From positions 682,001 to 746,000 of the forward strand of contig NZ_CP046457.1 in assembly GCF_009734445.1 (NCBI RefSeq): DNA of 64,000 nucleotides, read 5' to 3'. Shown here piece after piece: positions 1 through 64,000 of the stretch (position 1 is the first letter of the stretch; each line of letters opens with the position of its first letter). A program made the translations under genes and the position numbers. The notes beneath the pieces are model-generated. The model did no database searches. It was given only the letters and a program-made list of their open reading frames with translations, and was not told the origin of the DNA. This DNA comes from Candidatus Syntrophocurvum alkaliphilum (GTDB lineage Bacteria; Bacillota; Syntrophomonadia; Syntrophomonadales; Syntrophomonadaceae).

Positions 1-2
1 AT

Positions 3-680
3 ATTGGCACAAGACATATATTTATTAGGTTTGCTGGTTGTAATCTCAGGTGTAAATATTGTGATACTCCTGCTAGTGTTAGTATTCCTGAACAATGTAA
101 TATTAGCATAAATACAGGAAAAAATAATCAAGTTAAACAAATTCAAAATCCATTAAGTGTAGATCAAATATTAGAAATAGTAAATAAATATTCTTCTAAG
201 TGGGTGAGTTTAACTGGAGGAGAACCTCTTTTATCTGCAGACTTTATATATAACTTAGGGCCAATATTAAGGGAAAATAATTATAAAATTCTTTTAGAAA
301 CTAATGGAACTTTATCTAAGGAACTAGAATTATGCTTGCCTTCTATTGATGTAATAAGCATGGATATAAAGTTGCCATCATTTACAAACAAAAATTATTT
401 TGAAGAACATGAAGCATTTTTAAAAAAAGTAAAGCAAAAAGATATATATATAAAGATAGTCATATCAGAGGAAAATTCCATGGAGGAAGTTGATCATGCT
501 GTTCGTTTAATAAGCAATCAAAGTATTAACATACCCCTAATACTTCAACCAGTAACAACTAATAACATAATTAAAAATAAAGATATTGATTTTTTATTAA
601 TGCTTCAAAAAAAATACCTACAACAGCTTAAAGATGTAAGGATAATACCACAATTGCATTCACTAATTAACCTTACATAA
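3..680 (+). CDS. queE: 7-carboxy-7-deazaguanine synthase (partial, 5' end missing)
   Basis: Radical SAM enzyme of queuosine/7-deazapurine synthesis that turns 6-carboxytetrahydropterin into 7-carboxy-7-deazaguanine. The frame is open from the left edge, so the start lies outside the window. The cluster-binding motif CNLRCKYC (CX3CX2C, followed by DT) is encoded near bases 39-70 and the SAM-binding GGEP motif near 216-227. The visible 225 codons cover most of a usual QueE of about 220-250 residues, so little is lost. The region between the two motifs is longer than in the smallest QueE proteins. No other queuosine gene is visible; they may lie to the left. Family call is firm from motifs. Confidence 0.88.
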   Translation: MGTRHIFIRFAGCNLRCKYCDTPASVSIPEQCNISINTGKNNQVKQIQNPLSVDQILEIVNKYSSKWVSLTGGEPLLSADFIYNLGPILRENNYKILLETNGTLSKELELCLPSIDVISMDIKLPSFTNKNYFEEHEAFLKKVKQKDIYIKIVISEENSMEEVDHAVRLISNQSINIPLILQPVTTNNIIKNKDIDFLLMLQKKYLQQLKDVRIIPQLHSLINLT

Positions 681-752
681 GTTTAATTGCTTACTTGCTA
701 ATATAAGTAGCTTAAACTACAATAAATAGGGGTGAAAGGAGTGCAAAACATT

Positions 753-932
753 ATGCAGGAGCAAGAAAAAGGCAAATTAGATTTAATAGCTACAAAAAAT
801 TTCAAAACTAATACCGAGCTTGCTTATGTAGTTGATTTTCTAAATAAAAATTTAAAAGACAAAAATATAATGTTTGGCTTAACAAAAGATAAACAAAAAA
901 ATGAAATGACTATTAATATATATGAATTTTAA
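753..932 (+). CDS. ypmA: YpmA family protein (DUF4264)
   Basis: Small soluble protein of 59 residues resembling Bacillus YpmA: the stretch VVDFLNKNLKDKNIMFGLTK followed by a short beta-rich end is typical of the family. Function is unknown. ATG at 753 is chosen because AAAGGAG lies 11-12 bases upstream and because family members begin at this point; in-frame GTG codons at 732 and 741 would lengthen the N-terminus, but the second overlaps the ribosome site. It lies 21 bases before the signal peptidase gene and probably shares its transcript. Confidence 0.75.
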   Translation: MQEQEKGKLDLIATKNFKTNTELAYVVDFLNKNLKDKNIMFGLTKDKQKNEMTINIYEF

Positions 933-953
933 TGAGATTTGAGGTATGGGGTT

Positions 954-1502
954 GTGAGTCGTGAAACAAAAGATTTTATAAAGGAATTATTAAGTATAAT
1001 AATTATAGCTTTTATTTTAGCAATGGTTTTAAGAACCTTTGTTGTTGAAGGTAGAATTATACCTTCGGGATCTATGCTTCCTACATTACAAATTAATGAT
1101 AGGGTAATGGTTAATAAATTTATTTATAATTTTAAAGATATAGAAAGAGGCGAACTTATTGTTTTTACTCCTCCCGATGGTATTAGTAATGAACAAGATT
1201 ACATAAAAAGAGTGATTGGGCTAGAAGGAGAAACAGTAGAAATAAAGAACGGCAAGACATATATAGATAATCAGAAATTAATAGAACCATACCTTTTAGA
1301 ACCAATTGATTATGAATATGGTCCAGTAGTAGTCCCGGAAAATAGCTTATTTGTTTTAGGGGATAATAGAAACCATAGCTATGATAGTCATATGTGGAAT
1401 GTATGGTTGACTGAGGATAGAGTTAAAGGTAAAGCCTTTTTAATATATTGGCCATTAACCAATATAACAATTTTTGAACAGGAGGTTTCTATTGAAAAAT
1501 GA
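954..1502 (+). CDS. lepB: signal peptidase I
   Basis: Membrane-bound type I signal peptidase that cleaves Sec and Tat signal peptides on the outer face of the membrane. One N-terminal membrane segment (about residues 9-30) is followed by PSGSMLPTL, with the nucleophile Ser near residue 40, then DRVMVNKF, YIKRVIGLEGE with the general-base Lys near 85, and the GDNRNHSYDSHMW box. Length (182 aa) fits the Gram-positive SipS type. The GTG start at 954 follows GAGG with 9-base spacing; a TTG at 939 would lack a ribosome site. Its TGA overlaps the ATG of surE (ATGA), so the two are translationally coupled. Confidence 0.93.
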   Translation: MSRETKDFIKELLSIIIIAFILAMVLRTFVVEGRIIPSGSMLPTLQINDRVMVNKFIYNFKDIERGELIVFTPPDGISNEQDYIKRVIGLEGETVEIKNGKTYIDNQKLIEPYLLEPIDYEYGPVVVPENSLFVLGDNRNHSYDSHMWNVWLTEDRVKGKAFLIYWPLTNITIFEQEVSIEK

Positions 1503-2287
1503 AAATCCTAGTTACTAATGACGATGGAATTCATGCTAGAGGTATACATGCACTTACTAAGGAATTGTCTAATATAGCAGAATTATATTTAGTATCACCA
1601 GATCGAGAAAGAAGTGGAACAGGACATTCGATAACTGTTTATGATCCCATTAAAGCTGTAAACATTGATTTGCCAGAAGTTAAAAAAGGATGGGTAATAG
1701 GTGGAACTCCTGTAGATTGTGTTAAATTAGCTTTATGTCGTTTAATTGAAGACGATATTGATTTGGTGGTTTCTGGAATAAATCATGGTGCTAATCTTGG
1801 CACAGATGTATTATATTCTGGTACAGTATCTGCAGCAGCTGAAGGGGTTGTTATGGGAGTACCATCTATAGCGGTATCATTAGATTCGTTTGAACCTGAA
1901 AAGGATTTTTCCATTGCGGCTAAGATAGTAAAAAATCTTATCCAGAAAGTATTTTATAATAAATTAGAGAAAACTAACTTATTAAATATAAATGTACCTG
2001 CAATAAGTAGTGAAGAAATTAAAGGAGTGCATATTACAAAGCTTGGAGTTAGAAATTACGACAATCTTTTTGAAGAGAGAGAAGATCCAAGAGGTAATAA
2101 ATATTACTGGTTAGGAGGGGGAGTTAAAAAAGAAGACCAAGAAAAGGATAGCGATGTTCATGCGGTTCAAAAAGGGTATGTTAGTATAACACCCATTAAT
2201 TTAGATCTAACTGATTATAACTTAATAAATCAGTTTAAAGATAATTATACTGATTTAATAAATAAGCTGGGCTTTGAGGAAAATTAA
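1499..2287 (+). CDS. surE: 5'/3'-nucleotidase SurE
   Basis: Metal-dependent nucleoside 5'/3'-monophosphate phosphatase of stationary-phase survival. The N-terminal MKILVTNDDGI carries the metal-binding DDG, and SGINHGANLGTDVLYSGTVSAA is the second conserved block. At 262 residues it is of normal length. It overlaps the signal peptidase gene by four bases at the start and the following small membrane protein by one base at the end, so all three appear to be one translational unit. Confidence 0.94.
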   Translation: MKILVTNDDGIHARGIHALTKELSNIAELYLVSPDRERSGTGHSITVYDPIKAVNIDLPEVKKGWVIGGTPVDCVKLALCRLIEDDIDLVVSGINHGANLGTDVLYSGTVSAAAEGVVMGVPSIAVSLDSFEPEKDFSIAAKIVKNLIQKVFYNKLEKTNLLNINVPAISSEEIKGVHITKLGVRNYDNLFEEREDPRGNKYYWLGGGVKKEDQEKDSDVHAVQKGYVSITPINLDLTDYNLINQFKDNYTDLINKLGFEEN

Positions 2288-2544
2288 TGATTATCGCAAG
2301 TTTCTTGGTTTATTCTATAATATTTTTAACAATATTTAATTATTCATATCTAAAAGAAAAAAAAGAAAATCCCAATATACCTAAAAAACCTATTAGTAAA
2401 GCATTTTGGTTTCCAGTATCATTAGCTTTAGCCTTTACAATAATCGTAGATGCAATGAAATTTTTCTTTATTTTTAACATAATTATTTTCCTTGTGGTAG
2501 GAGTAGTTCTTTATTGGTTATTTAATTTTTATAGTAAAAGATAG
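2287..2544 (+). CDS. small membrane protein, unknown function
   Basis: 85 residues with a hydrophobic N-terminal segment, a charged Lys/Glu/Pro loop (about 23-38) and two further hydrophobic stretches ending in FYSKR. The ATG shares its A with the surE stop codon, which argues that it is a real, coupled gene. A weak AT-rich hairpin (AAAAGATA/TATCTTTT) overlaps its stop codon. I do not recognise a family. Confidence 0.6.
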   Translation: MIIASFLVYSIIFLTIFNYSYLKEKKENPNIPKKPISKAFWFPVSLALAFTIIVDAMKFFFIFNIIIFLVVGVVLYWLFNFYSKR

Positions 2545-2630
2545 TATTATCTTTTATAAAAATTTTTGCTAGTTTAAACAAATTATAGTACCATTTTATC
2601 AGTTATAGTAATTTTTAAGGAGGTTATTCA

Positions 2631-4667
2631 ATGAAGGTTTATCCCACTAGCCAAATACGCAATATTGCTCTTGTCGGCCATGGAGGTACAGGAAAGACAT
2701 CACTGGCAGAAGCCATGATATATAATACAGGAGCTATAAAAAGATTAGGAAAAGTAGATGATGGTAATACAGTTGCAGACTTTTATCCTGAAGAAATAAA
2801 AAAACAAATAACAATGAGCACATCCCTTATACCTTGTGAATTTAACAACCATAAAATAAATGTGTTAGATACACCAGGCTATGCAGATTTTTATTTTGAA
2901 GTTATTGGAACTATGCGTGTAGCAGATAGTATGATGATTGTTGTAGGTGCTAACGCTGGTGTTGAAGTTCAAACTGAAGTTTTATGGGAAGACTATCCTT
3001 CAACACCCAAAATGGTTTTTATAAATAAATTAGATAGAGAGAATGCTGATTTTTATAAAGCTTTAGATGAATTAAAAAATAGATTTTCAGATAATATTGT
3101 TCCTGTACAATTACCCATAGGTATGGAAGAAAACTTTAAAGGTGTAGTTGATTTAATAAAAATGAAAGCATTAATATTTGAAACAGGAACTGGCAAAATT
3201 ACTGAAGAAGATATTCCAGCAGATATGATGGATGATGTAGAAACATATAAAGAAGAACTAATAGAAGCTGCTGCTGAGGCAAATGATGATTTATTAACAA
3301 AGTATTTAGAAGGTGAAGAATTAAGTGATGCAGAGATTATAACAGGAATAAAAGAGGCAGCTTGTGCTGGTTCTGCTGTTTTTGTATTCTGTGGTTCGGC
3401 TACTAAAAATATAGGAATTCAACCACTAATGGAGTTCATTACTGATTGTGCGGCTACTCCTGACAATAATCCTATGGTTGAAGGAAAAAATACAGCCGAA
3501 GAACCTTTTGCTGCTCAAGTATTTAAAACAATAGCTGACCCTTATATTGGTAGACTTAATATGTTCCGTGTATTTACCGGAACATTAAAAGCAGATAGCG
3601 TAGTATTTAATCCAACCAAAGAAAAAGATGAAAAGATTGCCCAAATTATAATTATGACAGGAAAAGAACAAGCCAATGTTTCAGAACTACATGCTGGGGA
3701 TATAGCAGCTGTTGCAAAGCTTTCAGCAACTTCTACAGGTGATACTTTAACCCAGAAAGCTAATCCTGTTACATTAGATCCAATTGAATTTCCAGAACCA
3801 ACCTTAAGTGTAGCTATAGAGCCTAAAAGTAAGGGTGATGAAGATAAACTTAGTGGTGCCTTTTCTAGAATTTTAGAGGAAGATCCTACTATTAGAGTTG
3901 AAAAGAACAGAGAAACGCGTCAAACAATTTTAAGAAGTATGGGAGATACCCATATGGAAATAATTATGGAGAAACTATCTAGAAAATACGGTGTTGATGT
4001 TGTAAGTAAAGATATGAGAATACCATATAGAGAAACAATTCGAGGTTCAGTTAAGGTTGAAGGTAAACACAAGAAACAATCTGGTGGTGCAGGACAATAT
4101 GGTCATGTATGGATAGAATTTGAACCTTATGCAGAAGGTGAATTTGAATTTAATGAAAAAATATTTGGTGGTTCTGTTCCAAGACAATATTTTCCTGCTG
4201 TAGAAAAAGGTTTATTAGAAGCATTAGAAGAAGGAGTTCTAGCTGGTTATCCTGTAACTAATGTAAAAGCTACTTTATATGATGGTTCATATCATGCCGT
4301 TGATTCAAATGAAATGGCTTTTAAAATGGCCGCTAAACTAGCTTTCAAGAAAGGTGTAGAGACAGCAAATCCAACATTATTAGAACCAATAGTAAATGTT
4401 GAGATTGAAATACCTGATCAATATATGGGTGATATAATTGGAGATCTAAACAGTAAAAGAGGTCGGGTTCAAGGAATGGAGCCTTCTGGAAACAAACAAA
4501 CTATTAAAGCACAAGTTCCTTTAGCAGAAATGGCAAGATATACTATAGACCTTAAATCAATAACCCAAGGTAGAGGCAAATTTAAAATGGAATTTTCACA
4601 TTATGAAGAAGTACCAGCACAAAACGTGGAAAAAGTAATTGAAAAAGTTAAACAAGAAAAAGAATAA
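2631..4667 (+). CDS. elongation factor G-like translational GTPase
   Basis: Paralogue of EF-G (678 aa). G1 is GHGGTGKT (16-23), where canonical EF-G has AHIDAGKT; G3 is DTPGY (80-84) and G4 is NKLD (132-135). EF-G domains II-V follow, including GGAGQYGHVWIEFEP of domain IV. The His-Gly-Gly P-loop and the lack of the usual EF-G N-terminus place it in the EF-G-like group that often stands apart from the str operon; the role (ribosome recycling, stress or tetracycline-type protection) is not settled by sequence. AAGGAGG precedes the ATG. The gene is monocistronic, closed by the strong hairpin at 4687-4717. Confidence 0.85.
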   Translation: MKVYPTSQIRNIALVGHGGTGKTSLAEAMIYNTGAIKRLGKVDDGNTVADFYPEEIKKQITMSTSLIPCEFNNHKINVLDTPGYADFYFEVIGTMRVADSMMIVVGANAGVEVQTEVLWEDYPSTPKMVFINKLDRENADFYKALDELKNRFSDNIVPVQLPIGMEENFKGVVDLIKMKALIFETGTGKITEEDIPADMMDDVETYKEELIEAAAEANDDLLTKYLEGEELSDAEIITGIKEAACAGSAVFVFCGSATKNIGIQPLMEFITDCAATPDNNPMVEGKNTAEEPFAAQVFKTIADPYIGRLNMFRVFTGTLKADSVVFNPTKEKDEKIAQIIIMTGKEQANVSELHAGDIAAVAKLSATSTGDTLTQKANPVTLDPIEFPEPTLSVAIEPKSKGDEDKLSGAFSRILEEDPTIRVEKNRETRQTILRSMGDTHMEIIMEKLSRKYGVDVVSKDMRIPYRETIRGSVKVEGKHKKQSGGAGQYGHVWIEFEPYAEGEFEFNEKIFGGSVPRQYFPAVEKGLLEALEEGVLAGYPVTNVKATLYDGSYHAVDSNEMAFKMAAKLAFKKGVETANPTLLEPIVNVEIEIPDQYMGDIIGDLNSKRGRVQGMEPSGNKQTIKAQVPLAEMARYTIDLKSITQGRGKFKMEFSHYEEVPAQNVEKVIEKVKQEKE

Positions 4668-4686
4668 TAGTAAAAAAATGATCAAA

Positions 4687-4717
4687 AAAAGACCCGGATT
4701 TTTTATCCGGGTCTTTT
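4687..4717. terminator. bidirectional rho-independent terminator
   Basis: Perfect 13-bp stem (AAAAGACCCGGAT / ATCCGGGTCTTTT) with a five-base T loop. It has T or A tracts on both sides, so it can end the EF-G-like gene on the plus strand and the small minus-strand membrane gene, whose stop codon lies inside it. Confidence 0.92.
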
Positions 4718-4982
4718 AATAACGTTTTCTTAAATTTTTAAACAAAACATCCTCATCGTTATTATTATCATCAGTAATATAAAAACTATATTCTTTTTTA
4801 GGTTTAATTTGATAAGTCAGTTTACTATATAAAATATATATTATGTATGTGATTGCAAAAGAAGAAAAAATAATACCCATCCAATACCAAGAATTGTTCG
4901 TGCTTAAAAGTGCATAAATAGAAAATTGTATTAGTAAAAAAGTTGCAAATAGCAAAGAAAAATATACTTTAATATTAGCCAA
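4716..4982 (-). CDS. small membrane protein, unknown function
   Basis: 88 residues starting with TTG at 4982, six bases after AGGAGG; longer in-frame starts upstream would place that ribosome site inside the gene. Two hydrophobic segments (about 5-30 and 33-52) are followed by a polar, Asp/Asn-rich tail (DDNNNDEDVLF). No family recognised. It converges on the EF-G-like gene across a shared terminator. Confidence 0.55.
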   Translation of the reverse strand: MANIKVYFSLLFATFLLIQFSIYALLSTNNSWYWMGIIFSSFAITYIIYILYSKLTYQIKPKKEYSFYITDDNNNDEDVLFKNLRKRY

Positions 4983-5062
4983 ACTATACCTCCTTAGCAT
5001 TTCTACATAAATTATTGCCATTATTACCAAATAAAATACTATAACTATTTATATGATGATTC

Positions 5063-5097
5063 TTAACTTTAGCATTCCATTAGGAAGCTAAAGTTAA
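5063..5097. repeat. intergenic inverted repeat
   Basis: TTAACTTTAGC pairs exactly with GCTAAAGTTAA, and inside it TTCC pairs with GGAA around an ATTA loop, leaving one bulged base. It lies just after the stop of the minus-strand DUF2512 gene, but no T tract follows, so it may be a processing or stability hairpin rather than a classical terminator. Confidence 0.6.
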
Positions 5098-5104
5098 GTT
5101 ATAA

Positions 5105-5458
5105 CTAAGGTTGGACTTCTTCTGAAGATTCTAAGTACATATGAAAAAAATATTCTGCTACGGCAATAATAACAGCATAAACTATTGCTGCTATAATTGT
5201 TATTTCTACAACCGGCCAGACTAGAGCAACTACCCATGCGATTAAAGCAGCCAATATTCCGTCTCCTATAGATGCCAATACATTACCATAAGTAGGCAAA
5301 ATTATTAAATCACCCAGAAAATAATTAGCTGCAGTTCCTATTATAGCTATGACCAGAACTGCCCACCACCAATTAGGGATTATTAATGATAGTGCTATTA
5401 AAGCCGCAATAAATGTTATAGCAAACTTTACTAAAAGTGCTGCCGCTGTTTTATTCAC
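5105..5458 (-). CDS. DUF2512 (YndM-type) membrane protein
   Basis: 117 residues in four hydrophobic segments with the family signature GDLIILPTYGN after the second segment. Members are integral membrane proteins of spore-forming Firmicutes with no assigned function. The GTG start at 5458 is fixed by GGAGGTGATT just upstream. It stands alone, divergent from the MBL-fold gene. Confidence 0.72.
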   Translation of the reverse strand: MNKTAAALLVKFAITFIAALIALSLIIPNWWWAVLVIAIIGTAANYFLGDLIILPTYGNVLASIGDGILAALIAWVVALVWPVVEITIIAAIVYAVIIAVAEYFFHMYLESSEEVQP

Positions 5459-5646
5459 ATAATCACCTCCGTTAGAAGTAATTTACCCTTCAATTTGAAA
5501 CAATATACGAGTGTACCTAAATCAAATAATACATAACCAATTTTAATAAATAAATAAAGGGTTATTAAGAAAATATGAAGAAAATTATTAATGTATAGGA
5601 GAATTTACCATTTCTATAATTTGAAAATTCAGAAGGAGGAATATAT

Positions 5647-6486
5647 ATGCAAGTTACAGTCAGTATTTTAGTAGAGAATACAGCCCCAATGCCCTCTGTT
5701 ATAGGAGAATATGGCTTTGCAGCTCTAGTTACTGTAAACAATGAAAACTATTTAATAGACACCGGCAATGGTGATGCAATATTTAAAAATGCTTCTGCTA
5801 TGGGAGAAAATTTAAATGAAGTTTCAAACCTTATTATTAGTCATGGACATTTTGATCATACAGGTGCTGTATCATCTTTATTAAAAATGGGAGGAATCAA
5901 AAAAATCTACGCCCATTCCGCAGTTTTCTCAAAAAGATATATTGTTACTGAAGATGATAAAAAAGATATAGGAAGTTGTTTTAGTCTAGAGGAAGTCCAA
6001 ACTAATAATGCAGAAATGATATTTACTGATAATTTTACTCAAATTGCTCCAAATATTTATTTAACTGGAGCAGTTCCACGTAATAATGATTATGAAGATG
6101 TAGGAAGTTTTGCTGGAGGTAGTTTTAAAACTGAGCATAATGGAAATTTAGTGGATGATACACTTCCAGATGATATAGCCTTAATAATAGATCATCCCGA
6201 TGGTTTAATTATAATAAGTGGATGTGCACATTCAGGTATAGTTAATATTATTAATTACGCAATTGAAAAAACAGGTAGAAAAAAGATACTTAGCTTTATA
6301 GGTGGCACTCACTTGATGACTGCAAGTGACGAACGAATTAATAAAACTATTGAATTTTTAAAGACTTGTAATTTTAGTCAAATAATACCTTGTCATTGCA
6401 CTGGCTTTTATTCTGCTGCTAAACTATATTCAGCATTAGGTAATAAAATTATCAAAGGAGAAGCTGGAATGACTTTTAGGTATTAA
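5647..6486 (+). CDS. MBL-fold metallohydrolase, COG1237 type
   Basis: 279-residue metallo-beta-lactamase fold protein. The zinc motif HGHFDH (66-71) follows LIISH, and the GTH and PCHCTGF blocks lie in the C-terminal half. The pattern fits the archaeal/bacterial group annotated as dihydropterin-ribofuranosylaminobenzene-phosphate synthase-like proteins; for bacterial members that activity is unproved. Start fixed by AAGGAGG. Single gene with its own terminator at 6604-6632. Confidence 0.8.
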   Translation: MQVTVSILVENTAPMPSVIGEYGFAALVTVNNENYLIDTGNGDAIFKNASAMGENLNEVSNLIISHGHFDHTGAVSSLLKMGGIKKIYAHSAVFSKRYIVTEDDKKDIGSCFSLEEVQTNNAEMIFTDNFTQIAPNIYLTGAVPRNNDYEDVGSFAGGSFKTEHNGNLVDDTLPDDIALIIDHPDGLIIISGCAHSGIVNIINYAIEKTGRKKILSFIGGTHLMTASDERINKTIEFLKTCNFSQIIPCHCTGFYSAAKLYSALGNKIIKGEAGMTFRY

Positions 6487-6505
6487 CCTTTGTAATTTAG
6501 TTATT

Positions 6506-6533
6506 CTGGAGATATATTAGATAATAATTTTAT
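6506..6533 (+). repeat. copy of part of the downstream phosphoesterase gene
   Basis: A 26-base run beginning CTGGAGATATATTAG is identical to bases near 7339-7364, which encode the GDILDNNF part of the metallophosphoesterase. It sits in non-coding DNA between the two genes and may be a relic of a deleted tandem copy. Confidence 0.55.
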
Positions 6534-6603
6534 TGTATACCAAATTTGATAAATTTTGTTAGTGACACGTCCAGTATCCATCAAAAATATTAAACTTTAA
6601 TTT

Positions 6604-6632
6604 GGCTATTTAATTATTATATAGCCTTTTTT
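6604..6632 (+). terminator. rho-independent terminator
   Basis: GGCTAT pairs with ATAGCC around an AT loop and is followed by six Ts. It closes the MBL-fold gene. Confidence 0.75.
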
Positions 6633-6713
6633 ACTGTGTTTTGGAGGAAGATATAAGAGAAATACCTCGAGTGTTTTAACAACACTAAAAATAAAATTCA
6701 TAAGGTGATATTG

Positions 6714-7925
6714 ATGTTTTATTTAATTATTACAATAGTTCTTGGAATAAACTTAGCTTGGTACCTTATAAGTGACTATTGGCTTAGACATGATTTGAAA
6801 AATTATCCCATAGCAAGAAAGTATACTAGAATAGCATTAGTATTATGGATGCTTATTATTTTTATTCCTATTATTAGTGCTACTTTAGGATTAGGTAATC
6901 CATTAGAAAGTGGTCCTTGGCTTTGGACTTCCGCTTTATATCTGTGGATAGGAGCTATTTTACTTTGGATGCTTGGGATGGGTATTGTTGCTATAACAAT
7001 CTGGGGATTTAAGTACTATAATAAATACTTTAACAATAAAGAACAACAAAATGAGGAAAATTTAAATAACCATTTAAGTAGGCGTCAGTTTGTTAAATTA
7101 GGTTTAGTAGCAACACCACCATTAATAGTAAGTGGAGCATCTGTAGCAACTTTTTTTGACAAAAAGAACTTAAATGTACGAATTATTGATCTACCTGTTG
7201 TAAACTTACCACCAGACTTAGAAGGATATACAATCACTCACCTTTCTGACACCCATGTTGGAATTTTAACAGGGCGTGAACGTATTGAAAATATAGTCCA
7301 AACAGCAAATCAGCTAAAGAGCAATATTACTGTTATAACTGGAGATATATTAGATAATAATTTTGACTATATGCCTGATTTAATAGATTTTATTGGTGAA
7401 TTAAAAGCAGAGCAGGGTGTTTATTTATGCATAGGTAACCATGATAAAATATATGATGCAAATAAATGGGTAAATACTGTTAGGAATGCTGGATTTAATT
7501 TACTTCTAGATGAATCTACTATTATTGATACAGGTTCTACCCCTATTAAACTTTTAGGAATAGATTTTTCCTATAGTGAGCTACAAGACTTAAAGAATAT
7601 TAGAAGAGCTGTTGAATATACCAATACCCCTGGCAACAGCTTAAAACTATTACTAACTCACCATCCTCATGCGTTTGATGCTGCAGTACAGGCTAATATT
7701 CCTGTTACTTTGGCCGGGCATACCCATGGGGGACAACTAGCATTACGTATGGGAGAAGACTATGAATTATTTAATGCTGGTAATTATCTATTTCGTTATG
7801 TAGGAGGTATATATAAGAAAGAAGGAAATAGTTTATTTGTCCATAGAGGGTCTGGTGACTGGTTCCCACTACGGGCTGGTGTACCTACTGAAGTCGTACA
7901 ACTACGTCTTGTAGCACAAAGCTAA
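6714..7925 (+). CDS. membrane metallophosphoesterase (YkuE/YaeI type)
   Basis: Calcineurin-like phosphoesterase of 403 residues. The metal motifs are in order: SDTH, TGDILDN, GNHDK, THHPH and AGHTHGG. Unusually, three hydrophobic segments (about 1-22, 38-60 and 72-98) come before a twin-arginine-like stretch SRRQFVKLG (122-130) and its hydrophobic follow-up; in YkuE such a stretch sits at the N-terminus and directs Tat export. The catalytic domain should therefore face outward. ATG at 6714 follows AAGGTGAT by six bases. Single gene, ended by the hairpin at 7945-7986. Confidence 0.83.
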   Translation: MFYLIITIVLGINLAWYLISDYWLRHDLKNYPIARKYTRIALVLWMLIIFIPIISATLGLGNPLESGPWLWTSALYLWIGAILLWMLGMGIVAITIWGFKYYNKYFNNKEQQNEENLNNHLSRRQFVKLGLVATPPLIVSGASVATFFDKKNLNVRIIDLPVVNLPPDLEGYTITHLSDTHVGILTGRERIENIVQTANQLKSNITVITGDILDNNFDYMPDLIDFIGELKAEQGVYLCIGNHDKIYDANKWVNTVRNAGFNLLLDESTIIDTGSTPIKLLGIDFSYSELQDLKNIRRAVEYTNTPGNSLKLLLTHHPHAFDAAVQANIPVTLAGHTHGGQLALRMGEDYELFNAGNYLFRYVGGIYKKEGNSLFVHRGSGDWFPLRAGVPTEVVQLRLVAQS

Positions 7926-7944
7926 TTTAATAGAGCTTAAAAAT

Positions 7945-7986
7945 AAAAAGCCAACTTTATTATAATTATAAAAAGTTTGGCTTTTT
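7945..7986 (+). terminator. rho-independent terminator
   Basis: AAAAAGCCAACTTT pairs with AAAGTTTGGCTTTTT (one bulge), giving a T-tailed hairpin after the phosphoesterase. Confidence 0.85.
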
Positions 7987-8016
7987 GTAATTATAATACT
8001 AGGAGGTTACTGCTTA

Positions 8017-8865
8017 ATGAATAGTTTAAATATAGATAATATAAAAAATAGAACATCAGTAAGAACATTTATAAACAAGGAAATAGAAACTAACAAACTT
8101 GAACTAATACAAGAATACATAGATATAAACGAAAATAAAACAGGTTTATTTGGTAATGAAACAAAATTTAAAATAGTTAAGGGCAATATAAACCCTAATA
8201 AAAAAGAAAAAATAGGAACCTATGGTTTTATAAAAGGGACCCAAACTTTTATTGTTGGGATAATGAAAAAAGATAAAGAAAACAATCATTTAGATTATGG
8301 TTATTCATTTGAGAAATTAATTCTCTTTTTAACTGGATTAGATATAGGAACTTGTTGGCTAGGTGCAAGTTTTAATAGAAATAAAATTACAAAATTAGTA
8401 GAGCTACAGGAAGATGAAATTATTCCGTGCATAACACCTATAGGGTATGCTGAAAACAAAATGAGGTTTATGGAAAAAGCTATTAGATTAACAGCGAAAT
8501 CTGACCACAGAAAAGACTGGTCAGAACTATTTTTTAATACTAATTTATTGCCTCTGACTAAAAACCAAGCAGAAAAATTAGAAATACCTCTAGAAATGAT
8601 TAGGTTAGGTCCATCAGCAAGTAACAAACAACCTTGGAGAATAATAATTGATAATGAAAAAGTGCATTTTTATCTAAAAAGAACTCCTAATTACGGTAAA
8701 TACCTTGCTTATGACATTCAGATGATTGATATAGGTATAGCTTGTTGTCATTTTCAAATTAGTTCAGAAGAACTAGGCTTAAAAGGGGAATGGACAATAA
8801 AAAATCCTCGACTCAATACTGAAGATAAAGATACAATATATGTTTGTACTTGGATTAGAGAGTAA
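8017..8865 (+). CDS. nitroreductase-family protein (TM1586-like)
   Basis: 282 residues. RTSVRTF near residue 12, GLDIGTCWLGASF in the middle and GPSASNKQPWRI near 193 match FMN-binding nitroreductases, and the overall two-lobed length fits the putative TM nitroreductase group, in which two half-domains are fused in one chain. Substrate unknown. AGGAGG upstream supports the ATG. It follows a terminator and is probably transcribed alone. Confidence 0.8.
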   Translation: MNSLNIDNIKNRTSVRTFINKEIETNKLELIQEYIDINENKTGLFGNETKFKIVKGNINPNKKEKIGTYGFIKGTQTFIVGIMKKDKENNHLDYGYSFEKLILFLTGLDIGTCWLGASFNRNKITKLVELQEDEIIPCITPIGYAENKMRFMEKAIRLTAKSDHRKDWSELFFNTNLLPLTKNQAEKLEIPLEMIRLGPSASNKQPWRIIIDNEKVHFYLKRTPNYGKYLAYDIQMIDIGIACCHFQISSEELGLKGEWTIKNPRLNTEDKDTIYVCTWIRE

Positions 8866-8876
8866 TAGCGATAAAT

Positions 8877-9082
8877 CTAATTTTCTTTATCGATATTTAA
8901 TTGCTTAATTTTTTTATTAATATTACTAACTTCTTCATTAATATCTTGTAATTTGATTGCAAAAGGAATGAAAAAACCCATTGCACCGAAAAAACAAGCA
9001 ATAATAAAATTGCTACTCAATGCAATTAAAATAAAAAAAATGTTATAGCTGTTGCCATACTAATTGCAAATAATTTAATAAT
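8877..9082 (-). pseudogene. frameshifted small two-helix membrane protein
   Basis: Minus-strand reading from a good GGAGGT site (9087-9092) gives IIKLFAISMATAITFF, then stops in a run of eight Ts. Adding one T restores a frame that continues through ALSSNFIIACFFGAMGFFI and a helical tail ending LNIDKEN. The whole would be about 68 residues with two membrane helices. No ATG, GTG or TTG lies at the right distance from the ribosome site; ATT at 9082 or 9079 would. It may be a decayed gene, a phase-variable tract, or a base-count error in the homopolymer. Confidence 0.5.
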
Positions 9083-9137
9083 ACTTACCTCCGAAAACGT
9101 ATTAGATATACATAAGATATGAAAGTTAAAAAATGTG

Positions 9138-10140
9138 TTATTCCTTATATTCCATCAATGGGCTTATGTCTATTATTTTCCATTCATTATCATAGTCAGT
9201 CATAAAGATATTTTGTACATATTCAACTTTTGAATTATCATCTTCACGCTCACCAAAGGTAATTCTGGTGGAGAATACATGATCAAATCCTAGATAATTA
9301 CCTTCATATCTTGTTAGTCGACCTAGCCTTCTTGACCATTGATCGTGCTCAAGATTCTCCCAAGGAAAGTCGGTTATCTTTGGGTGTATACCAGTTTCTG
9401 CCGCTTTTAAATCTTCTTTATCAACAGCTGTTCTTATAAAGCTATGAGCTGTATTACTTGGACGAAAGCTATATTGTGATGGAGGTCTTTTAAAATAATT
9501 ATAATTATTTGTTTTCCAGTTAGATTCTATATTAAATTCATGGACTTCATCGTTCAATGTATCCCTTACTGTTATGATTAGGTTATCACTACTTTCTGGA
9601 GAGTACTCATTTTCATATATCTTATTTCTAGAATTAAACTTTATAACATTACTGCCCCTAGTGCTTGTAAAACCTATTTCTTTACTACTACTTATAATTG
9701 TTATTTTATTTTCTGTACCAACTATTGATTATAGTATTAAAATCATGATGGAATCTATCTATATCTTTGTCAGATATATATAACCCATTTATGTAAACTA
9801 TGCTTCCTTCCACATCTTCTAAACCTAAATCAAAATTATAAGGTTTATTATAAAATGCAACTATATTCATAGCAGTAATTTGGTATTCCCTAGGTAATTT
9901 AGAAATAATCGAGTCATAAAACCACTCAAGTCTATCATAAAAATCCCTACCTTGCTGTCCTTCAAAATTATGCATCTCTATATTATGTATAAATACTATT
10001 CCTTCAGAAACTTCTATTATTTCTCCAATTTCAAGTTCTTTAACAGTTACAATATGCTGGCTGTAATAATAAAGAGATATTAGGTAACAAGGGATAAATA
10101 TAACTAAAAATACTAAAGCAAAAATCTTTTTTTTAGACAC
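9138..10140 (-). pseudogene. membrane-anchored protein broken by a frameshift
   Basis: Two overlapping minus-strand frames look like one gene. The first starts with GTG at 10140, nine bases after AGGAGG, has an N-terminal membrane segment (FALVFLVIFIPCYLISLYYY) and stops at 9706. The second is open from 9728 with no usable start until 9557 and runs to 9138. A single shift near 9720-9735 joins DFNTIIN to SIVGTENKITIISSS and gives about 330 residues with an extracytoplasmic domain. No known family. Both halves have normal codon use, so the break looks recent. Two separate genes is the less likely reading. Confidence 0.55.
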
Positions 10141-10262
10141 TGGTGTCAACCTCCTATTGTTGCAATATCCATACTTTTGTAGTGATTAAACTGCAAAAAT
10201 ATAATCATTACTATAAAAATAGAATACAAGATTATGTTATGATTTTCCTGTTAAATATTATG

Positions 10263-10428
10263 AAAAGGCCATATAGAGTAGTGAATAGGCTAAAATTGAG
10301 CACTAACTGCCACTTGATATAGATTATAGTTTAATTATTATTTACTACATGAATCTTTTGCGACCATGATATTTTTATTGTCTATTAAGTACCATATATG
10401 GCTATTTCATTACCAAATATGGCCTTTT
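10263..10428. mobile_element. MITE-like inverted-repeat element, 166 bp
   Basis: AAAAGGCCATAT at the left end is matched exactly by ATATGGCCTTTT at the right end. The similarity continues imperfectly inward for about 30 bases (a GTAGTGAATAGGC-like stretch). There is no coding capacity. I see no clear target-site duplication, so this is a candidate only. It fills most of the gap 10141-10528, which otherwise shows nothing coding. Confidence 0.4.
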
Positions 10429-10528
10429 TACAAAATATAAAAGGGAATATATAAAGATAATACGAAGATAAAATAAAGGCAATTATTATAAAAAGTAAAA
10501 TAAGAATTTATGACAAAGGAGATATATA

Positions 10529-10927
10529 ATGAATTTATTAAAAGAAGAAATTAAACATATTAGTGATGAAGAATTACTGAAAATGTTTAGTAAAAAGAAG
10601 GACTATACAGAAGAAGCTTTTGCTCTAATTTTAAGTGAAATGAAAGAGCGTAATCTTACCGAAAAAGATTTACTAGATAAAGCTAATATCAACAATAAAA
10701 AAGTAAACATAAAAATACCTACGAACAAAACAGGGTTAATTCTAAAGGTAGTGGGTGTATTATACATAGTTTTTGGTATCATTATTAACTCTATACATAT
10801 TTCACAACCATATTTTGAAGGATTAAGAACTATTGATTTTTTTTACTCTGTCTCATTATCATTTGTAACTGGATTTATTTTAATTGGTTTAGGCGAAATA
10901 ATTCAATTATTATCTGAAAAATCATAG
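10529..10927 (+). CDS. membrane protein, unknown function
   Basis: 132 residues: a charged helical N-terminal half (EEEIKHISDEELLKMF-like, about 1-62) followed by two membrane helices (about 70-90 and 105-127). AAAGGAG stands seven bases before the ATG. I do not recognise the family. It is followed after about 70 bases by another membrane protein gene and may share its transcript. Confidence 0.6.
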   Translation: MNLLKEEIKHISDEELLKMFSKKKDYTEEAFALILSEMKERNLTEKDLLDKANINNKKVNIKIPTNKTGLILKVVGVLYIVFGIIINSIHISQPYFEGLRTIDFFYSVSLSFVTGFILIGLGEIIQLLSEKS

Positions 10928-10994
10928 TCTTAAATTGACAGTTTGTTTTACTAAAAGCGTAATACTAACAAATATATTTATGGGAGATAGTGAA

Positions 10995-11399
10995 GTGACT
11001 GTAAAAAACAAAATTATATTAACTGTATTACTTCTAATTGATATTTCAACTATGTTTTTAAGTTGGTTTGGTGGGGCACGGGGAATAAAGGAAATATCGG
11101 GAACTATAGTGTTATTGAATCCTATTACTATATTATGTATAGTTCTATTTGTAGTAGGACTTTGGTATCCTTTCAAGAAAGATAGAAATTGGATATCTTT
11201 AGTAGCTATACTTGGTATAATAGGTGTGAAAATTTATGAATTTATTTTTTGGCATTATATGACCATGACAGGAAAGGTTAGTTTATCATTAAGTTTACAA
11301 TTAACCTATCCAGAATTCTATTTTAGCTTAGCTGTTTCTTTTATAATTTTATTTTTATATAGTTTTATGAAAATTAAAAAAACAGGTAAACTTATTTAA
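10995..11399 (+). CDS. four-helix membrane protein, unknown function
   Basis: 134 residues with four hydrophobic segments and a short basic tail (MKIKKTGKLI). GTG at 10995 follows GGGAG by eight bases; an in-frame TTG at 10935 would overlap the end of the previous gene's region and has no ribosome site. This is the last intact chromosomal gene before the tRNA-Trp attachment site. Confidence 0.55.
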   Translation: MTVKNKIILTVLLLIDISTMFLSWFGGARGIKEISGTIVLLNPITILCIVLFVVGLWYPFKKDRNWISLVAILGIIGVKIYEFIFWHYMTMTGKVSLSLSLQLTYPEFYFSLAVSFIILFLYSFMKIKKTGKLI

Positions 11400-11459
11400 A
11401 AAATTATTGATTTGGTCACTAATCGGACACCAAACATAAAAAAAATAAACCCAGAAAAA

Positions 11460-11486
11460 ACAAAAACCACGCTATCAAGCGTGGTT
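11460..11486 (-). terminator. displaced tRNA-Trp terminator (left junction)
   Basis: AACCACGCT pairs with AGCGTGGTT around ATCA, with a T tract on the minus strand. It lies just beyond the displaced 3' half of the tRNA-Trp and should be the original chromosomal terminator of that tRNA. A near copy stands at the other end of the element (22716-22741). Confidence 0.75.
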
Positions 11487-11492
11487 GCTTAT

Positions 11493-11546
11493 TTCTTAGT
11501 GGCAGGGGAGACAGGAATCGAACCCGCAGCCCTCGGTTTTGGAGAC
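11493..11546. repeat. left attachment site, 54-bp direct repeat
   Basis: Identical base for base to 22748-22801. It carries the 3' part of tRNA-Trp from the anticodon stem to CCA, in the minus orientation. The sequences diverge directly after GGAGAC. The left copy lacks the 5' half of the tRNA, so it is the piece displaced by integration. It marks the left edge of the element. Confidence 0.92.
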
Positions 11547-11680
11547 GCAGAACCTATATATTTTTATTTACTTTTATATTGTTTTATACGTTTTAAAACC
11601 CCTATAGAAAGGCGATTGAATGCCTTGTTTTTAATTTTAAATATTATTTAGTTATTTTATATATTTTTTCTTTTTTTGTT

Positions 11681-11715
11681 CTAGTTGCATTAATTAATGC
11701 ATTAAATTGCATTAC
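11681..11715. promoter_or_regulatory. possible integrase arm-binding repeats, left end
   Basis: CTAGTTGCATTAA followed by further TTGCATTA-like repeats. The same CTAGTTGCATTAA plus ATTGCATTAC is found just inside the right end at 22661-22684. Matched short repeats at both ends next to the core sites are typical of arm-type sites of tyrosine integrases; this role is inferred. Confidence 0.45.
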
Positions 11716-11749
11716 ATGACATGGCTTGTAACTGACTTAAACTAGGCTT

Positions 11750-12571
11750 TTAAGGCTTGTTTATACTTTTTTCTTTTCTTCTTTTCCATTCTCTTTTTGT
11801 GTATTTGTTTTGACAATTAGAACGCTCTCCTGCACTCTTCCCAAATTTTTCTGGCGGACAAAACTTACCTTGTCCTTCATGTAGATCTCCACATTCAGGA
11901 CATGTTTTTAGCTTATTATTTGAAACAATATTATTTAAATACATTTGATACCAGCATGCTGAGATTAAGCCATCATAAGCTACCTGGCTTTCAAAATCCT
12001 TGTTAATGGGGTTATAGTATGCTTGGTGTCCTACATTTGATATATAGTCGTTTATAGTAATGGCGATTCTATTATTTACTTTATCTTCTGTTGTAAATTC
12101 ATCAAACTTATCTCTAAATTCTCTAGGCAAGCTGTCTAAATGATGTGAAATATCAATAGAACTAGAATAATTCTCTTCGTATTCTGCCGCATTGCAATAA
12201 TACCTTTCTTTTAAAAGCTCGCTTGTAGTCAATTTTTTATTAACATTTCTTTTTTTCCTTTTTATTATATTTAGAGTATTTCTAATATTCAAAGCTTCAT
12301 CAAGGATTGCTTTTACTTCATCATGCATACAATAAAAAGCACTAGCATCATAATATATTTTTGCATTTTCTGAAGCTCCTGGTAGTCCATATTTGTTAGC
12401 AAACCGCACTAATGACTCTTCATCTTTAATATAAGAAAACATTAAATAGCATCTAGATGGACATTGGTGCGTATATACTGGAACATCGCCAACTGCTTTA
12501 ATTATACCGTCTTTTATTTTATATTCCGGAAAAACTTCAAAATAAGTAACTTTATAAGTAACTTTTGCCAT
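11750..12571 (-). CDS. element-borne protein with C-terminal zinc finger
   Basis: 273 residues, unknown function. The C-terminus has CPECGDLHEGQGKFCPP followed by SNCQNKYTKREWKRRK, a four-Cys zinc knuckle with a basic tail that resembles the CGNR class of DNA-binding fingers. The rest is mixed alpha/beta without a motif I know. ATG at 12571 follows GAGGTG by six bases. It is the only gene of the left end that is transcribed toward the attachment site, the usual place of accessory cargo in such elements, so a defence or regulatory role is possible but not shown. Confidence 0.6.
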   Translation of the reverse strand: MAKVTYKVTYFEVFPEYKIKDGIIKAVGDVPVYTHQCPSRCYLMFSYIKDEESLVRFANKYGLPGASENAKIYYDASAFYCMHDEVKAILDEALNIRNTLNIIKRKKRNVNKKLTTSELLKERYYCNAAEYEENYSSSIDISHHLDSLPREFRDKFDEFTTEDKVNNRIAITINDYISNVGHQAYYNPINKDFESQVAYDGLISACWYQMYLNNIVSNNKLKTCPECGDLHEGQGKFCPPEKFGKSAGERSNCQNKYTKREWKRRKEKSINKP

Positions 12572-12580
12572 TCTTAACAC

Positions 12581-12801
12581 CTCGCTTGGTAATCATTTTG
12601 GCAATCAAAATATGATTATTCCAATTTACTACATCTTACCATAGAATAATAAGCAATAAAAGATAATTTTACCAATGCTCTTTAAAAACTAAATAAGCCT
12701 TTTAAAAACCTTGAGTGGGCGTTGACCTTGAGAGACAGCGAGCCGGCGATGATAGGCAGGCACTAATTAAATGATAAATTTAACAAGGAGGATTTATATA
12801 T
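12581..12801. other. divergent intergenic region of the element
   Basis: 221 bases between the zinc-finger gene and the excisionase gene. CCTTGAG occurs twice (near 12710 and 12729), and 12715-12765 is richer in G and C than its surroundings. It must hold the promoters of both genes, but I cannot assign boxes with confidence. Confidence 0.4.
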
Positions 12802-12990
12802 ATGAATAACAATCAATTGCAAGTCAAAAGAACTGGGTATTCTGTGCGAGAGGTTGCAGAAAGTATAAACTGTTCAGAAAGCACCGTTAGAAAGCTTATA
12901 CGAACAGGAGAACTGCCATCTAAAAGAGTAGGCCCTAAAAGGATTGTCGTGCCAGTTTGGGCCTTAGAAAAATATTTGAATGAGTTATAG
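12802..12990 (+). CDS. excisionase-type HTH DNA-binding protein
   Basis: 62 residues with the MerR/excisionase winged-helix pattern: YSVREVAESINCSESTVRKL, then the GELPSKRVGPKRIVV wing and a short terminal helix. Such proteins direct tyrosine integrases toward excision or act as small regulators. AAGGAGG is placed well before the ATG. It opens the rightward replication gene set. Confidence 0.82.
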   Translation: MNNNQLQVKRTGYSVREVAESINCSESTVRKLIRTGELPSKRVGPKRIVVPVWALEKYLNEL

Positions 12991-13042
12991 AGGGGTAAGC
13001 AACGGGAGGTCATGCAAAATCGAATGAGGAGAAAGGGAAAAA

Positions 13043-13058
13043 GCTGCCCTTAGGCAGC
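13043..13058 (+). other. hairpin before the primase gene
   Basis: GCTGCC pairs with GGCAGC around CTTA, about 20 bases before the start of the CHC2 gene and without a T tract. It could adjust translation or mark a processing site. Confidence 0.45.
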
Positions 13059-13077
13059 GTTAACGGTGAAGGGATTG

Positions 13078-13692
13078 ATGATTAGCATGATTACTGCTAA
13101 ACGCCTTAAAGAACAGGCAAACATTGTTAATTTTATTATACAGCATGTAGAACTACAAAGGAAAGGGAGAAACTATCAAGGTTTATGTCCTTTTCATCAA
13201 GAAAGCACACCTTCTTTTGTAGTAAGCCCAGAGAAAGGTCGATTTAAGTGTTTTGGTTGTGGTGCTACTGGTGATGTATATGACTTTCTTATGAAGTACC
13301 ACAATATCGATTTTAAGAAGGCATTAGGGATAGTTGCAGCAGGAGAAGGGATAAGGCTTGAAGGCGTTAATAAAAAAGATTTTCAGAAAATAAAAGAGGA
13401 AGCCGAAAGGCGAAAGCTTGAAAAGTTAAAAGAGCAGGAACTGCAAAACAGGGTGGATGATTGGCTTAATAAGTTAGAAATAATTGAAGATGTAGCTTAT
13501 AGAGTATTAAGAGACATTCCCTTAAGAAAAGAGCTAGACAAAAACACAATAGAAAATATTTTTAATGCCATACCCAGAATAAATGAACATTTTTTCAATC
13601 TTCAATATGGCACTAATCAGCAGAAAATCATCACTTTAGTAGAGTTGCGTTGGGGGGGTGGCATACTTCGTGGCCGAACAGAAGAAAACTGA
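13078..13692 (+). CDS. CHC2 zinc-finger primase-like protein
   Basis: About 204 residues. CPFHQESTPSF, then FKCFGCGATGDVYDF, is the CHC2 zinc-binding domain with which DnaG-type primases read the template. No TOPRIM domain follows; the rest is a charged helical region. It is thus a priming-initiation module without its own catalytic core. Start is uncertain: ATG at 13078 or 13087 or GTG at 13066. The end overlaps the next gene by 23 bases across a run of seven Gs, which suggests coupling or a once-fused primase-helicase. Confidence 0.8.
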   Translation: MISMITAKRLKEQANIVNFIIQHVELQRKGRNYQGLCPFHQESTPSFVVSPEKGRFKCFGCGATGDVYDFLMKYHNIDFKKALGIVAAGEGIRLEGVNKKDFQKIKEEAERRKLEKLKEQELQNRVDDWLNKLEIIEDVAYRVLRDIPLRKELDKNTIENIFNAIPRINEHFFNLQYGTNQQKIITLVELRWGGGILRGRTEEN

Positions 13693-15061
13693 TAAAAAAG
13701 CAGCAGAAGAAGAACAAAAAATAATATATATGTCTAAATGTATAAACAATGAAGTCCTATATGAACAAATATATAAAGATGGCAAGCATCTATTTGTTTA
13801 TATGGATAAAGAAAAAGGCCTAAAATACATAAATCAATTACAGCCTAAATCTGAAGTTATCAAACCTATTATTGGGGAAGAAGTAGAGCTAGGTGCTTTA
13901 AAAATGCCTTCTGGTGCAACTGATTATGGAAATACGCAGCAATTAATAAACGATATAGAAGTCCATATTTATAAATATCTTGATTTATCTGATAACTTTA
14001 GGAAGTTTGCAGCTTATTATGTATTGTTATCATGGCTTTATGATAGATTCAGAACCATACCGTACTTAAGGGCAATAGGAGACACAGGGGTGGGTAAGAG
14101 TAGATTTTTAGATGTGATAGGGGGATTATGCTACAAACCCATAAGCGCATCAGGGTGTGTTACTCCAGCGCCAATGTATCGACTTATAAGAAGGTGGGCC
14201 GGAACATTAATAATTGATGAAGCGGATTTAAAAAATTCTGATGAGTATTCAGAGATAGTAACTATATTAAATTGTGGATTTGAAACTAACAGGCCAGTAA
14301 TTCGCTCTACAAAAGATAATCCAGATAAAGTTCAATTTTTACCTACATATGGACCTAAAATATTAGCTACCAGAAGAAGATTCCAGGACGCAGCACTAGA
14401 AGCAAGATGCCTAACTGAAATAATGACCGAAACAGCAAGAGATGATATACCGGTTGTCTTAGGTAAAGAGTTTTACCAAGAAGAAGAAAATTTAAGAAAC
14501 AAGTTATTACTATTTAGATTAAACAATTATTTTTCAGTAGATCCAGACCAAAAAGTAAACCTGGACCTTAAGGGAATAGAACCAAGATTAAGGCAGATTA
14601 GTAGTGCTTTTAGTAGCTTATTCGCTAATGAGCCAAGTGTATTAAAGGATTATAAGGAGTTTATTGGCAAACATCAGCAGGAAGTAATAGAGCAGAGACT
14701 AGGCAGTCCAGCAGGACAAGTTGTAGAAAAAATGTTTATGGTTATGAATTCGCTTTATAAAAAAGAGGGTTTAAAAAATGGCGATATCCTAAACATTACT
14801 TCAACTGATATTGCTGACCGTACTGGATTAAGCCCTAATGTAGTAGGCCAGATTCTAAAGACATTAGGGGTGGAAGTTAAATTAAAAAAGTATGATGGAG
14901 TTGCTAAAAGACGAATTGTGTATTACGAGAACACTTTTAACCTTTTAAAAAGAAGATATATTTCAGAAGAAGGTAACGAGGTAACAGCAGTAACGGCAGT
15001 AACGGGAAACCGTCAAGAAGAAAATAGCCTATTAGATTTTAGTGATATGGCAAGAAAATAA
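13670..15061 (+). CDS. P-loop replication ATPase/helicase-like protein
   Basis: 463 residues. Walker A is GDTGVGKS (about 137-144) and Walker B TLIIDEAD (about 180-187); a sensor-like ATRRRFQD and a C-terminal winged-helix-like region (ITSTDIADRTGLSPNVVGQILK) follow. This layout is common in replication proteins of integrative elements beside a CHC2 primase; helicase activity is inferred. GTG at 13670 follows a G-rich site by about nine bases; GTG at 13658 is the alternative. The last 30 codons contain the first half of the 9-bp repeat array. Confidence 0.72.
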   Translation: MAEQKKTDKKAAEEEQKIIYMSKCINNEVLYEQIYKDGKHLFVYMDKEKGLKYINQLQPKSEVIKPIIGEEVELGALKMPSGATDYGNTQQLINDIEVHIYKYLDLSDNFRKFAAYYVLLSWLYDRFRTIPYLRAIGDTGVGKSRFLDVIGGLCYKPISASGCVTPAPMYRLIRRWAGTLIIDEADLKNSDEYSEIVTILNCGFETNRPVIRSTKDNPDKVQFLPTYGPKILATRRRFQDAALEARCLTEIMTETARDDIPVVLGKEFYQEEENLRNKLLLFRLNNYFSVDPDQKVNLDLKGIEPRLRQISSAFSSLFANEPSVLKDYKEFIGKHQQEVIEQRLGSPAGQVVEKMFMVMNSLYKKEGLKNGDILNITSTDIADRTGLSPNVVGQILKTLGVEVKLKKYDGVAKRRIVYYENTFNLLKRRYISEEGNEVTAVTAVTGNRQEENSLLDFSDMARK

Positions 15062-15109
15062 AACCCATGGAGTACCGTTACCTTTGTTACCCTTGTTACC
15101 GATGTTACC
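14972..15109. repeat. iteron-like 9-bp repeat array in two opposed blocks
   Basis: Block 1, inside the end of the ATPase gene: GGTAAC, GGTAAC, AGTAAC, AGTAAC at 14972, 14980, 14989 and 14998. Block 2, in the gap after it: GTTACC at 15077, 15086, 15095 and 15104, an exact 9-base period. Block 2 is the complement of block 1, so the array is an interrupted inverted repeat of two tandem sets. Its position next to primase and helicase genes suits an origin bound by an initiator, or an operator. Confidence 0.6.
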
Positions 15110-15165
15110 CAAACAAAAATAAATGTAACACTTGAAGCAATCAGAGATATAAGCATTTTTAAAAA

Positions 15166-15230
15166 TTAGACATAATCATGAAACAATGCTATAATAAAAG
15201 GTTTTGCAAAATTATATTAAATGGTATAAT
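15166..15230 (+). promoter_or_regulatory. tandem sigma-A promoters
   Basis: TTAGAC - 18 - TATAAT (15166-15195) and TTTGCA - 16 - TATAAT (15203-15230) stand one after the other 30-90 bases before the next gene. Both -10 boxes match the consensus exactly. They should start the coiled-coil/tape-measure transcript. Confidence 0.6.
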
Positions 15231-15259
15231 TAACTTAAAGATTTACGGAGGGATAAATA

Positions 15260-15889
15260 ATGAAAAAATTAGCAAATGATTTTATAAAACTAAGAGAAAT
15301 GAAAGAGCGAGCGCATCGAGAAATTGAAAGAGAAAAACAGTTAGGCCACTTGAACGCACAGGGCATGCTTGAGCTTAGAAACAGGCATGAACAAGCTATG
15401 AAAGATTTTCTAAGAACATCAAAAGAAAAGCACGTATCAGAGACACAAGTAAGGATAGACGCTTTTATTAAGAACGAAAAAAGCCGTAAGCCATGGCAAG
15501 AAAAAAATCCAGCTGAGAAGCTACTAGAATACCAAAGGCAAAGTAATCGAATAGCCATGCTGGATAGTGACGAATTAAAGGCTAGAATTAATCAAGTAGG
15601 TACTAAAGATATAACGGTTGATGAAATTGAAATGCTAGGTGCAAAGATGGCTGAAAGAGGAATGACACGGGAATTGCAGCAACTTAAAGATGCTATAAAG
15701 GATAACAATATATATGAGCCCTGGAAAAACACCGAGGAATATAAAAAGCTTGAACAGGAACTGCATCAAACAGCTATGAGCTTTAGTCCTAATGCTATGC
15801 ATATAACTACATATTCAGAGACTGAAACCGATAATCTAGGGCAGCCAAAAAAGACCGACCACTATATTTTAACTGATTTAGAAGAATAA
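15260..15889 (+). CDS. element protein, coiled coil, unknown function
   Basis: 209 residues, highly charged and mostly helical, with long Lys/Glu/Arg heptad-like stretches (about 1-120) and no hydrophobic core segment. Phage scaffolding-like or DNA-associated roles are possible, but no motif supports a choice. GGAGGG precedes the ATG, tandem promoters lie upstream and a hairpin terminator directly downstream. Confidence 0.6.
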   Translation: MKKLANDFIKLREMKERAHREIEREKQLGHLNAQGMLELRNRHEQAMKDFLRTSKEKHVSETQVRIDAFIKNEKSRKPWQEKNPAEKLLEYQRQSNRIAMLDSDELKARINQVGTKDITVDEIEMLGAKMAERGMTRELQQLKDAIKDNNIYEPWKNTEEYKKLEQELHQTAMSFSPNAMHITTYSETETDNLGQPKKTDHYILTDLEE

Positions 15890-15893
15890 CAAG

Positions 15894-15918
15894 GAGGGCT
15901 TTAACGCCCTCTATTTTA
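15894..15918 (+). terminator. rho-independent terminator
   Basis: GAGGGC pairs with GCCCTC around TTTAAC and is followed by TATTTTAATT. It closes the coiled-coil gene. Confidence 0.7.
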
Positions 15919-15985
15919 ATTAAGTTTCGTACACGTAAAATCGTTACAAGCACCAATTTATAGGCTTTTAGGAGGTGAAGGCTAT

Positions 15986-16213
15986 ATGGCCACAAAAAAA
16001 CAAGAAATTAGATTAAATAATCCTAGTCATGTACGCAGATTGTTAAATAGAACTATTAACCAGCTATTAAATGACGAAATAGAGGAGTCCAAGTCAAGGG
16101 CAATAGGCTATTTGAGCCAGATTCTTCTAAAGTCTATGGAGGTTGAAGATTTAGCTAAAAGAATTGAGGAATTAGAGGCCCTTGTGGAGGTTGAGAGGGG
16201 GTACACGAATTAA
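15986..16213 (+). CDS. small element protein, helical
   Basis: 75 residues with a basic N-terminus and a helical C-terminal half ending in a Glu-rich coil (DLAKRIEELEALVEVE). AGGAGGTGA gives a strong start. No family recognised. It is followed one base later by the next gene, so 15986-16817 is a tight three-gene set. Confidence 0.6.
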   Translation: MATKKQEIRLNNPSHVRRLLNRTINQLLNDEIEESKSRAIGYLSQILLKSMEVEDLAKRIEELEALVEVERGYTN

Positions 16214-16214
16214 A

Positions 16215-16496
16215 ATGCGAGGTAGATCGTTTGTTAATATGGCCAATCGAATTGAAAAGCTTGAACAAAGAACGAAAGCAATGAAAGACCGTTCAAATGA
16301 CAGTTGGCTAAATAAATATGACAGTGCTTTTCAAGAGATGGAAGCAGAAGATTTAAGAAATCTTATAAAAATACTGGAAACAGATAGTGAAGTTGTAAAA
16401 CTAGAGTCATTCGAGGATTTAGACAGCTTACTAGAAGCTACTCCTGATTATAGGGCCAAGTTAGCAAATCAAATACAAGGGCAGGTGCCATTATAA
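16215..16496 (+). CDS. small element protein, coiled coil
   Basis: 93 residues: MRGRSFVNMANRIEKLEQR, then charged helices rich in Asp/Glu. ATG at 16215 lies one base after the previous stop, with GAGGGGG about 13 bases upstream; an in-frame GTG at 16182 would overlap the previous gene. Function unknown. Confidence 0.55.
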   Translation: MRGRSFVNMANRIEKLEQRTKAMKDRSNDSWLNKYDSAFQEMEAEDLRNLIKILETDSEVVKLESFEDLDSLLEATPDYRAKLANQIQGQVPL

Positions 16497-16817
16497 ATGC
16501 ACAGTAATTTATACCGCAGATTAAAGAAATTAGAAAATCAATTAAAAGATTTAGGAGTAGCCAGTATTATAATTCTTGCAAAGGTTGAGAATGACGACTG
16601 GATTTTTGAAGAGCAGGAATTCATAGACGAAACTAATAAGGCCTTTGAAATATACTTATGTAGTGAAAACATCAAGCCATTAGTGAATACCTGTAAATCG
16701 TTAAAAGAGTTGCGACAAATGGCATATAAAAAGCATTGGAACTTAAATGTTTTACCTGCAGATACACCTTTAAGCATAGAAGAACTTTGGCAAGATGAAT
16801 TGGAGGTTATGCAATGA
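16497..16817 (+). CDS. small element protein, unknown function
   Basis: 106 residues beginning directly after the previous stop codon. The N-terminus (NLYRRLKKLENQLKDL) resembles that of its neighbour, so the two may be related helical proteins; the rest is mixed and ends in an acidic helix. No family recognised. Confidence 0.55.
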   Translation: MHSNLYRRLKKLENQLKDLGVASIIILAKVENDDWIFEEQEFIDETNKAFEIYLCSENIKPLVNTCKSLKELRQMAYKKHWNLNVLPADTPLSIEELWQDELEVMQ

Positions 16818-16890
16818 GTTGATGACATTCTTTAATGAATGTATCAGAATCTATCTTTTGATTTATTAGGTTGAGGGGAGTGGATTTTAA

Positions 16891-17319
16891 ATGTTGCATC
16901 GCTTAGGAATACCTAGTGGTTATGAAAATACTTTAACGCAAATAGTCTTAATTGATTATTTTAGAGAAGGTCGAAGAATTGAGAGACGAATACAAGAGCA
17001 TATAGAAGAAATCCAGCAGTCTATTACCACTAATTATAGCGACATGCCTAAGACAAAGGGAAGTAGTAGAGATAACCAAATAGAAAAAGTGATAATTCAA
17101 ACTGAGGATTTAAAGTATAACCTAAGAGAAGTAACCCTACAAAATGACATAGTTGAAAGAATATTCAAAAAACATTCACCGGAATTAATGCAAAAGTTAA
17201 AATCTGCAATATTAAAAGAAAAAATTTGTGAGGAAAGTGCAAGCGAAATAGTAAACCTGTTCCTGGAAATAAAAGAAACCATTTATAACGAAGTCCCAAA
17301 GGCTTTAGGAGAAGCATAA
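16891..17319 (+). CDS. element protein, possibly phage-type regulator
   Basis: 142 residues, helical, with RRIERRIQEHIEEIQQS near residues 31-47 and a C-terminal half that could form an HTH (IFKKHSPELMQKLKSAIL). The position before a tape-measure-like gene and the general layout recall small late-gene activators of Gram-positive phages, but the resemblance is weak. TTGAGGGG lies 14-20 bases before the ATG. Confidence 0.5.
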   Translation: MLHRLGIPSGYENTLTQIVLIDYFREGRRIERRIQEHIEEIQQSITTNYSDMPKTKGSSRDNQIEKVIIQTEDLKYNLREVTLQNDIVERIFKKHSPELMQKLKSAILKEKICEESASEIVNLFLEIKETIYNEVPKALGEA

Positions 17320-17375
17320 CGAATGTATCAAATCTATTAATTAAGTATTATTAAAAATTAGAGGGGGTGTAAGTA

Positions 17376-19121
17376 ATGACTGAATCTTTAAGAAGCATAG
17401 GAATTCATGTATTTTCTACAATTGATACTGGGTCGTTAATACATGCAAATTCTTTAATGGATGATTTTAGCGACTTATCCAGAACCGCAATAGACGACAT
17501 TGCGGACTTAGATTCTGGTATGGATAGTTTTAGTGGCACTGTATCAAATGCAGGTAGATTCGTACAAGACCATTGGAAAGAAATAGGCTTAGCAGGAGCA
17601 GCAGCAGGAGCAGGGCTAGAAGCTATGATAAGAAGTCAATCTGATTTATCTGCAGCTACAAACCGTTTAGGTGTAACCACAGAAATGACTGCTGATGAGG
17701 TTAGAGGTTTAACTTCTGCCATGTCTGATTACACATTTTCAGAAGCGGATGTTCTTGCAGGAATGGAGAGATTAACTCAATCTAACATTAGAACAAAAGA
17801 AGAAATGGAGGCCTTATTACCAGTTTTTGATTTATTTGCAGATGCTACAGGAAAAGACATAGTTCAAGGAATAGATTTATTTGATAATGCGCTTTCCGCC
17901 TTAGGTATTCCATTAAATGAAGCAGAACAGCACATGGATGCTCTAGCATGGCTGACTACTCAAACGACAGTTAGTACGCAACAAATAGGACAGACCATGA
18001 GAAGGGAAGCAAGTGCAATTCAAGATTTAGGCCTGTCTGTTGATGATGTGGCTATAGCTTTATCCTCGCTAGAAGCGGAAGGTATAAAAGGGCCGCAAGC
18101 AGTACAAGCTTTCCAAGGAGCAATATCTGATGCAAATGGAGACATACAAGATTTTTATCATGAATTAGGAGTGTCGGCTGAAACACTTGACGCCCAAGCT
18201 AATAGCCTTATGAAAGCTGAGGGCTTAACGGGTGCACTTGCAGATGCCAACAATGATGTAATTACACCTATGCAAAAATTACAGTCACAAGCAGAAATAT
18301 TAATGTATAACTATGGTGACTTGATTGGAGCAGCAGGAGCATTAACACCTATCTTAATGGGTTTAGGGCCTGCCATTCAGTTAGTAACAATTGCAAAAAG
18401 CGGATTAGCATTAGCAGCTGGAGCAGTAAGCGCACCAATTTTATTAACAGTAGGAGCAGTAGCATTATTAGCCGGAGGAATAACATATCTTTGGAAAACC
18501 AACGAAGGCTTCCGTGATGGTGTAATTGATGCCTGGGACACAGTAACAGGTGGCATAGGTACAGCTATTGACTGGACAGGAGATAAAATTAACTGGCTTC
18601 AAGATAGATTCTATGGAGTATTAGACTTCTTTGAAAACTTTAGCTTGCGCGAAGTTGGTAGCAACATAATGCAAGGCTTAATTGGTGGCATAACAGATAA
18701 AATAGCTGATTTAAAGAGTGCTGTTACTAACGTAGGTAGCACTATAAGAGACGGAGTAACAGGATTTTTCGGAATTAATTCACCTTCCAAGTTAATGATG
18801 GAATACGGTGGTAACATAGGGCAAGGTCTAGAGGTAGGCATGATTGATACAATGCCCGAACTTAACCATACTTTTAATGAATTAACTATGCCAGATATTG
18901 AACCTGCATTTTTAGAAAGGCCAGTTAGTCATCCTGCTAGTAGGGAAAGTAGAGGCGGTAATCATAATGTTACCTTTAATAATGAGTTCAATTTTACTGT
19001 TAATGGAGCTGACGAAAGAGCAGCAGATGAATTAATGGACAGAGTAAGAAGGGACATAGTATCTATCATGGAAGATTATTGGGAGCTTATGAACGTTAAA
19101 CAGTTAGGAGGTGCTATTTAA
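17376..19121 (+). CDS. tail tape-measure-like protein, without other tail genes
   Basis: 581 residues. The N-terminal 300 are helical with the QSDLSAATNRLGVTTEMTADEVRGL and QIGQTMRREASAIQDLGLS stretches usual in phage tape-measure proteins. A hydrophobic block (about 317-367, ILMGLGPAIQL... LLTVGAVALLAGG) and the GFFGINSPSKLMMEYGGNIGQGLEVGM signature of the C-terminal end follow. A tape measure sets tail length in siphophages; 581 residues would suit a short tail. No tail tube, chaperones, capsid or baseplate genes accompany it, which is the odd point. AGGGGGTG before the ATG. Confidence 0.8.
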   Translation: MTESLRSIGIHVFSTIDTGSLIHANSLMDDFSDLSRTAIDDIADLDSGMDSFSGTVSNAGRFVQDHWKEIGLAGAAAGAGLEAMIRSQSDLSAATNRLGVTTEMTADEVRGLTSAMSDYTFSEADVLAGMERLTQSNIRTKEEMEALLPVFDLFADATGKDIVQGIDLFDNALSALGIPLNEAEQHMDALAWLTTQTTVSTQQIGQTMRREASAIQDLGLSVDDVAIALSSLEAEGIKGPQAVQAFQGAISDANGDIQDFYHELGVSAETLDAQANSLMKAEGLTGALADANNDVITPMQKLQSQAEILMYNYGDLIGAAGALTPILMGLGPAIQLVTIAKSGLALAAGAVSAPILLTVGAVALLAGGITYLWKTNEGFRDGVIDAWDTVTGGIGTAIDWTGDKINWLQDRFYGVLDFFENFSLREVGSNIMQGLIGGITDKIADLKSAVTNVGSTIRDGVTGFFGINSPSKLMMEYGGNIGQGLEVGMIDTMPELNHTFNELTMPDIEPAFLERPVSHPASRESRGGNHNVTFNNEFNFTVNGADERAADELMDRVRRDIVSIMEDYWELMNVKQLGGAI

Positions 19122-19559
19122 TATAACTTAAAATGAATTATGTTACTTTAAAACGGTCTATATTAAACATAGGCCGTTATGCTTATTTTAAGAAAGTGCC
19201 CTAAGAATTTTTGAGAGTGCTTTTGGTAGGTAGTGAAACACTATACACCTTTTGATTCAAGGGCCTTACTTAAAGTAACCCACTAACATCCCTTAAAGGA
19301 CTCTGCAATTTTGCAGACTGTTCAAGGTTTCCCCTTTTCTCCTGTCCTCAGACTCCTTATCCTCTTTTCCCCTTCCCCTTTTCCTCTTAAAATAAATCCA
19401 GTAATATAGGACATTAAAGGGCTATATTCATGCGTTTGGTTATATATGAACGAACAGGTAAACGCACTAGAAATGGCCATGAACGAACGGGTAAGCGAAT
19501 GGTTAATAAAAGTATCTTAAGGAAAGAAGAAGCTGGGAGATTAACCCCAGCCAGTTTAA
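19122..19559. other. 438-bp non-coding region of the element with polypyrimidine tract
   Basis: After the terminator at 19152-19188 come a short palindrome (TCTGCAATTTTGCAGA near 19302-19317) and a plus-strand pyrimidine tract from about 19328 to 19388, almost only C and T. An imperfect 20-base direct repeat follows (19446-19465 and 19479-19498, starting ATGAACGAAC, 18 of 20 identical). I see no convincing gene; a 24-codon frame across the repeat has no good ribosome site. Confidence 0.5.
19152..19188 (+). terminator. rho-independent terminator after tape-measure gene
   Basis: AACGGTCTAT pairs with ATAGGCCGTT (one G-U) around TTAAAC, followed by a T-rich stretch. Confidence 0.65.
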
Positions 19560-19772
19560 TTATTCTTTATTGTCGGGTACGTATTCTAATAGATCACCTG
19601 GTTGACACTCTAAAACTTCACACAATTTATCTAAGTAGTTAAGATCAATTCTTTTACTTTTTTCATACCACATATCAGATATAGTATTAGGCCTAATTCC
19701 GGTTTGCTCTGAAAGTGCTTTTTGCTTTATCCTTTTTTTGCCCATTACTTCTGCAAGTTTAATTCTAATCAT
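19560..19772 (-). CDS. Cro/CI-type (XRE) repressor
   Basis: 70 residues, only an HTH domain: KLAEVMGKKRIKQKALSEQTGIRPNTISDMWYEKSKRID. It belongs to the small YozG/Cro group. ATG at 19772 follows AAAGGAG by eight bases. It is divergent from the small-gene operon that starts at 19936, with repeated AT-rich operators between, so it most likely represses that operon and its own gene and sets the dormant/active state of the element. Confidence 0.85.
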   Translation of the reverse strand: MIRIKLAEVMGKKRIKQKALSEQTGIRPNTISDMWYEKSKRIDLNYLDKLCEVLECQPGDLLEYVPDNKE

Positions 19773-19804
19773 TGCCAAGACTCCTTTCAAATAACTTCTA
19801 TAAA

Positions 19805-19885
19805 TATTCTATAACAAATTTTTAAAAAAATCTATAACTATAGTTGACATATAACTATAATGGTTATATAATAACTATAGAAGTT
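19805..19885 (+). promoter_or_regulatory. consensus promoter with repeated operators
   Basis: TTGACA (19844-19849), 17 bases, TATAAT (19867-19872) is a perfect sigma-A promoter facing right. The element CTATAAC(TATAG) recurs near 19809, 19832, 19853 and 19872, overlapping both boxes. This is the expected operator set of the adjacent Cro/CI protein. A promoter this strong must be tightly held to keep the element silent. Confidence 0.75.
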
Positions 19886-19935
19886 ACAAAACATAAATAA
19901 TGTTACATTGAAAACACGAAAGGAGAGCGACAGGT

Positions 19936-20076
19936 ATGAATAACAACGTAATTTGCTTAGAGGAAAGAAGAAGAAAAAAGAGAGGTAAGCAAAATCCAGG
20001 GCCTACTAGTCCGGTAGGAAGTGCAAAAGTAGTTAAGCCAATTATAGTAAATGCTGTTAGCCAAAAGGCAGCTTAA
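19936..20076 (+). CDS. 46-residue basic peptide
   Basis: Starts with ATG at 19936 after AAAGGAG and is the first gene behind the repressor-controlled promoter. The sequence is basic (EERRRKKRGKQNPGPTSP) and ends KPIIVNAVSQKAA. First genes in this position of phage-like elements are often antirepressors or small regulators; nothing in the sequence proves a role. Confidence 0.55.
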   Translation: MNNNVICLEERRRKKRGKQNPGPTSPVGSAKVVKPIIVNAVSQKAA

Positions 20077-20087
20077 GGGGGTATTTA

Positions 20088-20369
20088 ATGGCCGGAATTA
20101 TGTTAGAAAGTGAAGGGCTTTGTTTATTGGAAGATGTAAAAGAAGATAAGATTATTGAGAATTATCTTGTTCAGGAGTTTGTTGACAAAAAAGGTGTTCA
20201 TGTAAGGTGGGAACATGATGCTTATGATTCTCCTTTGCTATGTAGATTTGTACGTAGCTGGAGCCATGCAGTTTTTAGTGAGGCAAGAAGATATGAAAAT
20301 GGGAAGTTAGTATATCAAATGACAAAAGAACAATTTGAAAAAGGTTTGAGAGAAGGAACTATTAAATAA
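20088..20369 (+). CDS. small element protein, unknown function
   Basis: 93 residues, mixed alpha/beta (VQEFVDKKGVHVRWEHDAYDSPLLCRF), no known motif. GGGGG site before the ATG, 11 bases after the preceding peptide gene, so it is part of the early operon under the repressor. Confidence 0.6.
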   Translation: MAGIMLESEGLCLLEDVKEDKIIENYLVQEFVDKKGVHVRWEHDAYDSPLLCRFVRSWSHAVFSEARRYENGKLVYQMTKEQFEKGLREGTIK

Positions 20370-20386
20370 TTCAAGGGGGAATAAAC

Positions 20387-20698
20387 ATGAATTTATTATT
20401 AGAAAAAGAAGGTATTTTTCAAGATATTAATAGTCGGGTAGTAGGTGAGAGACAACAGCAAGGTTATAAGAAAATGACAGAATTAAAAGCTGAGGAATGG
20501 AGCGATATATTAAATAAAATAAACACCATAGAAGAAAAATTAGTAGCTACATTTACAGCAGAACAACAAAAATTATTCATGCAATATTCAGATGCATACT
20601 GTGAAAAAATGGCCTTTATGGACGATGCTATGTATTGGCAAGGTTTTAAAGATGGCATGGGGTTAAAAGAAATTTTAGAACTATTAAATGATGAATAA
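20387..20698 (+). CDS. small element protein (DUF6809-like?)
   Basis: 103 residues. The C-terminal half, AYCEKMAFMDDAMYWQGFKDGMGLKEILELL, has the look of small Firmicute phage proteins with an F-x-D-G-x-x-L helix. The family name is from memory and uncertain. AAGGGGG before the ATG; third gene of the early operon. Confidence 0.55.
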   Translation: MNLLLEKEGIFQDINSRVVGERQQQGYKKMTELKAEEWSDILNKINTIEEKLVATFTAEQQKLFMQYSDAYCEKMAFMDDAMYWQGFKDGMGLKEILELLNDE

Positions 20699-20729
20699 AT
20701 CACTTGTAGTCCTAAGTTACATTCGGGCA

Positions 20730-20764
20730 AAAAAAAGCTATACCTTATAGTCGAAAGTATAGCT
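20730..20764 (-). terminator. hairpin with T tract on the minus strand
   Basis: AGCTATAC pairs with GTATAGCT; seven As precede it on the plus strand, so it would end a minus-strand transcript. No minus-strand gene is seen here, so it may end antisense RNA or only fold in the recombinase leader. Confidence 0.45.
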
Positions 20765-20830
20765 GGTCAAAGATTAATAAAATTGAATTCCTGTTAAAGT
20801 AATTATACCACAAAGGAGGTATATAGATAA

Positions 20831-21376
20831 ATGCAATATGTTCAACCGATTAGAGATTTAAAAAAAATAGAGCAGATAAAGCAAATATTAAAGGACCAAA
20901 ACGAAAGGGATTATATGTTGTTCCTTTTAGGCATAAATACTGGTTTAAGAGTGTCAGACCTTCTGAGGCTTAGAGTAGATGATGTAAGAGGGCAGGATAT
21001 AGTAATTATAAAAGAGCAAAAGACAGGAAAAACACGCAGGGTAAGAATTTCTAAGCCTATAAAACAAGAGGTATCAAAATATACCAGGTCTATGAGTGAT
21101 GATGACGTGCTGTTTAAGAGCAGGAAGGGCAATAACAGCTCGATAGGCAGAACACAAGCCTATAGGATTTTAAGTGAAGCAGCTAGACAAGTGGGACTTG
21201 ATGAAATAGGCACACACACATTAAGGAAAACTTTTGGCTATTGGCACTATCAAAAAAATAAAGATATGGCAGTATTGCAAAATATATTAAATCACAGTAG
21301 CCCTGCAATGACTATGAGGTATATCGGCATCAATGACGATCTAATAGACCAATCCTTAGAGGGATTCTGTTTATAA
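20831..21376 (+). CDS. short tyrosine recombinase, catalytic domain only
   Basis: 181 residues with all tyrosine-recombinase active-site positions: R40 (NTGLRVSDLL), Lys near 64-67, H129-x-x-R132 (THTLRKTF), H155 (LNHSSP) and Y164 (MRYIGI). It lacks the N-terminal core-binding domain of Xer and phage integrases. Such short recombinases occur in Firmicute elements; function could be dimer resolution, inversion or an accessory role to the full integrase 80 bases downstream. AAAGGAGG supports the ATG. Confidence 0.82.
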   Translation: MQYVQPIRDLKKIEQIKQILKDQNERDYMLFLLGINTGLRVSDLLRLRVDDVRGQDIVIIKEQKTGKTRRVRISKPIKQEVSKYTRSMSDDDVLFKSRKGNNSSIGRTQAYRILSEAARQVGLDEIGTHTLRKTFGYWHYQKNKDMAVLQNILNHSSPAMTMRYIGINDDLIDQSLEGFCL

Positions 21377-21397
21377 GCAAGTAGACGAATTGAAATC

Positions 21398-21438
21398 GAC
21401 CACCACGTTGCTTAGTAGTAATCTAAGTGGCGTGGTGT
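21398..21438 (+). other. hairpin in the integrase leader
   Basis: CACCACG/CGTGGTG and inner CTTAG/CTAAG pair around TAGTAAT, directly before the integrase ribosome site. There is no T tract, so it more likely limits integrase translation or read-through than terminates. Confidence 0.55.
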
Positions 21439-21459
21439 AATAGTCTAGGAGGTATTTTT

Positions 21460-22659
21460 GTGGCTAAAAAAAGAGGTAATGGCGAAGGTACTATTTATAA
21501 GCTTCCTGATGGACGCTGGATAGGCCAAATTACAATAGGAACTAATAAAGATGGTAAGCCTAAAAGAAGATCACTTTATGGCAAGACAAAAAAAGAAGTA
21601 CAAAATAAAATGCATGAGCTTAAGAATCAATTAGCAACTGGAACATTACCAGAAACCAATAAAATTACATTAGCTGATTGGTTGACCACATGGATAAACG
21701 ATTACAAAAAGCAGGAGTTAAAGCCCTCTACATGGGAATCTTATAAAAGTATTATCAATACGCATATAATCCCAGATTTAGGTGGGGTTAAATTGGACAA
21801 GCTTAGAACCAATGACATACAAAGGTTTTACAACGCCAAACTGGAAAAAGGTAGAATACAAAGGGCTTGCAGCAGGAACAAAGAAAAGAGCCTATCTGCT
21901 AGAACTATAAAAAATATTCATACAGTGATGCATTCAGCCTTAGAACAAGCAGCTAGAGAGAATCTAATAAATAGCAATCCTGCTAGTTATACTACACGAC
22001 CAAGACAAGAGAAAAAAGAAATTACTCCTTTAAAGTCAGAGCAAGTAAAGCAATTTTTAGAAAATATCAAAAATGATTGGCTATACCCTTTATATATAAC
22101 TGCACTAGGGACAGGCTTAAGGAGAGGGGAATTACTAGGCCTTAAGTGGCAAGATATAGACTTTGATAACCAAACAGCTTATATAAAGCGTGAATTGCTT
22201 TTAATTAACAATAGGGTACAGTTAGAAGAATACACTAAAACTAAAAGCAGTAATAGAAGTATAGCATTGCCAGATACAGTAATTAAGCAACTCAAAAAAC
22301 TTAAAACAAAGCAAAAAGAGGATAAACTGTTTTTAGGCCAAGAATACCAAGACAATAATTTTGTGTTTTGCTGGGACGATGGTAGAGTAGTAAGGCCAGA
22401 TTATCCTTACAAGAGACTAAAAGAGCTATTAGAACAAAATAATTTGCCGGTTATACGCTTCCACGATCTAAGGCATACATTTGCTACTTTACTACTAGAA
22501 GCCGGAGAACATCCTAAAGTAGTAAGTGAAATGTTAGGTCACAGCACTATAACAATTACATTAGACACCTATAGCCATGTTTTACCCTCAATGCAGCAAA
22601 AAGCAGCTGCAAAATTAAACAGCTTTATAAGTGAAGAAGAAAAAAAACAAGCAAAATAA
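21460..22659 (+). CDS. int: tyrosine integrase
   Basis: 399 residues. An N-terminal arm-binding domain (GEGTIYKLPDGRWIGQITIG, AP2-like), a SAM-like core-binding domain (TLADWLTTWINDYK) and a catalytic domain with GTGLRRGELLGLKW, HDLRHTFATLLLEAG, LGHSTITITLDTYSHV (R, H-x-x-R, H, Y). It is of the Tn916/phage Int class. GTG at 21460 follows AGGAGG by seven bases. Lying next to the tRNA-Trp attachment site, it is the enzyme that should have placed this element there. Confidence 0.93.
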   Translation: MAKKRGNGEGTIYKLPDGRWIGQITIGTNKDGKPKRRSLYGKTKKEVQNKMHELKNQLATGTLPETNKITLADWLTTWINDYKKQELKPSTWESYKSIINTHIIPDLGGVKLDKLRTNDIQRFYNAKLEKGRIQRACSRNKEKSLSARTIKNIHTVMHSALEQAARENLINSNPASYTTRPRQEKKEITPLKSEQVKQFLENIKNDWLYPLYITALGTGLRRGELLGLKWQDIDFDNQTAYIKRELLLINNRVQLEEYTKTKSSNRSIALPDTVIKQLKKLKTKQKEDKLFLGQEYQDNNFVFCWDDGRVVRPDYPYKRLKELLEQNNLPVIRFHDLRHTFATLLLEAGEHPKVVSEMLGHSTITITLDTYSHVLPSMQQKAAAKLNSFISEEEKKQAK

Positions 22660-22660
22660 A

Positions 22661-22684
22661 CTAGTTGCATTAAAATTGCATTAC
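22661..22684. promoter_or_regulatory. possible integrase arm-binding repeats, right end
   Basis: CTAGTTGCATTAAAATTGCATTAC-type sequence (two TTGCATTA units), matching the left-end repeats at 11681-11715. Role inferred from position. Confidence 0.45.
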
Positions 22685-22715
22685 TTTGCCTTTATAATTA
22701 AATACACAGAAAACC

Positions 22716-22741
22716 AAAAAGCCACGCTATCATGCGTGGCT
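22716..22741 (-). terminator. tRNA-Trp terminator carried by the element
   Basis: AGCCACGC pairs with GCGTGGCT and a T tract follows on the minus strand. It nearly copies the left-junction hairpin at 11460-11486, so the element brought its own version of the tRNA's terminator and keeps tRNA-Trp read-through out of the integrase. Confidence 0.75.
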
Positions 22742-22747
22742 ACTTAA

Positions 22748-22801
22748 TTCTTAGTGGCAGGGGAGACAGGAATCGAACCCGCAGCCCTCGGTTTTGGAGA
22801 C
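22748..22801. repeat. right attachment site, 54-bp direct repeat
   Basis: Exact copy of 11493-11546. Here it forms the 3' part of the intact tRNA-Trp, so the element restores the tRNA it interrupts. Confidence 0.92.
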
Positions 22802-22830
22802 CGATGCTCTGCCAATTGAGCTACTCCCCT
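22755..22830 (-). tRNA. tRNA-Trp (CCA)
   Basis: 76 bases including the encoded CCA. The acceptor AGGGGAG pairs with CTCCCCT, the D-loop has AGCTCAATTGGCAGAGCA, the anticodon loop reads CTCCAAA with anticodon CCA, and the T-arm has GGTTCGATTCC. It is complete; its 3' half from the anticodon stem on was supplied by the integrated element. Confidence 0.96.
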
Positions 22831-22855
22831 GTGTTTTTTTCCTCAGGCAAAATTT

Positions 22856-22884
22856 ATTCTATCATAAAAAAAATAACGGTTCAA
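22856..22884 (-). promoter_or_regulatory. promoter of tRNA-Trp
   Basis: On the minus strand TTGAAC, 17 bases, TAGAAT, about 25 bases before the mature 5' end of the tRNA. Confidence 0.6.
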
Positions 22885-23067
22885 GACTAATATTATATTG
22901 AACATAGTATTTGAAAAGTGTATTCTTTTGGTAATAGAGTTTTTAAATAGTAATTATATAAAGAATAGCACATAATAATAGTAGCTAATTTTATTAGTAT
23001 CATGTATATACTTTTAAGCATATTCTATAATGTATTAATATTTATATAATAAAAGGCGGTGTGAAAT

Positions 23068-24003
23068 GTGAAATCTTTAAAAGTTGTTGTTTTAATGGGA
23101 GGAAGATCAGAAGAGAGGGAAGTTTCATTAAGAAGTGGTAAGGCAGTTTATGAGGCGTTACTATCTAAAGGATATGATGCTGTAGCATTAGATATAAAGG
23201 ATACTAATATTTTCAAATTACAAGAGATAAAACCAGATGTAGCTTTTATAGTATTACATGGTAAATTTGGAGAAGATGGTACAGTTCAGGGAATGTTAGA
23301 ATTATTGGATATACCGTATACTGGTTCGGGTGTAGCATCTAGTGCAATATGTATAGATAAGGTTATTAGCAAAAAGCTTTATGTTTACGAAAAAATACCT
23401 ACTGCTGATTTTATGATACTTAATATAAAAGATTTTGATAATAAAGATACTATCGTATCTAAAATAACTAATACCCTTGGCTTGCCAGTTGTAGTAAAAG
23501 CAGCAACACAAGGCTCAAGTATTGGCACTTCAATAGTAAAAAGTGAAGATGAAATTATTAAAGCTTTGGAATCTTCATTTATGTTAGATAAACAAGTTTT
23601 AGTAGAGAAATTTATAGAAGGTGTTGAAGTTACTGCCGCAGTAATAGGAAATGAAAATCCAACAGTTTTACCAATAATAGAAATAACTAGTGAGAATGAG
23701 TTTTTTGACTTTGAATCTAAATATACTCCAGGTATGTGTGACCATATTATACCAGCAAGGATAGATGAAGCTACAGAGGAGAAGATTAAAGATATTACTG
23801 AGAAGGTATATACATCTCTTAATTGCAGAGGGTGTTCTCGAGTAGATTTTATGATTGATAAACAAGGGAATCCTTATGTTCTTGAAATAAATACTATCCC
23901 TGGAATGACTGAAATGAGTTTATTACCCGATGCAGGTCGTGCAGCAGGGTTAGAGTTTGAAGATTTAGTAGAAAAACTTCTTAAACTAGCACTTGAAGAC
24001 TAG
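23068..24003 (+). CDS. ddl: D-alanine--D-alanine ligase
   Basis: ATP-grasp enzyme that joins two D-Ala for peptidoglycan precursors in the cytoplasm. GGRSEEREVSLRSG is the N-terminal signature, HGKFGEDGTVQGMLELLDIPYTGSG the D-Ala site block, and CRGCSRVDFMIDKQGNPYVLEINTIPGMTEMSL the ATP/Mg and second-substrate block. 311 residues, as usual for the short Ddl group. GTG start after AAAGGCGGT. Transcribed alone, ending at the hairpin at 24246-24280. Confidence 0.95.
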   Translation: MKSLKVVVLMGGRSEEREVSLRSGKAVYEALLSKGYDAVALDIKDTNIFKLQEIKPDVAFIVLHGKFGEDGTVQGMLELLDIPYTGSGVASSAICIDKVISKKLYVYEKIPTADFMILNIKDFDNKDTIVSKITNTLGLPVVVKAATQGSSIGTSIVKSEDEIIKALESSFMLDKQVLVEKFIEGVEVTAAVIGNENPTVLPIIEITSENEFFDFESKYTPGMCDHIIPARIDEATEEKIKDITEKVYTSLNCRGCSRVDFMIDKQGNPYVLEINTIPGMTEMSLLPDAGRAAGLEFEDLVEKLLKLALED

Positions 24004-24017
24004 TATTGTTAAAAAAT

Positions 24018-24232
24018 AATTGAATGGCTTCACTGCAAAATAAACTTAGACTATGGAATCGGCTAAGCAAACATGTTTATCATGCCACTTATCGGTCTTT
24101 ATATCCATTTTTGCGTAGCACTTATTATCTAAAGTGAAATTTTATTTATATCTTGTCGTGATTTAGGCACCACGCCTTACCATTCGGGACTTAAATAAAC
24201 AAGATTACTTTTTGCAGCAGAACCATTGAATT
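24018..24232. mobile_element. possible MITE-like element, 215 bp
   Basis: Ends resemble each other as inverted repeats: AATTGAATGGCTTCACTGCAAAA on the left and TTTTTGCAGCAGAACCATTGAATT on the right, about 19 of 27 paired positions. No coding capacity. It occupies the gap between ddl and its terminator. I see no duplication of the target. Confidence 0.3.
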
Positions 24233-24245
24233 AGAATAAAGAATT

Positions 24246-24280
24246 ATAGCCTTAAGATAAACTAGTCTTAAGGCTATTTT
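24246..24280 (+). terminator. rho-independent terminator
   Basis: ATAGCCTTAAGA pairs with TCTTAAGGCTAT, followed by TTTT. It lies about 245 bases after ddl, beyond the inserted MITE-like sequence, and 30 bases before the next gene. Confidence 0.85.
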
Positions 24281-24308
24281 ACCTGCTAAAGAATATGGAG
24301 GGATATTT

Positions 24309-26033
24309 ATGTTAAATAAAAATGACTTAGAAAATATGATATTAAAAATTAACAACAAAGGTTATAAAGCATATAAAGATATCCAACAATCTTATATTTT
24401 TGAAGATTTTGAATTATACATAGACTATGTACAAGCTGACCCTTTTGCACCTCCTTCAAGAATTAGGGTTAGAATAAATATGAATGAAGCAAATTTTCCT
24501 GAGTATTTATACCGAGGTAGTAGACAAGTTGCTCTTGAAGATTATATAGCTCGTAGTATAAGAAATTATATAATAAAAAACTTTAAAAATACTAAAGGTA
24601 CTGGGAATAGTAATGTGCTTTTTATTGATGCTGGTCATCAAGAGGTTTTAAAACGTACAGCTGTAAAAATAACTAATCAATATATAGAGGCAAGATTATC
24701 AGTGGGATTACCAGCAGCAGGTAGAAAAGTGCTAGCACATGATGCAATAAAAATATTTTTAAAACAACTACCAAGTTTAGTACAAAACTGCTTATTTTTT
24801 GATAAATATAAAGAAGAAGTTTTACAAGACTGTGTTTATTTATATGAAGACCAAGAACTTATTAGACAAAAGCTGAAGGAATTAGGCTTAATAGCTTTTC
24901 TAGCTAATAATTCAGTATTACCTAGAAAAAGTGGTATTAGTAACAAACCACTTGAGATGAGTAAAGCTATTAAATTTGAAAGTCCAGAGACTTTAAGAGT
25001 AGAGATTGAGACTAAGCATCATGGGGTTTTAACAGGAATGGGATTACCACAAGGAATTACTCTAATAGTTGGTGGGGGATACCATGGAAAATCCACACTT
25101 CTTAAAGCATTAGAAAGAGGTATTTATAATCATATAAAAGGTGATGGAAGAGAGTGGGTAATAACAAATGATAGTGCTATAAAAATAAGAGCTGAAGATA
25201 ATAGATTTATTCAAAAGGTTAACATAACACCTTTTATTGACAACCTTCCTTTTAACCAAGATACAACTGCTTTTACTACTTTAAATGCAAGTGGAAGCAC
25301 ATCACAAGCTGCAAATATAATGGAAGCACTTGAAATAGGTTCAAATCTTTTACTATTAGATGAAGATACCAGTGCTACTAATTTTATGATAAGAGATGCA
25401 AGGATGCAGATGTTAGTGGAAAAAGAAAAAGAACCTATTACTCCATTTATTGATAGAGTTAAAGAATTATATCAGAGTAGTGGAGTATCTTGTGTACTAG
25501 TCATTGGAGGAGCAGGTGACTATCTTGATGTTTGTGATAGAGTTATTATGATGGATCATTATAAGCCTATTGATGTTACAGAACAATCTCATTATATTGC
25601 TAATCAAATAAAAAGTAGAAGAAAACAAGAGTTAATTTCATCTATAATGTATTCACCACCACGAATTATTGCTAAAGAGAGCTTTGAAAATGCTAAAGGA
25701 AAAAGAACTAAGATTTCTGCTAAAGGGTTAGATAATATAGTTATTAATCGAATGAATATTGATTTAAGTTCAGTAGAACAGCTTGTAGATTACAGTCAAA
25801 CTAGGGCAATAGCTCAATGTATAATAAAGATAATGGAACTGGCAGATAACAATGTAACACTTAAGCATATTGTAGATGATATTTATGAAAATATTTCAGA
25901 TAACTTAGACTACTTATCATCATTTAATAAAGAAGAACATCCAGGGGATTTAGCACTTCCTAGAAAATATGAAATAGCAGCAGCAATTAATAGAATGGAA
26001 ATGCTTAAAATCATACATAATCCTGTGACTTAA
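24309..26033 (+). CDS. ABC-class predicted ATPase (PF09818 type)
   Basis: 574 residues. Walker A is GGGYHGKSTLLKAL in mid-protein and the Walker B-like block is LLLDEDTSATNFMIRD, both as in the COG3044 ABC-class ATPase family, which has no membrane partner and no settled function. Start after GGAGGG. It lies 48 bases before mqnE and may share a transcript, though a role in menaquinone synthesis is not known. Confidence 0.85.
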   Translation: MLNKNDLENMILKINNKGYKAYKDIQQSYIFEDFELYIDYVQADPFAPPSRIRVRINMNEANFPEYLYRGSRQVALEDYIARSIRNYIIKNFKNTKGTGNSNVLFIDAGHQEVLKRTAVKITNQYIEARLSVGLPAAGRKVLAHDAIKIFLKQLPSLVQNCLFFDKYKEEVLQDCVYLYEDQELIRQKLKELGLIAFLANNSVLPRKSGISNKPLEMSKAIKFESPETLRVEIETKHHGVLTGMGLPQGITLIVGGGYHGKSTLLKALERGIYNHIKGDGREWVITNDSAIKIRAEDNRFIQKVNITPFIDNLPFNQDTTAFTTLNASGSTSQAANIMEALEIGSNLLLLDEDTSATNFMIRDARMQMLVEKEKEPITPFIDRVKELYQSSGVSCVLVIGGAGDYLDVCDRVIMMDHYKPIDVTEQSHYIANQIKSRRKQELISSIMYSPPRIIAKESFENAKGKRTKISAKGLDNIVINRMNIDLSSVEQLVDYSQTRAIAQCIIKIMELADNNVTLKHIVDDIYENISDNLDYLSSFNKEEHPGDLALPRKYEIAAAINRMEMLKIIHNPVT

Positions 26034-26081
26034 TTTTGTGATTTGTTATAATTAATTTATTAATAAATAGGGAGTTGTACT

Positions 26082-27167
26082 ATGCAGATGGATAAACATA
26101 TGCAACTATTATCTAAAAAGGTAGCAAATAATGAACGACTTACTAAAGAAGATGGTCTTTATCTATATGAATGTAATGATTTAATAAGTATAGGTAAACT
26201 TGCAAGAGACGTAAAACAAAAGAAAACCGGAAGAAATGTTTTTTTTAATGTTAATCGTCACATTAATTTAACTAATATATGTGTTTCTAAATGTGAATTT
26301 TGTGCTTTTGGTAAGGATAAGGATGAAGAAGGTGCTTATCTAATGTCTGTGGAGGAAGCCTTTAATTTTGGGGCAGAGGTTGTTGAGAATGGAATTACTG
26401 AATTTCATGTAGTCAGTGCTATGCATCCCGATATGCCATTTAATTATTATGTAGATGTTATTAAAAGACTACATCAAGCCTATCCAAATATTCATATGCA
26501 AGCTTTTACAGCAGTAGAGATACATCACTTTTCTAAAATTACTGGATTAAGTATTCGCGATGTTTTATTACAATTAAAAGATGCTGGCTTAGGCTCTATT
26601 CCAGGTGGCGGTGCGGAAATATTTAATGATGATATTAGAAAGCAAATTTGTCCTAAAAAAGCAATGAGCAATGATTGGTTAGAAGTACATAAGACTGCAC
26701 ATGAATTAGGAATTAAGTCCAATTGTACAATGCTTTTTGGACATATAGAATCATTTGAAGATAGAATTAATCATTTAATAAAGTTAAGGGAACTTCAAGA
26801 TGAGGCTCCCGGTTTTCAATCTTTTATTCCACTTCCTTTTTTACCGGATAATACTGGATTAACCCATATTAAACGAACAACAGCCATAGATGATGTAAAA
26901 ACTATTGCTATATCGAGGCTAATGCTAGATAATATTGAACATGTAAAAGCGTTTTGGGTTATGTTAAGTGTTCCAATAGCGCAATTATGCTTAGAATTCG
27001 GTGCTGATGATATTGATGGTACCGTTCACGAAGAAAGAATTATGCACGCAGCAGGTGCTACTACGGATAAAGGAATTAGTAAAGATAATATAATTAGGTT
27101 AATAAAAGAGGCTGGGTATCTACCAACGGAAAGAGATACACTCTATAACGTTTTAAGAACTTATTAA
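26082..27167 (+). CDS. mqnE: aminofutalosine synthase MqnE
   Basis: Radical SAM enzyme of the futalosine menaquinone pathway, which joins the 5'-deoxyadenosyl group to the MqnA product to give 6-amino-6-deoxyfutalosine. The cluster motif is CVSKCEFC (CX3CX2C) in NRHINLTNICVSKCEFCAFG; FHVVSAMHPDMPFNYY and IPLPFLPDNTGL separate it from MqnC. 361 residues, normal length. First of the mqnE-mqnA-mqnC set with gaps of 14 and 7 bases. Confidence 0.92.
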   Translation: MQMDKHMQLLSKKVANNERLTKEDGLYLYECNDLISIGKLARDVKQKKTGRNVFFNVNRHINLTNICVSKCEFCAFGKDKDEEGAYLMSVEEAFNFGAEVVENGITEFHVVSAMHPDMPFNYYVDVIKRLHQAYPNIHMQAFTAVEIHHFSKITGLSIRDVLLQLKDAGLGSIPGGGAEIFNDDIRKQICPKKAMSNDWLEVHKTAHELGIKSNCTMLFGHIESFEDRINHLIKLRELQDEAPGFQSFIPLPFLPDNTGLTHIKRTTAIDDVKTIAISRLMLDNIEHVKAFWVMLSVPIAQLCLEFGADDIDGTVHEERIMHAAGATTDKGISKDNIIRLIKEAGYLPTERDTLYNVLRTY

Positions 27168-27181
27168 GATAGGAGTTACTT

Positions 27182-28009
27182 ATGAGACCAAAAGTCGGAC
27201 ATATTCAATTTATTAATTGTTTTCCATTATTTTATGGACTTATAGAAAAAAAATTTTTGCTAGAAGTCGATTTAATAAAAGGTAATCCAACTGACTTAAA
27301 CACTATGCTATTAGAAAGAAAATTAGATTTAGCCCCTGTTTCTTCAATAGCTTATGCGGAAAATTACAAAGACTACTTATTGATGCCGGATATATCCATA
27401 AGTTCAGATGGTGATGTAAAAAGTATTTATCTATTTTCAAAAGTGCCTATAGATAAGCTTCATGGCAAAAAAATAGCTTTAACTAACATTTCAGCTACTT
27501 CTCAAGTCCTTTTAAAAATTATTATGAAAAAGGGTTATAATGTTTCCCCAGAGTATTTTACTTCAGCTCCTGAATTAAGAGCAATGTTAATGGAGGCAGA
27601 TGCAGCTTTATTAATAGGAGATGATGCATTAAGAGCTAAGTATACTTTTGATAATAGTTTATATATTTATGATCTAGGCAGTGAATGGAAAAAACTAACT
27701 AATTTGCCGATGGTTTTTGCTGTTTGGGCAATTAGAAAAGATTTTGCAGAAAATAATTTTAATATAGTAAAGCTTATAAAAGATACGTTTATTGAATCTA
27801 TAGAACTAAGTTTAAATAATTTAGAAGATGTTGCCACAAAAGCTTGTGAATATGAAAGTTTTTCTCCAGATTATTTGGTTGATTATTTTAAATGTTTAAA
27901 ATTTGATTTTAATGAAACACAACAGAATGGCCTTATAGTATACTTTAAAGAAGCTAAAGCTATGGGGTTAATTAATGAAGTACCAACACTTAATATATTA
28001 AATATTTAA
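27182..28009 (+). CDS. mqnA: chorismate dehydratase MqnA
   Basis: Removes water from chorismate to give 3-enolpyruvylbenzoate, the first step of the futalosine route. The periplasmic-binding-like fold is shown by GHIQFINCFPLFYGL at the N-terminus, the ISISSDGDVKSIYLFSK block and VFAVWAIRKDF. 275 residues. ATAGGAG precedes the ATG. It sits between the two radical SAM genes of the same pathway. Confidence 0.9.
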   Translation: MRPKVGHIQFINCFPLFYGLIEKKFLLEVDLIKGNPTDLNTMLLERKLDLAPVSSIAYAENYKDYLLMPDISISSDGDVKSIYLFSKVPIDKLHGKKIALTNISATSQVLLKIIMKKGYNVSPEYFTSAPELRAMLMEADAALLIGDDALRAKYTFDNSLYIYDLGSEWKKLTNLPMVFAVWAIRKDFAENNFNIVKLIKDTFIESIELSLNNLEDVATKACEYESFSPDYLVDYFKCLKFDFNETQQNGLIVYFKEAKAMGLINEVPTLNILNI

Positions 28010-28025
28010 TTTATAGGTGAATAAT

Positions 28026-29090
28026 TTGAAAACATCAAACATTTTAAATGAAGTAATTAAAGGCAAAAAAATAAATAAAGATGAATTTCTTTATTTATAT
28101 AAATATGGAGACTTACTAGAGATAGCTCAGGCCGCTAATAAAGTAAGGGATAGTTTAGTTTTTAAAGATAAAATTACCTTTGTTGTAGATAGAAACATTA
28201 ATTACACTAATATATGTTCATGTCGCTGTAAATTTTGTGCTTTTTATTGTGATAAAAGCGATTCTAGTGCATATGTAATAGAAAAAAATGAACTTTTTGC
28301 AAAAATTGAAGAAGCAATAGAACTGGGTGCTAGCCAACTAATGATCCAAGGTGGACTAAATGATAATCTCAAAATTGACTATTTTGAAGATATGTTTAAA
28401 TCAATAAAATCTAAATTCGATATAACCATACATTCATTAAGTGCTCCTGAAATATTTTATATAGCCAATATATCCAACTTAACAATTAATGAGACTTTAC
28501 AAAGATTAAAAAAGGCAGGATTAGATTCGTTGCCTGGTGGTGGAGCTGAAATTTTGCATGATGAAATTAGAAACAAAATCAGTCCCAACAAAATAAATAC
28601 TAACGAATGGTTAGATGTAATGAAAAAAGCTCATCATTTAGGTATGAAAAGCACTGCAACAATGATGATTGGTAGTGTGGAAAATATACATCATCGTTTA
28701 TATCATCTTGAAAAAATTCGACAACTACAAGAGGAAACTGGAGGTTTTCGTGCATTTATAGTTTGGACATATCAACCCGGTAATAATGATTTAAGGGGAA
28801 GTAAAGTAACTTCTATAGAATATTTACGCTTTTTAGCTTTATCTAGACTTTACTTGAATAACATAACTCATATCCAAGGTTCATGGGTAACACAAGGTAA
28901 GAAAATTGGACAATTATCAATCCATTTTGGTGCAGATGATTTAGGAAGTATAATGATAGAAGAAAATGTGGTAAGATCAGCTGGAGTTGCTTATAAAATG
29001 GATAAGCAAGAAATGATTGAGCTTATTAAAGCAACTGGAAAGGTTCCAGCGATAAGAGATACGGAATACAAGATAAAGCAGTTATTTTAA
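28026..29090 (+). CDS. mqnC: cyclic dehypoxanthine futalosine synthase MqnC
   Basis: Radical SAM enzyme that cyclises dehypoxanthinyl futalosine. DRNINYTNICSCRCKFCAFY holds the CX3CX2C cluster site (with one extra Cys inside), and MIQGGLNDNL and WTYQPGNNDL are MqnC blocks. 354-357 residues. TTG at 28026 is five bases after AGGTGA; GTG at 28017 overlaps that site and is less likely. Seven to sixteen bases after mqnA, so same operon. Confidence 0.92.
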   Translation: MKTSNILNEVIKGKKINKDEFLYLYKYGDLLEIAQAANKVRDSLVFKDKITFVVDRNINYTNICSCRCKFCAFYCDKSDSSAYVIEKNELFAKIEEAIELGASQLMIQGGLNDNLKIDYFEDMFKSIKSKFDITIHSLSAPEIFYIANISNLTINETLQRLKKAGLDSLPGGGAEILHDEIRNKISPNKINTNEWLDVMKKAHHLGMKSTATMMIGSVENIHHRLYHLEKIRQLQEETGGFRAFIVWTYQPGNNDLRGSKVTSIEYLRFLALSRLYLNNITHIQGSWVTQGKKIGQLSIHFGADDLGSIMIEENVVRSAGVAYKMDKQEMIELIKATGKVPAIRDTEYKIKQLF

Positions 29091-29108
29091 TTATAGGGGG
29101 AAAAAAAG

Positions 29109-29942
29109 ATGAGCATTCCTCAATGTGATATTGCTTTCATAGGTGGTTCAAGCACACTTAATGTAAATATTCCAGATGAATTAGACTTAGATTTTGTTGA
29201 AGTAATTGATACGAATCTTGTTTTTGAAACTCCTTTTGGAAAAAGTCCTGAGTTTAAAAGACTTGTAATATTTAATGAAGATGAAAAACGTTATGTTTTA
29301 TGTTGTCGTATGCACGGGTGGAGAAGAGGGGTGAACAGAGCAGATGCATCAAGACAAATTTTTTGGGTTTTTAAACAAGCCGGAGTTAAAAAAATTTTAG
29401 CTGAAGGTGGAGTAGGAGCAATTAATTACCTTTTAAAACCTAGAGATATAATAATACCACATGACTATATGGATTTTTCAATAAGAAAAGACGTAGGTTT
29501 AGAGGATAAGTATCTTTTAGTTATGAGAGATGCCCTATGTCCTGAAACTAGGGATTTAATTTATAAAAACGCTAATGAAGTTTGGGAAGAAAAGGTTTTT
29601 GATAGAAGTATTTATGTTAATACTGATGGACGGCATTTTGAAAGTCCAGCTGAAATAAATATGTTTAAAATAGGTGGGGGAGATGTAGTTGGTCAAAGTA
29701 TTTGTCCAGAAGTATATTTAGCACGTGAGATAGGTGCGTGTTATGCAGGAATATATTTGGTTGTTAACTATGCAGAAGGTATTGTATCACCTTGGCAGCA
29801 TGAAGAACTTGCTGAAATTTTCTATACAGAAGGTTATGCTCTCGGAAAGATTATCTTCAATACTCTTAAGGATGTAAAAATTAAAGGAGGTTGTGGTTGT
29901 AAGGATTTAAGGAAGGAAACTCTTTTGAAAGGAATATATTAA
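29109..29942 (+). CDS. MTAP/PNP-family nucleoside phosphorylase, likely in the futalosine pathway
   Basis: 277 residues. IGGSS at the N-terminus, FETPFGKSPEF, CRMHGWRRGVNRADASRQI, the DGRHFESPAEINMF substrate block and GDVVGQSICPEVYLAREIGACYA follow the order of 5'-methylthioadenosine phosphorylase. A Cys-rich end (GGCGCKDL) is unusual. Between MqnE and MqnC the pathway needs the base to be cut from (amino)futalosine, normally by MqnB or MTA nucleosidase; no such gene is present here, so this phosphorylase is the natural candidate. Classical MTA salvage is the alternative. Confidence 0.8.
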   Translation: MSIPQCDIAFIGGSSTLNVNIPDELDLDFVEVIDTNLVFETPFGKSPEFKRLVIFNEDEKRYVLCCRMHGWRRGVNRADASRQIFWVFKQAGVKKILAEGGVGAINYLLKPRDIIIPHDYMDFSIRKDVGLEDKYLLVMRDALCPETRDLIYKNANEVWEEKVFDRSIYVNTDGRHFESPAEINMFKIGGGDVVGQSICPEVYLAREIGACYAGIYLVVNYAEGIVSPWQHEELAEIFYTEGYALGKIIFNTLKDVKIKGGCGCKDLRKETLLKGIY

Positions 29943-29954
29943 AGGGAGGTTATC

Positions 29955-32741
29955 ATGAGAAATTATTCAACAAGTAGCATTGTGAAAATAATAACACTAA
30001 TACTTGCAATTTCTATTATATCAATTTTTGCAAGTCTTTATGTGGACTGGCTTTGGTTTCAATCAATTGATTTTGAATCTGTTTTTACTATAACAGTATT
30101 AACTAAAGTTGGGCTCTATACAATAGTATTTTTACTATCTTTTTTGTTTTTATATTTAAACCTAAGTATAGTTAGAAAAAACCTTAAACCACCAGAAAGG
30201 CCCTCACATACAGACGATGGAAGAGAAATTTTTTATCTAAATCGTGAAGAGCCTCAGCAATCGCCGTTTACAGAAATTCTTACAAATAAAAATGTAAAAT
30301 GGTTACTTATTGGTATAAGTATATTTGGTGCACTACTTATTAGTTCAGCTTCTTTAGATAAGTGGTTAGTAGTGCAACAGTTTTTTAACAAAGTAACATT
30401 TGGAGCGTTAGATCCAATTTTTAATAAAGATATATCCTTTTATTTATTTGATTTAACATTTTACCAATTTATATATGGTACTCTGATGTTTACTTTAATA
30501 TTAACTGTTTTAACAGTTGGAGTTTTATATTTTTTAAATTCTAGTTCGGAAATATTTTTTGCTGATTTTAAAGAATTCACTTTTGCTAAAAAGCATATTG
30601 CAGTTTTAGTATCTATAATCTTTTTGATTCAAGCTTGGGGTTATTATTTAGCGGCTTATTCTATTCTTTATTCACCATCAGGACTAGTATTTGGTGCTAC
30701 TTATACTGATGTAAACGCTAAATTATTAGCATATAGAGTGTTACTAGTTATAGTAATAATATTAGCACTAATAATTCTCTTTAATGTATTTAAAGAACGT
30801 TTAACATGGGTGGTAGCAGGAATAGGTGTTTGGGTTGCAGTAGCTATAATTTTAGGTAGTATATATCCTTCGGTTATACAAAATATGGTAGTTAATCCTA
30901 ATGAATTTAACCGAGAACGGCCTTATTTGGATAATGCTATAGAATTTACTCGAATGGCATATGGATTAGATGAAGTAGAAAGAAAACGATTTGATATTGA
31001 CTATGATTTAACTATGGAAGATATAGAAAACAATCCAGCTACAATCAATAATATTCGTTTGTGGGATTGGGAGCCATTAACAGAAACTTATAGAAGTCTT
31101 CAAGAACTTAGGACCTATTATGTATTTGATAATATAGATATTGACCGATATACAATAGATGGAGAATATCGTCAGGTAATGCTTTCAGCTCGTGAATTAG
31201 AACAAGAAGATTTACCTGATAATGCTAAAACTTGGATAAATCAACGTTTAATGTATACTCATGGATATGGAGTTACAGCAAGTCCAGTTAATGAGGTTGC
31301 ACCTGATTCAGGATTTCCTAATTTTATCTTAAGTGATATACCTCCTGTATCTACAACAGACCTTACTGTTAATAGACCAGAAATTTACTTTGGAGAAAGA
31401 ACTAATAATGATGTAATTGTTAACACCGAACAACCTGAATTCCATTATCCTATGGGTGAACAAAATGCTTATACGTTTTATGAAGGAGACAAAGGAGTTA
31501 AACTAGAATCATTCTTTAAACAGTTAGCTGTGGCTTGGACACAAAGAGATTATAGAATATTATTATCTTCTGATATTACAAACGACAGTCAAATATTAAT
31601 GAACAGAAATATTCAAGATAGAGTAAATAAAATAGCACCTTATTTAAGATATGATCGAGACCCATATATAGTAATAAGTGATGAAGGACACCTATATTGG
31701 ATGTGGGATGCTTATACAGTAACTAATAAGTTTCCTTATTCAGAACCTTTTGATGGCAATAACAACAATTATATAAGAAATTCGGTTAAAGTTGTTGTAA
31801 ATGCTTATACTGGAGAAACCAATTTCTATATTGCTGACGATTCTGATCCAATTATACAGACTTATAGTAATATATTCCCAGATTTGTATAAACCATTATC
31901 GGAAATGCCTGAATATCTTCAAAACCACTTAAGATATCCGGTTGATATGTTTAATATTCAAGCAGAAAAATATAGACATTTCCATATGACTGATACTCAG
32001 GTTTTTTATAACAAAGAGGATGCTTGGATAATACCAAATGAAATTAGTGGTGGTCAAGAAAGAAAAATGGAGCCATATTATACAATAATGCGCTTACCAG
32101 AAGAGGATCAAGAAGAATATATTTTAATGCTCCCCTATACACCTCAAGCAAGACCAAATATGACAGCTTGGATGTGTGCTAGAATGGATGGAGATAATTA
32201 TGGTAATTTACTTGTATATGACTTCCCAAGAGGGGAAACAGTATATGGACCTATGCAAATAGAGTCAAGAATAAACCAAAACACTGCAATTTCACAGCAA
32301 CTAGCTTTATGGGATCAAAGAGGCTCTAGAACATTTAGAGGGAACTTATTAGTAATTCCAATAGAAAACTCTATACTATATGTTGAGCCACTATATCTAC
32401 AAGCAGCAACAAGTGAAATACCAGAATTGAAACGCGTATTTGTTGCTTATGGAAATAGTATTGTAATGGAACCAACTTTAGATAAAGCACTTGAAAGAAT
32501 ATTTGGAGATCGTGAAAGACCAGCACCTGAAATGCCAGAAGATATGCCTGAGGATATGCCAGAAGAAGCAATTGTAGGTGATGAAACATTTGAAAGTGTT
32601 CAAGATTTAGCTCAAAGAGCTAGTCGTATTTATGAAGAAGCAAATCAAGCTTTAAGACAAGGAGACTGGTCTAGGTACGGAGATAGAATGGATGAACTAA
32701 ACGATGTTTTAAGACGCTTAGAGGAAACTGTGGCTTATTAA
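29955..32741 (+). CDS. UPF0182 family large membrane protein
   Basis: 928 residues. About seven membrane segments in the first 310 residues are followed by a large outside domain (WDWEPLTETYRSLQELRTYY, YPVDMFNIQAEKYRHFHMTD are family blocks) and a low-complexity PEDMPEDMPEEA linker with a C-terminal helical hairpin (about 880-928). The family is widespread in Actinobacteria and Clostridia with no known function. AGGGAGG start, 12 bases after the phosphorylase; the stop codon lies inside its terminator. Confidence 0.88.
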   Translation: MRNYSTSSIVKIITLILAISIISIFASLYVDWLWFQSIDFESVFTITVLTKVGLYTIVFLLSFLFLYLNLSIVRKNLKPPERPSHTDDGREIFYLNREEPQQSPFTEILTNKNVKWLLIGISIFGALLISSASLDKWLVVQQFFNKVTFGALDPIFNKDISFYLFDLTFYQFIYGTLMFTLILTVLTVGVLYFLNSSSEIFFADFKEFTFAKKHIAVLVSIIFLIQAWGYYLAAYSILYSPSGLVFGATYTDVNAKLLAYRVLLVIVIILALIILFNVFKERLTWVVAGIGVWVAVAIILGSIYPSVIQNMVVNPNEFNRERPYLDNAIEFTRMAYGLDEVERKRFDIDYDLTMEDIENNPATINNIRLWDWEPLTETYRSLQELRTYYVFDNIDIDRYTIDGEYRQVMLSARELEQEDLPDNAKTWINQRLMYTHGYGVTASPVNEVAPDSGFPNFILSDIPPVSTTDLTVNRPEIYFGERTNNDVIVNTEQPEFHYPMGEQNAYTFYEGDKGVKLESFFKQLAVAWTQRDYRILLSSDITNDSQILMNRNIQDRVNKIAPYLRYDRDPYIVISDEGHLYWMWDAYTVTNKFPYSEPFDGNNNNYIRNSVKVVVNAYTGETNFYIADDSDPIIQTYSNIFPDLYKPLSEMPEYLQNHLRYPVDMFNIQAEKYRHFHMTDTQVFYNKEDAWIIPNEISGGQERKMEPYYTIMRLPEEDQEEYILMLPYTPQARPNMTAWMCARMDGDNYGNLLVYDFPRGETVYGPMQIESRINQNTAISQQLALWDQRGSRTFRGNLLVIPIENSILYVEPLYLQAATSEIPELKRVFVAYGNSIVMEPTLDKALERIFGDRERPAPEMPEDMPEDMPEEAIVGDETFESVQDLAQRASRIYEEANQALRQGDWSRYGDRMDELNDVLRRLEETVAY

Positions 32742-32753
32742 GCCACAGTTTTT
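32725..32753 (+). terminator. rho-independent terminator overlapping the stop codon
   Basis: Perfect 12-bp stem AAACTGTGGCTT / AAGCCACAGTTT with a three-base loop and T tail. It ends the menaquinone-UPF0182 operon; the TAA stop is in the loop and stem. Confidence 0.9.
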
Positions 32754-32802
32754 CTCCATATATTTATTAGGAAATTTAGTTAGTGAATAGGAGAGAAAAT
32801 TT

Positions 32803-33354
32803 ATGAGTAACAAAGAAAATAAAGTAATAGTTTGTTTAGGTGATAGTATTACTCATGGATACCCCTATGGTCCTCAAGAATCTTGGGTAAAAATGTTAGC
32901 AGAAACTACTGGATATGAGTTTATAAATCAAGGCATTAATGGTAACACAACAGAAAATATGTTGAACCGATTTAATAGATCTGTTTTAAGATACAAACCA
33001 ACGCATTTGCTTATAAGTGGTGGTATAAATGATGTTTTAATGCGAGATACATTTGCTCAAACCACTAATAATATAATAAAAATGCATAAGAAAGCTAAAG
33101 AGCATAATATAAAGGTAATATTCGGCTTACCTACGCCTGTGGCCTATCCTGAATTTGAAGCGATGCTTAAAAAGTTGCGTACTTGGATGATTGAATATGC
33201 TATTAAAAACAATATTAAAGTTATAGATTTTTCTAGAGCATTTTATGATGAAAGCAATAACCTTCGTAGGGAACTTCTTCTCCCCGATGGAGGTCATCCA
33301 ACAAGGGAGGGATACAAAGCTATTTTTTCAGTAATAGATTTAGAAATATTTTAA
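32803..33354 (+). CDS. SGNH/GDSL-family hydrolase
   Basis: 183 residues with all four SGNH blocks: GDS (Ser15 nucleophile) in CLGDSITHGY, Gly in NQGINGNTTENM, GGINDVL and the D-x-x-H pair in LPDGGHPTREGY. No signal peptide, so it is cytoplasmic, probably an esterase or lysophospholipase-like enzyme. Its stop overlaps the stop of the convergent PP-loop gene. Confidence 0.88.
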   Translation: MSNKENKVIVCLGDSITHGYPYGPQESWVKMLAETTGYEFINQGINGNTTENMLNRFNRSVLRYKPTHLLISGGINDVLMRDTFAQTTNNIIKMHKKAKEHNIKVIFGLPTPVAYPEFEAMLKKLRTWMIEYAIKNNIKVIDFSRAFYDESNNLRRELLLPDGGHPTREGYKAIFSVIDLEIF

Positions 33355-34334
33355 ACTAATGCTGGGGTTTCTTCTGGTTTTAGTGGTTGAACATTTATAA
33401 TATTTCCTTCAGCATTTTCTGTGTTAAATATTCTTATATTAGCAGTTGTTTCATTTTTAGCATCACTATAACGAGCTACAATTTGACCGGCATAATATAT
33501 ATCTTCATCAGTCATTGTATTCATTTTTCTTAATATAGCTAGTGGTCCTGGTCTATCTGCAACCTTTAATAGGTAGTCTGTAGAAAATGCTATATTTTTT
33601 AAACTTTCATTTTCACTATGATTTCTACCAATAACTAATAAATTATAATCTCCTATGTAAAAATGTCTGCCTATTTTTAATATTTCTAATCCTTTAGCAC
33701 CATGATCTGGTGTTATTTCTAAAGTCTTTTTCAATCTGCGTGAAAAGTTTTCATCTGTTAATAAACACCCACCTGCTGGTGAGGGATAATCCACTATTCC
33801 GTATTCTTCTGCTAATGCCATTTGCCTAGTTCGGCTTCTACCGCTGATATCAAGTAGTTGTTCTCTATCTACCCATCCATTTTCTTCAGGAATTGTAATA
33901 GGTAAAAGTTTTGCTGATAATGGTCTAAGGATATAACCCTTATATCCGGATAGCTTTTCAACAGTTTGAAGAGCTGATTTATTTTGGCTCATAGGTCTTT
34001 GCCCTAATACTTCACCAGTTATTAAAAATGATGCTTCTAAATCTAACATAAGATCACCAGCTTTTTTGAACATAAAAGCGTGGCAATCTATACATGGATT
34101 AAAATTTTTTCCATAACCATAAATAGGTTTTTTCACAACATCCATATACTCTTCACTTATATCAGGTGTTAAAAGTTTAATCCCTAAGTCTTTAGCTGCT
34201 TGAATTGTTTCCTCAGTAGCACCAAAAAATGGAGATTTAAAATTAATAGCAATTATTTCAATTTCTAAATCCTTAATTATTTTTGCTGCAAGTTGTGAGT
34301 CTAAACCACCCGAAAATAAACTAATTGCTTTCAC
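33351..34334 (-). CDS. PP-loop ATPase, thiouridine-synthase-like
   Basis: 327 residues. SLFSGGLDSQLAA is the ATP-pyrophosphatase PP-loop, NPCIDCHAFMF gives a C-x-x-C pair, and GGCLLTDENFSRRL a third Cys. This is the ThiI/MnmA-like class in which the adenylated base is thiolated; the C-terminal part (about 220-327) resembles the NFACT-R-type RNA-binding domain reported in such proteins. The exact base modified is unknown. Its ATG overlaps the stop of the TudS-type gene, so the two are co-translated. Confidence 0.72.
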   Translation of the reverse strand: MKAISLFSGGLDSQLAAKIIKDLEIEIIAINFKSPFFGATEETIQAAKDLGIKLLTPDISEEYMDVVKKPIYGYGKNFNPCIDCHAFMFKKAGDLMLDLEASFLITGEVLGQRPMSQNKSALQTVEKLSGYKGYILRPLSAKLLPITIPEENGWVDREQLLDISGRSRTRQMALAEEYGIVDYPSPAGGCLLTDENFSRRLKKTLEITPDHGAKGLEILKIGRHFYIGDYNLLVIGRNHSENESLKNIAFSTDYLLKVADRPGPLAILRKMNTMTDEDIYYAGQIVARYSDAKNETTANIRIFNTENAEGNIINVQPLKPEETPALV

Positions 34335-34819
34335 TATTTAGACCACTCCTTATTATTATATTCTTCATTATTTATTACATTGATTTTGTTTTCTTTTAAA
34401 AGAGCAGTTGTTACTCCATCGCCTTTAATTAACTTACCACTAAATGATCCATCATAAACGTTTCCCATCCCACATGAAGGGCTTCTACTTTTAAAAATAG
34501 CGGTATCTATGTCTAATAACTTTGCTATATTTAGTGTTTCGTATGCACCCTTAATAAATTTAGCAGTAACATCTTTTGTATCCTTGGTAATAACCTTAGT
34601 TTTATTATTATATAAAACATCAATACCGGTACCGTTTTTAATTTCACTAGGTGTTCTAGGTGTAGTCAGCCCACCAAGCTGCTCAGGGCATACAGGTATA
34701 ACTTCTCCCTTTTTAAAAAGTTCAACAAACAAGGGATGGTAATTACTTTTACCATCATATTTGCAATTTATTCCACATAAGCAAGCGCTAATAAGTTTTA
34801 TAGTACTCACTCCCTTCAT
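34334..34819 (-). CDS. DUF523/TudS-type thiouracil desulfidase-like protein
   Basis: 161 residues. Cys in SACLCGINCKYDG, VIPVCPEQLGGL and RSPSCGMG are the three conserved sites; in TudS such cysteines hold a [4Fe-4S] cluster that removes sulfur from thiouracil or thiouridine. It is the first gene of a two-gene operon with a thiouridine-synthase-like PP-loop protein. Start uncertain: ATG at 34819 has only a weak site, while AAGGGAG lies just inside. Enzyme activity is inferred from the family. Confidence 0.78.
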   Translation of the reverse strand: MKGVSTIKLISACLCGINCKYDGKSNYHPLFVELFKKGEVIPVCPEQLGGLTTPRTPSEIKNGTGIDVLYNNKTKVITKDTKDVTAKFIKGAYETLNIAKLLDIDTAIFKSRSPSCGMGNVYDGSFSGKLIKGDGVTTALLKENKINVINNEEYNNKEWSK

Positions 34820-34939
34820 TACAACTCTTTTTGCGCAAATATATCTATTAGATTTATTTAAATTTTATCTTAATCATAATAGCAAAGAAGTAAAGGTTTT
34901 CATATTATAGGATACCATAATATTTAGGGTGGAGATATT

Positions 34940-36289
34940 GTGTATGGATTTACTATGGTTAATGTAGCTGCAAATCCTAAAGGAAAAGAAAAAATTATAC
35001 AATTTGATAAAAAAACTGCAGAAAAATTAAAATTAAAAAGTGGTGATGAAGTGCTTTTTTGTTTTGGTCAACAAAAAAGTAGCTTAATTGTTGAAATACG
35101 AAACACAAAAAGTAATATTAACATTTTTTTAACCAACAAAGATATTAAATATTTTAAATTAATTGTTCCTAAAAAATATGGCATAAATGTTAAAGGTAAT
35201 CAAATAAAACTAGGTCCGGTTGTAGGCGTAATGGCTGATTTATTTAAACAAAAGGCTAAGCCATTTGGTCCACAAAGTTTTTTTATCAAACAAATGATTA
35301 CTAATGGTGATAACATAGGTGTATTTTGTTTTGCTTTTTGTCCTTATAATATAAATTTAGATAAAAAAATTATTAGAGGCTACACATATAAAAACAATAA
35401 GTGGTTTAAAAGTACTTTCCCACTGCCTGATGTTATATTTCCAAGAGAAAGAGGTTATTCTCATACTAATTTAAAAGTAAGAAGCAAGCTTGAACAACTC
35501 GGATGTTACTTTTTGAACCCTCCCCTAATAGGAAAATGGGAAACTTATCAAATTTTATCAAAAAATCCAATGTTGTTAAAATATTTACCTGAAACAGAAC
35601 TAATTAATAACTTTAACCAAATAAATAAAATGGTTAAAAAGCATGGTGCAGTTTATATTAAGCCAGTTAAAGGTTCACAAGGTAGGAATATTATTAGATT
35701 AAGAAAAAAAAGAAATTCATCTTATGAATATAAATATGAGATTAACAATCATACAACTACTGGTAGTGCTATTGACATCCATCATTTAAGGCGGCAACTT
35801 AGTTCTATTATGGGTAACAAAAGATTTATTGTCCAAAAAGAAATAGATTTATTAAGAAATCGTGACCATATTATAGATCTTAGAATATTTGTCCAAAAAG
35901 ATCATACAGGAAAATGGAGCATTACAGGGAAGGCTTGTAGAGTTGGAAGACTAGGTTCAATAACTAGTAATATTTCATCGGGTGGAAAAGGTTATAAAGT
36001 GGAAAGTATGCTAATGAGACATTTTCCAGATAAAGAATTAAGGGAAAAAATATTGCATGATATTAACTATGTATCTATAGAATCTGTTAAATCTTTAGAG
36101 CGAGCAATAGGTAAAATAGGTGAAATGGGTGTTGATATAGGTGTAGATAAAAAAGGCAAAGTATGGTTTATTGAAGCAAATATGAGGCCAGCTAGACACG
36201 TATTTAATCTAATTGGAGAAACAGATACAAGACTACAATCTGTTATCAAACCCCTTTTATACAGCAGATACTTAGCAGGATTTAGGTAG
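34940..36289 (+). CDS. YheC/YheD-type ATP-grasp protein, copy 1
   Basis: 449 residues. An N-terminal beta-rich domain (to about 90) leads to a linker and an ATP-grasp domain: YIKPVKGSQGRNIIRL, DLRIFVQKDHTGKWSITGKACRVG and MGVDIGVDKKGKVWFIEANMRP, the last with the Mg-binding E-x-N. Bacillus relatives are linked with the spore coat. The substrate is unknown; the family should form carboxylate-amine bonds. GTG start after TGGAG. Thirteen bases before copy 2. Confidence 0.85.
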   Translation: MYGFTMVNVAANPKGKEKIIQFDKKTAEKLKLKSGDEVLFCFGQQKSSLIVEIRNTKSNINIFLTNKDIKYFKLIVPKKYGINVKGNQIKLGPVVGVMADLFKQKAKPFGPQSFFIKQMITNGDNIGVFCFAFCPYNINLDKKIIRGYTYKNNKWFKSTFPLPDVIFPRERGYSHTNLKVRSKLEQLGCYFLNPPLIGKWETYQILSKNPMLLKYLPETELINNFNQINKMVKKHGAVYIKPVKGSQGRNIIRLRKKRNSSYEYKYEINNHTTTGSAIDIHHLRRQLSSIMGNKRFIVQKEIDLLRNRDHIIDLRIFVQKDHTGKWSITGKACRVGRLGSITSNISSGGKGYKVESMLMRHFPDKELREKILHDINYVSIESVKSLERAIGKIGEMGVDIGVDKKGKVWFIEANMRPARHVFNLIGETDTRLQSVIKPLLYSRYLAGFR

Positions 36290-36302
36290 AGGGGGTAGAA
36301 GA

Positions 36303-37646
36303 ATGAACTTAATAGGAAAATTATTTATATCACCACATCTTAGAGATTCACTTGAAATACCGATACAGTCAGAAATAAATGTAAGAGTAGGTAGCTTGAT
36401 AGTCAGAACCAGGTTAATTATACGTGAAGGAAACAAAAAATCATATATGTTATCACCAGAACTCAATAAAGCTTTATTATTAAAAACACGTAAAAAATAT
36501 AAGATAAGATATGATCACCAAAATAATATAGTTCATATAGGTCCTACCATAGGTATATTAGCTATTAGCCTTCCTAACAAAAATGAGTTTGATCCTAAAG
36601 GCGTTCAAGCTGAATTAATTTACTTAAGCAATATAGCAAAAAATTATCTGGGTCAAGTATATATTTTTACCCCAAATTCAATTGACTGGTCATCTAAAAC
36701 TACTAAAGGTTATGTATATAAATATATTAGACCACATTATGGAGTATGGACTTCCGCAAGATACCCTTTGCCAGATGTTGTATATGATAGAATTACTACT
36801 AGAAGAAGTGAGTCTAAAACTTCAATTCAAAAAACAAAGGATAATTTAATGAGTTTACCTTATCTTAAATATTTTAATCCATCATTTTTAGATAAGTGGA
36901 AAGTACATCAAGTATTAGATTCTAATCCTCAGTTAAATGATTATTTACCAGAAACGTATTCATTTAGTAAGGAAAACATTGAGTCCATGATACAAAAATA
37001 CTCTACTTTATACTTGAAGCCTATTCATGGTAGTTTAGGTAAAGGAATAATAAAGCTTACTAAAGATAAAAGTGGTAAATTACATTATATAATTCATAGA
37101 ACTGGACGAATTAGAGGTAAAGCAGACAATATTGAAGAATTCATTAAAAAGACTAAAAAATCCCATGGGAATAGACCATATATTGTTCAGCAAGGAATAA
37201 ATCTTGCTAAATATAAAGGGGCTCCTTTTGACATAAGGATTATATTTCAAAAGAATAGTAAGGGAAATTGGCAAATTAGCAAAAAATTTGCGAGAGTTGC
37301 GCCTAGGGGTAGTAGTATATCAAACTTAAGTAGTGGAGGAAAAGTACAAACAACTAAAAAAACTTTTAGATATCTTTTTAATAAAAAAGATACAATTGAA
37401 GCAAGAAACAAAGAAATAAAAAATATGTGTTTAAAAATAGCCAAAACTATTGAAAACTCATATGATGGTACTTTTGGCGAGCTTGGTTTAGATATAGGTA
37501 TAGATATTAAGGGGCATCCTTGGTTAATAGAAGTTAATTCTAAACCTAGAAAAACTACGGAAACTGTATTTTCAAAAATCATAGTAAAAAATACATTTAA
37601 GAGACCGATAGAGTTTAGCATATATCTAGCTGGATTTTGTAAATAA
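36303..37646 (+). CDS. YheC/YheD-type ATP-grasp protein, copy 2
   Basis: 447 residues, same build as copy 1 (YLKPIHGSLGKGIIKL, DIRIIFQKNSKGNWQISKKFARVAPRG, LGLDIGIDIKGHPWLIEVNSKPR) but clearly diverged, so an old duplication. AGAGGGGGT before the ATG. Tail terminator at 37653-37685. Two unlike copies side by side suggest two successive ligations or two substrates. Confidence 0.85.
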   Translation: MNLIGKLFISPHLRDSLEIPIQSEINVRVGSLIVRTRLIIREGNKKSYMLSPELNKALLLKTRKKYKIRYDHQNNIVHIGPTIGILAISLPNKNEFDPKGVQAELIYLSNIAKNYLGQVYIFTPNSIDWSSKTTKGYVYKYIRPHYGVWTSARYPLPDVVYDRITTRRSESKTSIQKTKDNLMSLPYLKYFNPSFLDKWKVHQVLDSNPQLNDYLPETYSFSKENIESMIQKYSTLYLKPIHGSLGKGIIKLTKDKSGKLHYIIHRTGRIRGKADNIEEFIKKTKKSHGNRPYIVQQGINLAKYKGAPFDIRIIFQKNSKGNWQISKKFARVAPRGSSISNLSSGGKVQTTKKTFRYLFNKKDTIEARNKEIKNMCLKIAKTIENSYDGTFGELGLDIGIDIKGHPWLIEVNSKPRKTTETVFSKIIVKNTFKRPIEFSIYLAGFCK

Positions 37647-37652
37647 TTTATC

Positions 37653-37685
37653 AAAGGCAGACTAAAAAACGTCTGTCTTTTCTAT
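37653..37685 (+). terminator. rho-independent terminator
   Basis: AAAGGCAGAC pairs with GTCTGTCTTT (one G-U), then TCTATTTTC. Confidence 0.75.
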
Positions 37686-37757
37686 TTTCTACTGATTAAT
37701 AGAATGATAATATTTATATTATAAGGCAAGTATTATCTATAAAGGGGGAAAGATTTT

Positions 37758-38879
37758 ATGGGAAACAGAAATATGCGTATGATTGTATACATTTTCATAG
37801 CTTTAATAATTATTAGTACTATGTTTACTATTTTAAGGGAATCAACTGAAACTTCACCAACACTTAAAGATAGCGGAGCAGCTGAAATAACTACTCCAGT
37901 CATGATTGGACCTACTGATATAGCTGATATGGTTGAACAAGTATCACCTGCTGTTGTAAATATAGAAACTAGTGTTAAAACACAGTCACGTGGAGGAATT
38001 TTTCATGATCCATTTTTTAAAGAATTTTTTGGTGGTGATATAGGTCCACAAGATAGAACAAGAAGTGGTATTGGTACTGGTTTTATTATTAGTGAAGATG
38101 GATTAGTAATTACAAATCAGCATGTTATAGAAGGAGCAGATGAAATTTTTGTAACTATTAGTGGGCATAGCAAAAATTTACCTGCTAAAATTGTTGGTCA
38201 GGATTATGAGCTAGATTTAGCAGTTTTAAAGATACAATCAGATGATAAATTTACTCCTATTAATTTAGGAGATTCAGATAATTTAAGGGTTGGTGAATGG
38301 GTGGTAGCTATAGGTAACCCTTATGGACTTGATCACACAGTAACTGCTGGAGTTGTTAGTGCTACTGGCAGACCAATTGAGATAGGGGATAGAGTATACA
38401 GAAACTTAATACAAACTGATGCAGCAATTAATCCTGGTAATAGTGGAGGACCATTAATTAATACCAAAGGAGAAGTAATAGGTATTAATACTGCAGTTAA
38501 TGCCCAAGCACAAGGAATAGGGTTTGCTATTTCAATTAATACAGCTAAAGAAGTCTTGGATGAGCTGATTAAAGAAGGTAAAGTAATACGTCCATACATT
38601 GGAGTATTATTACAGGAAGTTGATAATAATATAGCTAACTATTTTGGTATTGAAAAACATGGTGTTTTGATTACAAACATTGCTACTAATAGCCCTGCTG
38701 CAGAATCGGGATTGCAAAGATACGATGTTATAATTGGAATAGAAGGTCAAACAGTAGAAAATTATGAAAAACTACAACAAATAATTCAGAATAAAGAAGT
38801 AGGAGATAAAATTATGATTGAAATAATTAGAGATGGAAAGGTAGTTAAAGTTCCATTAACACTTGCCGAAAAACCATAA
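37758..38879 (+). CDS. htrA: HtrA/DegP-type serine protease
   Basis: 373 residues: short cytoplasmic N-terminus, one membrane anchor (about 8-25), trypsin-like domain with His in TNQHVIEGAD, Asp in YELDLAVLKI and Ser in INPGNSGGPL, and one PDZ domain (about 280-370). It should act on the outer face in envelope stress. AAAGGGGG before the ATG. Normal length for Gram-positive HtrA. Confidence 0.93.
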   Translation: MGNRNMRMIVYIFIALIIISTMFTILRESTETSPTLKDSGAAEITTPVMIGPTDIADMVEQVSPAVVNIETSVKTQSRGGIFHDPFFKEFFGGDIGPQDRTRSGIGTGFIISEDGLVITNQHVIEGADEIFVTISGHSKNLPAKIVGQDYELDLAVLKIQSDDKFTPINLGDSDNLRVGEWVVAIGNPYGLDHTVTAGVVSATGRPIEIGDRVYRNLIQTDAAINPGNSGGPLINTKGEVIGINTAVNAQAQGIGFAISINTAKEVLDELIKEGKVIRPYIGVLLQEVDNNIANYFGIEKHGVLITNIATNSPAAESGLQRYDVIIGIEGQTVENYEKLQQIIQNKEVGDKIMIEIIRDGKVVKVPLTLAEKP

Positions 38880-38941
38880 ACATTCATAAGGTTTATTATA
38901 ACAAATTGATGATTTTTAGTTTTAAGGAGGACATATTATTA

Positions 38942-40036
38942 GTGAACAAAATTTCTAAAATTGGAGTTTTAACTGGAGGAGGAGATTGTCCAGGTCTAAA
39001 TGCTGTAATTAGAGCAATAACTAAAAAAGCTATAAGTATTTATGACATTGAAGTTTATGGTTTTTTAGATGGCTTTAAAGGCTTAGTAAATAATAATTAT
39101 ATAAAACTAGATTTATTAAGAGTGTCTGGTATAGGTCATTTAGGAGGTACAATTTTAGGTACTACTAACAGGGACAACCCTTTTGAATTTTATTCAATAA
39201 AAAATGGTATAGAATTTAAATCTGATCAGTCGGATCAAGCGATTGAAAACATGAAAAAACTAGGTTTAGATGCTTTAATAGTTATTGGTGGTGATGGTAG
39301 TTTAAATATTGCTTTAAAATTTTATGAAAAAGGTGTAAATATTATAGGAGTACCTAAAACAATAGACAATGACTTAATGTGTACTGATGTAACTTTTGGT
39401 TTTAATACTGCGGTAAACACAGCTTCAGATGCTATTGATAAACTACACACAACAGCCGAATCACATCATCGGGTTATGATTTTAGAGGTGATGGGTAGAT
39501 ATGCTGGCTGGATTGCATTACATGCTGGAATTTCAGGTGGTGCAGATGTTATTTTAATACCTGAAATTCAATATGAAGCAGAATATATAATAAATAAAAT
39601 TCGTTCTCGTTACGAAAAAAATAAAAAATTCAGTATCATAGTTATTGCGGAAGGTGCTACTGGTAAAAACCAAGACATGGCTATTCAGAAAGTAGTTGAT
39701 AACAGCCATGATCCTATAAGACTTGGTGGTATTGGTAATAGGTTAGCTAAAGAAATAGAAGAATTAACAGATATAGAAACAAGAGTTACAGTATTAGGCC
39801 ATCTTCAACGAGGAGGTTCTCCAGTACCCTATGATAGGATATTATCTACTCGTTATGGTGTAGCTGCAGTTAAATCAGTAGTAGATCAAAAATATGGAAA
39901 CATGGTGAGTTTACAAGGTACTGAAATTGTTAATATACCAATAACAGAAGCTGTTAAGGACATAAAACGAGTTGAACCTAACTCCCATTTAGTTGAATCA
40001 GCACGTTCGTTAGGAATTAGTTTTGGTGATAGATAA
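38942..40036 (+). CDS. pfkA: 6-phosphofructokinase
   Basis: 364 residues. GVLTGGGDCPGLNAVIRA, GGDGSLNIALKF, VPKTIDNDLMCTDVTFGFNTA and ILGHLQRGGSP-type blocks are those of PFK. The donor site is mixed: Gly in GGDGS is of the ATP type while Lys in PKTIDND is found in PPi-dependent enzymes and in the ATP-using mixed group, so the phosphoryl donor is not certain. GTG at 38942 lies 11 bases after AAGGAGG; upstream in-frame codons would put that site inside the gene. Confidence 0.9.
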   Translation: MNKISKIGVLTGGGDCPGLNAVIRAITKKAISIYDIEVYGFLDGFKGLVNNNYIKLDLLRVSGIGHLGGTILGTTNRDNPFEFYSIKNGIEFKSDQSDQAIENMKKLGLDALIVIGGDGSLNIALKFYEKGVNIIGVPKTIDNDLMCTDVTFGFNTAVNTASDAIDKLHTTAESHHRVMILEVMGRYAGWIALHAGISGGADVILIPEIQYEAEYIINKIRSRYEKNKKFSIIVIAEGATGKNQDMAIQKVVDNSHDPIRLGGIGNRLAKEIEELTDIETRVTVLGHLQRGGSPVPYDRILSTRYGVAAVKSVVDQKYGNMVSLQGTEIVNIPITEAVKDIKRVEPNSHLVESARSLGISFGDR

Positions 40037-40136
40037 ATTTATTTTTTGGTAATAATATTGAATTTTTACTAAATAAGCATATAATAGAGTCAATTCTTTT
40101 ATTAAAAACCATATCCTAATGTTGGGAGGAAAATAA

Positions 40137-40985
40137 GTGCACAAAATAGCAGTTTTAGGTGCAGGTTTCATGGGAGCAGGAATTGCTCAAGTAGCCGCTC
40201 AAGGAGGCTACAATGTAATAATTAGAGATATTCAAAAATCTTTAGTTGAAGATGGAATAAATACTATTAAACAGGAGCTAGATTACCTTATTGAAAAAGA
40301 ACAATTAACACAATCAGAAAAGGAAAAGGTTTTAGCTAGAATAAAAGGTACTACAGATTTAGCAGAATTATCAGATGCAGATATTGTCATTGAAGCAGTT
40401 GTCGAAAATATTGCTATAAAAAAACAACTCTTTGCTGAACTAGATAACATTTGTCCAGAACATACTATTTTAGCTACAAATACATCTACTCTATCTATTA
40501 CTGAAATAGCATCTGTTACAAAAAGAATAGATAAAGTTATTGGAATGCATTTTTTTTATCCAGTACCGAGAATAAAATTAGTAGAACTAATTAAGGGATT
40601 AGAAACATCAGATGAAACAATAAAAATTGCTCAATCTTTTGTTAGGGATATAAATAAAGAACATGTATTATTAAAAAGAGAAAGTCCTGGATTTATTGTA
40701 AATAGAATATTAATTCCTTATTTAAATGAAGCTATATTTGTTTATGGAGATGGGATAGCTGAAAAAGAAGATATAGATTCAGCATTGAAAGCAGGTGCAG
40801 GTATGCCTAAAGGACCACTTGAAATATCTGATATGATGGGACTAGATACCCTATATTCTATAACAATGGTTTTATACAATGAATTTAAGGATACAAAGTA
40901 TAGACCACATCCACTTTTCTCATCAATGGTTAGAGCTGGTTATTATGGGGAAAAGACAGGAAAAGGCTTTTATGAATATGACTGA
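40137..40985 (+). CDS. hbd: 3-hydroxyacyl-CoA (hydroxybutyryl-CoA) dehydrogenase
   Basis: 282 residues. The NAD-binding GAGFMGAGIAQ (8-18), the HFFYPVPRIKLVELI block with catalytic His, NTSTLSITEIAS and the C-terminal PLEISDMMGLDTLY belong to HBDH. It reduces acetoacetyl-CoA in butyrate-type fermentation or works in fatty-acid breakdown. No thiolase, crotonase or acyl-CoA dehydrogenase lies nearby. GTG start after GGGAGG. Confidence 0.9.
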   Translation: MHKIAVLGAGFMGAGIAQVAAQGGYNVIIRDIQKSLVEDGINTIKQELDYLIEKEQLTQSEKEKVLARIKGTTDLAELSDADIVIEAVVENIAIKKQLFAELDNICPEHTILATNTSTLSITEIASVTKRIDKVIGMHFFYPVPRIKLVELIKGLETSDETIKIAQSFVRDINKEHVLLKRESPGFIVNRILIPYLNEAIFVYGDGIAEKEDIDSALKAGAGMPKGPLEISDMMGLDTLYSITMVLYNEFKDTKYRPHPLFSSMVRAGYYGEKTGKGFYEYD

Positions 40986-41010
40986 TTTTAAATAAATGGA
41001 GGGAATAAAC

Positions 41011-41841
41011 TTGACTTATAATGCAAAAAAATCTAATGGACCTCTGTTAGGGTTAATTACTGGCTTTATTGTTTTTAGTTTTATTATATGGGGTATAAAC
41101 TTTTCTTTAGATGATACTGCAACAATGCTTAAAATACTTTTATATATACCTGCATTTTTATTTATGGGTATGTTTATATTCATTATAATTAGTGCATTTA
41201 GTCTAAAATATCAGTTAACTAATGAATCACTTATTATAAATATAGGTATAAAAAAAATTGAGCTTAAGTTTGAGGATATAAATGAAATAGTACATATAAA
41301 AGGTAAAAGCAATTTATTTTCAATTATGGGAGTAAGTTGGACTGGAGTAATAATAGGAATATACATAATAAAAGGTATTGGCTCTGCAAAAATGTTTGGT
41401 ACAAATTATGAAGAAGAAATAATTTATCTTAAAACAAATGCAGGTCTTTATGGCATTACCCCTGAAGATTTTGATTTAGTTAATAAACTTGCTGAAAAAA
41501 CCTCAAGAACAATTCAGATAATAAATATGGATGATATTCCTATAGAAGAAAAGGGCAAGTCAATTAATGAGGATAGTTTTTATAAAATTCTATATAATGT
41601 AAATTTAGCTTTTCTAATAACTTTTGCATCATACTTAGCAGTATTTTTTCCATTAACCCCGGATGCACCTAACATTATAATTTTATTATTAGTATTAGCT
41701 ATAGCATTATTCTTTTTTAACATAGGGAATGCTGGGAGACTCTATCAATTTAGTCAACAAGGTAGTTATTTTATGTTAATTATAAGTATAGTTGTAACAG
41801 GAATATTTTTAATTCTTTCTTTTGCAGAATTAACTTTATAG
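41011..41841 (+). CDS. membrane protein with bacterial PH-like domain
   Basis: 276 residues. Two N-terminal helices (about 10-65) lead to a PH-like beta domain (YQLTNESLIINIGIKKIELKFEDINEIV, then EIIYLKTNAGLYGITPEDFDLV) and three further helices. PF10882-like; role unknown. TTG at 41011 is seven bases after GGAGGG, which rules out the ATG at 40996. Confidence 0.7.
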   Translation: MTYNAKKSNGPLLGLITGFIVFSFIIWGINFSLDDTATMLKILLYIPAFLFMGMFIFIIISAFSLKYQLTNESLIINIGIKKIELKFEDINEIVHIKGKSNLFSIMGVSWTGVIIGIYIIKGIGSAKMFGTNYEEEIIYLKTNAGLYGITPEDFDLVNKLAEKTSRTIQIINMDDIPIEEKGKSINEDSFYKILYNVNLAFLITFASYLAVFFPLTPDAPNIIILLLVLAIALFFFNIGNAGRLYQFSQQGSYFMLIISIVVTGIFLILSFAELTL

Positions 41842-41858
41842 ACTTTAGGGAATAATTA

Positions 41859-41920
41859 ATATAAAGTAAAAAGGGTAAAACATGTTATTGCTAACATGTT
41901 TTACCCTTTTTACTTTATAT
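41859..41920. terminator. 29-bp perfect hairpin
   Basis: Bases 41859-41887 pair without error with 41892-41920 around TTGC. The middle AAAAAGGGTAAAACATG with its T-rich partner can terminate in either direction. It is much longer than a normal terminator stem. Confidence 0.8.
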
Positions 41921-42025
41921 TAGTTGCATGTATCATACATTATGTAAACTATAATTATACTGGAGTTTTTTGTATAGTAACTATATAATAATTCTTGTAG
42001 TATTTTGGGAAAGGAACGATTAACA

Positions 42026-43090
42026 ATGCAGTTAGGTATAATTGGGTTGCCGATGGTAGGAAAAACAACAATTTTTCAACTATTAACTAAAACAAATGAA
42101 AAAACTTCTAATCAAGCTAAAGCAAATACTGCGATTGCAAAAATACCTGATAATAGAATAGATTTTTTGTCTAAACTTTATAAACCTAAGAAGACAACTT
42201 ATGCACAGTTAGAAATAGTAGATATACCAGGCTTAATTTCAGGGACTAATAAAGGTGCTGCTGTGTTTTTAGATTCTGTTAGAAAGGCTGATGCTTTGTT
42301 ACAAGTTGTTAGAGCTTTTGATGATGAGGATGTTCCGGCTGTAACTGACGAGATTAATCCTATTAAAGATATTGATAGTATAAACTATGAACTATTGCTA
42401 GCAGATTTAGACTTAGTAGAAAAAAGAATTGAAAGAATTAACGAAAATAAAAAAAAGAATCAAATGCAAAAAGAGCTTTCTTTACTTGAAAAATTAAAAG
42501 AAACTTTAAGTAATGAAACACCTCTTTTATCAGTGGAACTTGATGAAGAAGAAAAATTAATAGTAGATAATTACCAGTTTTTAACCACTAAACCTATGTT
42601 TTGGTGTCTTAATATTGGAGAAGATGATTTATTATCTAAAGATTACCCATACAGTAGAGATGTACTAGAATATGCAAAGGAAAAAGGGATACCTATAGTA
42701 GAATTATCAGCTAGTATAGAAAAAGAGATAGCGGAACTTGACGAGGATGAAAAAAATTCTTTTTTAGAAGAGTTAGGTATAGATGAATCAGGAGTTGTTA
42801 AAATTGCTCGCGGAATGTATGAAAGACTTGGTTTAATATCATTTTTTACTGTTGGCGATGATGAAGTAAAAGCTTGGACAGTTGAAAAAGGAACTGTGGC
42901 TAAAAAAGCAGCGGGAAAAATTCATTCAGATATTGAAAGAGGTTTTATTAGAGCCGAAGTCGTTGAATATGATGATTTATATGAATGGGGTAGTATGAAT
43001 GCATTAAAAGAAAAGGGTTTATTTAGACTAGAAGGTAAAGAATATATAGTAAAAGATGGGGATGTAATACACTTTAGATTTAATGTTTAA
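42026..43090 (+). CDS. ychF: YchF/Obg-type NTPase
   Basis: 354 residues. G1 is GLPMVGKTT, G3 DIPGL, a helical insert (about 120-190) and the C-terminal TGS-like DUF933 domain ending DGDVIHFRFNV. The G4 position reads LNIGED in place of NKxD, as in the ATP-preferring YchF group. It binds ribosomes in relatives. ATG at 42026 follows AAAGGA; an in-frame upstream start has no site. Confidence 0.87.
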   Translation: MQLGIIGLPMVGKTTIFQLLTKTNEKTSNQAKANTAIAKIPDNRIDFLSKLYKPKKTTYAQLEIVDIPGLISGTNKGAAVFLDSVRKADALLQVVRAFDDEDVPAVTDEINPIKDIDSINYELLLADLDLVEKRIERINENKKKNQMQKELSLLEKLKETLSNETPLLSVELDEEEKLIVDNYQFLTTKPMFWCLNIGEDDLLSKDYPYSRDVLEYAKEKGIPIVELSASIEKEIAELDEDEKNSFLEELGIDESGVVKIARGMYERLGLISFFTVGDDEVKAWTVEKGTVAKKAAGKIHSDIERGFIRAEVVEYDDLYEWGSMNALKEKGLFRLEGKEYIVKDGDVIHFRFNV

Positions 43091-43105
43091 GGATGGGGTT
43101 AAGAA

Positions 43106-44461
43106 ATGAAATCTATTATAATAGGTGCTGGTAAAGTAGGGTTTAGTATAGCACAACTTTTATCAAGTGAAGATCATGACGTTGTTATAATAGAACATGA
43201 TGAAGATAGAATTGAAATATTAGATGAACTATTAGATGTTAAGGTTATTAAGGGAAGTGGGTCTTCTTGGTCAACACTTGAAGCTGCTGGAGTAAAAAAG
43301 GCAAGTATGGTAGTTGCAGTAACCGAAATTGATGAAGTTAATATGATATCATGCCTGCTTGCAAAGCAATATGGAGTTGAAACAACTATTGCCCGTGTAA
43401 GAAATCCCGAATATACTGAAACTCCGCATTTTTCACCAGAAGCTTTATTAGGTATAGATTTAATTATTAATCCTGAACGGGTCACGGCTATGGAAATAGC
43501 AAAAATAATTCGTGTGCCTGAAGCCCTTAATGTTGATTATTACGCAGACAACAAGGTTCAATTAGTTGAGTTAGTCGTTGATGAAAATTCACCTATAGCT
43601 GGAACAAAGCTCAAGTTTTTAGAAACAACTCATTATGTTATTGTATCTATTATTAGAAAGCACAGAATGTTAGTACCTACTGGAGAAGATATTATATATG
43701 CTGGAGATCATATTTATGTCATGGCTAAGACAAAGGAGATGCCGCAGGTTATTAAAGCATTGGGTATTAAAAGAAAAAAAATAGAAAATATAACAATATT
43801 AGGTGGAGGAAGAACTGGTTGGTATTTAGCTCATATTTTAGAGAAACAGAAAGTACCAGTAAATACAAAGATTATAGAAAAAAATTATAAAAAGGCCCAA
43901 AATATTGCGGGTCGTCTTGAGAAAACACTAGTTATATATGGTGATGGAAGTGACTTGCAGTTACTAGAATCTGAAAACATTGGCAAATCCGATTTATTGA
44001 TCGCAGTTACAAGTGATGATAAAATTAATCTTTTATCATCACTAATTGGTAAAAACTTAGGAGTAAAAAAGACTATATCACAAATTAAAAGAACTGATGT
44101 AATGCCCCTTGTTGAACAAGTTGGAATAGATATTATATTAAGTCCTAGAATCTTAACAGCTGGTGCAATTTTAAAATATACAAGACAAGGTGATATTATA
44201 TCAGTTACTGTTTTAGGAGAAGATAGGGCTGAAATGATTGAGTTAATTGCTCAGCCAAAATCTATAGCAGTAAATAAACCATTAAAAAAATTACGTTTTC
44301 CTAATGGGTCAGTTGTAGGTGCAATTGTTAGAGGAGATAGTGTTATAGTACCTACTGGTGACAGTATAATAGAACCTTATGATCAACTTATGATGTTTAC
44401 TTTACCCAAAAGTGTTCATAAGGTGGAAAAGCTGTTTATCAATGGAGGAAAAAAATTTTGA
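43106..44461 (+). CDS. trkA: Trk potassium uptake regulator TrkA
   Basis: 451 residues: two NAD-binding TrkA-N domains (IIIGAGKVGFSIA near 3-15 and ITILGGGRTGWYLA near 228-241), each followed by a TrkA-C domain. It gates TrkH from the cytoplasmic side by nucleotide binding. Its stop overlaps the start of trkH, so synthesis is coupled. Confidence 0.94.
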   Translation: MKSIIIGAGKVGFSIAQLLSSEDHDVVIIEHDEDRIEILDELLDVKVIKGSGSSWSTLEAAGVKKASMVVAVTEIDEVNMISCLLAKQYGVETTIARVRNPEYTETPHFSPEALLGIDLIINPERVTAMEIAKIIRVPEALNVDYYADNKVQLVELVVDENSPIAGTKLKFLETTHYVIVSIIRKHRMLVPTGEDIIYAGDHIYVMAKTKEMPQVIKALGIKRKKIENITILGGGRTGWYLAHILEKQKVPVNTKIIEKNYKKAQNIAGRLEKTLVIYGDGSDLQLLESENIGKSDLLIAVTSDDKINLLSSLIGKNLGVKKTISQIKRTDVMPLVEQVGIDIILSPRILTAGAILKYTRQGDIISVTVLGEDRAEMIELIAQPKSIAVNKPLKKLRFPNGSVVGAIVRGDSVIVPTGDSIIEPYDQLMMFTLPKSVHKVEKLFINGGKKF

Positions 44462-45903
44462 TCAGGTCTACAATATTAATAAATTATGTAGGGAAAATTG
44501 TTTTGATTGTAGGACTAGCAATGCTATCTTCAGTTATTGTTTCTTTAATATATAAAGAAGATGATGCTTTAAACTTATTTATTGCATCTGTAATAACTAT
44601 AGGTGTTGGCTTAGCTACAAGTTTACTAGTTAAAGCTAACAGCAATATAACCTATAGAGAAGGCTTTGCAATAGTTGCATTTGGATGGATAGCTGCTTCT
44701 TTATTTGGAACTCTTCCTTTTGTACTTACTGGATATATGCCTACTTATGCAGATGCTCTTTTTGAGACAGTATCAGGCTTTACAACTACTGGAGCATCGG
44801 TATTAAGTGATATAGAGGCATTGCCTTATGGACTATTATTTTGGCGAAGTTTAACCCAGTGGCTTGGTGGCATGGGAATAATGATTTTATTTATAGCCAT
44901 TATAACTGGTTTAGGAGTTCGCGCTAAACAAATTTACAATGCTGAAATTCCTGGTGGAACAATGGCTGATACTATAAGCCCAAGGATAAGAGAAACAGCT
45001 AAAATTTTATGGAAAACATATATGGTTTTAAGTGTAATACTATGTGTATTATTGTATAGCTTTGGCATGAATTTATTTGATGCTTTAGCACATACATTTA
45101 CTACAATGCCAACAGGGGGATTTTCTACTAAAAATGAGAGTATTGCTGCGTTTTCACCAGCTATTCAATGGATAATTATAATTTTTATGTTTATAGGTGG
45201 GGTTAACTTTGCCCTTCATTATTTTGCTTTTACGAGCAAAAGCATACAAGCCTATATTATGAATGCTGAATTTAGATTATTTTGCTATATTATTATTATT
45301 AGTGGTGTATTAGTAGTTACTAGTATTTCATCTTTAGGAGGAGACCTAGAAGAGACAATACGTAACACATTATTTCAAGTAATTTCTATTGGTACTACTA
45401 CTGGATTTGCTACAGCAGATTATGATATTTGGCCTCCGCTTGCCAAAACTGTACTACTAATGCTAATGTTTATTGGTGCAAGTTCTGGCTCAACCACCTG
45501 CAACATAAAGGTAGGAAGATATTTAATACTTTTTAAACAAGTTTTAGTTGAATTAAAGCAAATGGTTCATCCTAAAGCAATAATATCACTAAAAATGGGA
45601 CAAAAGACAATAAATCAAGGGTTAGTTCGTAACGTACTTGTTTATTTTTTTATGCATATGGTATTTGTAATAAGTGGAGCTATATTACTATCCATTTTAC
45701 AAATTAATATGAGCGATTCTATATCTGCAGCAATTTCCTGTATGGGGAATATTGGACCAGGATTTGGTGCAGTTGGACCTACTGAAAATTATTCATTTAT
45801 ACCGGATTTGGGAAAATACTATTTAAGCTTTTTAATGATTTTAGGTAGATTAGAGATATTTCCAGTACTAGTTCTCTTGCTTCCTCACTACTGGAGAGAG
45901 TAA
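44458..45903 (+). CDS. trkH: Trk potassium transporter TrkH
   Basis: 481 residues with the four pore loops of SKT proteins: TTTGASVLSD, TTMPTGGFSTK, SIGTTTGFATADYD and GNIGPGFGAVGP. About ten or more membrane helices. TTG start at 44458 overlapping the trkA stop. It forms the K+ channel part; terminator at 45934-45966. Confidence 0.94.
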   Translation: MIRSTILINYVGKIVLIVGLAMLSSVIVSLIYKEDDALNLFIASVITIGVGLATSLLVKANSNITYREGFAIVAFGWIAASLFGTLPFVLTGYMPTYADALFETVSGFTTTGASVLSDIEALPYGLLFWRSLTQWLGGMGIMILFIAIITGLGVRAKQIYNAEIPGGTMADTISPRIRETAKILWKTYMVLSVILCVLLYSFGMNLFDALAHTFTTMPTGGFSTKNESIAAFSPAIQWIIIIFMFIGGVNFALHYFAFTSKSIQAYIMNAEFRLFCYIIIISGVLVVTSISSLGGDLEETIRNTLFQVISIGTTTGFATADYDIWPPLAKTVLLMLMFIGASSGSTTCNIKVGRYLILFKQVLVELKQMVHPKAIISLKMGQKTINQGLVRNVLVYFFMHMVFVISGAILLSILQINMSDSISAAISCMGNIGPGFGAVGPTENYSFIPDLGKYYLSFLMILGRLEIFPVLVLLLPHYWRE

Positions 45904-45933
45904 CAAAAGGGAAAAATTGATAATTTTACAATT

Positions 45934-45966
45934 AATACCGACTAAGTTATTAGTCGGTATTTTTTG
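45934..45966 (+). terminator. rho-independent terminator
   Basis: AATACCGACTA pairs with TAGTCGGTATT and ends in Ts. Closes trkAH. Confidence 0.9.
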
Positions 45967-46043
45967 TTTTTTCAGATATATGGCACCGACATTTCTCATT
46001 TTTCATATTATACATTAAGAAATGAATAGAGGAGTTGCAATAA

Positions 46044-47201
46044 ATGATAAATGAAAATGATAGAGATAATCTTCGTGATAAAAAAAGAAAAGAGACTCCT
46101 TTAGTAGGTGTTATAACAGCAAGAAAAAAAAGTGAGAAACGTTCTAATCAATTTCCATCAAAAAGAGAAGGTAGAGTCTTTAGAGAAATGGCTTTAGAGG
46201 GTTATAAAAAAGGTATAACCATCTATTTTTTTTATCCTGATGGTGTTAAATGGAAAGAGAAAAAAATTAATGGATATATATATAAGCCTAAAAGCAAGCC
46301 ATCTTGGGTGAAAAAAGTAATGCCATTACCTGATATTGTTTATAACCGTATTGTTTACCGTAGTCTTGAAAACAAAAAAGAAGTAAAAGAAATATTAAAA
46401 AAATTTGAAGCAAATCCAAATATTTTTCTTTTTAATACAAGGTTTTTAAATAAGTTAGAGTTACACGATGCCTTGATAAAACATGAGACTAGTAAACAGT
46501 TTATACCTGAAACTAATCGCTTTAGTTATGAAAATTTAAAAAAATACTTGCATTCATACAACGAGGTTTTTATTAAACCTAAAAACAATAGTACTGGTAA
46601 AGGCATTATAAAAGTTATTAAAGCTAACAGGGGTTACTATTATTCATTTGCAGAAAGCAAAAAAAACAAATGGTATAGTAGCCCAACAATTGAAAGGCTT
46701 TATAGAAGTTTAAGGTTTAAAGTACCCAATAAATCAAATTATCTAATTCAAATGGGGATACCACTTCTAAAAATGAATGGTCGTATTTTTGATCTTAGAG
46801 CTCAAGTTCAAAAAAATGGTAATGGACAATGGGTTTTAACTGGAATTGCGGTTAGATTAGCTGCGTTAGGTAAATTTGTTACTCACATACCCAATGGTGG
46901 TAGAGCAGCTGAATTTAATAAGGTAATAAAGGAAATTTACAAAAATGAACTAGCCAAAGAAGAAAGAGTAATTAATGAATTAAAAATTATTACCAAACAA
47001 ATACCTAGAATTCTGGAAAATGAACTGCAAATTAATTTAGGAGTACTGTCATTAGATCTTGGTATTGATACTCAAGGTAAGATGTGGATTATTGAAATAA
47101 ATTCAAAACCAGCAAGTTTTGATGAAAAAGATATAAGATTTCGTCACTTAAATTATTTAACAGACTACTTTTTATACATTAACAGTAATAAAGAGGACTG
47201 A
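46044..47201 (+). CDS. YheC/YheD-type ATP-grasp protein, copy 3
   Basis: 385 residues, shorter than copies 1 and 2 because it lacks most of the N-terminal beta domain. ATP-grasp blocks: FIKPKNNSTGKGIIKV, DLRAQVQKNGNGQWVLTGIAVRLA and LSLDLGIDTQGKMWIIEINSKPA. GAGGAG before the ATG. It is separated by three bases from the amidoligase gene, so the two surely act together; ATP-grasp plus amidoligase pairs have been proposed to build or modify peptides. Confidence 0.85.
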   Translation: MINENDRDNLRDKKRKETPLVGVITARKKSEKRSNQFPSKREGRVFREMALEGYKKGITIYFFYPDGVKWKEKKINGYIYKPKSKPSWVKKVMPLPDIVYNRIVYRSLENKKEVKEILKKFEANPNIFLFNTRFLNKLELHDALIKHETSKQFIPETNRFSYENLKKYLHSYNEVFIKPKNNSTGKGIIKVIKANRGYYYSFAESKKNKWYSSPTIERLYRSLRFKVPNKSNYLIQMGIPLLKMNGRIFDLRAQVQKNGNGQWVLTGIAVRLAALGKFVTHIPNGGRAAEFNKVIKEIYKNELAKEERVINELKIITKQIPRILENELQINLGVLSLDLGIDTQGKMWIIEINSKPASFDEKDIRFRHLNYLTDYFLYINSNKED

Positions 47202-47204
47202 TAT

Positions 47205-48824
47205 ATGATGAATTTAGGTATATATTATAAAAAAAATAAGATAGGTAATAAAATATATGATAAATTAAGTGAGAGCATAAGTGCGATTGAATACCAAGAA
47301 TTTAAAATTAAAAATCAAATATATTTAAATATTCAATTAAAAAAAGAGGGATCTAATTTAAAAAGAGTACTAAATACACCTAAAGCAATAGTAAATACTA
47401 TTTCAAGGGATACACTTTCTGAAATTCTTCAACATAATAATGTGGCTCAAATTAAGGGAAGAGAGTCTATTAATCGTACTTACGAAATATTAATCTTTGA
47501 TTTATCAGTAATCTCTATTAGGCAAATTACTCATACTAGAAATAAAAAAACAGTTAAATATGCAAGTAAAAAAGATGCTAAAAAGGCAGTAGAAATAGCA
47601 TTAAGAGCTCTATACTTGACTGGTCTTGATTTTGGTATGGTAAAGGTGGTATTTACCTCTAGGCATGCATATAAAATAAGGACCATTAATCCGTCACCTA
47701 TTATTAGAGAACGAGATTTTAGTTTGTTTATTAAAAAAATTAAAAGGCTTTATGATAATGAAGGCACAGCAAAAAATGCAAATATAAAGATGGGCGCTGA
47801 TCCTGAATTTATGTTAATAAATGCTAATAGTGGCAGATTAATAGCAGCATCAAAATATTTTCCGAGGGAAGGTACTGTTGGTTGTGATAGCATTAGGATA
47901 CCAAATCGTCAACAACGTCCAATTGCTGAAATAAGGCCAGCCCCTGAAGAATCTCCATTAGAATTACTTGACAACATAAAGAAAGCATTAAATAATGCTA
48001 ATAAAATGGCTCCCTATAAAAATGTAAAATGGATTGCAGGAAGCCTACCTGTGAGTGGATATCCAATTGGTGGGCATATTCATTTTAGCAAAATTAAATC
48101 TAATTATAGCATATTAAGAGCTTTAGATAATTATATTTGCATTCCTATTTTTTTAATTGAAAACCCAAGAACAGCAACAATACGTAGAAAAAAATATGGT
48201 TTTTTATTTGACTATAGAGAAAAAGATTATGGGGGGTTTGAGTATAGAACCCCTGGAAGTTGGTTAGTATCACAAGAAGTTGCTACAGCTATATTATGTT
48301 TAGCAAAAGTTGTAGCTAGTCATTATTACGAATTAAGAAGGAATTTCTTTTTAAATGTAGAAGCGCATAAAGCTTTTTATTCTGGCAATCAGAACTATTT
48401 TAAACCTATATTTAGAAAATTATGGAGTGATATTGAACAAACCAGTTCATATATTTTCTATGAAAAAGAACTAAAAACCCTATATACTATGATTTTTAAC
48501 AATGATTTATGGAATGAAAAAGATGATTTAAGAAAAGCTTGGGAAGTTTCTTGGAATAATAAAAAATCTTCTAGTAACAAAAATAAATCCAGAAAAACAT
48601 CAACTACATCTACTAGATCCAATTCATCTAGAAACACAAGAAGAAGACCAAGGAGTGTTACTACTCGTACCAATAGTAGAAGCACAAATAGATCATCAAA
48701 TACTGGTAATACAAACAGTAGTCAAAATCAAGAACAGAATAATAGAAACCGGAGTACTGTTACCCAAGGAAGGATAACAGTATCCGGTCCAACAATTCAT
48801 ACACAACCATTAAGATTTTATTAG
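47205..48824 (+). CDS. amidoligase (phiEco32 type-2 like) with low-complexity tail
   Basis: 539 residues. From about 195, GADPEFMLIN, VGCDSIR, RPIAEIRPAPEESPLELL, GYPIGGHIHFS and DYGGFEYRTPGSWL match the glutamine-synthetase-fold COOH-NH2 ligase type 2 family. The first 190 residues are not recognised. The end (about 452-530) is almost only Ser, Thr, Asn, Arg and Gln, unlike any enzyme domain; it could be a self-substrate, an anchor or a matrix-binding part. Coupled to the ATP-grasp gene before it, and its stop overlaps that of the convergent M14-like gene. Confidence 0.78.
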   Translation: MMNLGIYYKKNKIGNKIYDKLSESISAIEYQEFKIKNQIYLNIQLKKEGSNLKRVLNTPKAIVNTISRDTLSEILQHNNVAQIKGRESINRTYEILIFDLSVISIRQITHTRNKKTVKYASKKDAKKAVEIALRALYLTGLDFGMVKVVFTSRHAYKIRTINPSPIIRERDFSLFIKKIKRLYDNEGTAKNANIKMGADPEFMLINANSGRLIAASKYFPREGTVGCDSIRIPNRQQRPIAEIRPAPEESPLELLDNIKKALNNANKMAPYKNVKWIAGSLPVSGYPIGGHIHFSKIKSNYSILRALDNYICIPIFLIENPRTATIRRKKYGFLFDYREKDYGGFEYRTPGSWLVSQEVATAILCLAKVVASHYYELRRNFFLNVEAHKAFYSGNQNYFKPIFRKLWSDIEQTSSYIFYEKELKTLYTMIFNNDLWNEKDDLRKAWEVSWNNKKSSSNKNKSRKTSTTSTRSNSSRNTRRRPRSVTTRTNSRSTNRSSNTGNTNSSQNQEQNNRNRSTVTQGRITVSGPTIHTQPLRFY

Positions 48825-51163
48825 CGCATACCAGCTTCTTCTAAGAGAATATCAGTAGCTATTAGTTGATTATCTATTCTAGTAGATAAATCCTGTTTCA
48901 TACATGACTCAAAGATGAAAGAATTTACTCCTAGATGTTGTCCAGCACTTCTAGCTAAACTTCCTTGTACTGGATAGGTTAATAAAGTAAATCTTTCTAG
49001 AGAACGAGTTGCGTTTGTATTTAATTCACTAACCATTCTTTCTGCAACAGGTGTCATTTCAGAGTTAGGATAATGAATAACAGTTTGGCCAACTGAATTA
49101 GTTGATGGATTCCTATGAAAATCAAAACCTTCATGCATATCCATTAACCAATCAACATCATAATCTTTTACTACATCGTATATTGCACTAGCTAATACAT
49201 GGCTTGGGTTTCCTGTTCTAGTAGTTGGGAATTCTCTATTTAGGTCACCTTCACCTGGAGCAGAGCGTCTATTAGCTTCAATAGCTAATTTATTTGCTTC
49301 AGGTATTACTAATAAAGTACCTTTATTAGGAGAATATTCTTTAACTTTGTTTGCAGCATGATATCCTGCAATTTCACTACCATGTATACCACCAACAATC
49401 AGAACAGTTGGACCGGGAACTCCACTATCTATAATATAAAGTTCAGTAGCATATTTAGTACCCGGTGCAAGAATTTCAACCTCTCTAGTTTCGCTAATTT
49501 CTGGATCGGAAACTTCAATCATATTTAATTGATGAAGAAGCATAGTAACAGTTCTTATTTGATAGTCAATTCTAGTATCTAAATCATCTTTAAGAGTACT
49601 TTCAAATATAAAAGAATTAACTCCTAAAATTTCAGCTGTACTTCTTGTAAGACTACCATGAGCAGGAAATCTTAATACTGAAAAATGCTCAGATGAATTA
49701 GTAATTGATCTGTTCAATGCAGCATTAGCTCTTTCTACAAATCCTTGGGTTTCTCCTACTGGTTGATAAATAAAAGTTTGTCCAAAAGCTCTATCACTTG
49801 AAGAAATATGATAATCATGTCCTTCATGCATGTCCATAAGCCAATCAACATCATATTCTTCGATAACATCAAAAATTTCTTGAGCTAAGAAATGATCAGC
49901 ATTTCCATTATCACTTCTAGGAAATACACGGTTCATATCAGGCTCTCCGGAAACAGTTCTTTGATTAATGTCAATTGCAGGCTTATTAGCCTCTGGTAAA
50001 ACTAATAAAGTGCCTCTTTCAATTTCAAAATCTTTAACTTTTTCGGCAGTCTTATAACCAGCAACACCATGACCATGAATACCACCAACAACCATAACAG
50101 TTGGGCCTGGTACTTCACCTTCGATAACATACATCTCAGTTTCATAGTCTGTGTCTCTAGCTAAAGTAAAAGTATTATAGTTTTCTTCAACTGGCTTTTC
50201 TTCAATTTCTTTCATATTAATTTCTTGAAGAAGCATAGTAACAGTTCTTATTTGGTAGTCAATTCTAGTATCTAAATCATCTTTAAGAGTACTTTCAAAT
50301 ATAAAAGAATTAACTCCTAAAATTTCAGCTGTACTTCTAGCAAGACTACCATGAGCAGGAAATCTTAATACTGAAAAATGCTCTGATGAACGTAATATAG
50401 TTCTGTTAAGCTCATCATTAGCTTTTTCAACAAACTCTTGGGTTTCACCTACAGGTTGATAAATAAAAGTTTGTCCAAAAGCTCTATCACTTGAAGAAAT
50501 GTGATAATCATGTCCTTCATGCATGTCCATAAGCCAATCAACATCATATTCTTCAATCACATCAAAAATCTCTTGAGCTAAGAAATGATCAGCATTTTCA
50601 TTATCACTTTTAGGAAACACACGATTCATATCAGGCTCTCCTGAAACAGTTCGTTGATTAATGTCAATTGCAGGCTTATTAGCTTCTGGTAAAACTAATA
50701 AAGTACCTCTTTCAATTTCAAAATCTTTAACTTTTTCGGCAGCTTTATAACCAGCAACACCATGACCATGAATACCTCCAACTACCATAACAGTTGGACC
50801 TGGTACTTCACTTTCGATGACATACATCTCTGTTTCATAGTCTGTGTCTCTAGCTAAAACTATCTTATTGGGATCTTCTAGTTCTGGGTTTACTATGGGA
50901 TCTATCAAACTACTGGGAATAGTAAGATTATAATCTGAACCACTTAAGGTTAGAAATGATTCAAATGTTGATCCATTAAAATTAAATTCGATAGGAACTT
51001 CTTTAGAATTGTCATTGTCACCTATGGTAATGTCAAATGTACCAGAATAGGTGTCAGTTGCTGCTTTTACTTCCTCCAATCCAACAAAAGCAACAAAAAC
51101 AAGAATAATTGCTAGTATTACGGATGAGAGCATACATTTACCTTGATGTCTTACTTTTTGCAT
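48821..51163 (-). CDS. secreted protein with three tandem M14/AstE-like domains
   Basis: 780 residues with signal peptide (cut after about 35, VKAA) and a beta-rich lead region (36-98). Three related domains follow: about 100-320, 333-550 and 560-780. The third has GGIHGSEIAGY and MDMHEG, the H-x-x-E and H zinc ligands of M14/succinylglutamate-desuccinylase-like enzymes. Domains 1 and 2, nearly identical to each other, read GGIHGHGVAGY, so the Glu ligand is replaced. Only domain 3 looks fully catalytic. Outer-surface carboxypeptidase or amidase is likely. AAGGGAAGG upstream of the ATG. Confidence 0.8.
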   Translation of the reverse strand: MQKVRHQGKCMLSSVILAIILVFVAFVGLEEVKAATDTYSGTFDITIGDNDNSKEVPIEFNFNGSTFESFLTLSGSDYNLTIPSSLIDPIVNPELEDPNKIVLARDTDYETEMYVIESEVPGPTVMVVGGIHGHGVAGYKAAEKVKDFEIERGTLLVLPEANKPAIDINQRTVSGEPDMNRVFPKSDNENADHFLAQEIFDVIEEYDVDWLMDMHEGHDYHISSSDRAFGQTFIYQPVGETQEFVEKANDELNRTILRSSEHFSVLRFPAHGSLARSTAEILGVNSFIFESTLKDDLDTRIDYQIRTVTMLLQEINMKEIEEKPVEENYNTFTLARDTDYETEMYVIEGEVPGPTVMVVGGIHGHGVAGYKTAEKVKDFEIERGTLLVLPEANKPAIDINQRTVSGEPDMNRVFPRSDNGNADHFLAQEIFDVIEEYDVDWLMDMHEGHDYHISSSDRAFGQTFIYQPVGETQGFVERANAALNRSITNSSEHFSVLRFPAHGSLTRSTAEILGVNSFIFESTLKDDLDTRIDYQIRTVTMLLHQLNMIEVSDPEISETREVEILAPGTKYATELYIIDSGVPGPTVLIVGGIHGSEIAGYHAANKVKEYSPNKGTLLVIPEANKLAIEANRRSAPGEGDLNREFPTTRTGNPSHVLASAIYDVVKDYDVDWLMDMHEGFDFHRNPSTNSVGQTVIHYPNSEMTPVAERMVSELNTNATRSLERFTLLTYPVQGSLARSAGQHLGVNSFIFESCMKQDLSTRIDNQLIATDILLEEAGMR
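49460..50870. repeat. tandem duplication inside the M14-like gene
   Basis: The DNA for domain 2 (about 49520-50160) and domain 1 (about 50210-50860) is nearly identical over about 650 bases, including long exact runs, while domain 3 is diverged. This points to a recent duplication and a risk of recombination or assembly collapse. Confidence 0.75.
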
Positions 51164-51291
51164 TTTAATTCAATCCTTCCCTTCTTTAATTTATTTTTGA
51201 AAAAAAGTAAGTAACACCAAGATTCAACAAATATTAACAAATACCTTTTTAAATACCAAGGTAAATGCTGGTAATTACATCATAAATATAC

Positions 51292-51582
51292 TTATTCAGA
51301 TAATATTTGATAGGAAAAACTAGTCAACTCGACACTTTCAGTAAAACGATATATAGTATCCTCTACTACATTAGTAAATAATTCCATATCACTATGTGAA
51401 TTACTTACTGCTGTAAAACCTAAAATAGATCTTTGCCACAAGTCTTGATATTCTACTTCAGCAACTGAAATATTAAAACGTTTTCTAATCCTATCGATTA
51501 TGCTATTAATTGTTTTTCTTTTTTCTTTTAGTGAAGTCGTGTAGGGGAAAAATAATTCTGCTTGACCGTAAACGATATACAT
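51292..51582 (-). CDS. DUF503 (YlxP-type) protein
   Basis: 96 residues, ferredoxin-like fold. The LKEKRKTINSIIDRIRKRFNISVAEVEYQDLWQRSILGFTAVSN run is the family signature. In many Firmicutes the gene stands beside infB and rbfA; here it stands alone. ATG at 51582 follows AAGGAG by seven bases. Confidence 0.85.
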   Translation of the reverse strand: MYIVYGQAELFFPYTTSLKEKRKTINSIIDRIRKRFNISVAEVEYQDLWQRSILGFTAVSNSHSDMELFTNVVEDTIYRFTESVELTSFSYQILSE

Positions 51583-51859
51583 AAACAAACTCCTTACTAA
51601 ATTTAATAAATAACAATTATAAACATAATAACAAAATATAACCTCATTTACATCTTTAATGGAACTATAAAAATAAATAGAAATAAAAAAGGACCTAATA
51701 CACTTGAACTTTGTCGAAATTTTGGTAGGATATATATAAGATTTTTAGCAATAAAACATTGTTACTATATATATAAAAATGATTGATAATAGATAATATT
51801 AAAGATATAATATAAATGGTGAAGTAGATTTGATTGTAGTATGGGGGGAGTTGAATAAT

Positions 51860-52816
51860 TTGAATATAGAACAATTTGAAGTATTCAGAACAATAGCGCA
51901 AACAAAAAGCTTTACAAAAGCTGCAAACATTTTGAATTTTACACAGCCTGCCATTAGTTCTCAAATTAAACTATTAGAAAAAAAGTTTAATGTAAGTCTT
52001 TTTGAACGAACAAACAATGGAGTACGTCTAACCGAAGCAGGTAAGAAATTTTACGACTATGGTGATAGAATTTTGACTTTATATACCCAAATGGAAAACG
52101 ACATAAGTAAATTAAGTGGTCAACAAAACAGGGAGTGTATTAAGGTTGGTGCTAGTTATACAGCAGGAAACTATTATCTTCCAAGTTCAATAATAAATTA
52201 TAAAGAACGAAATCCAAATATAAATATTCGTCTAGAAATAAGTAATATAGATGATATCATTGAAAAAGTTCGCAATAGAATTATTGACTTAGGTGTCATA
52301 GAAGGAGAAATTGAAGGAGCTGATCTAAATAAAAGTAAAATCAAAAGTATTAAATTAGTTTTAATAGCTCCACCAACTGGAAAATGGTTAGACATTAATT
52401 CAATAACAGTAGACGAATTAAGGAAAGAACCTTTTATAGCTAGAGAAGAGGAGTCAAGCTTTAGACAATTCATTAGTAATTATTTAACTTCTAAAGGGAT
52501 AAATATTGACAAGTTTAATATTTTAACTGAAATTACAAGCTTTGAAGCTATAAAGTATGCGGTAATGGATCATAAAGGTGTTGCTATAGTACCAAGCCCA
52601 GTTGTTGAAAAAGAGTTAAGAGAGGGTTATTTAAAACAAATAAAAGTTGAAGATTTATACCTTTATTGGGATATGAATATAATTTATAGAGCTAATGAGT
52701 CATTAATTGGCTATAAAGAAGATTTTATAAATTATATATCTGAACCCCAACAACCATCAACATTGAAAGAAACTGAAAACGAAGAAATTAGAAATCAACG
52801 ATTAAGATTTATATAG
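51860..52816 (+). CDS. LysR-family transcriptional regulator
   Basis: 318 residues. The N-terminal HTH is FEVFRTIAQTKSFTKAANILNFTQPAISSQIKLLEKKFNVSLFERT; the rest is a periplasmic-binding-like effector domain, similar in build to the CysL/CbbR group. The effector is unknown. TTG at 51860 lies nine bases after GGGGGAG; earlier in-frame codons would include that site. Target genes are not evident: the divergent neighbour is DUF503. Confidence 0.87.
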   Translation: MNIEQFEVFRTIAQTKSFTKAANILNFTQPAISSQIKLLEKKFNVSLFERTNNGVRLTEAGKKFYDYGDRILTLYTQMENDISKLSGQQNRECIKVGASYTAGNYYLPSSIINYKERNPNINIRLEISNIDDIIEKVRNRIIDLGVIEGEIEGADLNKSKIKSIKLVLIAPPTGKWLDINSITVDELRKEPFIAREEESSFRQFISNYLTSKGINIDKFNILTEITSFEAIKYAVMDHKGVAIVPSPVVEKELREGYLKQIKVEDLYLYWDMNIIYRANESLIGYKEDFINYISEPQQPSTLKETENEEIRNQRLRFI

Positions 52817-52825
52817 TTTATTTTA

Positions 52826-52856
52826 AAATAGCCGGATAACAATCCGGCTATTTTTA
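52826..52856 (+). terminator. rho-independent terminator
   Basis: AAATAGCCGGAT pairs with ATCCGGCTATTT around AACA; T tail. Closes the LysR gene. Confidence 0.92.
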
Positions 52857-52875
52857 TATTATTTAACAATATTAA

Positions 52876-53035
52876 TCATTTTTTCAACTTCCTATAATGA
52901 ACATTATGTAAACTAGCTTTTTTCTGAATTAAATTTTTTCCGAATTCTTTAATATTTATACCTGCAAAAATATTTCTCTGATATTTTAATTGACGTTTAA
53001 CATTTACATCTGCACCAAAGTCTATTATTGAAAAT
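52876..53035 (-). pseudogene. short gene remnant, unknown
   Basis: A minus-strand frame without start reads IIDFGADVNVKRQLKYQRNI and ends HYRKLKK. Codon use looks coding, but it is about 52 codons, lacks a start and ribosome site, and lies in a decayed stretch. Source family not recognised. Confidence 0.35.
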
Positions 53036-53047
53036 ACCAAGATACAT

Positions 53048-53385
53048 TTAATGTGGTTTTTGAAAAGAGATAAAATAAATTCTGTTAATAGTTATATTAA
53101 AACCGAATGCTTTAGGGTCTATATCAAGTTCCTTAATATCATGAAGTATATAAATAAAAGTATTTTTTAATTCTACTATATTAATTAATGGTAAAAAACT
53201 AGCACAGTCTCCTTTATCTATATTACCTTTAACAGCTACAACTGGAGCTATTGTTTCAAATTTATCTAATATAACTGTACCAATATCCCTTGCATGAATT
53301 AATAAATTACAATTCTTAAACAAAGAATATATTTCAGGCCTATTTAATCCATTATTACCCCTACCTATTAGTCATCGCATTTATT
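53048..53385 (-). pseudogene. remnant of YfcE-type metallophosphoesterase
   Basis: The frame NRPEIYSLFKNCNLLIHARDIG, then APVVAVKGNIDKGD, corresponds to residues of YfcE/MJ0936 phosphodiesterases (HAGDIG; V-x-GN-x-D). The N-terminal SDTHG is lost: an ATG at about 53385 is followed by a stop and a deletion. The C-terminal GHSH part is also missing. The Arg in HARDIG replaces the usual Gly. About 110 of 160 residues remain. Confidence 0.6.
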
Positions 53386-53640
53386 TCCTGAAAATCCTTA
53401 ATAGTGCCCTCTTTAACTATTTTCTTATAGTGCCCTAAAAAAAATGAGTCAAAAAGAACTGTCCCCTTTGACTCCTATGAATTTTGTGAATTTTGCAATT
53501 TATAGAAGGATTATAAGAACAAAACTGGAATAAGTTTCATTAATACACAAAATATTGGAATGATATCTGGGAAGTTTCGTCTTACATTATCTAAAAAGTA
53601 CACATGTTTATAATATTATATTATTAGAAAGGAAAGTGAA
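53386..53640. other. degenerate intergenic region
   Basis: 255 bases with no supported gene. It contains the dispersed hairpin repeat at 53445-53474 and a short repeat of AGTGCCCT (53404 and 53429). The ribosome site of the DUF2284 gene is at its right end. Confidence 0.5.
53445..53474 (-). repeat. dispersed hairpin repeat, copy 1
   Basis: TGAGTCAAAAAGAACTGTCC then CCTTTGACTC: the outer GAGTCAAA pairs with TTTGACTC. On the minus strand eight Ts follow, so it can act as a terminator. Related copies at 54205-54220 (partial) and 55081-55115. Confidence 0.75.
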
Positions 53641-54180
53641 ATTATTGATTTTAAACAAGTAGAGTCATTATTACAGAAAAATAGTTTTTATGATTTTAAG
53701 TGGATTGAAGCTAAAGAAATTATTGTTGAGCAGTGGGTTAGATTTAAATGTACTTTTTCGTGTGATAGTTATGCTACGAAACCTGTATGTCCCCCTAATG
53801 TGCCACCAATAGCTGAGTGTGAAAAGTTTTTTTCTGAATTCTCAAACGCTATAATTTTGAGAGTAGAATCGCCGGCACATCATAGAAATTTTGATTTTAA
53901 GGTATTTGAAGAAACTGATGATAAAGTTTTGGAACTAGAAAAAGATTTATTTTATGCTGGTTATTATAAAGCTATGGCTTTTTCTGCAACTATTTGCTAT
54001 AGATGTGGGGATGAATGTGCAAAAAATACTGAATGTAAAAATAATTATAAGTCTAGACCGACTCCTGAAGCTTTAGGTGTAGATATATTTGCAACGGTTA
54101 AAAAGATTGGATATCCCATTGAAGTATTATCTAGTTATGATCAAAATATGAATAGGTATTATTTAATAATGATTGAATAA
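53641..54180 (+). CDS. DUF2284 metal-binding protein (ATT start?)
   Basis: About 180 residues. CTFSCDSYATKPVCPPNVPP near the N-terminus and CYRCGDECAKNTECKNNYKSRPTPEALGVD near 110-140 are the Cys blocks of DUF2284. The frame is open from 53614 with no ATG, GTG or TTG before 53800, and a start there would drop the first Cys block. AAAGGA at 53629-53633 stands seven bases before ATT at 53641 (another ATT at 53644), so ATT initiation is plausible; loss of the start by mutation is the alternative. Function of the family unknown. Confidence 0.65.
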   Translation: MIDFKQVESLLQKNSFYDFKWIEAKEIIVEQWVRFKCTFSCDSYATKPVCPPNVPPIAECEKFFSEFSNAIILRVESPAHHRNFDFKVFEETDDKVLELEKDLFYAGYYKAMAFSATICYRCGDECAKNTECKNNYKSRPTPEALGVDIFATVKKIGYPIEVLSSYDQNMNRYYLIMIE

Positions 54181-54204
54181 GTGATTCAACTGCATAGTTG
54201 AGAT

Positions 54205-54220
54205 AGTCCCCTTTGACTCT
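54205..54220. repeat. dispersed hairpin repeat, partial copy 2
   Basis: AGTCCCCTTTGACTCT, the right half of the repeat at 53445-53474. It lies directly after the stop codon of the minus-strand NRDE gene. Confidence 0.6.
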
Positions 54221-54986
54221 AAATAATCTTAAACTCAAAGTACTCATTATTCCATGGCTCAGATTCACCAGGTCTGAAACTTCGCTCCCAAAACCTAACC
54301 TGGTCATTGCGGTCAACCAACAGCACGGTCGTAGATTTGGTGCCATACTCTGGGCTAACTATAAAAGCTGGAGAAAGCATGCGCTCCATTTCTAGGCTTA
54401 AACCGGTTTGGGGTAAAAACTCATCAGCGAACTGCTCCTTGTCTTTCATTATAGCAAACAAATGCCCTACATCTACATCCTCTTGTTGCAGGCAGTCAGC
54501 TATGGAATTTAACCCCTTGGTTACTTTGGGCCAAGGAACATTAAGAAGGCTGTTACTCAGTCCATGAATGCCCTTTTCAATTTTGTGAATAACCTTTTCT
54601 CGGTTGGAATAGTAGTAAAGGCATTTATGGTTTCCTACTAAGAGATTAAAGCCGTTATATTCAACCCCTTTATCCTGGATATTGTTTAAATATTGTACGG
54701 GGTCAATACTGTCGTTTAGATAGTTTTCGACTAAATGTCCACGCGAAGGAGCGGATGGGTTATGACTAGCAGAATCACGGTAGTTAGTCAAGGTCGCAAA
54801 GCGCCCTGAAGTGGTTATCCCCAGCCAAGTGCCGCCCTGTTGTAAATCCTTTCCCGCCAGTAAATCCTTATTATCAGGCCAAAAGCCTGCCGGCAAATCA
54901 GGACGCTTATAAAACTCGTCCCGGTTAGTAGCCACTACCAACGGGTATTTAGGGTGTACATCATAGGCAATAAAGATTAAACACAT
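54219..54986 (-). CDS. NRDE family protein (TANGO2-like)
   Basis: 255 residues beginning MCLIFIAYDVHPKYPLVVATNRDEFYKRP; N-terminal Cys2 is the presumed nucleophile of the Ntn-like fold and NRDE gives the name. GGTWLGITTSGRFATLTNYRD is the next block. The function is unknown; eukaryotic TANGO2 is linked with haem or lipid handling. The gene is visibly richer in G and C than its neighbours and lies between copies of a dispersed hairpin repeat, which speaks for transfer. GAGGA before the ATG. Confidence 0.85.
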   Translation of the reverse strand: MCLIFIAYDVHPKYPLVVATNRDEFYKRPDLPAGFWPDNKDLLAGKDLQQGGTWLGITTSGRFATLTNYRDSASHNPSAPSRGHLVENYLNDSIDPVQYLNNIQDKGVEYNGFNLLVGNHKCLYYYSNREKVIHKIEKGIHGLSNSLLNVPWPKVTKGLNSIADCLQQEDVDVGHLFAIMKDKEQFADEFLPQTGLSLEMERMLSPAFIVSPEYGTKSTTVLLVDRNDQVRFWERSFRPGESEPWNNEYFEFKII

Positions 54987-55080
54987 AATAAATCCTCAAA
55001 AAATTAATTTTCCTCAATTATAACATTAAATTAAAAATCATTAACAACAACTTGAAGAAATTGTAATGTCTTCACAAAAA

Positions 55081-55115
55081 AGTGAGTCAAAAGGAACCGT
55101 CCCTTTTGACTCACT
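55081..55115 (-). repeat. dispersed hairpin repeat, copy 3 (pheA terminator)
   Basis: AGTGAGTCAAAAGG pairs exactly with CCTTTTGACTCACT around AACCGT. On the minus strand a TTTTTTG tail follows, directly after the pheA stop codon, so it serves as terminator of the aroF-pheA operon. Confidence 0.8.
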
Positions 55116-55123
55116 ATGACTCC

Positions 55124-56263
55124 TTATGCTTCATAATAGTTTCCTAAAAATGCGAAAAAATCAGGGCTATTTTCCATTTCGCAGATAAGATTTAATATTT
55201 CTTCTGAGTGTACGTATCCCTCAAAATCAATATAAAACATAAATTCAAAATCACTACCTGGTATAGGCCGGCTTTCTAGTTTAGTCATATTTATTCCTAA
55301 TGCAGAAAATTTTGAAATAATCCTATATAATGACCCTGGGCGATGAGGAATAGTAAAAATTAAGCTGATTTTATTTGCACCTGGATATATTTCCATGTCT
55401 TTAGATATGCAAATAAAACGTGTATAGTTATTATCACTATTTTGAATATCAGTCGCAAGCACTCCGAGGTTGTATAATTCGGCACAATTCATTGAAGAAA
55501 TAGCTGCAATGTTATTCTTTCCTGAATCAAATACTTTTTTTGCAGCAACAGCAGTATTTTCACAAGGTATTACTTTTACACCTTTTAAGCTTTCTAAATA
55601 TTTACTACACTGTGCAAATGCTTGTTCATGGGAATAAATTTCATTTATTTCTTCAAGCTTTGTTCCCTTATTAGCTAGCAATACATGATTGATTTTCAAT
55701 TTGATACTTCTGGCAATATAAAACTTATATTTTTTCATAAGATCGTAAACCTCTGTTACTGAACCATGCAAATTATTTTCAATCGGCAATATTCCATAAT
55801 TGCACAAACCTTTATCAACTGCTGTAAATACTGCATCAAAACTATTCATATACATAATCGTAGGACGTGAAAATAGTTTCTCACAAGCAAATTGAGAATT
55901 AGCACCCTCAATTCCTTGACAAGCAACAGCAGCACTATTAGGAAATATTTTGGAAGTATTTAAAAGTGCACTTTTTATTTCTTCTGCCATGTTTGAATTA
56001 ATATACATTCTTCTACTTTGATATGAACGAGAAATATCAAAAAGCGTTGTGAAAAAAATCTTTGTATACTGAGCCATTTCATCTGTTTGCTGTTCTGTAA
56101 CACGATTAATAATATCACGCTCACGAGCTGTACCAAGTATAGGTGAATTTTTCTTCATTTTATAGTCTGTAATTTCTGAAATTAATGCCATTCGATCTTC
56201 AAACAATCTTGTCATTTCATTATCGATATTGTCAATTTTTTTTCTGATTTCATCAAAATTCAT
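55124..56263 (-). CDS. pheA: bifunctional chorismate mutase / prephenate dehydratase
   Basis: 379 residues: AroQ chorismate mutase (1-90, IRKKIDNIDNEMTRLFEDR), prephenate dehydratase (about 105-285, QGIEGANSQFACEKLF, GILPIENNLHGSVTEVYDLM) and a C-terminal ACT domain (about 298-375) with RPGSLYRI and LESRPIPG, the phenylalanine feedback site. It turns chorismate to phenylpyruvate. Transcribed after aroF with a gap of about 140 bases; the pair is under the leader attenuators at 57454-57766. AAAGGAGG start. Confidence 0.94.
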   Translation of the reverse strand: MNFDEIRKKIDNIDNEMTRLFEDRMALISEITDYKMKKNSPILGTARERDIINRVTEQQTDEMAQYTKIFFTTLFDISRSYQSRRMYINSNMAEEIKSALLNTSKIFPNSAAVACQGIEGANSQFACEKLFSRPTIMYMNSFDAVFTAVDKGLCNYGILPIENNLHGSVTEVYDLMKKYKFYIARSIKLKINHVLLANKGTKLEEINEIYSHEQAFAQCSKYLESLKGVKVIPCENTAVAAKKVFDSGKNNIAAISSMNCAELYNLGVLATDIQNSDNNYTRFICISKDMEIYPGANKISLIFTIPHRPGSLYRIISKFSALGINMTKLESRPIPGSDFEFMFYIDFEGYVHSEEILNLICEMENSPDFFAFLGNYYEA

Positions 56264-56401
56264 ATTTATTAACCTCCTTTTATAATAAATTAAAATATTA
56301 TTACTTATTTCTTCCCTTGTCTATTTGTATGTTGAAGTTATTCCAATTCCAACTATAACTTGATATTGTTCTTGTTCTTCAGATCTCATGCTTCTTTATT
56401 A

Positions 56402-57412
56402 TTAATAAAATTTATTTATTATAGGTAATAGCTCATTCACATGAGCTGACAACTCACTGAACGCTTCCGGTGTTATTGATTGTTGCCCATCACACATTGC
56501 GTTTGCTGGATCGTTGTGAACTTCAATTATTAGACCATCTGCCCCAGCAGCTACAGCGGCAAGTGACATTGATTTAACATATTTAGCATATCCGGTAGAA
56601 TGACTTGGATCTATAACCACCGGTAAATGTGTGAGCTCCTTTAAAACAGGAATTGAAGCTAAATCAAGTGTGTTCCTTGTTGTTGTTTCAAATGTTCTAA
56701 TTCCTCGTTCACAGAGGATAACCTCTTCATTGCCACCGGCCATAATGTATTCTGCACTCATAAGAAGCTCTTGAATTGTAGCAGAAAATCCTCTTTTCAA
56801 TAATACTGGTTTATTTATTTTTCCTAATGCTTTAAGCAACTCAAAATTATGCATATTTCTTGCACCAACTTGAATAATATCGATATTATCAAACAACGGT
56901 AATTGGGAAATATCCATAATTTCTGATATTATTGGCAGTCCAATTTCTTTTTTTGCCTCAAGCATAAGCTCTATGCCATCAGCACGAAGTCCTTGGAACG
57001 CATAAGGAGATGTGCGTGGTTTAAAAGCACCACCACGTAAAATTGCAGCACCTGAGGATTTAACGGAAGAAGCAATCATGCATATTTGCTCATGTGATTC
57101 AACAGCACAAGGTCCTGCTATCATTGCAAAGTTTCCACCACCAATTTTAACATCACCAATAGATATTATAGTATCAAGTGGATGAAACCTTCTGTTTGCC
57201 TGTTTATAAGGCTCTTGAATTCTTTTAACATCTGCTACAATATCGAGTGCACCTATAAATTCGATATCAATTGTACTTGTATCCCCTACTAATCCTAAAA
57301 CTGTAGAGTGAATACCTTCTATTGTCTGAACATTAATATCCATACTATTAAGCCATTGCTTTAAACTATCAAGCTGTTTTTCTTCTGGATTTTGCTCTAA
57401 CACAATAATCAT
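56402..57412 (-). CDS. aroF: DAHP synthase with N-terminal ferredoxin-like domain
   Basis: 336 residues. The first 70 form the ferredoxin-like regulatory domain of the AroA-beta/AroF group; the catalytic barrel has IAGPCAVESHEQ, RGGAFKPRTSPYAFQG, VGARNMHNFELL, KRGFSATIQELLMSAEYIMAGGNEEVILCERGIR (split blocks) and VIDPSHSTGY. It condenses erythrose-4-phosphate with PEP, the entry to aromatic synthesis. AAAGGAG start. It is directly behind the second Phe attenuator, so both first and Phe-specific steps are controlled together. Confidence 0.94.
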   Translation of the reverse strand: MIIVLEQNPEEKQLDSLKQWLNSMDINVQTIEGIHSTVLGLVGDTSTIDIEFIGALDIVADVKRIQEPYKQANRRFHPLDTIISIGDVKIGGGNFAMIAGPCAVESHEQICMIASSVKSSGAAILRGGAFKPRTSPYAFQGLRADGIELMLEAKKEIGLPIISEIMDISQLPLFDNIDIIQVGARNMHNFELLKALGKINKPVLLKRGFSATIQELLMSAEYIMAGGNEEVILCERGIRTFETTTRNTLDLASIPVLKELTHLPVVIDPSHSTGYAKYVKSMSLAAVAAGADGLIIEVHNDPANAMCDGQQSITPEAFSELSAHVNELLPIINKFY

Positions 57413-57453
57413 AAATATCTCTCCTTTAATTTTTTTTACATAAAACTATCTAT

Positions 57454-57494
57454 AAAAAAATCCCACCCAGTCGAGCTGACTGAGTGGGATTTTT
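57454..57494 (-). terminator. attenuator terminator 2 (before aroF)
   Basis: On the minus strand ATCCCACTCAGTC pairs with GACTGGGTGGGAT around AGCTC, followed by TTTTTTT, 42 bases before the aroF start. The leader between peptide 2 and this hairpin holds ACTGA and GTGAGG, which can pair with TCAGT and CCCAC of its 5' arm to form a competing stem. Confidence 0.88.
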
Positions 57495-57520
57495 ATAGTC
57501 CTCACTTATTTCAGTACAAC

Positions 57521-57595
57521 TCAACAAAGCCTTGTAAAAAATACAAAGCCAAAAAAGAATACAAAGCTAATTGTTGAGTTGTGTAAGTTATTCAT
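57521..57595 (-). CDS. phenylalanine-rich leader peptide 2
   Basis: 24-residue frame from ATG at 57595 to TGA at 57521, with the strong site GGAGGAAGG before it. It begins MNNLHNSTIS and continues FVFFFGFVFF, then TRLC: seven Phe in ten positions. ACAACTCAACAA in codons 5-9 pairs perfectly with TTGTTGAGTTGT at its end. A ribosome stalled on Phe codons would cover the first arm and alter folding before terminator 2. This is the classical pheL design. Confidence 0.85.
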   Translation of the reverse strand: MNNLHNSTISFVFFFGFVFFTRLC

Positions 57596-57628
57596 TTTCC
57601 TTCCTCCAAATAATTAAATAATATAAAA

Positions 57629-57667
57629 CAAAAAACCTCGGTAATTACAACGTATTACCGAGGTTTT
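57629..57667 (-). terminator. attenuator terminator 1
   Basis: Minus-strand AAAACCTCGGTAAT pairs perfectly with ATTACCGAGGTTTT (14 bp), followed by a TTTTTTG tail. The upstream sequence TATTGCCGAAG (57687-57697), just after the stop of leader peptide 1, can pair with TCGGTAAT of the 5' arm (one G-U) as an antiterminator. Confidence 0.88.
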
Positions 57668-57697
57668 AACTCTAATTAAAAATCGTCTTCGGCAATA

Positions 57698-57766
57698 CTA
57701 AATAACCTTACTAAAGAAATTAGTAAAGCTAAAAAAGCTATTGCTAAAAACGAAATTATTATACAT
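57698..57766 (-). CDS. phenylalanine-rich leader peptide 1
   Basis: 22-residue frame from ATG at 57766 to TAG at 57698, with AAGGGG seven bases upstream. It has Phe at positions 5, 7, 11, 12, 14, 17 and 18 plus one Tyr (MYNNFVFSNSFFSFTNFFS). GCAATA inside its codons can pair with TATTGC right after it, giving the 1:2 hairpin expected when translation does not stall. The neighbouring +1 frame looks like a membrane helix but has no start codon. Confidence 0.8.
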   Translation of the reverse strand: MYNNFVFSNSFFSFTNFFSKVI

Positions 57767-57798
57767 AATTTTTCCCCTTAATTATTTTTATTAATTTT

Positions 57799-57827
57799 AT
57801 TAAACATGTTATTTTATAAATTGTCAA
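57799..57827 (-). promoter_or_regulatory. promoter of the aroF-pheA leader
   Basis: Minus-strand TTGACA (57827-57822), 17 bases, TTTAAT (57804-57799), about 20-30 bases before the ribosome site of leader peptide 1. Confidence 0.65.
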
Positions 57828-57860
57828 GTTATAAATTTTAACTTATTATACCAATTTTGT

Positions 57861-58108
57861 TTTAATATTTGTCTAAACGGTATGTTTTTTATTTACATAT
57901 ATCGCTTTTAAATTTTAATAAATTATAAAAAATGCTTTTAACAAGAGACTTGATTATCTGAAAAATGGTAGAATCGAATATATAGAGACTGGTAAGGACC
58001 TCACATCAATAATTATATTGTCATCCCATTCCGGTCTTATTTCTTATCTAGCTTAAATAGAATTGATATAATCCAAAATTCAGCTAAGTGAGAGGAATGA
58101 TATTAATT
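57861..58108. other. intergenic region before MBL gene
   Basis: No gene seen. AGACTGG near 57989 can pair with CCGGTCT near 58032 to give a long-looped hairpin followed by a T-rich run; a leader structure for the MBL gene is possible but unproved. Confidence 0.35.
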
Positions 58109-58990
58109 ATGAAAAAGCTTACGGAAAATGTAATACAATTAGGCAATCGCCATTTTAATTATTTTTTAGTAGGACAAAAAGAAGCTGCTATTTTAGAATG
58201 TGGAGTTACTAGTGGGGTTGCTACTCTAAAATCCCAGTGGACTAAGTTACAGGAGAAGCCTCATGTTAAATATATAATTGCTATGCACGCACATTTTGAT
58301 CATGTTTGTGGCATTCCGGCCCTGCAGGAATTTTTTTCAGAAGCAAAGATTATATCTAGCAAAGAAGCGCAAAAGGTTATGGCCAAATCCAAAATAATAG
58401 ATGATTTTTTTTACCAAGATGAGAAAATGTCGGAGACGTTAGTTTCTCAAGGAATAATCCCAGATAAACCTAATGCGACTTATGTTAGTAATATTTTAGT
58501 AGATCAAGTAGTAGGAGAAAATGACATTATTAATTTATCAGGAGGAATTGAATTAAAATTTTTAATAACACCTGGGCATAGTCCTTGCAGTGTAGCTTGT
58601 TATCTACCAAAGGATCAAGTGATGTTTTTATCTGATGCAGCTGGTTTTCAAATATCAGATCTAGAGATTTTTCCAGTATTTTTTCAAGGATATGAACAAT
58701 ATATTGAGACTATTAAAAGGTTAATGGGTTATCCAACCCAAGTATTAGGGATTCCCCATGAGAGGATATGGGTAAAAGATGAAGTGAACTTTTTTTACCA
58801 ACGTGCTTTGAATGCAGCTCAGCATGCTTTTATTTGTATTGAGAAAATGATTGATAAGGGAACAGATGAGCAAATAATAGAAAAAGAATTATTTTCTTAC
58901 TATTATCGAGGCAATTTAAAAATTTATACTCCGGAAAACATTCAAACTTGTATAAAACTCCTAATACGACGAGTAAAAGAGTGTCTTTAA
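58109..58990 (+). CDS. MBL-fold metallohydrolase
   Basis: 293 residues. HAHFDHVCG is the zinc motif, TPGHSPCSVACYLP and LSDAAGF the later ligands. It belongs to the glyoxalase-II-like branch of the fold; substrate unknown. ATG at 58109 is 12 bases after AGAGGA; ATG at 58097 is too near to it. Single gene with a perfect terminator. Confidence 0.78.
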   Translation: MKKLTENVIQLGNRHFNYFLVGQKEAAILECGVTSGVATLKSQWTKLQEKPHVKYIIAMHAHFDHVCGIPALQEFFSEAKIISSKEAQKVMAKSKIIDDFFYQDEKMSETLVSQGIIPDKPNATYVSNILVDQVVGENDIINLSGGIELKFLITPGHSPCSVACYLPKDQVMFLSDAAGFQISDLEIFPVFFQGYEQYIETIKRLMGYPTQVLGIPHERIWVKDEVNFFYQRALNAAQHAFICIEKMIDKGTDEQIIEKELFSYYYRGNLKIYTPENIQTCIKLLIRRVKECL

Positions 58991-59016
58991 AAATTGAGTA
59001 TCACTTCCCTTTTAGC

Positions 59017-59056
59017 AAAAAACAGCCTATTGAATATATTCAATAGGCTGTTTTTT
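59017..59056. terminator. bidirectional terminator
   Basis: Fully palindromic 40 bases: AAAAAACAGCCTATTGAATA and its complement. It lies between convergent genes (MBL and histidine kinase) and serves both. Confidence 0.92.
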
Positions 59057-59098
59057 AATGTATATTACTCTATGGTAAAGCTAATAAAATGCTTTTAA

Positions 59099-60658
59099 TT
59101 AGCTCGTAGGAAAGCAAAAGTAAAATGTAGTTCCTTTGGGTCCTGTATCAAAATCAATCCTTGCATTATGGCGTGCAGCAATACTATAGCAGACAGCTAA
59201 ACCTAAGCCTGTTCCTTCATTCTTGGTAGTAACAAAGGGTGTTCCTAATTTATCAATCACCTCAGTGTCCAAACCGTGCCCTTGATCACTTATAAATAAT
59301 ATTATTTCTTTATTAACCAATCTTGTTCCAATCGTTAATGTTCCACCTTCTGACATGGCTTCTAGACCGTTGCGGGTTATGTTAAGAATTAGTTGTCTGA
59401 TTTCATTTTTATCGATAAGAGCCATTGGCGGATTGCCTAAATCCAACTCAATATTCATTCCTTTTAAATTTGCATCAGCTTTTAGCATTGGATATATGGC
59501 TTTAACAACGTTGTCAATATAATGTGGCTGCAGATTAACGATTTTATCCTTAGCCATTCTTAAATATTCGGATATTATTCCATTAGCCCGATCTAATTCT
59601 TCAATCATAAGATCGAAGTATGCCTTATCTTTTTCATAACGCTCTTGCCCGTTTATTAACTGTATAAAACCTCGTATCGCTGTCATAGGATTCCTAATTT
59701 CATGACCAATACTAGCCGCCATTTCACCAATGAGGTTTAAACGGTCAAGTCGGGCTAAATCATTTTCCATTTGTTTACGCTCAGTAATATCACTAAACAT
59801 AGTTACAAGACAATCGGCTTCGTTTAGTCGAATTGGTTCTGCTGATAATAGTGCTAACCTCTTCTCACCAAGTTTAGTATTATATTTTATTTCTATTTCC
59901 CTAACTTTTTCGTAATTTTGTAAACGTTTTAATATTGAGTCATGATCACTTACATCATCCCAGAAATTAACCTCTAACCATGATCGGCCAATTAGCTCTT
60001 CCCGGCTGTATCCAACTGTTTGCAAAAAGCTTTCGTTTACATCTAAAAATATTGCTTCATCCCGTGTTGAAATGCACATTGGCATTGGACTTAACATAAA
60101 TGCTTTACTGAAACGCTCCTCAGCATTGCGTAGGTCTTTTTCTGCCTGTTTGCGGTCAGAAATATCACGAATGGATGAAATGGCACCACATATATTCCCT
60201 TTTGTATCAACTAATTTAGATGCAGATGCCCATAAATATGCACCTTTACCATTATAGGTTTTAGGTACATAAACTTCACCAAACAGGTTATTATCTCCCG
60301 GTTTTACAAAATCATATTTATTTTTTATCTCACTGTATTTATTGTCAGACATAAGGACTAAGTCTATAATAATGGGACGTCGTTCCCCATAAAAAGGTAT
60401 TGCATATTCATAATTGCCTTTTCCTATCATTTGCTCTTTAGGTACTCCTGTCATATCTTGCATAGCTTTATTCCAAAAGACAACCTGACCTTGCAAATTA
60501 ATTACTAATGTAGCATCAGGCAAAAGTTCAATGACTTGTTCCATTTGCTGTTGTAATTCTATATTAATACCCTTGCTTGCTTTTAGCTTTTCATTTTCTT
60601 GTCGTAAACTAATTAGTTCACTAATAAGATCTTCTTTTTCACGACTTGCTTCTCTCAA
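59099..60658 (-). CDS. PAS-domain sensor histidine kinase
   Basis: 519 residues, no membrane segment. N-terminal coiled coil (1-35), PAS 1 (about 38-165), PAS 2 (about 175-290), then HisKA with the phospho-acceptor His in SIGHEIRNPMTAIRGF and an HATPase with N (LNITRNGLEAM), DQGHGLD and GTGLGLAV boxes. The NP after the acceptor and the cytosolic PAS pair resemble sporulation kinases of the KinA/KinE type that feed Spo0F. No response regulator is adjacent. TTG start, seven bases after GAGGGGG. Confidence 0.9.
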   Translation of the reverse strand: MREASREKEDLISELISLRQENEKLKASKGINIELQQQMEQVIELLPDATLVINLQGQVVFWNKAMQDMTGVPKEQMIGKGNYEYAIPFYGERRPIIIDLVLMSDNKYSEIKNKYDFVKPGDNNLFGEVYVPKTYNGKGAYLWASASKLVDTKGNICGAISSIRDISDRKQAEKDLRNAEERFSKAFMLSPMPMCISTRDEAIFLDVNESFLQTVGYSREELIGRSWLEVNFWDDVSDHDSILKRLQNYEKVREIEIKYNTKLGEKRLALLSAEPIRLNEADCLVTMFSDITERKQMENDLARLDRLNLIGEMAASIGHEIRNPMTAIRGFIQLINGQERYEKDKAYFDLMIEELDRANGIISEYLRMAKDKIVNLQPHYIDNVVKAIYPMLKADANLKGMNIELDLGNPPMALIDKNEIRQLILNITRNGLEAMSEGGTLTIGTRLVNKEIILFISDQGHGLDTEVIDKLGTPFVTTKNEGTGLGLAVCYSIAARHNARIDFDTGPKGTTFYFCFPTS

Positions 60659-61225
60659 AATGATTCCCCCTCTAGATACCAGAAACCTCTTCCCCCGGAA
60701 ATAAACTTTTAAACATTAAGAATTATTTACAAACAAATGGTTATTAACACATTAAGTCCCAAGAAGTTCTAACAACTATTATTCGATAATATATAGCCTT
60801 ATCCTGCATCTGTATACATTTAAATAAAAAATATTTCGACTATTTATGGCAATATTCATTACGATATTTGAATATCGACATAATAAACATATTATGTAAA
60901 CAAGCCATTATATCTTATTAATTTTATTCTATATTTTTTGTTAATTTCATTCATGAAAAATATGTTAATATAATTACATTTAACTCCATTTTACACCATT
61001 AGCAACAATATTTTCTTTTATATGATTGTTCAATTAAGAGCTCATCTCTAATTATATAACATAGACGTGATTAATGAGCTTTAGTCTTAATTTGTAAATA
61101 TTTATTGAAAAAAATGAAATAGACTAAAAATCTTGTAGAAAATGACACATATGTGTTGATGGTTCAAGATTTAGAAATACAACAAATAAAGTCTCAAGTA
61201 CAAAGTTAAATATAAAGTTTCTACA
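60659..61225. other. AT-rich intergenic region
   Basis: About 570 bases with no supported gene. AGCTCAT (61039-61045) pairs with ATGAGCT (61074-61080). A 28-codon open stretch (61123-61209, ending QQIKSQVQS) precedes the terminator at 61226 but has no ribosome site; it may be the tail of a lost gene. Confidence 0.4.
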
Positions 61226-61255
61226 AAAATACCCATTATTATGGGTATTTTTTTT
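61226..61255 (+). terminator. rho-independent terminator
   Basis: AAAATACCCAT pairs with ATGGGTATTTT around TATT, with a long T tract. It shields the feo promoter from upstream transcription; no intact gene precedes it. Confidence 0.85.
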
Positions 61256-61306
61256 ATGTTTAAATAATATTTATATAAAGCTTATAGCTTTTAATTTTTA
61301 GGTGTA

Positions 61307-61364
61307 TTGACAACTAAACTAAATTAAGGTATTATTACATTGAAATTGAAAATCATTCTCAATT
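61307..61364 (+). promoter_or_regulatory. feo promoter with Fur-type box
   Basis: TTGACA (61307-61312), 17 bases, TATTAT (61330-61335). Directly downstream, 61344-61364 is a 21-base palindrome AATTGAAAATCATTCTCAATT (arms match at 9 of 10 positions), close to the Fur box. Iron-loaded Fur bound here would block transcription of the feo operon. Confidence 0.8.
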
Positions 61365-61406
61365 AGGTATTATTCCTTTTAATTATTTAATAAAGGAGTG
61401 ATTTAA

Positions 61407-61679
61407 ATGGCAATGAAAGCCAATGATTTATATACTGCACAAGTTAATCAACATAATTTTAAAAAAGAAAAAAATATATTAAAATTACGTTCTGGTGAAC
61501 AAGGAATTATTGTTGATACTCCAGCAGATCCTCTACTCGCCTCTATGGGATTTAGAACGGGTAAAGTGGTTTCTATAGTCGCAAAAGAGATTTTTAATGG
61601 ACCTCTAGTTTGTTCTATTGATGGAAGGAAGGTAGCTATTTGTAAAAATGTTGCTGAAAAAATTACCGTAATTATATAA
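61407..61679 (+). CDS. feoA: FeoA-domain protein
   Basis: 90 residues. After an unusual 25-residue N-terminal part (MAMKANDLYTAQVNQHNFKK) comes the SH3-like FeoA domain: LRSGEQGIIVDTPADPLLASMGFRTGKVVSIVAKEIFNGPLVCSIDGRKVAI (in blocks). FeoA assists FeoB in ferrous iron uptake. AAAGGAG start, Fur box in front. First gene of an operon reaching feoB. Confidence 0.88.
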   Translation: MAMKANDLYTAQVNQHNFKKEKNILKLRSGEQGIIVDTPADPLLASMGFRTGKVVSIVAKEIFNGPLVCSIDGRKVAICKNVAEKITVII

Positions 61680-61785
61680 ATTAATTTATAATATCTCAAA
61701 AAGCAGTTTTAATTAATTTGCTTTTATTTTTTATAAAGAATTGATAATTAATATCACTTGATTGGCAGAGGGGAATCCGGAATCA

Positions 61786-62331
61786 ATGTTGAAAAACTTA
61801 TTTGCTTCTTGGGAAAAAATCAGTTGTAATTTTTACCCTGCATTTTATTTTTACCATAGATTATATCGTGACGTTGTTCAAAATGAGATTAAACTTGGAC
61901 AGATCACATCTAATGATAAAGTTTTAAATATAGGTTGTGGAGCAATACCTTTTACTGCAATACATATAGTTCAAATGACCGGAGCTAAAGTTATTGCTCT
62001 TGACAAAGATACTGAAGCTGTGGAAAGAGCAAAACATTGTTTGAAGAAATATCGATTAGATAGAAATATAGAAATAAAAATTGGCGATGGAGTTAATGAA
62101 ATACCTGTTCCTTTTACTGTAGCAATAGTTGCATTACAGGTAAAAGAAAAAGTAAAGGTGTTAGAAAATTTGCAATCCAAGGGAGAACCAGGAGGAAACT
62201 TGATTTTTCGTCAACCAACTGACGCATACAAAACCGTTTACGGTTTTCTTCCCAATGATTACTTACCAGTTTCAAAAACACTTCAAAATATGAAAACTTT
62301 TAAAGAATCATACTTGTATAAAGTAAATTAA
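61786..62331 (+). CDS. nicotianamine-synthase-like SAM-dependent enzyme
   Basis: 181 residues. VLNIGCGAIPFTAIHIVQ is the SAM-binding glycine loop, ALDKDTEAVERA the acidic loop. The C-terminal run VAIVALQVKEKVKVLENL followed by GGNLIFRQ resembles the A-L-V-x-M...K..VI.HL..GA.L..R pattern of nicotianamine synthases more than ordinary methyltransferases. It lacks the N-terminal helical domain of plant and CntL enzymes, so a plain methyltransferase remains possible. ATG at 61786 is 11 bases after GAGGGGA. Location between feoA and feoB suggests metal handling. Confidence 0.6.
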   Translation: MLKNLFASWEKISCNFYPAFYFYHRLYRDVVQNEIKLGQITSNDKVLNIGCGAIPFTAIHIVQMTGAKVIALDKDTEAVERAKHCLKKYRLDRNIEIKIGDGVNEIPVPFTVAIVALQVKEKVKVLENLQSKGEPGGNLIFRQPTDAYKTVYGFLPNDYLPVSKTLQNMKTFKESYLYKVN

Positions 62332-62364
62332 CATTTTACAGTGGTAATTGGGGAGGTTTGAGAA

Positions 62365-63378
62365 GTGAAAAAATCCTACTTATTAATAGTTGGAGTTTTA
62401 ATAATTACAGCGATAGTCATGGTAGTGGGCTGGGATAATGTATATAAGATAATGAGTCGTATGACACTTCCCCAGTTTATCTTTTTGGTTATCTTACAAT
62501 TAGGAACGTTATTTTTAACAGCTTATATCTGGTATTTTTTACTAAAACAAAAATCTAGTCAAATATCTCTTTTTAATGTCTTTGGCATTAATTTAGCGGG
62601 AACCTTTGTAGAAAGTGTTACACCTTCAGTGAAAATAGGCGGGGAGGCACTGAAGGTGTATTTGATGCGTCAAAAAACTGCTCTTGCATATTCAGAACTT
62701 ACTGCTGTAGCTGTAGTAAGTAAATATTTTTCCTTACTCCCCTTTTTATTAATTAGTGTAATTACACTTGCTATAGCATTATTAGCATTTAATTTACCCT
62801 TTTTTGTTTTTATTGCTTTTATAGGGTTATTACTGTTCTTTTTGTTATTTTTTATTTTTTTCAATATTCAGGGTTTCAATTTAGATACTTTCTTTAATAA
62901 CTTATTAGGTGAAAAAATTAATAATAGCAATAATCAAGTTTTAAAAAAAATAATTCCCATAATTAATCGTATTTATACCTTCTTACTTGATTCGTCTAAT
63001 GCATCAAAAAGCATTGTTACTTCAATGAAACAACGAAAAATACTTTTTTTAATAGCTTTTGTAGTATGGGCGCTTTATCCGGTAAAAGTGTATTTGGTTG
63101 CTTTTATGCTAGGTTATCAGCTTAATATTGTAGTCGTAGTGCTTGCTACTTATACTGCCTATTTAGTAAGTATGATTCCATTACTTCCTGGTGGGCTTGC
63201 TACTTTCGAAGGTAGTATGGCATTAGTACTTGCTTATGAGGGATTAACATCGGCAGAGGCTATATCTATTGCTTTGATGACAAGAGTAATTACTTTTTGG
63301 ATTCCACTGTTACTTTCAGCAATTATAACTATTTATTATATCAAAAATACAGATAATCAAGAAGGTGAAATAATATGA
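62365..63378 (+). CDS. YbhN/UPF0104-type flippase-like membrane protein
   Basis: 337 residues, about eight membrane helices, with the family block PLLPGGLATFEGSMALVLAYEG near 272-293 and ESVTPSVKIGGEALKVYLM near 73-91, as in the lysylphosphatidylglycerol synthase TM region/AglD family. These proteins move or modify lipids or polyisoprenoid-linked compounds. GTG start after GGGGAGG. Its stop overlaps the feoB start (ATGA). Confidence 0.83.
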   Translation: MKKSYLLIVGVLIITAIVMVVGWDNVYKIMSRMTLPQFIFLVILQLGTLFLTAYIWYFLLKQKSSQISLFNVFGINLAGTFVESVTPSVKIGGEALKVYLMRQKTALAYSELTAVAVVSKYFSLLPFLLISVITLAIALLAFNLPFFVFIAFIGLLLFFLLFFIFFNIQGFNLDTFFNNLLGEKINNSNNQVLKKIIPIINRIYTFLLDSSNASKSIVTSMKQRKILFLIAFVVWALYPVKVYLVAFMLGYQLNIVVVVLATYTAYLVSMIPLLPGGLATFEGSMALVLAYEGLTSAEAISIALMTRVITFWIPLLLSAIITIYYIKNTDNQEGEII

Positions 63379-64000
63379 ATGATAAAGAAAATGTCCTTTT
63401 AATTGGCCCACCTAATGTAGGCAAAAGTGTGACTTTTAATAATTTAACAGGATCAAATATAAGTATTGCAAATTATGTAGGAACTACTGTAGAGTTTACT
63501 GTCGGTGAAATAATATTTGATGATTATAATGTTAATTTAATAGATGTTCCTGGTACATATACCCTTGAAGCTACAAATGAAGCTGAAAAAATTGCTGTAG
63601 AAATGCTTCAAGGACATGATTTTAAACATAAAAAATTTGAACACTGTCATGATCAGAAGGATGTTGATGCAAACCTTAGAAAAAAACCTGCTGCTGTTAT
63701 AAGTGTTATTGATGCTTATAACTTAGAAAGTAGCTTATATTTATTATTCCAAGTATTACAATATAATATCCCTACTGTTGCTGTACTAAATAGAATGGAT
63801 CTAATTGAAGAAAAAGGCGAGAAAATTGATGTAGAATATTTATCCTATAAGCTTGGGATACCTGTTATCCCTACTGTTGCTGTTGAAAAAAAGGGGTTAA
63901 ATGAATTAAAAGAAATATTACAAACAATTTTAGCAAAAGCCCCTTCTACTGAAACAGAAAATATTAGAGATATTGATAATAGTAAAATAGAAGAAAGTTT
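63375..64000 (+). CDS. feoB: ferrous iron transporter FeoB (partial, 3' end missing)
   Basis: The first 208 residues are the cytoplasmic GTPase domain: G1 GPPNVGKS (11-18), G2 Thr in NYVGTTVEFT, G3 DVPGT and G4 NRMD. Compared with typical FeoB (GNPNCGKT, small G domain), G1 is altered and an insert rich in His and charged residues (HDFKHKKFEHCHDQ, near 78-91) sits between G3 and G4. The membrane part lies outside the window. AAGGTGA site; overlaps the preceding stop by four bases. Confidence 0.85.
   Translation, partial: MNDKENVLLIGPPNVGKSVTFNNLTGSNISIANYVGTTVEFTVGEIIFDDYNVNLIDVPGTYTLEATNEAEKIAVEMLQGHDFKHKKFEHCHDQKDVDANLRKKPAAVISVIDAYNLESSLYLLFQVLQYNIPTVAVLNRMDLIEEKGEKIDVEYLSYKLGIPVIPTVAVEKKGLNELKEILQTILAKAPSTETENIRDIDNSKIEES

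Follow-up and report, generated by a model that had tools for sequence, protein, structure and literature searches.

Two adjacent ligase genes of Candidatus Syntrophocurvum alkaliphilum B(2M), a member of the Syntrophomonadaceae that comes from soda lakes and degrades butyrate syntrophically (PMC7005122), probably belong to a mother-cell system of peptide ligases that works on the spore coat late in sporulation; the timing, the location and the amide product are what we infer from the features given here. The genes lie in the window, i.e., the 64,000-nucleotide stretch of this genome that was analysed. Most named relatives that came up in a protein search are Syntrophomonadaceae as well. Beyond what an earlier note on this DNA had described, a sigma-K-type promoter precedes the pair, the amidoligase contains a degenerate ATP-grasp domain, and a conserved gene for an M14-type peptidase runs convergently.

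34940..36289, +, second YheC/D ATP-grasp (PF14398 4.2e-81; catalytic residues conserved)
36303..37646, +, third YheC/D ATP-grasp (PF14398 6.4e-83; catalytic residues conserved)
45934..45961, +, intrinsic terminator after trkH (12-bp stem, then T run)
45983-46012, +, sigma-K-type promoter, gCACC-N16-CATATTATA (family-wide pattern CAC-N17-CATAnnAT)
46044..47201, +, YheC/D ATP-grasp ligase, 385 aa (PF14398 2.6e-69, invariant columns, model)
47205..48824, +, amidoligase PF14395, 539 aa, in three parts (ORF, Pfam match, AlphaFold model)
47208..47762, +, ATP-grasp-fold domain probably without ATP lid, residues 2-186 (structural matches, motif columns)
47781..48548, +, predicted carboxylate-amine ligase catalytic domain, residues 193-448 (fold matches, invariant residues)
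48570..48821, +, disordered Ser/Thr/Asn/Arg tail, residues 456-539 (pLDDT < 50, composition)
48821..51163, -, M14-type (AstE/AspA, M99) amidase/carboxypeptidase, three tandem repeats (PF24827, PF17033)

The ligase pair and its neighbourhood

The open reading frames at 46044-47201 and 47205-48824 are separated by three bases, and both their coordinates and their Pfam matches agree with the earlier description of an ATP-grasp gene followed by an amidoligase gene. A terminator search upstream of the pair found one terminator against 0.1 in shuffles, and its position at 45934-45961 behind the trkA-trkH-like genes suggests that the pair is its own transcription unit. An adjacent ATP-grasp/amidoligase pair was present in every Syntrophomonadaceae locus recovered, which, together with a tail in 29 of 29 complete amidoligases, points to more than chance. 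The two further ATP-grasp copies that the note had placed at 34940-37646 were likewise recovered by PF14398 and are its only other matches in the genome. Between them and the pair lie genes for an HtrA-type protease, phosphofructokinase, a hydroxyacyl-CoA dehydrogenase, a PH-domain protein and YchF as well as the trk-like genes, and the same gene order, without the trk genes, was found in genome G020 (loci L071 and L072). In other families the ATP-grasps and the amidoligase form one tight cluster, suggesting that the 34940-37646 locus and the pair are parts of one system. At locus L045 an amidoligase and an ATP-grasp are fused in a protein of 924 residues (PF14395 at 212-464, PF14398 at 657-918). 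Neither enzyme was found in family f3 of the same order, i.e., both were lost together.

Three side observations concern these genes elsewhere. A 907-aa protein at L063 (4277-7000, minus strand) has a partial PF14395 match ahead of a YheC/D ATP-grasp and may be another fusion that has decayed. In G020, the 34940 ATP-grasp has an orthologue (L071, 8964-11848) that is interrupted by a DDE transposase gene and is thus probably dead there. Contigs 5 and 42 of genome G050 hold eight YheC/D ATP-grasp matches but no PF14395, and may represent a form of the cluster that does without the amidoligase.

The ATP-grasp ligase matches PF14398 with 233.8 bits (gathering threshold 26.8). Across 18 aligned ATP-grasps, K178, S183, G185, R252, D338, E351 and N353 are invariant, G187 is nearly so, and the catalytic residues are kept in all 18; the lysine, the glycine-rich loop and the D/E/N metal ligands of the fold are present. 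In its structure model (pLDDT 90), the closest structures are ArgX/LysX, RimK (Z 22.7 against ArgX/RimK), glutathione synthetase and TTLL6, which add amino acids to peptide or protein carboxylates. Judged by alignment and model, this partner enzyme is complete and intact.

The AlphaFold model of the amidoligase (pLDDT 81.7) consists of two folded parts and a tail. PF14395 covers residues 196-448 with its full profile (1-254 of 254, 6.2e-104, 347.2 bits vs. a gathering threshold of 25). PDB sequence searches returned no significant match; by fold, the catalytic domain is related to YbdK (Z 17.9), plant glutamate-cysteine ligase (16.0) and Dop/PafA (15.8/15.7). It contains the carboxylate/histidine/arginine active site of the GCS superfamily, and 12 residues (D199, E201, D228, E242, R244, H291, H293, R327, R328, R338, E346 and R348) are invariant in 59 of 59 amidoligases. 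The proposal that both genes encode amide-forming families was thereby strengthened by intact active sites (59/59 amidoligases and 18/18 aligned ATP-grasps), and the active-site loss named in the note as grounds for rejection did not occur in either enzyme.

Residues 2-186 of the amidoligase resemble RimK (Z 15.3 over 169 residues) as well as PsnB and the D-Ala-D-Ala ligase Ddl (Z about 14 for both). The length of 186 residues, compared with about 290 in RimK, and the alignment ranges suggest that the ATP-binding lid is missing here. One can still recognise the motif GLDxGxVxV...xINPxP, and the metal-ligand D and E are kept in 8 and 5 of 59 proteins, respectively. An hhalign comparison with the partner ATP-grasps gave E 0.019 and a probability of 2.4%; the fold comparison is clear. 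Based on these motif columns and the model, the domain is read as a pseudo-ATP-grasp that would serve binding.

The architecture can be placed beside three known systems. Like GshF, the amidoligase combines a GCS-type ligase with an ATP-grasp fold in a single polypeptide (matches 3ln7 and 3ln6); however, the order is reversed, the ATP-grasp-fold part has about 186 residues and no lid, and most metal ligands are gone, so the bifunctional arrangement of a GCS domain followed by an active ATP-grasp is not found. PafA, which attaches protein to lysines, shares with Dop a catalytic-domain fold like that of the amidoligase (Z about 15.7) at about 10% identity. The protein also matches the full domain of the phiEco32-like COOH-NH2 ligase-type 2 family (PF14395) with the same catalytic signature; unlike the phiEco32-like members, the window gene is chromosomal and family-conserved, with a lidless ATP-grasp-fold domain ahead of the ligase and a long disordered tail behind it. 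PF14395 had no match in the control genomes, B. subtilis among them.

The convergent gene encodes an M14-type amidase with three stretches each of PF24827 (2e-38) and PF17033 (4.8e-31) and an N-terminal hydrophobic segment resembling a signal peptide. Such a gene lies within about 20 bases of the amidoligase in nearly all family loci and in the sister family f2, and near it in several further families. The sigma-K-type pattern described below is absent upstream of the M14-type gene. In the window protein, repeats 1 and 2 read HGHG and the HxxE zinc motif stands in repeat 3 only, nearly all relatives having HxxE; zinc binding has therefore probably been lost in two repeats.

Sigma-K-type promoter and linkage to CotE

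The classical form of a sigma-K promoter is AC-N17-CATAnnnTA. The DNA ahead of the ATP-grasp gene was readable in 28 family members, and all 28 have CAC-N17-CATAnnAT there, in most cases at a distance of 37-65 bases from the start (within or across an over-long ORF call at L009 and L020), with invariant box bases and mostly variable spacer columns. Even the looser AC-N16..18-CATAnnnT occurred in dinucleotide shuffles at a mean of only 1.05 of 28 (largest value 5). AC-N17-CATAnnnT has ten matches in the window, and this is the one that could be placed just upstream of a same-strand gene start. In B. subtilis, promoters read by sigma K and by sigma E have the -10 box in common and are told apart by base four of the -35, a C in the former and a T in the latter (PMC517825). 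The -35 C, the common -10 box and the fixed gap of sigma-K regulon promoters are all present at the pair, and the sigma-E pattern ATA-N12..16-CATAYAnT is found in 0 of the 28 upstream regions, which argues for sigma K rather than sigma E. No sigma-70-type promoter was found in the intergenic region ahead of the pair, and the genome has a sigma-K gene above the NCBIfam curated cut-off. The search for sigma-E and sigma-K boxes, proposed earlier as a check, thus came out in favour of sigma K (28/28 vs. 0/28), and the promoter pattern supports mother-cell expression of the pair as predicted from sequence.

Upstream of the 34940 gene, the CATATTATA box is present and AC-N17 is absent. As a side observation, the region ahead of this second ATP-grasp pair (34779-34939) has AGCAAAGAAG and TTTCATATTATA in common with G020, i.e., a -10 identical to the sigma-K-type box and a different -35.

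The window ATP-grasps belong to the same PF14398 family as YheC and YheD of B. subtilis, which Pfam describes as predicted for spore-wall proteins. Both are products of sporulation genes (PMC517825, PMC7911427). However, yheC and yheD are members of the sigma-E regulon, up-regulated by SpoIIID (PMC517825), whereas the window pair has a sigma-K-type promoter. YheD is a known spore-surface protein, which encases the spore, forms a shell and shows strong self-interaction (PMC7911427).

A survey of 299 genomes of the phylum found PF14395 in 37, CotE in 40 and both in 23 (Fisher p 1.6e-14, phylogeny ignored). In all 23 genomes holding both, the genes for CotE and the amidoligase share a contig and are at most 7 kb apart, often in an operon-like run; in nine loci, where CotE was identified by Pfam, it adjoins the ligases or shares one run with them. 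At locus L077 of family f14, genes for two CotE paralogues stand in one same-strand series with those for four ATP-grasps and the amidoligase. The sigma-K-type pattern also precedes CotE in 14 of 17 upstream regions, against 0.70 in the block shuffle. The spore context that the note had suggested is backed by this linkage and by the promoter. CotE is absent from the window genome and its family, so that the coat link there rests on homology (the relatives and YheC/D) and on the pair's own promoter. SpoIVA is present in the window genome and in all PF14395 genomes but one (36 of 37), an assembly of 61% completeness; since 250 of the 299 genomes have SpoIVA, this co-occurrence is weak by itself (Fisher 0.008). 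Three of the four f3 genomes have SpoIVA and neither ligase enzyme, showing that sporulation genes can be retained without the system.

Other proteins were noticed at these clusters. In two families, the ligase/CotE cluster ends with a small protein (L054 1849-2343, L058 10890-11360, L064 10447-10944); those of L054 and L058 are GNAT acetyltransferases by Pfam, and that of L064 looks alike by its sequence start. In family f14, a Mur-ligase-like protein (L055 3863-5266, by Pfam; L077 14644-16080) adjoins the CotE/ATP-grasp/amidoligase cluster.

The tail and alternative readings

The simple-sequence tail described earlier is indeed Ser/Thr/Asn/Arg-rich and disordered, although it has 84 residues (456-539) rather than 75. 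S, T, N and R make up 71% of it, pLDDT is below 50 throughout, and it is net positive with one E, no D and three K. Tails of 57-126 residues were found in 29/29 complete Syntrophomonadaceae amidoligases, with S 18%, R 14%, N and T 9% each, and D+E about 4%. A comparison of tails between species, also suggested in the note, showed that composition is mostly conserved (L041, L032 and L088 being less basic), whereas length and sequence vary, the latter freely. Such long tails are limited to the CotE-less Syntrophomonadaceae; the amidoligase ends 2-28 residues past the domain in CotE-linked families and 28-29 residues past it in the CotE-less sister family f2. Long tails in one clade are a single event, from which a swap of tail for CotE is not provable. 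Modification of the Ser/Arg tail by a CotH kinase was weighed and rejected: the window genome has CotH, but of 15 sampled family genomes only 5 do, while the tail is universal, so CotH cannot be its general reason.

Among the alternatives, it is unlikely that the ligases are chiefly structural proteins that polymerise in the coat, as proposed for YheD, with their chemistry being secondary. The YheD shell and its strong self-interaction (PMC7911427) would agree with such a role, as would the degeneration of one ATP-grasp domain of the system; against it, the catalytic residues are invariant in 59/59 amidoligases and 18/18 aligned ATP-grasps. Less likely again is a pathway outside the coat that makes a small molecule or secreted peptide, e.g., a gamma-glutamyl metabolite or a graspetide-like peptide. 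The fold relatives do include glutathione synthetase, gamma-glutamylcysteine ligase and the graspetide ligase PsnB, and PF14395 also occurs in phages, by its family name; however, the sigma-K-type promoter and the CotE linkage point elsewhere, and a search limited to ORFs of at least 60 aa found no precursor candidate between or beside the pair. Least likely of all is that the tail itself is the substrate of the ATP-grasp or the amidoligase, an idea of the earlier note for which the tail's presence in every complete Syntrophomonadaceae member and a post-hoc C-terminal pattern GRI...IRR (15/29 vs. 0.45 in shuffles) could be cited, but enzymes of these kinds link carboxylates to amines, for which 84 freely varying positions holding a single acidic residue and three lysines make a poor substrate, and other families with the same catalytic residues have short or no tails. 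By its composition, the tail is probably not a substrate; its anchoring to a spore layer, the note's other suggestion, is likelier, and so is a role in targeting or in binding an acidic partner.

A probable coat-directed ligase system

The preferred reading, a late mother-cell ligase system acting on the coat, is supported by the promoter, the sigma-K gene, SpoIVA, the CotE linkage, the L045 fusion, the invariant residues and the sporulation regulon of yheC/yheD. It is weakened by the sigma-E rather than sigma-K control of B. subtilis yheC/D, by the 34940 gene without AC-N17, by the CotE-less window genome and by family f3. Judging from the promoter and the sigma-K gene, sigma K would turn on the pair after engulfment. 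The PF14395 enzyme would then activate a carboxylate with ATP and form an amide, like gamma-glutamyl ligases and PafA, after which the YheC/D ATP-grasps would ligate or extend, like RimK, LysX and glutathione synthetase; fold and intact catalytic residues suggest both steps. The acceptor would most likely be a coat protein or coat-bound peptide, and the lidless N-terminal domain of the amidoligase probably binds the acceptor or a partner, not ATP. CotE probably recruits the ligases in the families that have it; in the Syntrophomonadaceae, where CotE is absent, this task might, speculatively, fall to the basic disordered tail, and the convergent M14-type amidase might conceivably trim or reverse the product. 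Possible but doubtful is the fuller proposal that CotE delivers the ligases to the spore surface, that the tail targets the coat in its absence, and that the product is a new spore-specific, amide-linked modification of peptide or protein kind.

Linked amidoligase/ATP-grasp ligases were reportedly predicted to make peptides in a comparative-genomics study by Iyer et al. in 2009 (Mol BioSyst 5:1636). As restated in PMC4431377, linked ligases of these superfamilies, as at the window pair, were predicted to carry out successive peptide ligations. The general idea is thus not new. None of the open papers searched was found to mention the linkage to CotE, the fixed promoter of sigma-K type, the ATP-grasp domain without a lid or the tail/CotE pattern; as evidence of novelty this is weak. 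With relatives of YheD tied to an amidoligase, CotE and a sigma-K-type promoter, the question becomes which spore-coat amide bond is made, and on what. The CotE-linked copies in larger, Paenibacillus-like genomes provide candidates that might be cultured and tested to answer it.

Follow-up and report, generated by a model that had tools for sequence, protein, structure and literature searches.

What do two phenylalanine-rich leader peptides, each followed by its own terminator, do in front of a single aroF-pheA operon? Candidatus Syntrophocurvum alkaliphilum is a bacterium of soda lakes. The genome of Ca. Syntrophocurvum alkaliphilum B(2M) (CP046457, Syntrophomonadaceae) consists of one contig of 2,360,781 bp (PMC7005122). 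We analyzed a stretch of 64,000 nucleotides of this genome (the window), in which the minus strand carries, in this order, a promoter-like site, unit 1, unit 2, aroF and pheA. We conclude that both units are probably ribosome-mediated transcription attenuators that sense charged tRNA-Phe and are placed in series on one aroF-pheA transcript.

Anatomy of the aroF-pheA leader

The aroF gene (56402..57412, minus strand) encodes 3-deoxy-7-phosphoheptulonate (DAHP) synthase, as identified by NCBIfam NF006421/TIGR01361. The pheA gene (55124..56263, minus strand) encodes chorismate mutase/prephenate dehydratase, and NCBIfam matches were obtained for both domains, with scores short of the cut-offs curated for the best-matching models. 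The leader extends over about 57792-57412 (minus strand) and contains two whole units. Upstream of it, a likely promoter was read from the sequence (57799..57827, minus strand), composed of TTGACA (57827-57822), a 17-nt spacer and TTTAAT (57804-57799); it is absent from the list of the consensus promoter scan because its -10 element lacks an A at position 2. Elsewhere in the window, a 780-aa ORF (48821-51163, minus strand) contains one domain three times, with two of the repeats near-identical.

The first-pass annotation had described two Phe-rich peptides of 22 and 24 codons with seven Phe each, a ribosome site and a strong terminator for each unit, and alternative hairpins in both. All of these elements were found. 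The leader peptide of unit 1, MYNNFVFSNSFFSFTNFFSKVI (22 codons, 7 Phe; 57766..57698, minus strand), is preceded by the Shine-Dalgarno sequence AAGGGGA (57779-57773, minus strand); it was identified by ORF reading, by homologous leaders (L162 and L202-L205) and by a match to the covariance model R1 described below. Segment 2 (UAUUGCCGA; 57689..57697, minus strand) lies immediately 3' of the stop codon, and pairing analysis gave it two alternative partners, segment 1 (57745-57739), with which it forms the 1:2 pairing GCAATA/TATTGC, and segment 3 (57661-57653), with which it forms the antiterminator TATTGCCGA/TCGGTAATA. The terminator of unit 1 (57667-57630, minus strand) has a 14-bp stem of -18.4 kcal/mol followed by a T run, and its stem shows compensatory changes in relatives.

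Unit 2 has the same order of parts. Its leader peptide, MNNLHNSTISFVFFFGFVFFTRLC (24 codons, 7 Phe; 57595..57521, minus strand), follows the Shine-Dalgarno sequence GGAGGAAGG (57607-57599, minus strand), resembles the L152, L153 and L158 leaders and also matches R1. The perfect 1:2 hairpin claimed for this unit is present as an outer stem of 12 bp, ACAACTCAACAA/TTGTTGAGTTGT, in which 57582-57571 pairs with 57527-57516 (57516..57582, minus strand). The antiterminator, which had been proposed as a bulged helix, is an 11-bp helix with a single bulged U, GAGTTG-T-ACTGA/TCAGTCAGCTC, formed by 57522-57511 with 57483-57473 (57473..57522, minus strand). The terminator (57494-57454, minus strand) reaches about -25 kcal/mol and ends in 7 T. 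The first reading had overlooked a further hairpin inside each ORF that presents the Phe codons in its loop and is kept in relatives. In unit 1 this hairpin is AGCUUUACUAA/UUAGUAAGGUU (57704..57730, minus strand), and in unit 2 it is GGCUUUGUA/UACAAGGCU (57528..57550, minus strand), the counterpart of GGCUUUUCA..GAAAGGUC in L152-L159.

Dinucleotide-preserving shuffles of the leader produced no complete unit and no terminator comparable to those of the leader (0 of 1000 each), and one Phe-rich ORF with a Shine-Dalgarno sequence appeared in 10 of 1000. In both units, a short ORF has a ribosome site and a cluster of codons for the end product, and an intrinsic terminator lies between this ORF and the gene. 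Pairing between segment 2 and the terminator arm was stronger than in shuffles (p 0.03 for unit 1 and 0.013 for unit 2).

The effect of the ribosome was modeled by folding with the ribosome footprint masked. With a ribosome at the Phe codons, the 5' arm of the terminator was paired upstream with a mean probability of ~0.6 in unit 1 and 0.81 in unit 2, versus 0.29 and 0.34, respectively, with a ribosome at the stop codon. Segment 2 begins at the stop codon or just 3' of it in both units. In these folds, the antiterminator excludes the terminator in either unit, and a ribosome at the stop codon covers segment 2.

A search of the leader against Rfam at gathering score returned no family, neither a T-box nor another riboswitch; the first-pass annotation had named a match of either kind as the result that would speak against its reading. 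Phe_leader (RF01859) matched unit 2 only, at 25.6 bits where the gathering score is 55. The other matches at permissive thresholds (trpB RF04312, rli38 and others) were, like this one, mostly alignments of a terminator and its T run. T-box RF00230 had no match in the window and ten matches elsewhere in the same genome, indicating that this organism employs T-boxes together with a leader-peptide system.

That the leader is instead of a T-box, riboswitch or protein-binding type, with incidental Phe-rich ORFs, could be entertained because other genes of the genome are under T-boxes and because the orthologous aroF of some relatives (L012 and L192) is preceded by a T-box rather than by a leader-peptide attenuator, a case in which the sensing system is switched at one gene. 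The empty Rfam result at gathering score, the nature of the matches below it and the retention of the Phe codons in relatives make such an identity extremely improbable, and a T-box or riboswitch was rejected.

A family of leaders upstream of clostridial aroF

The first-pass annotation had called attenuation of this type rarely described in Firmicutes, but before clostridial aroF single units are frequent. A unit detector, which scanned 600 bases upstream of each gene and missed some terminators, found complete units at 89 of 269 aroF loci, distributed over at least 24 families of the AroF tree. Two complete units were present at one of the 89 unit-bearing loci, that of Ca. Syntrophocurvum alkaliphilum; since the detector covers 600 bases and misses some terminators, this uniqueness is a statement on the sample.

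A rule for the peptide itself (ATG start, Shine-Dalgarno sequence and at least 6 Phe/Tyr/Trp within 12 codons) was passed by 104 loci with 89 distinct peptides. The median F/(F+Y) was 0.80 in pheA-linked leaders (n = 9) versus 0.56 in the others (n = 80), with a one-sided Mann-Whitney p of 3.4e-5 (1.2e-4 without this genome) that overstates independence because the leaders share descent. This bias toward Phe is in the direction expected on the condition that the codons are the sensor. Two Deltaproteobacteria MAGs (L017 and L018) have leader peptides containing Trp, Phe and Tyr and a terminator before aroF, and the antiterminator potential of L017 is strong.

Model R1 is a covariance model built from an alignment of the leaders of ten relatives, with unit 1 and unit 2 both left out. 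Searched against the window, it scored unit 1 with 63.8 bits (E 2.7e-12); unit 2 followed with 37.5 bits (E 1.5e-6), and the next match had an E value of 0.057. Genome-wide, the two units again ranked at the top, with E values of 9.9e-11 and 5.7e-5 against 0.03 for the match after them. Both units are thus significant in a model made without this genome, which places them in the clostridial aroF leader family. In 149 genomes related to the source of the closest AroF, R1 found one match each in 13 and never two. A second, weak R1 match in L152 (376-518) proved to be sequence resembling a terminator and was discarded. A genome search with the leader DNA gave no convincing further copy.

Alignment with related leaders, proposed earlier as a check on the Phe codons and the stems, bore out most of the structure. 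The Phe codons, the terminators and the antiterminator pairing recur, and the terminator pairs covary: changes on both sides were seen in 6 of 11 pairs of the terminator stems of the ten relatives, and unit 1 fits the pattern. One antiterminator pair of unit 1 is A-U versus G-C or G-U in relatives, and the terminator pair at this position changes too. The mutually exclusive stems of unit 2 differ from those of its nearest relatives. The part of the check that fell short was covariation of the antiterminator, which is weak because segment 2 is near-invariant within genera; inside close groups, variation in the antiterminator helices was one-sided or absent. Support for the antiterminator comes from the energies of individual leaders across families. 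Among 79 leaders, these energies had a median z of -1.48, and 28 leaders reached p < 0.05 versus about 4 expected.

The genome also has a second aroF (G000:C1 ~1293750; locus L283, about 5750-5900, minus strand). This gene and its orthologues in Syntrophomonadaceae and relatives (L086, L092, L094, L095, L102-L104 and L110) are preceded by another conserved leader, composed of GUAGUAUGGUAGGAUGGUGGGAA, a hairpin, a U-rich stretch and UUCUCACC, often with an additional upstream copy of GUAGG. TRAP (PF02081) is encoded in the genome, but the UAG spacing in this leader, 8 nt, differs from the usual spacing. Counts of UAG/GAG in the second-aroF leader were not above those of shuffles, and no Rfam match was obtained for it.

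Origin of the two units

The AroF proteins closest to that of the operon, with up to 74% identity, belong to distant clostridial families, and the best match within its own family reaches 58%. A tree of 140 AroF proteins places it in a strongly supported clade made up mostly of other clostridia, with genus g256 of family f132 as its sister (SH-aLRT 90). This placement among other clostridia suggests that the aroF-pheA operon was acquired horizontally. AroF proteins of the clostridial clade also occur in MAGs labeled Coriobacteriia and Lentisphaerae (L002, L003 and L007), by horizontal transfer or mis-binning.

The two units differ in their nearest relatives. Unit 1 gave its best alignment to leaders from genus g341 (L162, z 10.5 versus shuffles); their ORFs end alike, and their stop codons are followed by GUUGCCG or AUUGCCG. 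For unit 2, the best alignment was to genus g256 leaders (L153, z 7.4), which share its shorter in-ORF hairpin. Compared with each other as DNA, the units gave z 1.1, a similarity no greater than that of shuffles. A recent tandem duplication would account for the equal order of parts and equal number of Phe codons, but the contrast between this mutual score and the scores to L162 and L153 makes it a highly improbable origin. As judged by these alignments, the units belong to the same leader family but have diverged, neither being a copy of the other, and since each resembles a different genus, they appear to have been joined. The resemblance of both unit 2 and aroF to g256 fits arrival of the operon, with its own leader, behind an existing attenuator, and the events may have occurred in this order.

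A joining event of this kind might also have left a single working unit, with the other as its relic; for example, unit 1 could be the older and the operon could have come with unit 2. The mixed affinities of the locus and the lack of a second two-unit locus in the sample agree with such a history. Unit 1, however, retains a start codon, a Shine-Dalgarno sequence, seven Phe codons, the hairpin, an antiterminator and a 14-bp terminator, and a unit that terminates without being regulated would shut off the operon. We therefore consider a relic unlikely and favor two working attenuators.

Proposed mode of action and comparison with known systems

In the proposed mechanism, a ribosome supplied with plentiful Phe would translate the leader ORF to its stop codon, where it would cover segment 2. 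This would keep the terminator's 5' arm free, the terminator would fold and RNA polymerase would halt. Scarce Phe would hold the ribosome at the Phe codons and leave segment 2 exposed, and this segment would bind the 5' arm of the terminator as an antiterminator, so that transcription would proceed. An RNA polymerase bound for aroF would meet two terminators in succession, and the readthrough fractions would multiply if the two act independently.

Action in series depends on where transcription begins. Unit 1 could close a separate short transcript while unit 2 is served by a promoter of its own, and the ~20 AT-rich bases that separate the unit 1 terminator from the unit 2 ribosome site could hide a weak one. 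Against this, the consensus scan lists nothing promoter-like on the minus strand between the units, and TTGACA-17-TTTAAT adjoins unit 1 on its upstream side; independent action of this sort is very improbable. Given a promoter-like site ahead of unit 1 and no listed one between the units, a transcript of aroF-pheA should pass both terminators. Multiplied readthrough would consequently lower the basal level, raise the fold-change and make the response steeper, as the first-pass annotation had supposed in stating that a tandem pair would sharpen the response to Phe.

The fullest form of this proposal is a pair of leader-peptide attenuators for the same amino acid, built by transfer or recombination from two divergent members of the clostridial family and acting as a double, multiplicative lock on the pathway's first step. 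We give this composite about an even chance of being correct. The tandem would be a naturally occurring case in which to test how termination in series affects the shape of a response.

The leader of E. coli pheA (the pheL attenuator, RF01859) has a Phe-rich peptide, an intrinsic terminator and an exclusive antiterminator. The units described here have all three and would regulate the same pathway; they differ in that the E. coli leader is a single unit with no detected sequence relation and that the first controlled gene here is aroF. In Firmicutes, leader-peptide attenuators have been published for His (PMC2965389, PMC9413887) and, for Leu, before ilv-leu of S. aureus (PMC5794164). These are likewise ribosome-mediated transcription attenuators of biosynthesis operons, but they concern other amino acids and genes and are single units. 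The uORFC-13-1 motif, a predicted Phe-coding uORF with a terminator before Acholeplasma aroF, is similar to the present units and also lies outside Proteobacteria (PMC8632094). As compared by description, it differs in having been published from Acholeplasma and environmental sequences only, as a single unit with at least one Phe (PMC8632094).

In the open-licence literature, we did not find the leaders of clostridial aroF described as a class, and the 89 distinct peptides expose a widespread one, with no Rfam gathering-score match in the window. This class alters the view of clostridia as reliant on T-boxes for their aromatic amino acid genes. The same literature yielded no two leader-peptide attenuators for one amino acid in series, and the present pair would be the first with the same signal as far as the literature searched shows.

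Tandem arrangements are known from other systems. In Salmonella mgtCBR, one leader contains two ORFs that each control transcription of one operon, an arrangement termed a singular example by its authors (PMC3641672). The signals there are ATP and proline (PMC3641672), whereas here both are expected to be Phe, and an intrinsic terminator belongs to each unit. Tandem T-boxes are well documented, for instance in trp operons, and like the present pair they place two whole sensors of tRNA charging serially before a Bacillota biosynthesis operon (PMC12452182). T-boxes bind the tRNA directly, whereas the sensor here would be the translating ribosome. If the proposed double lock is real, attenuators based on leader peptides are, like T-boxes, modules that can be stacked.
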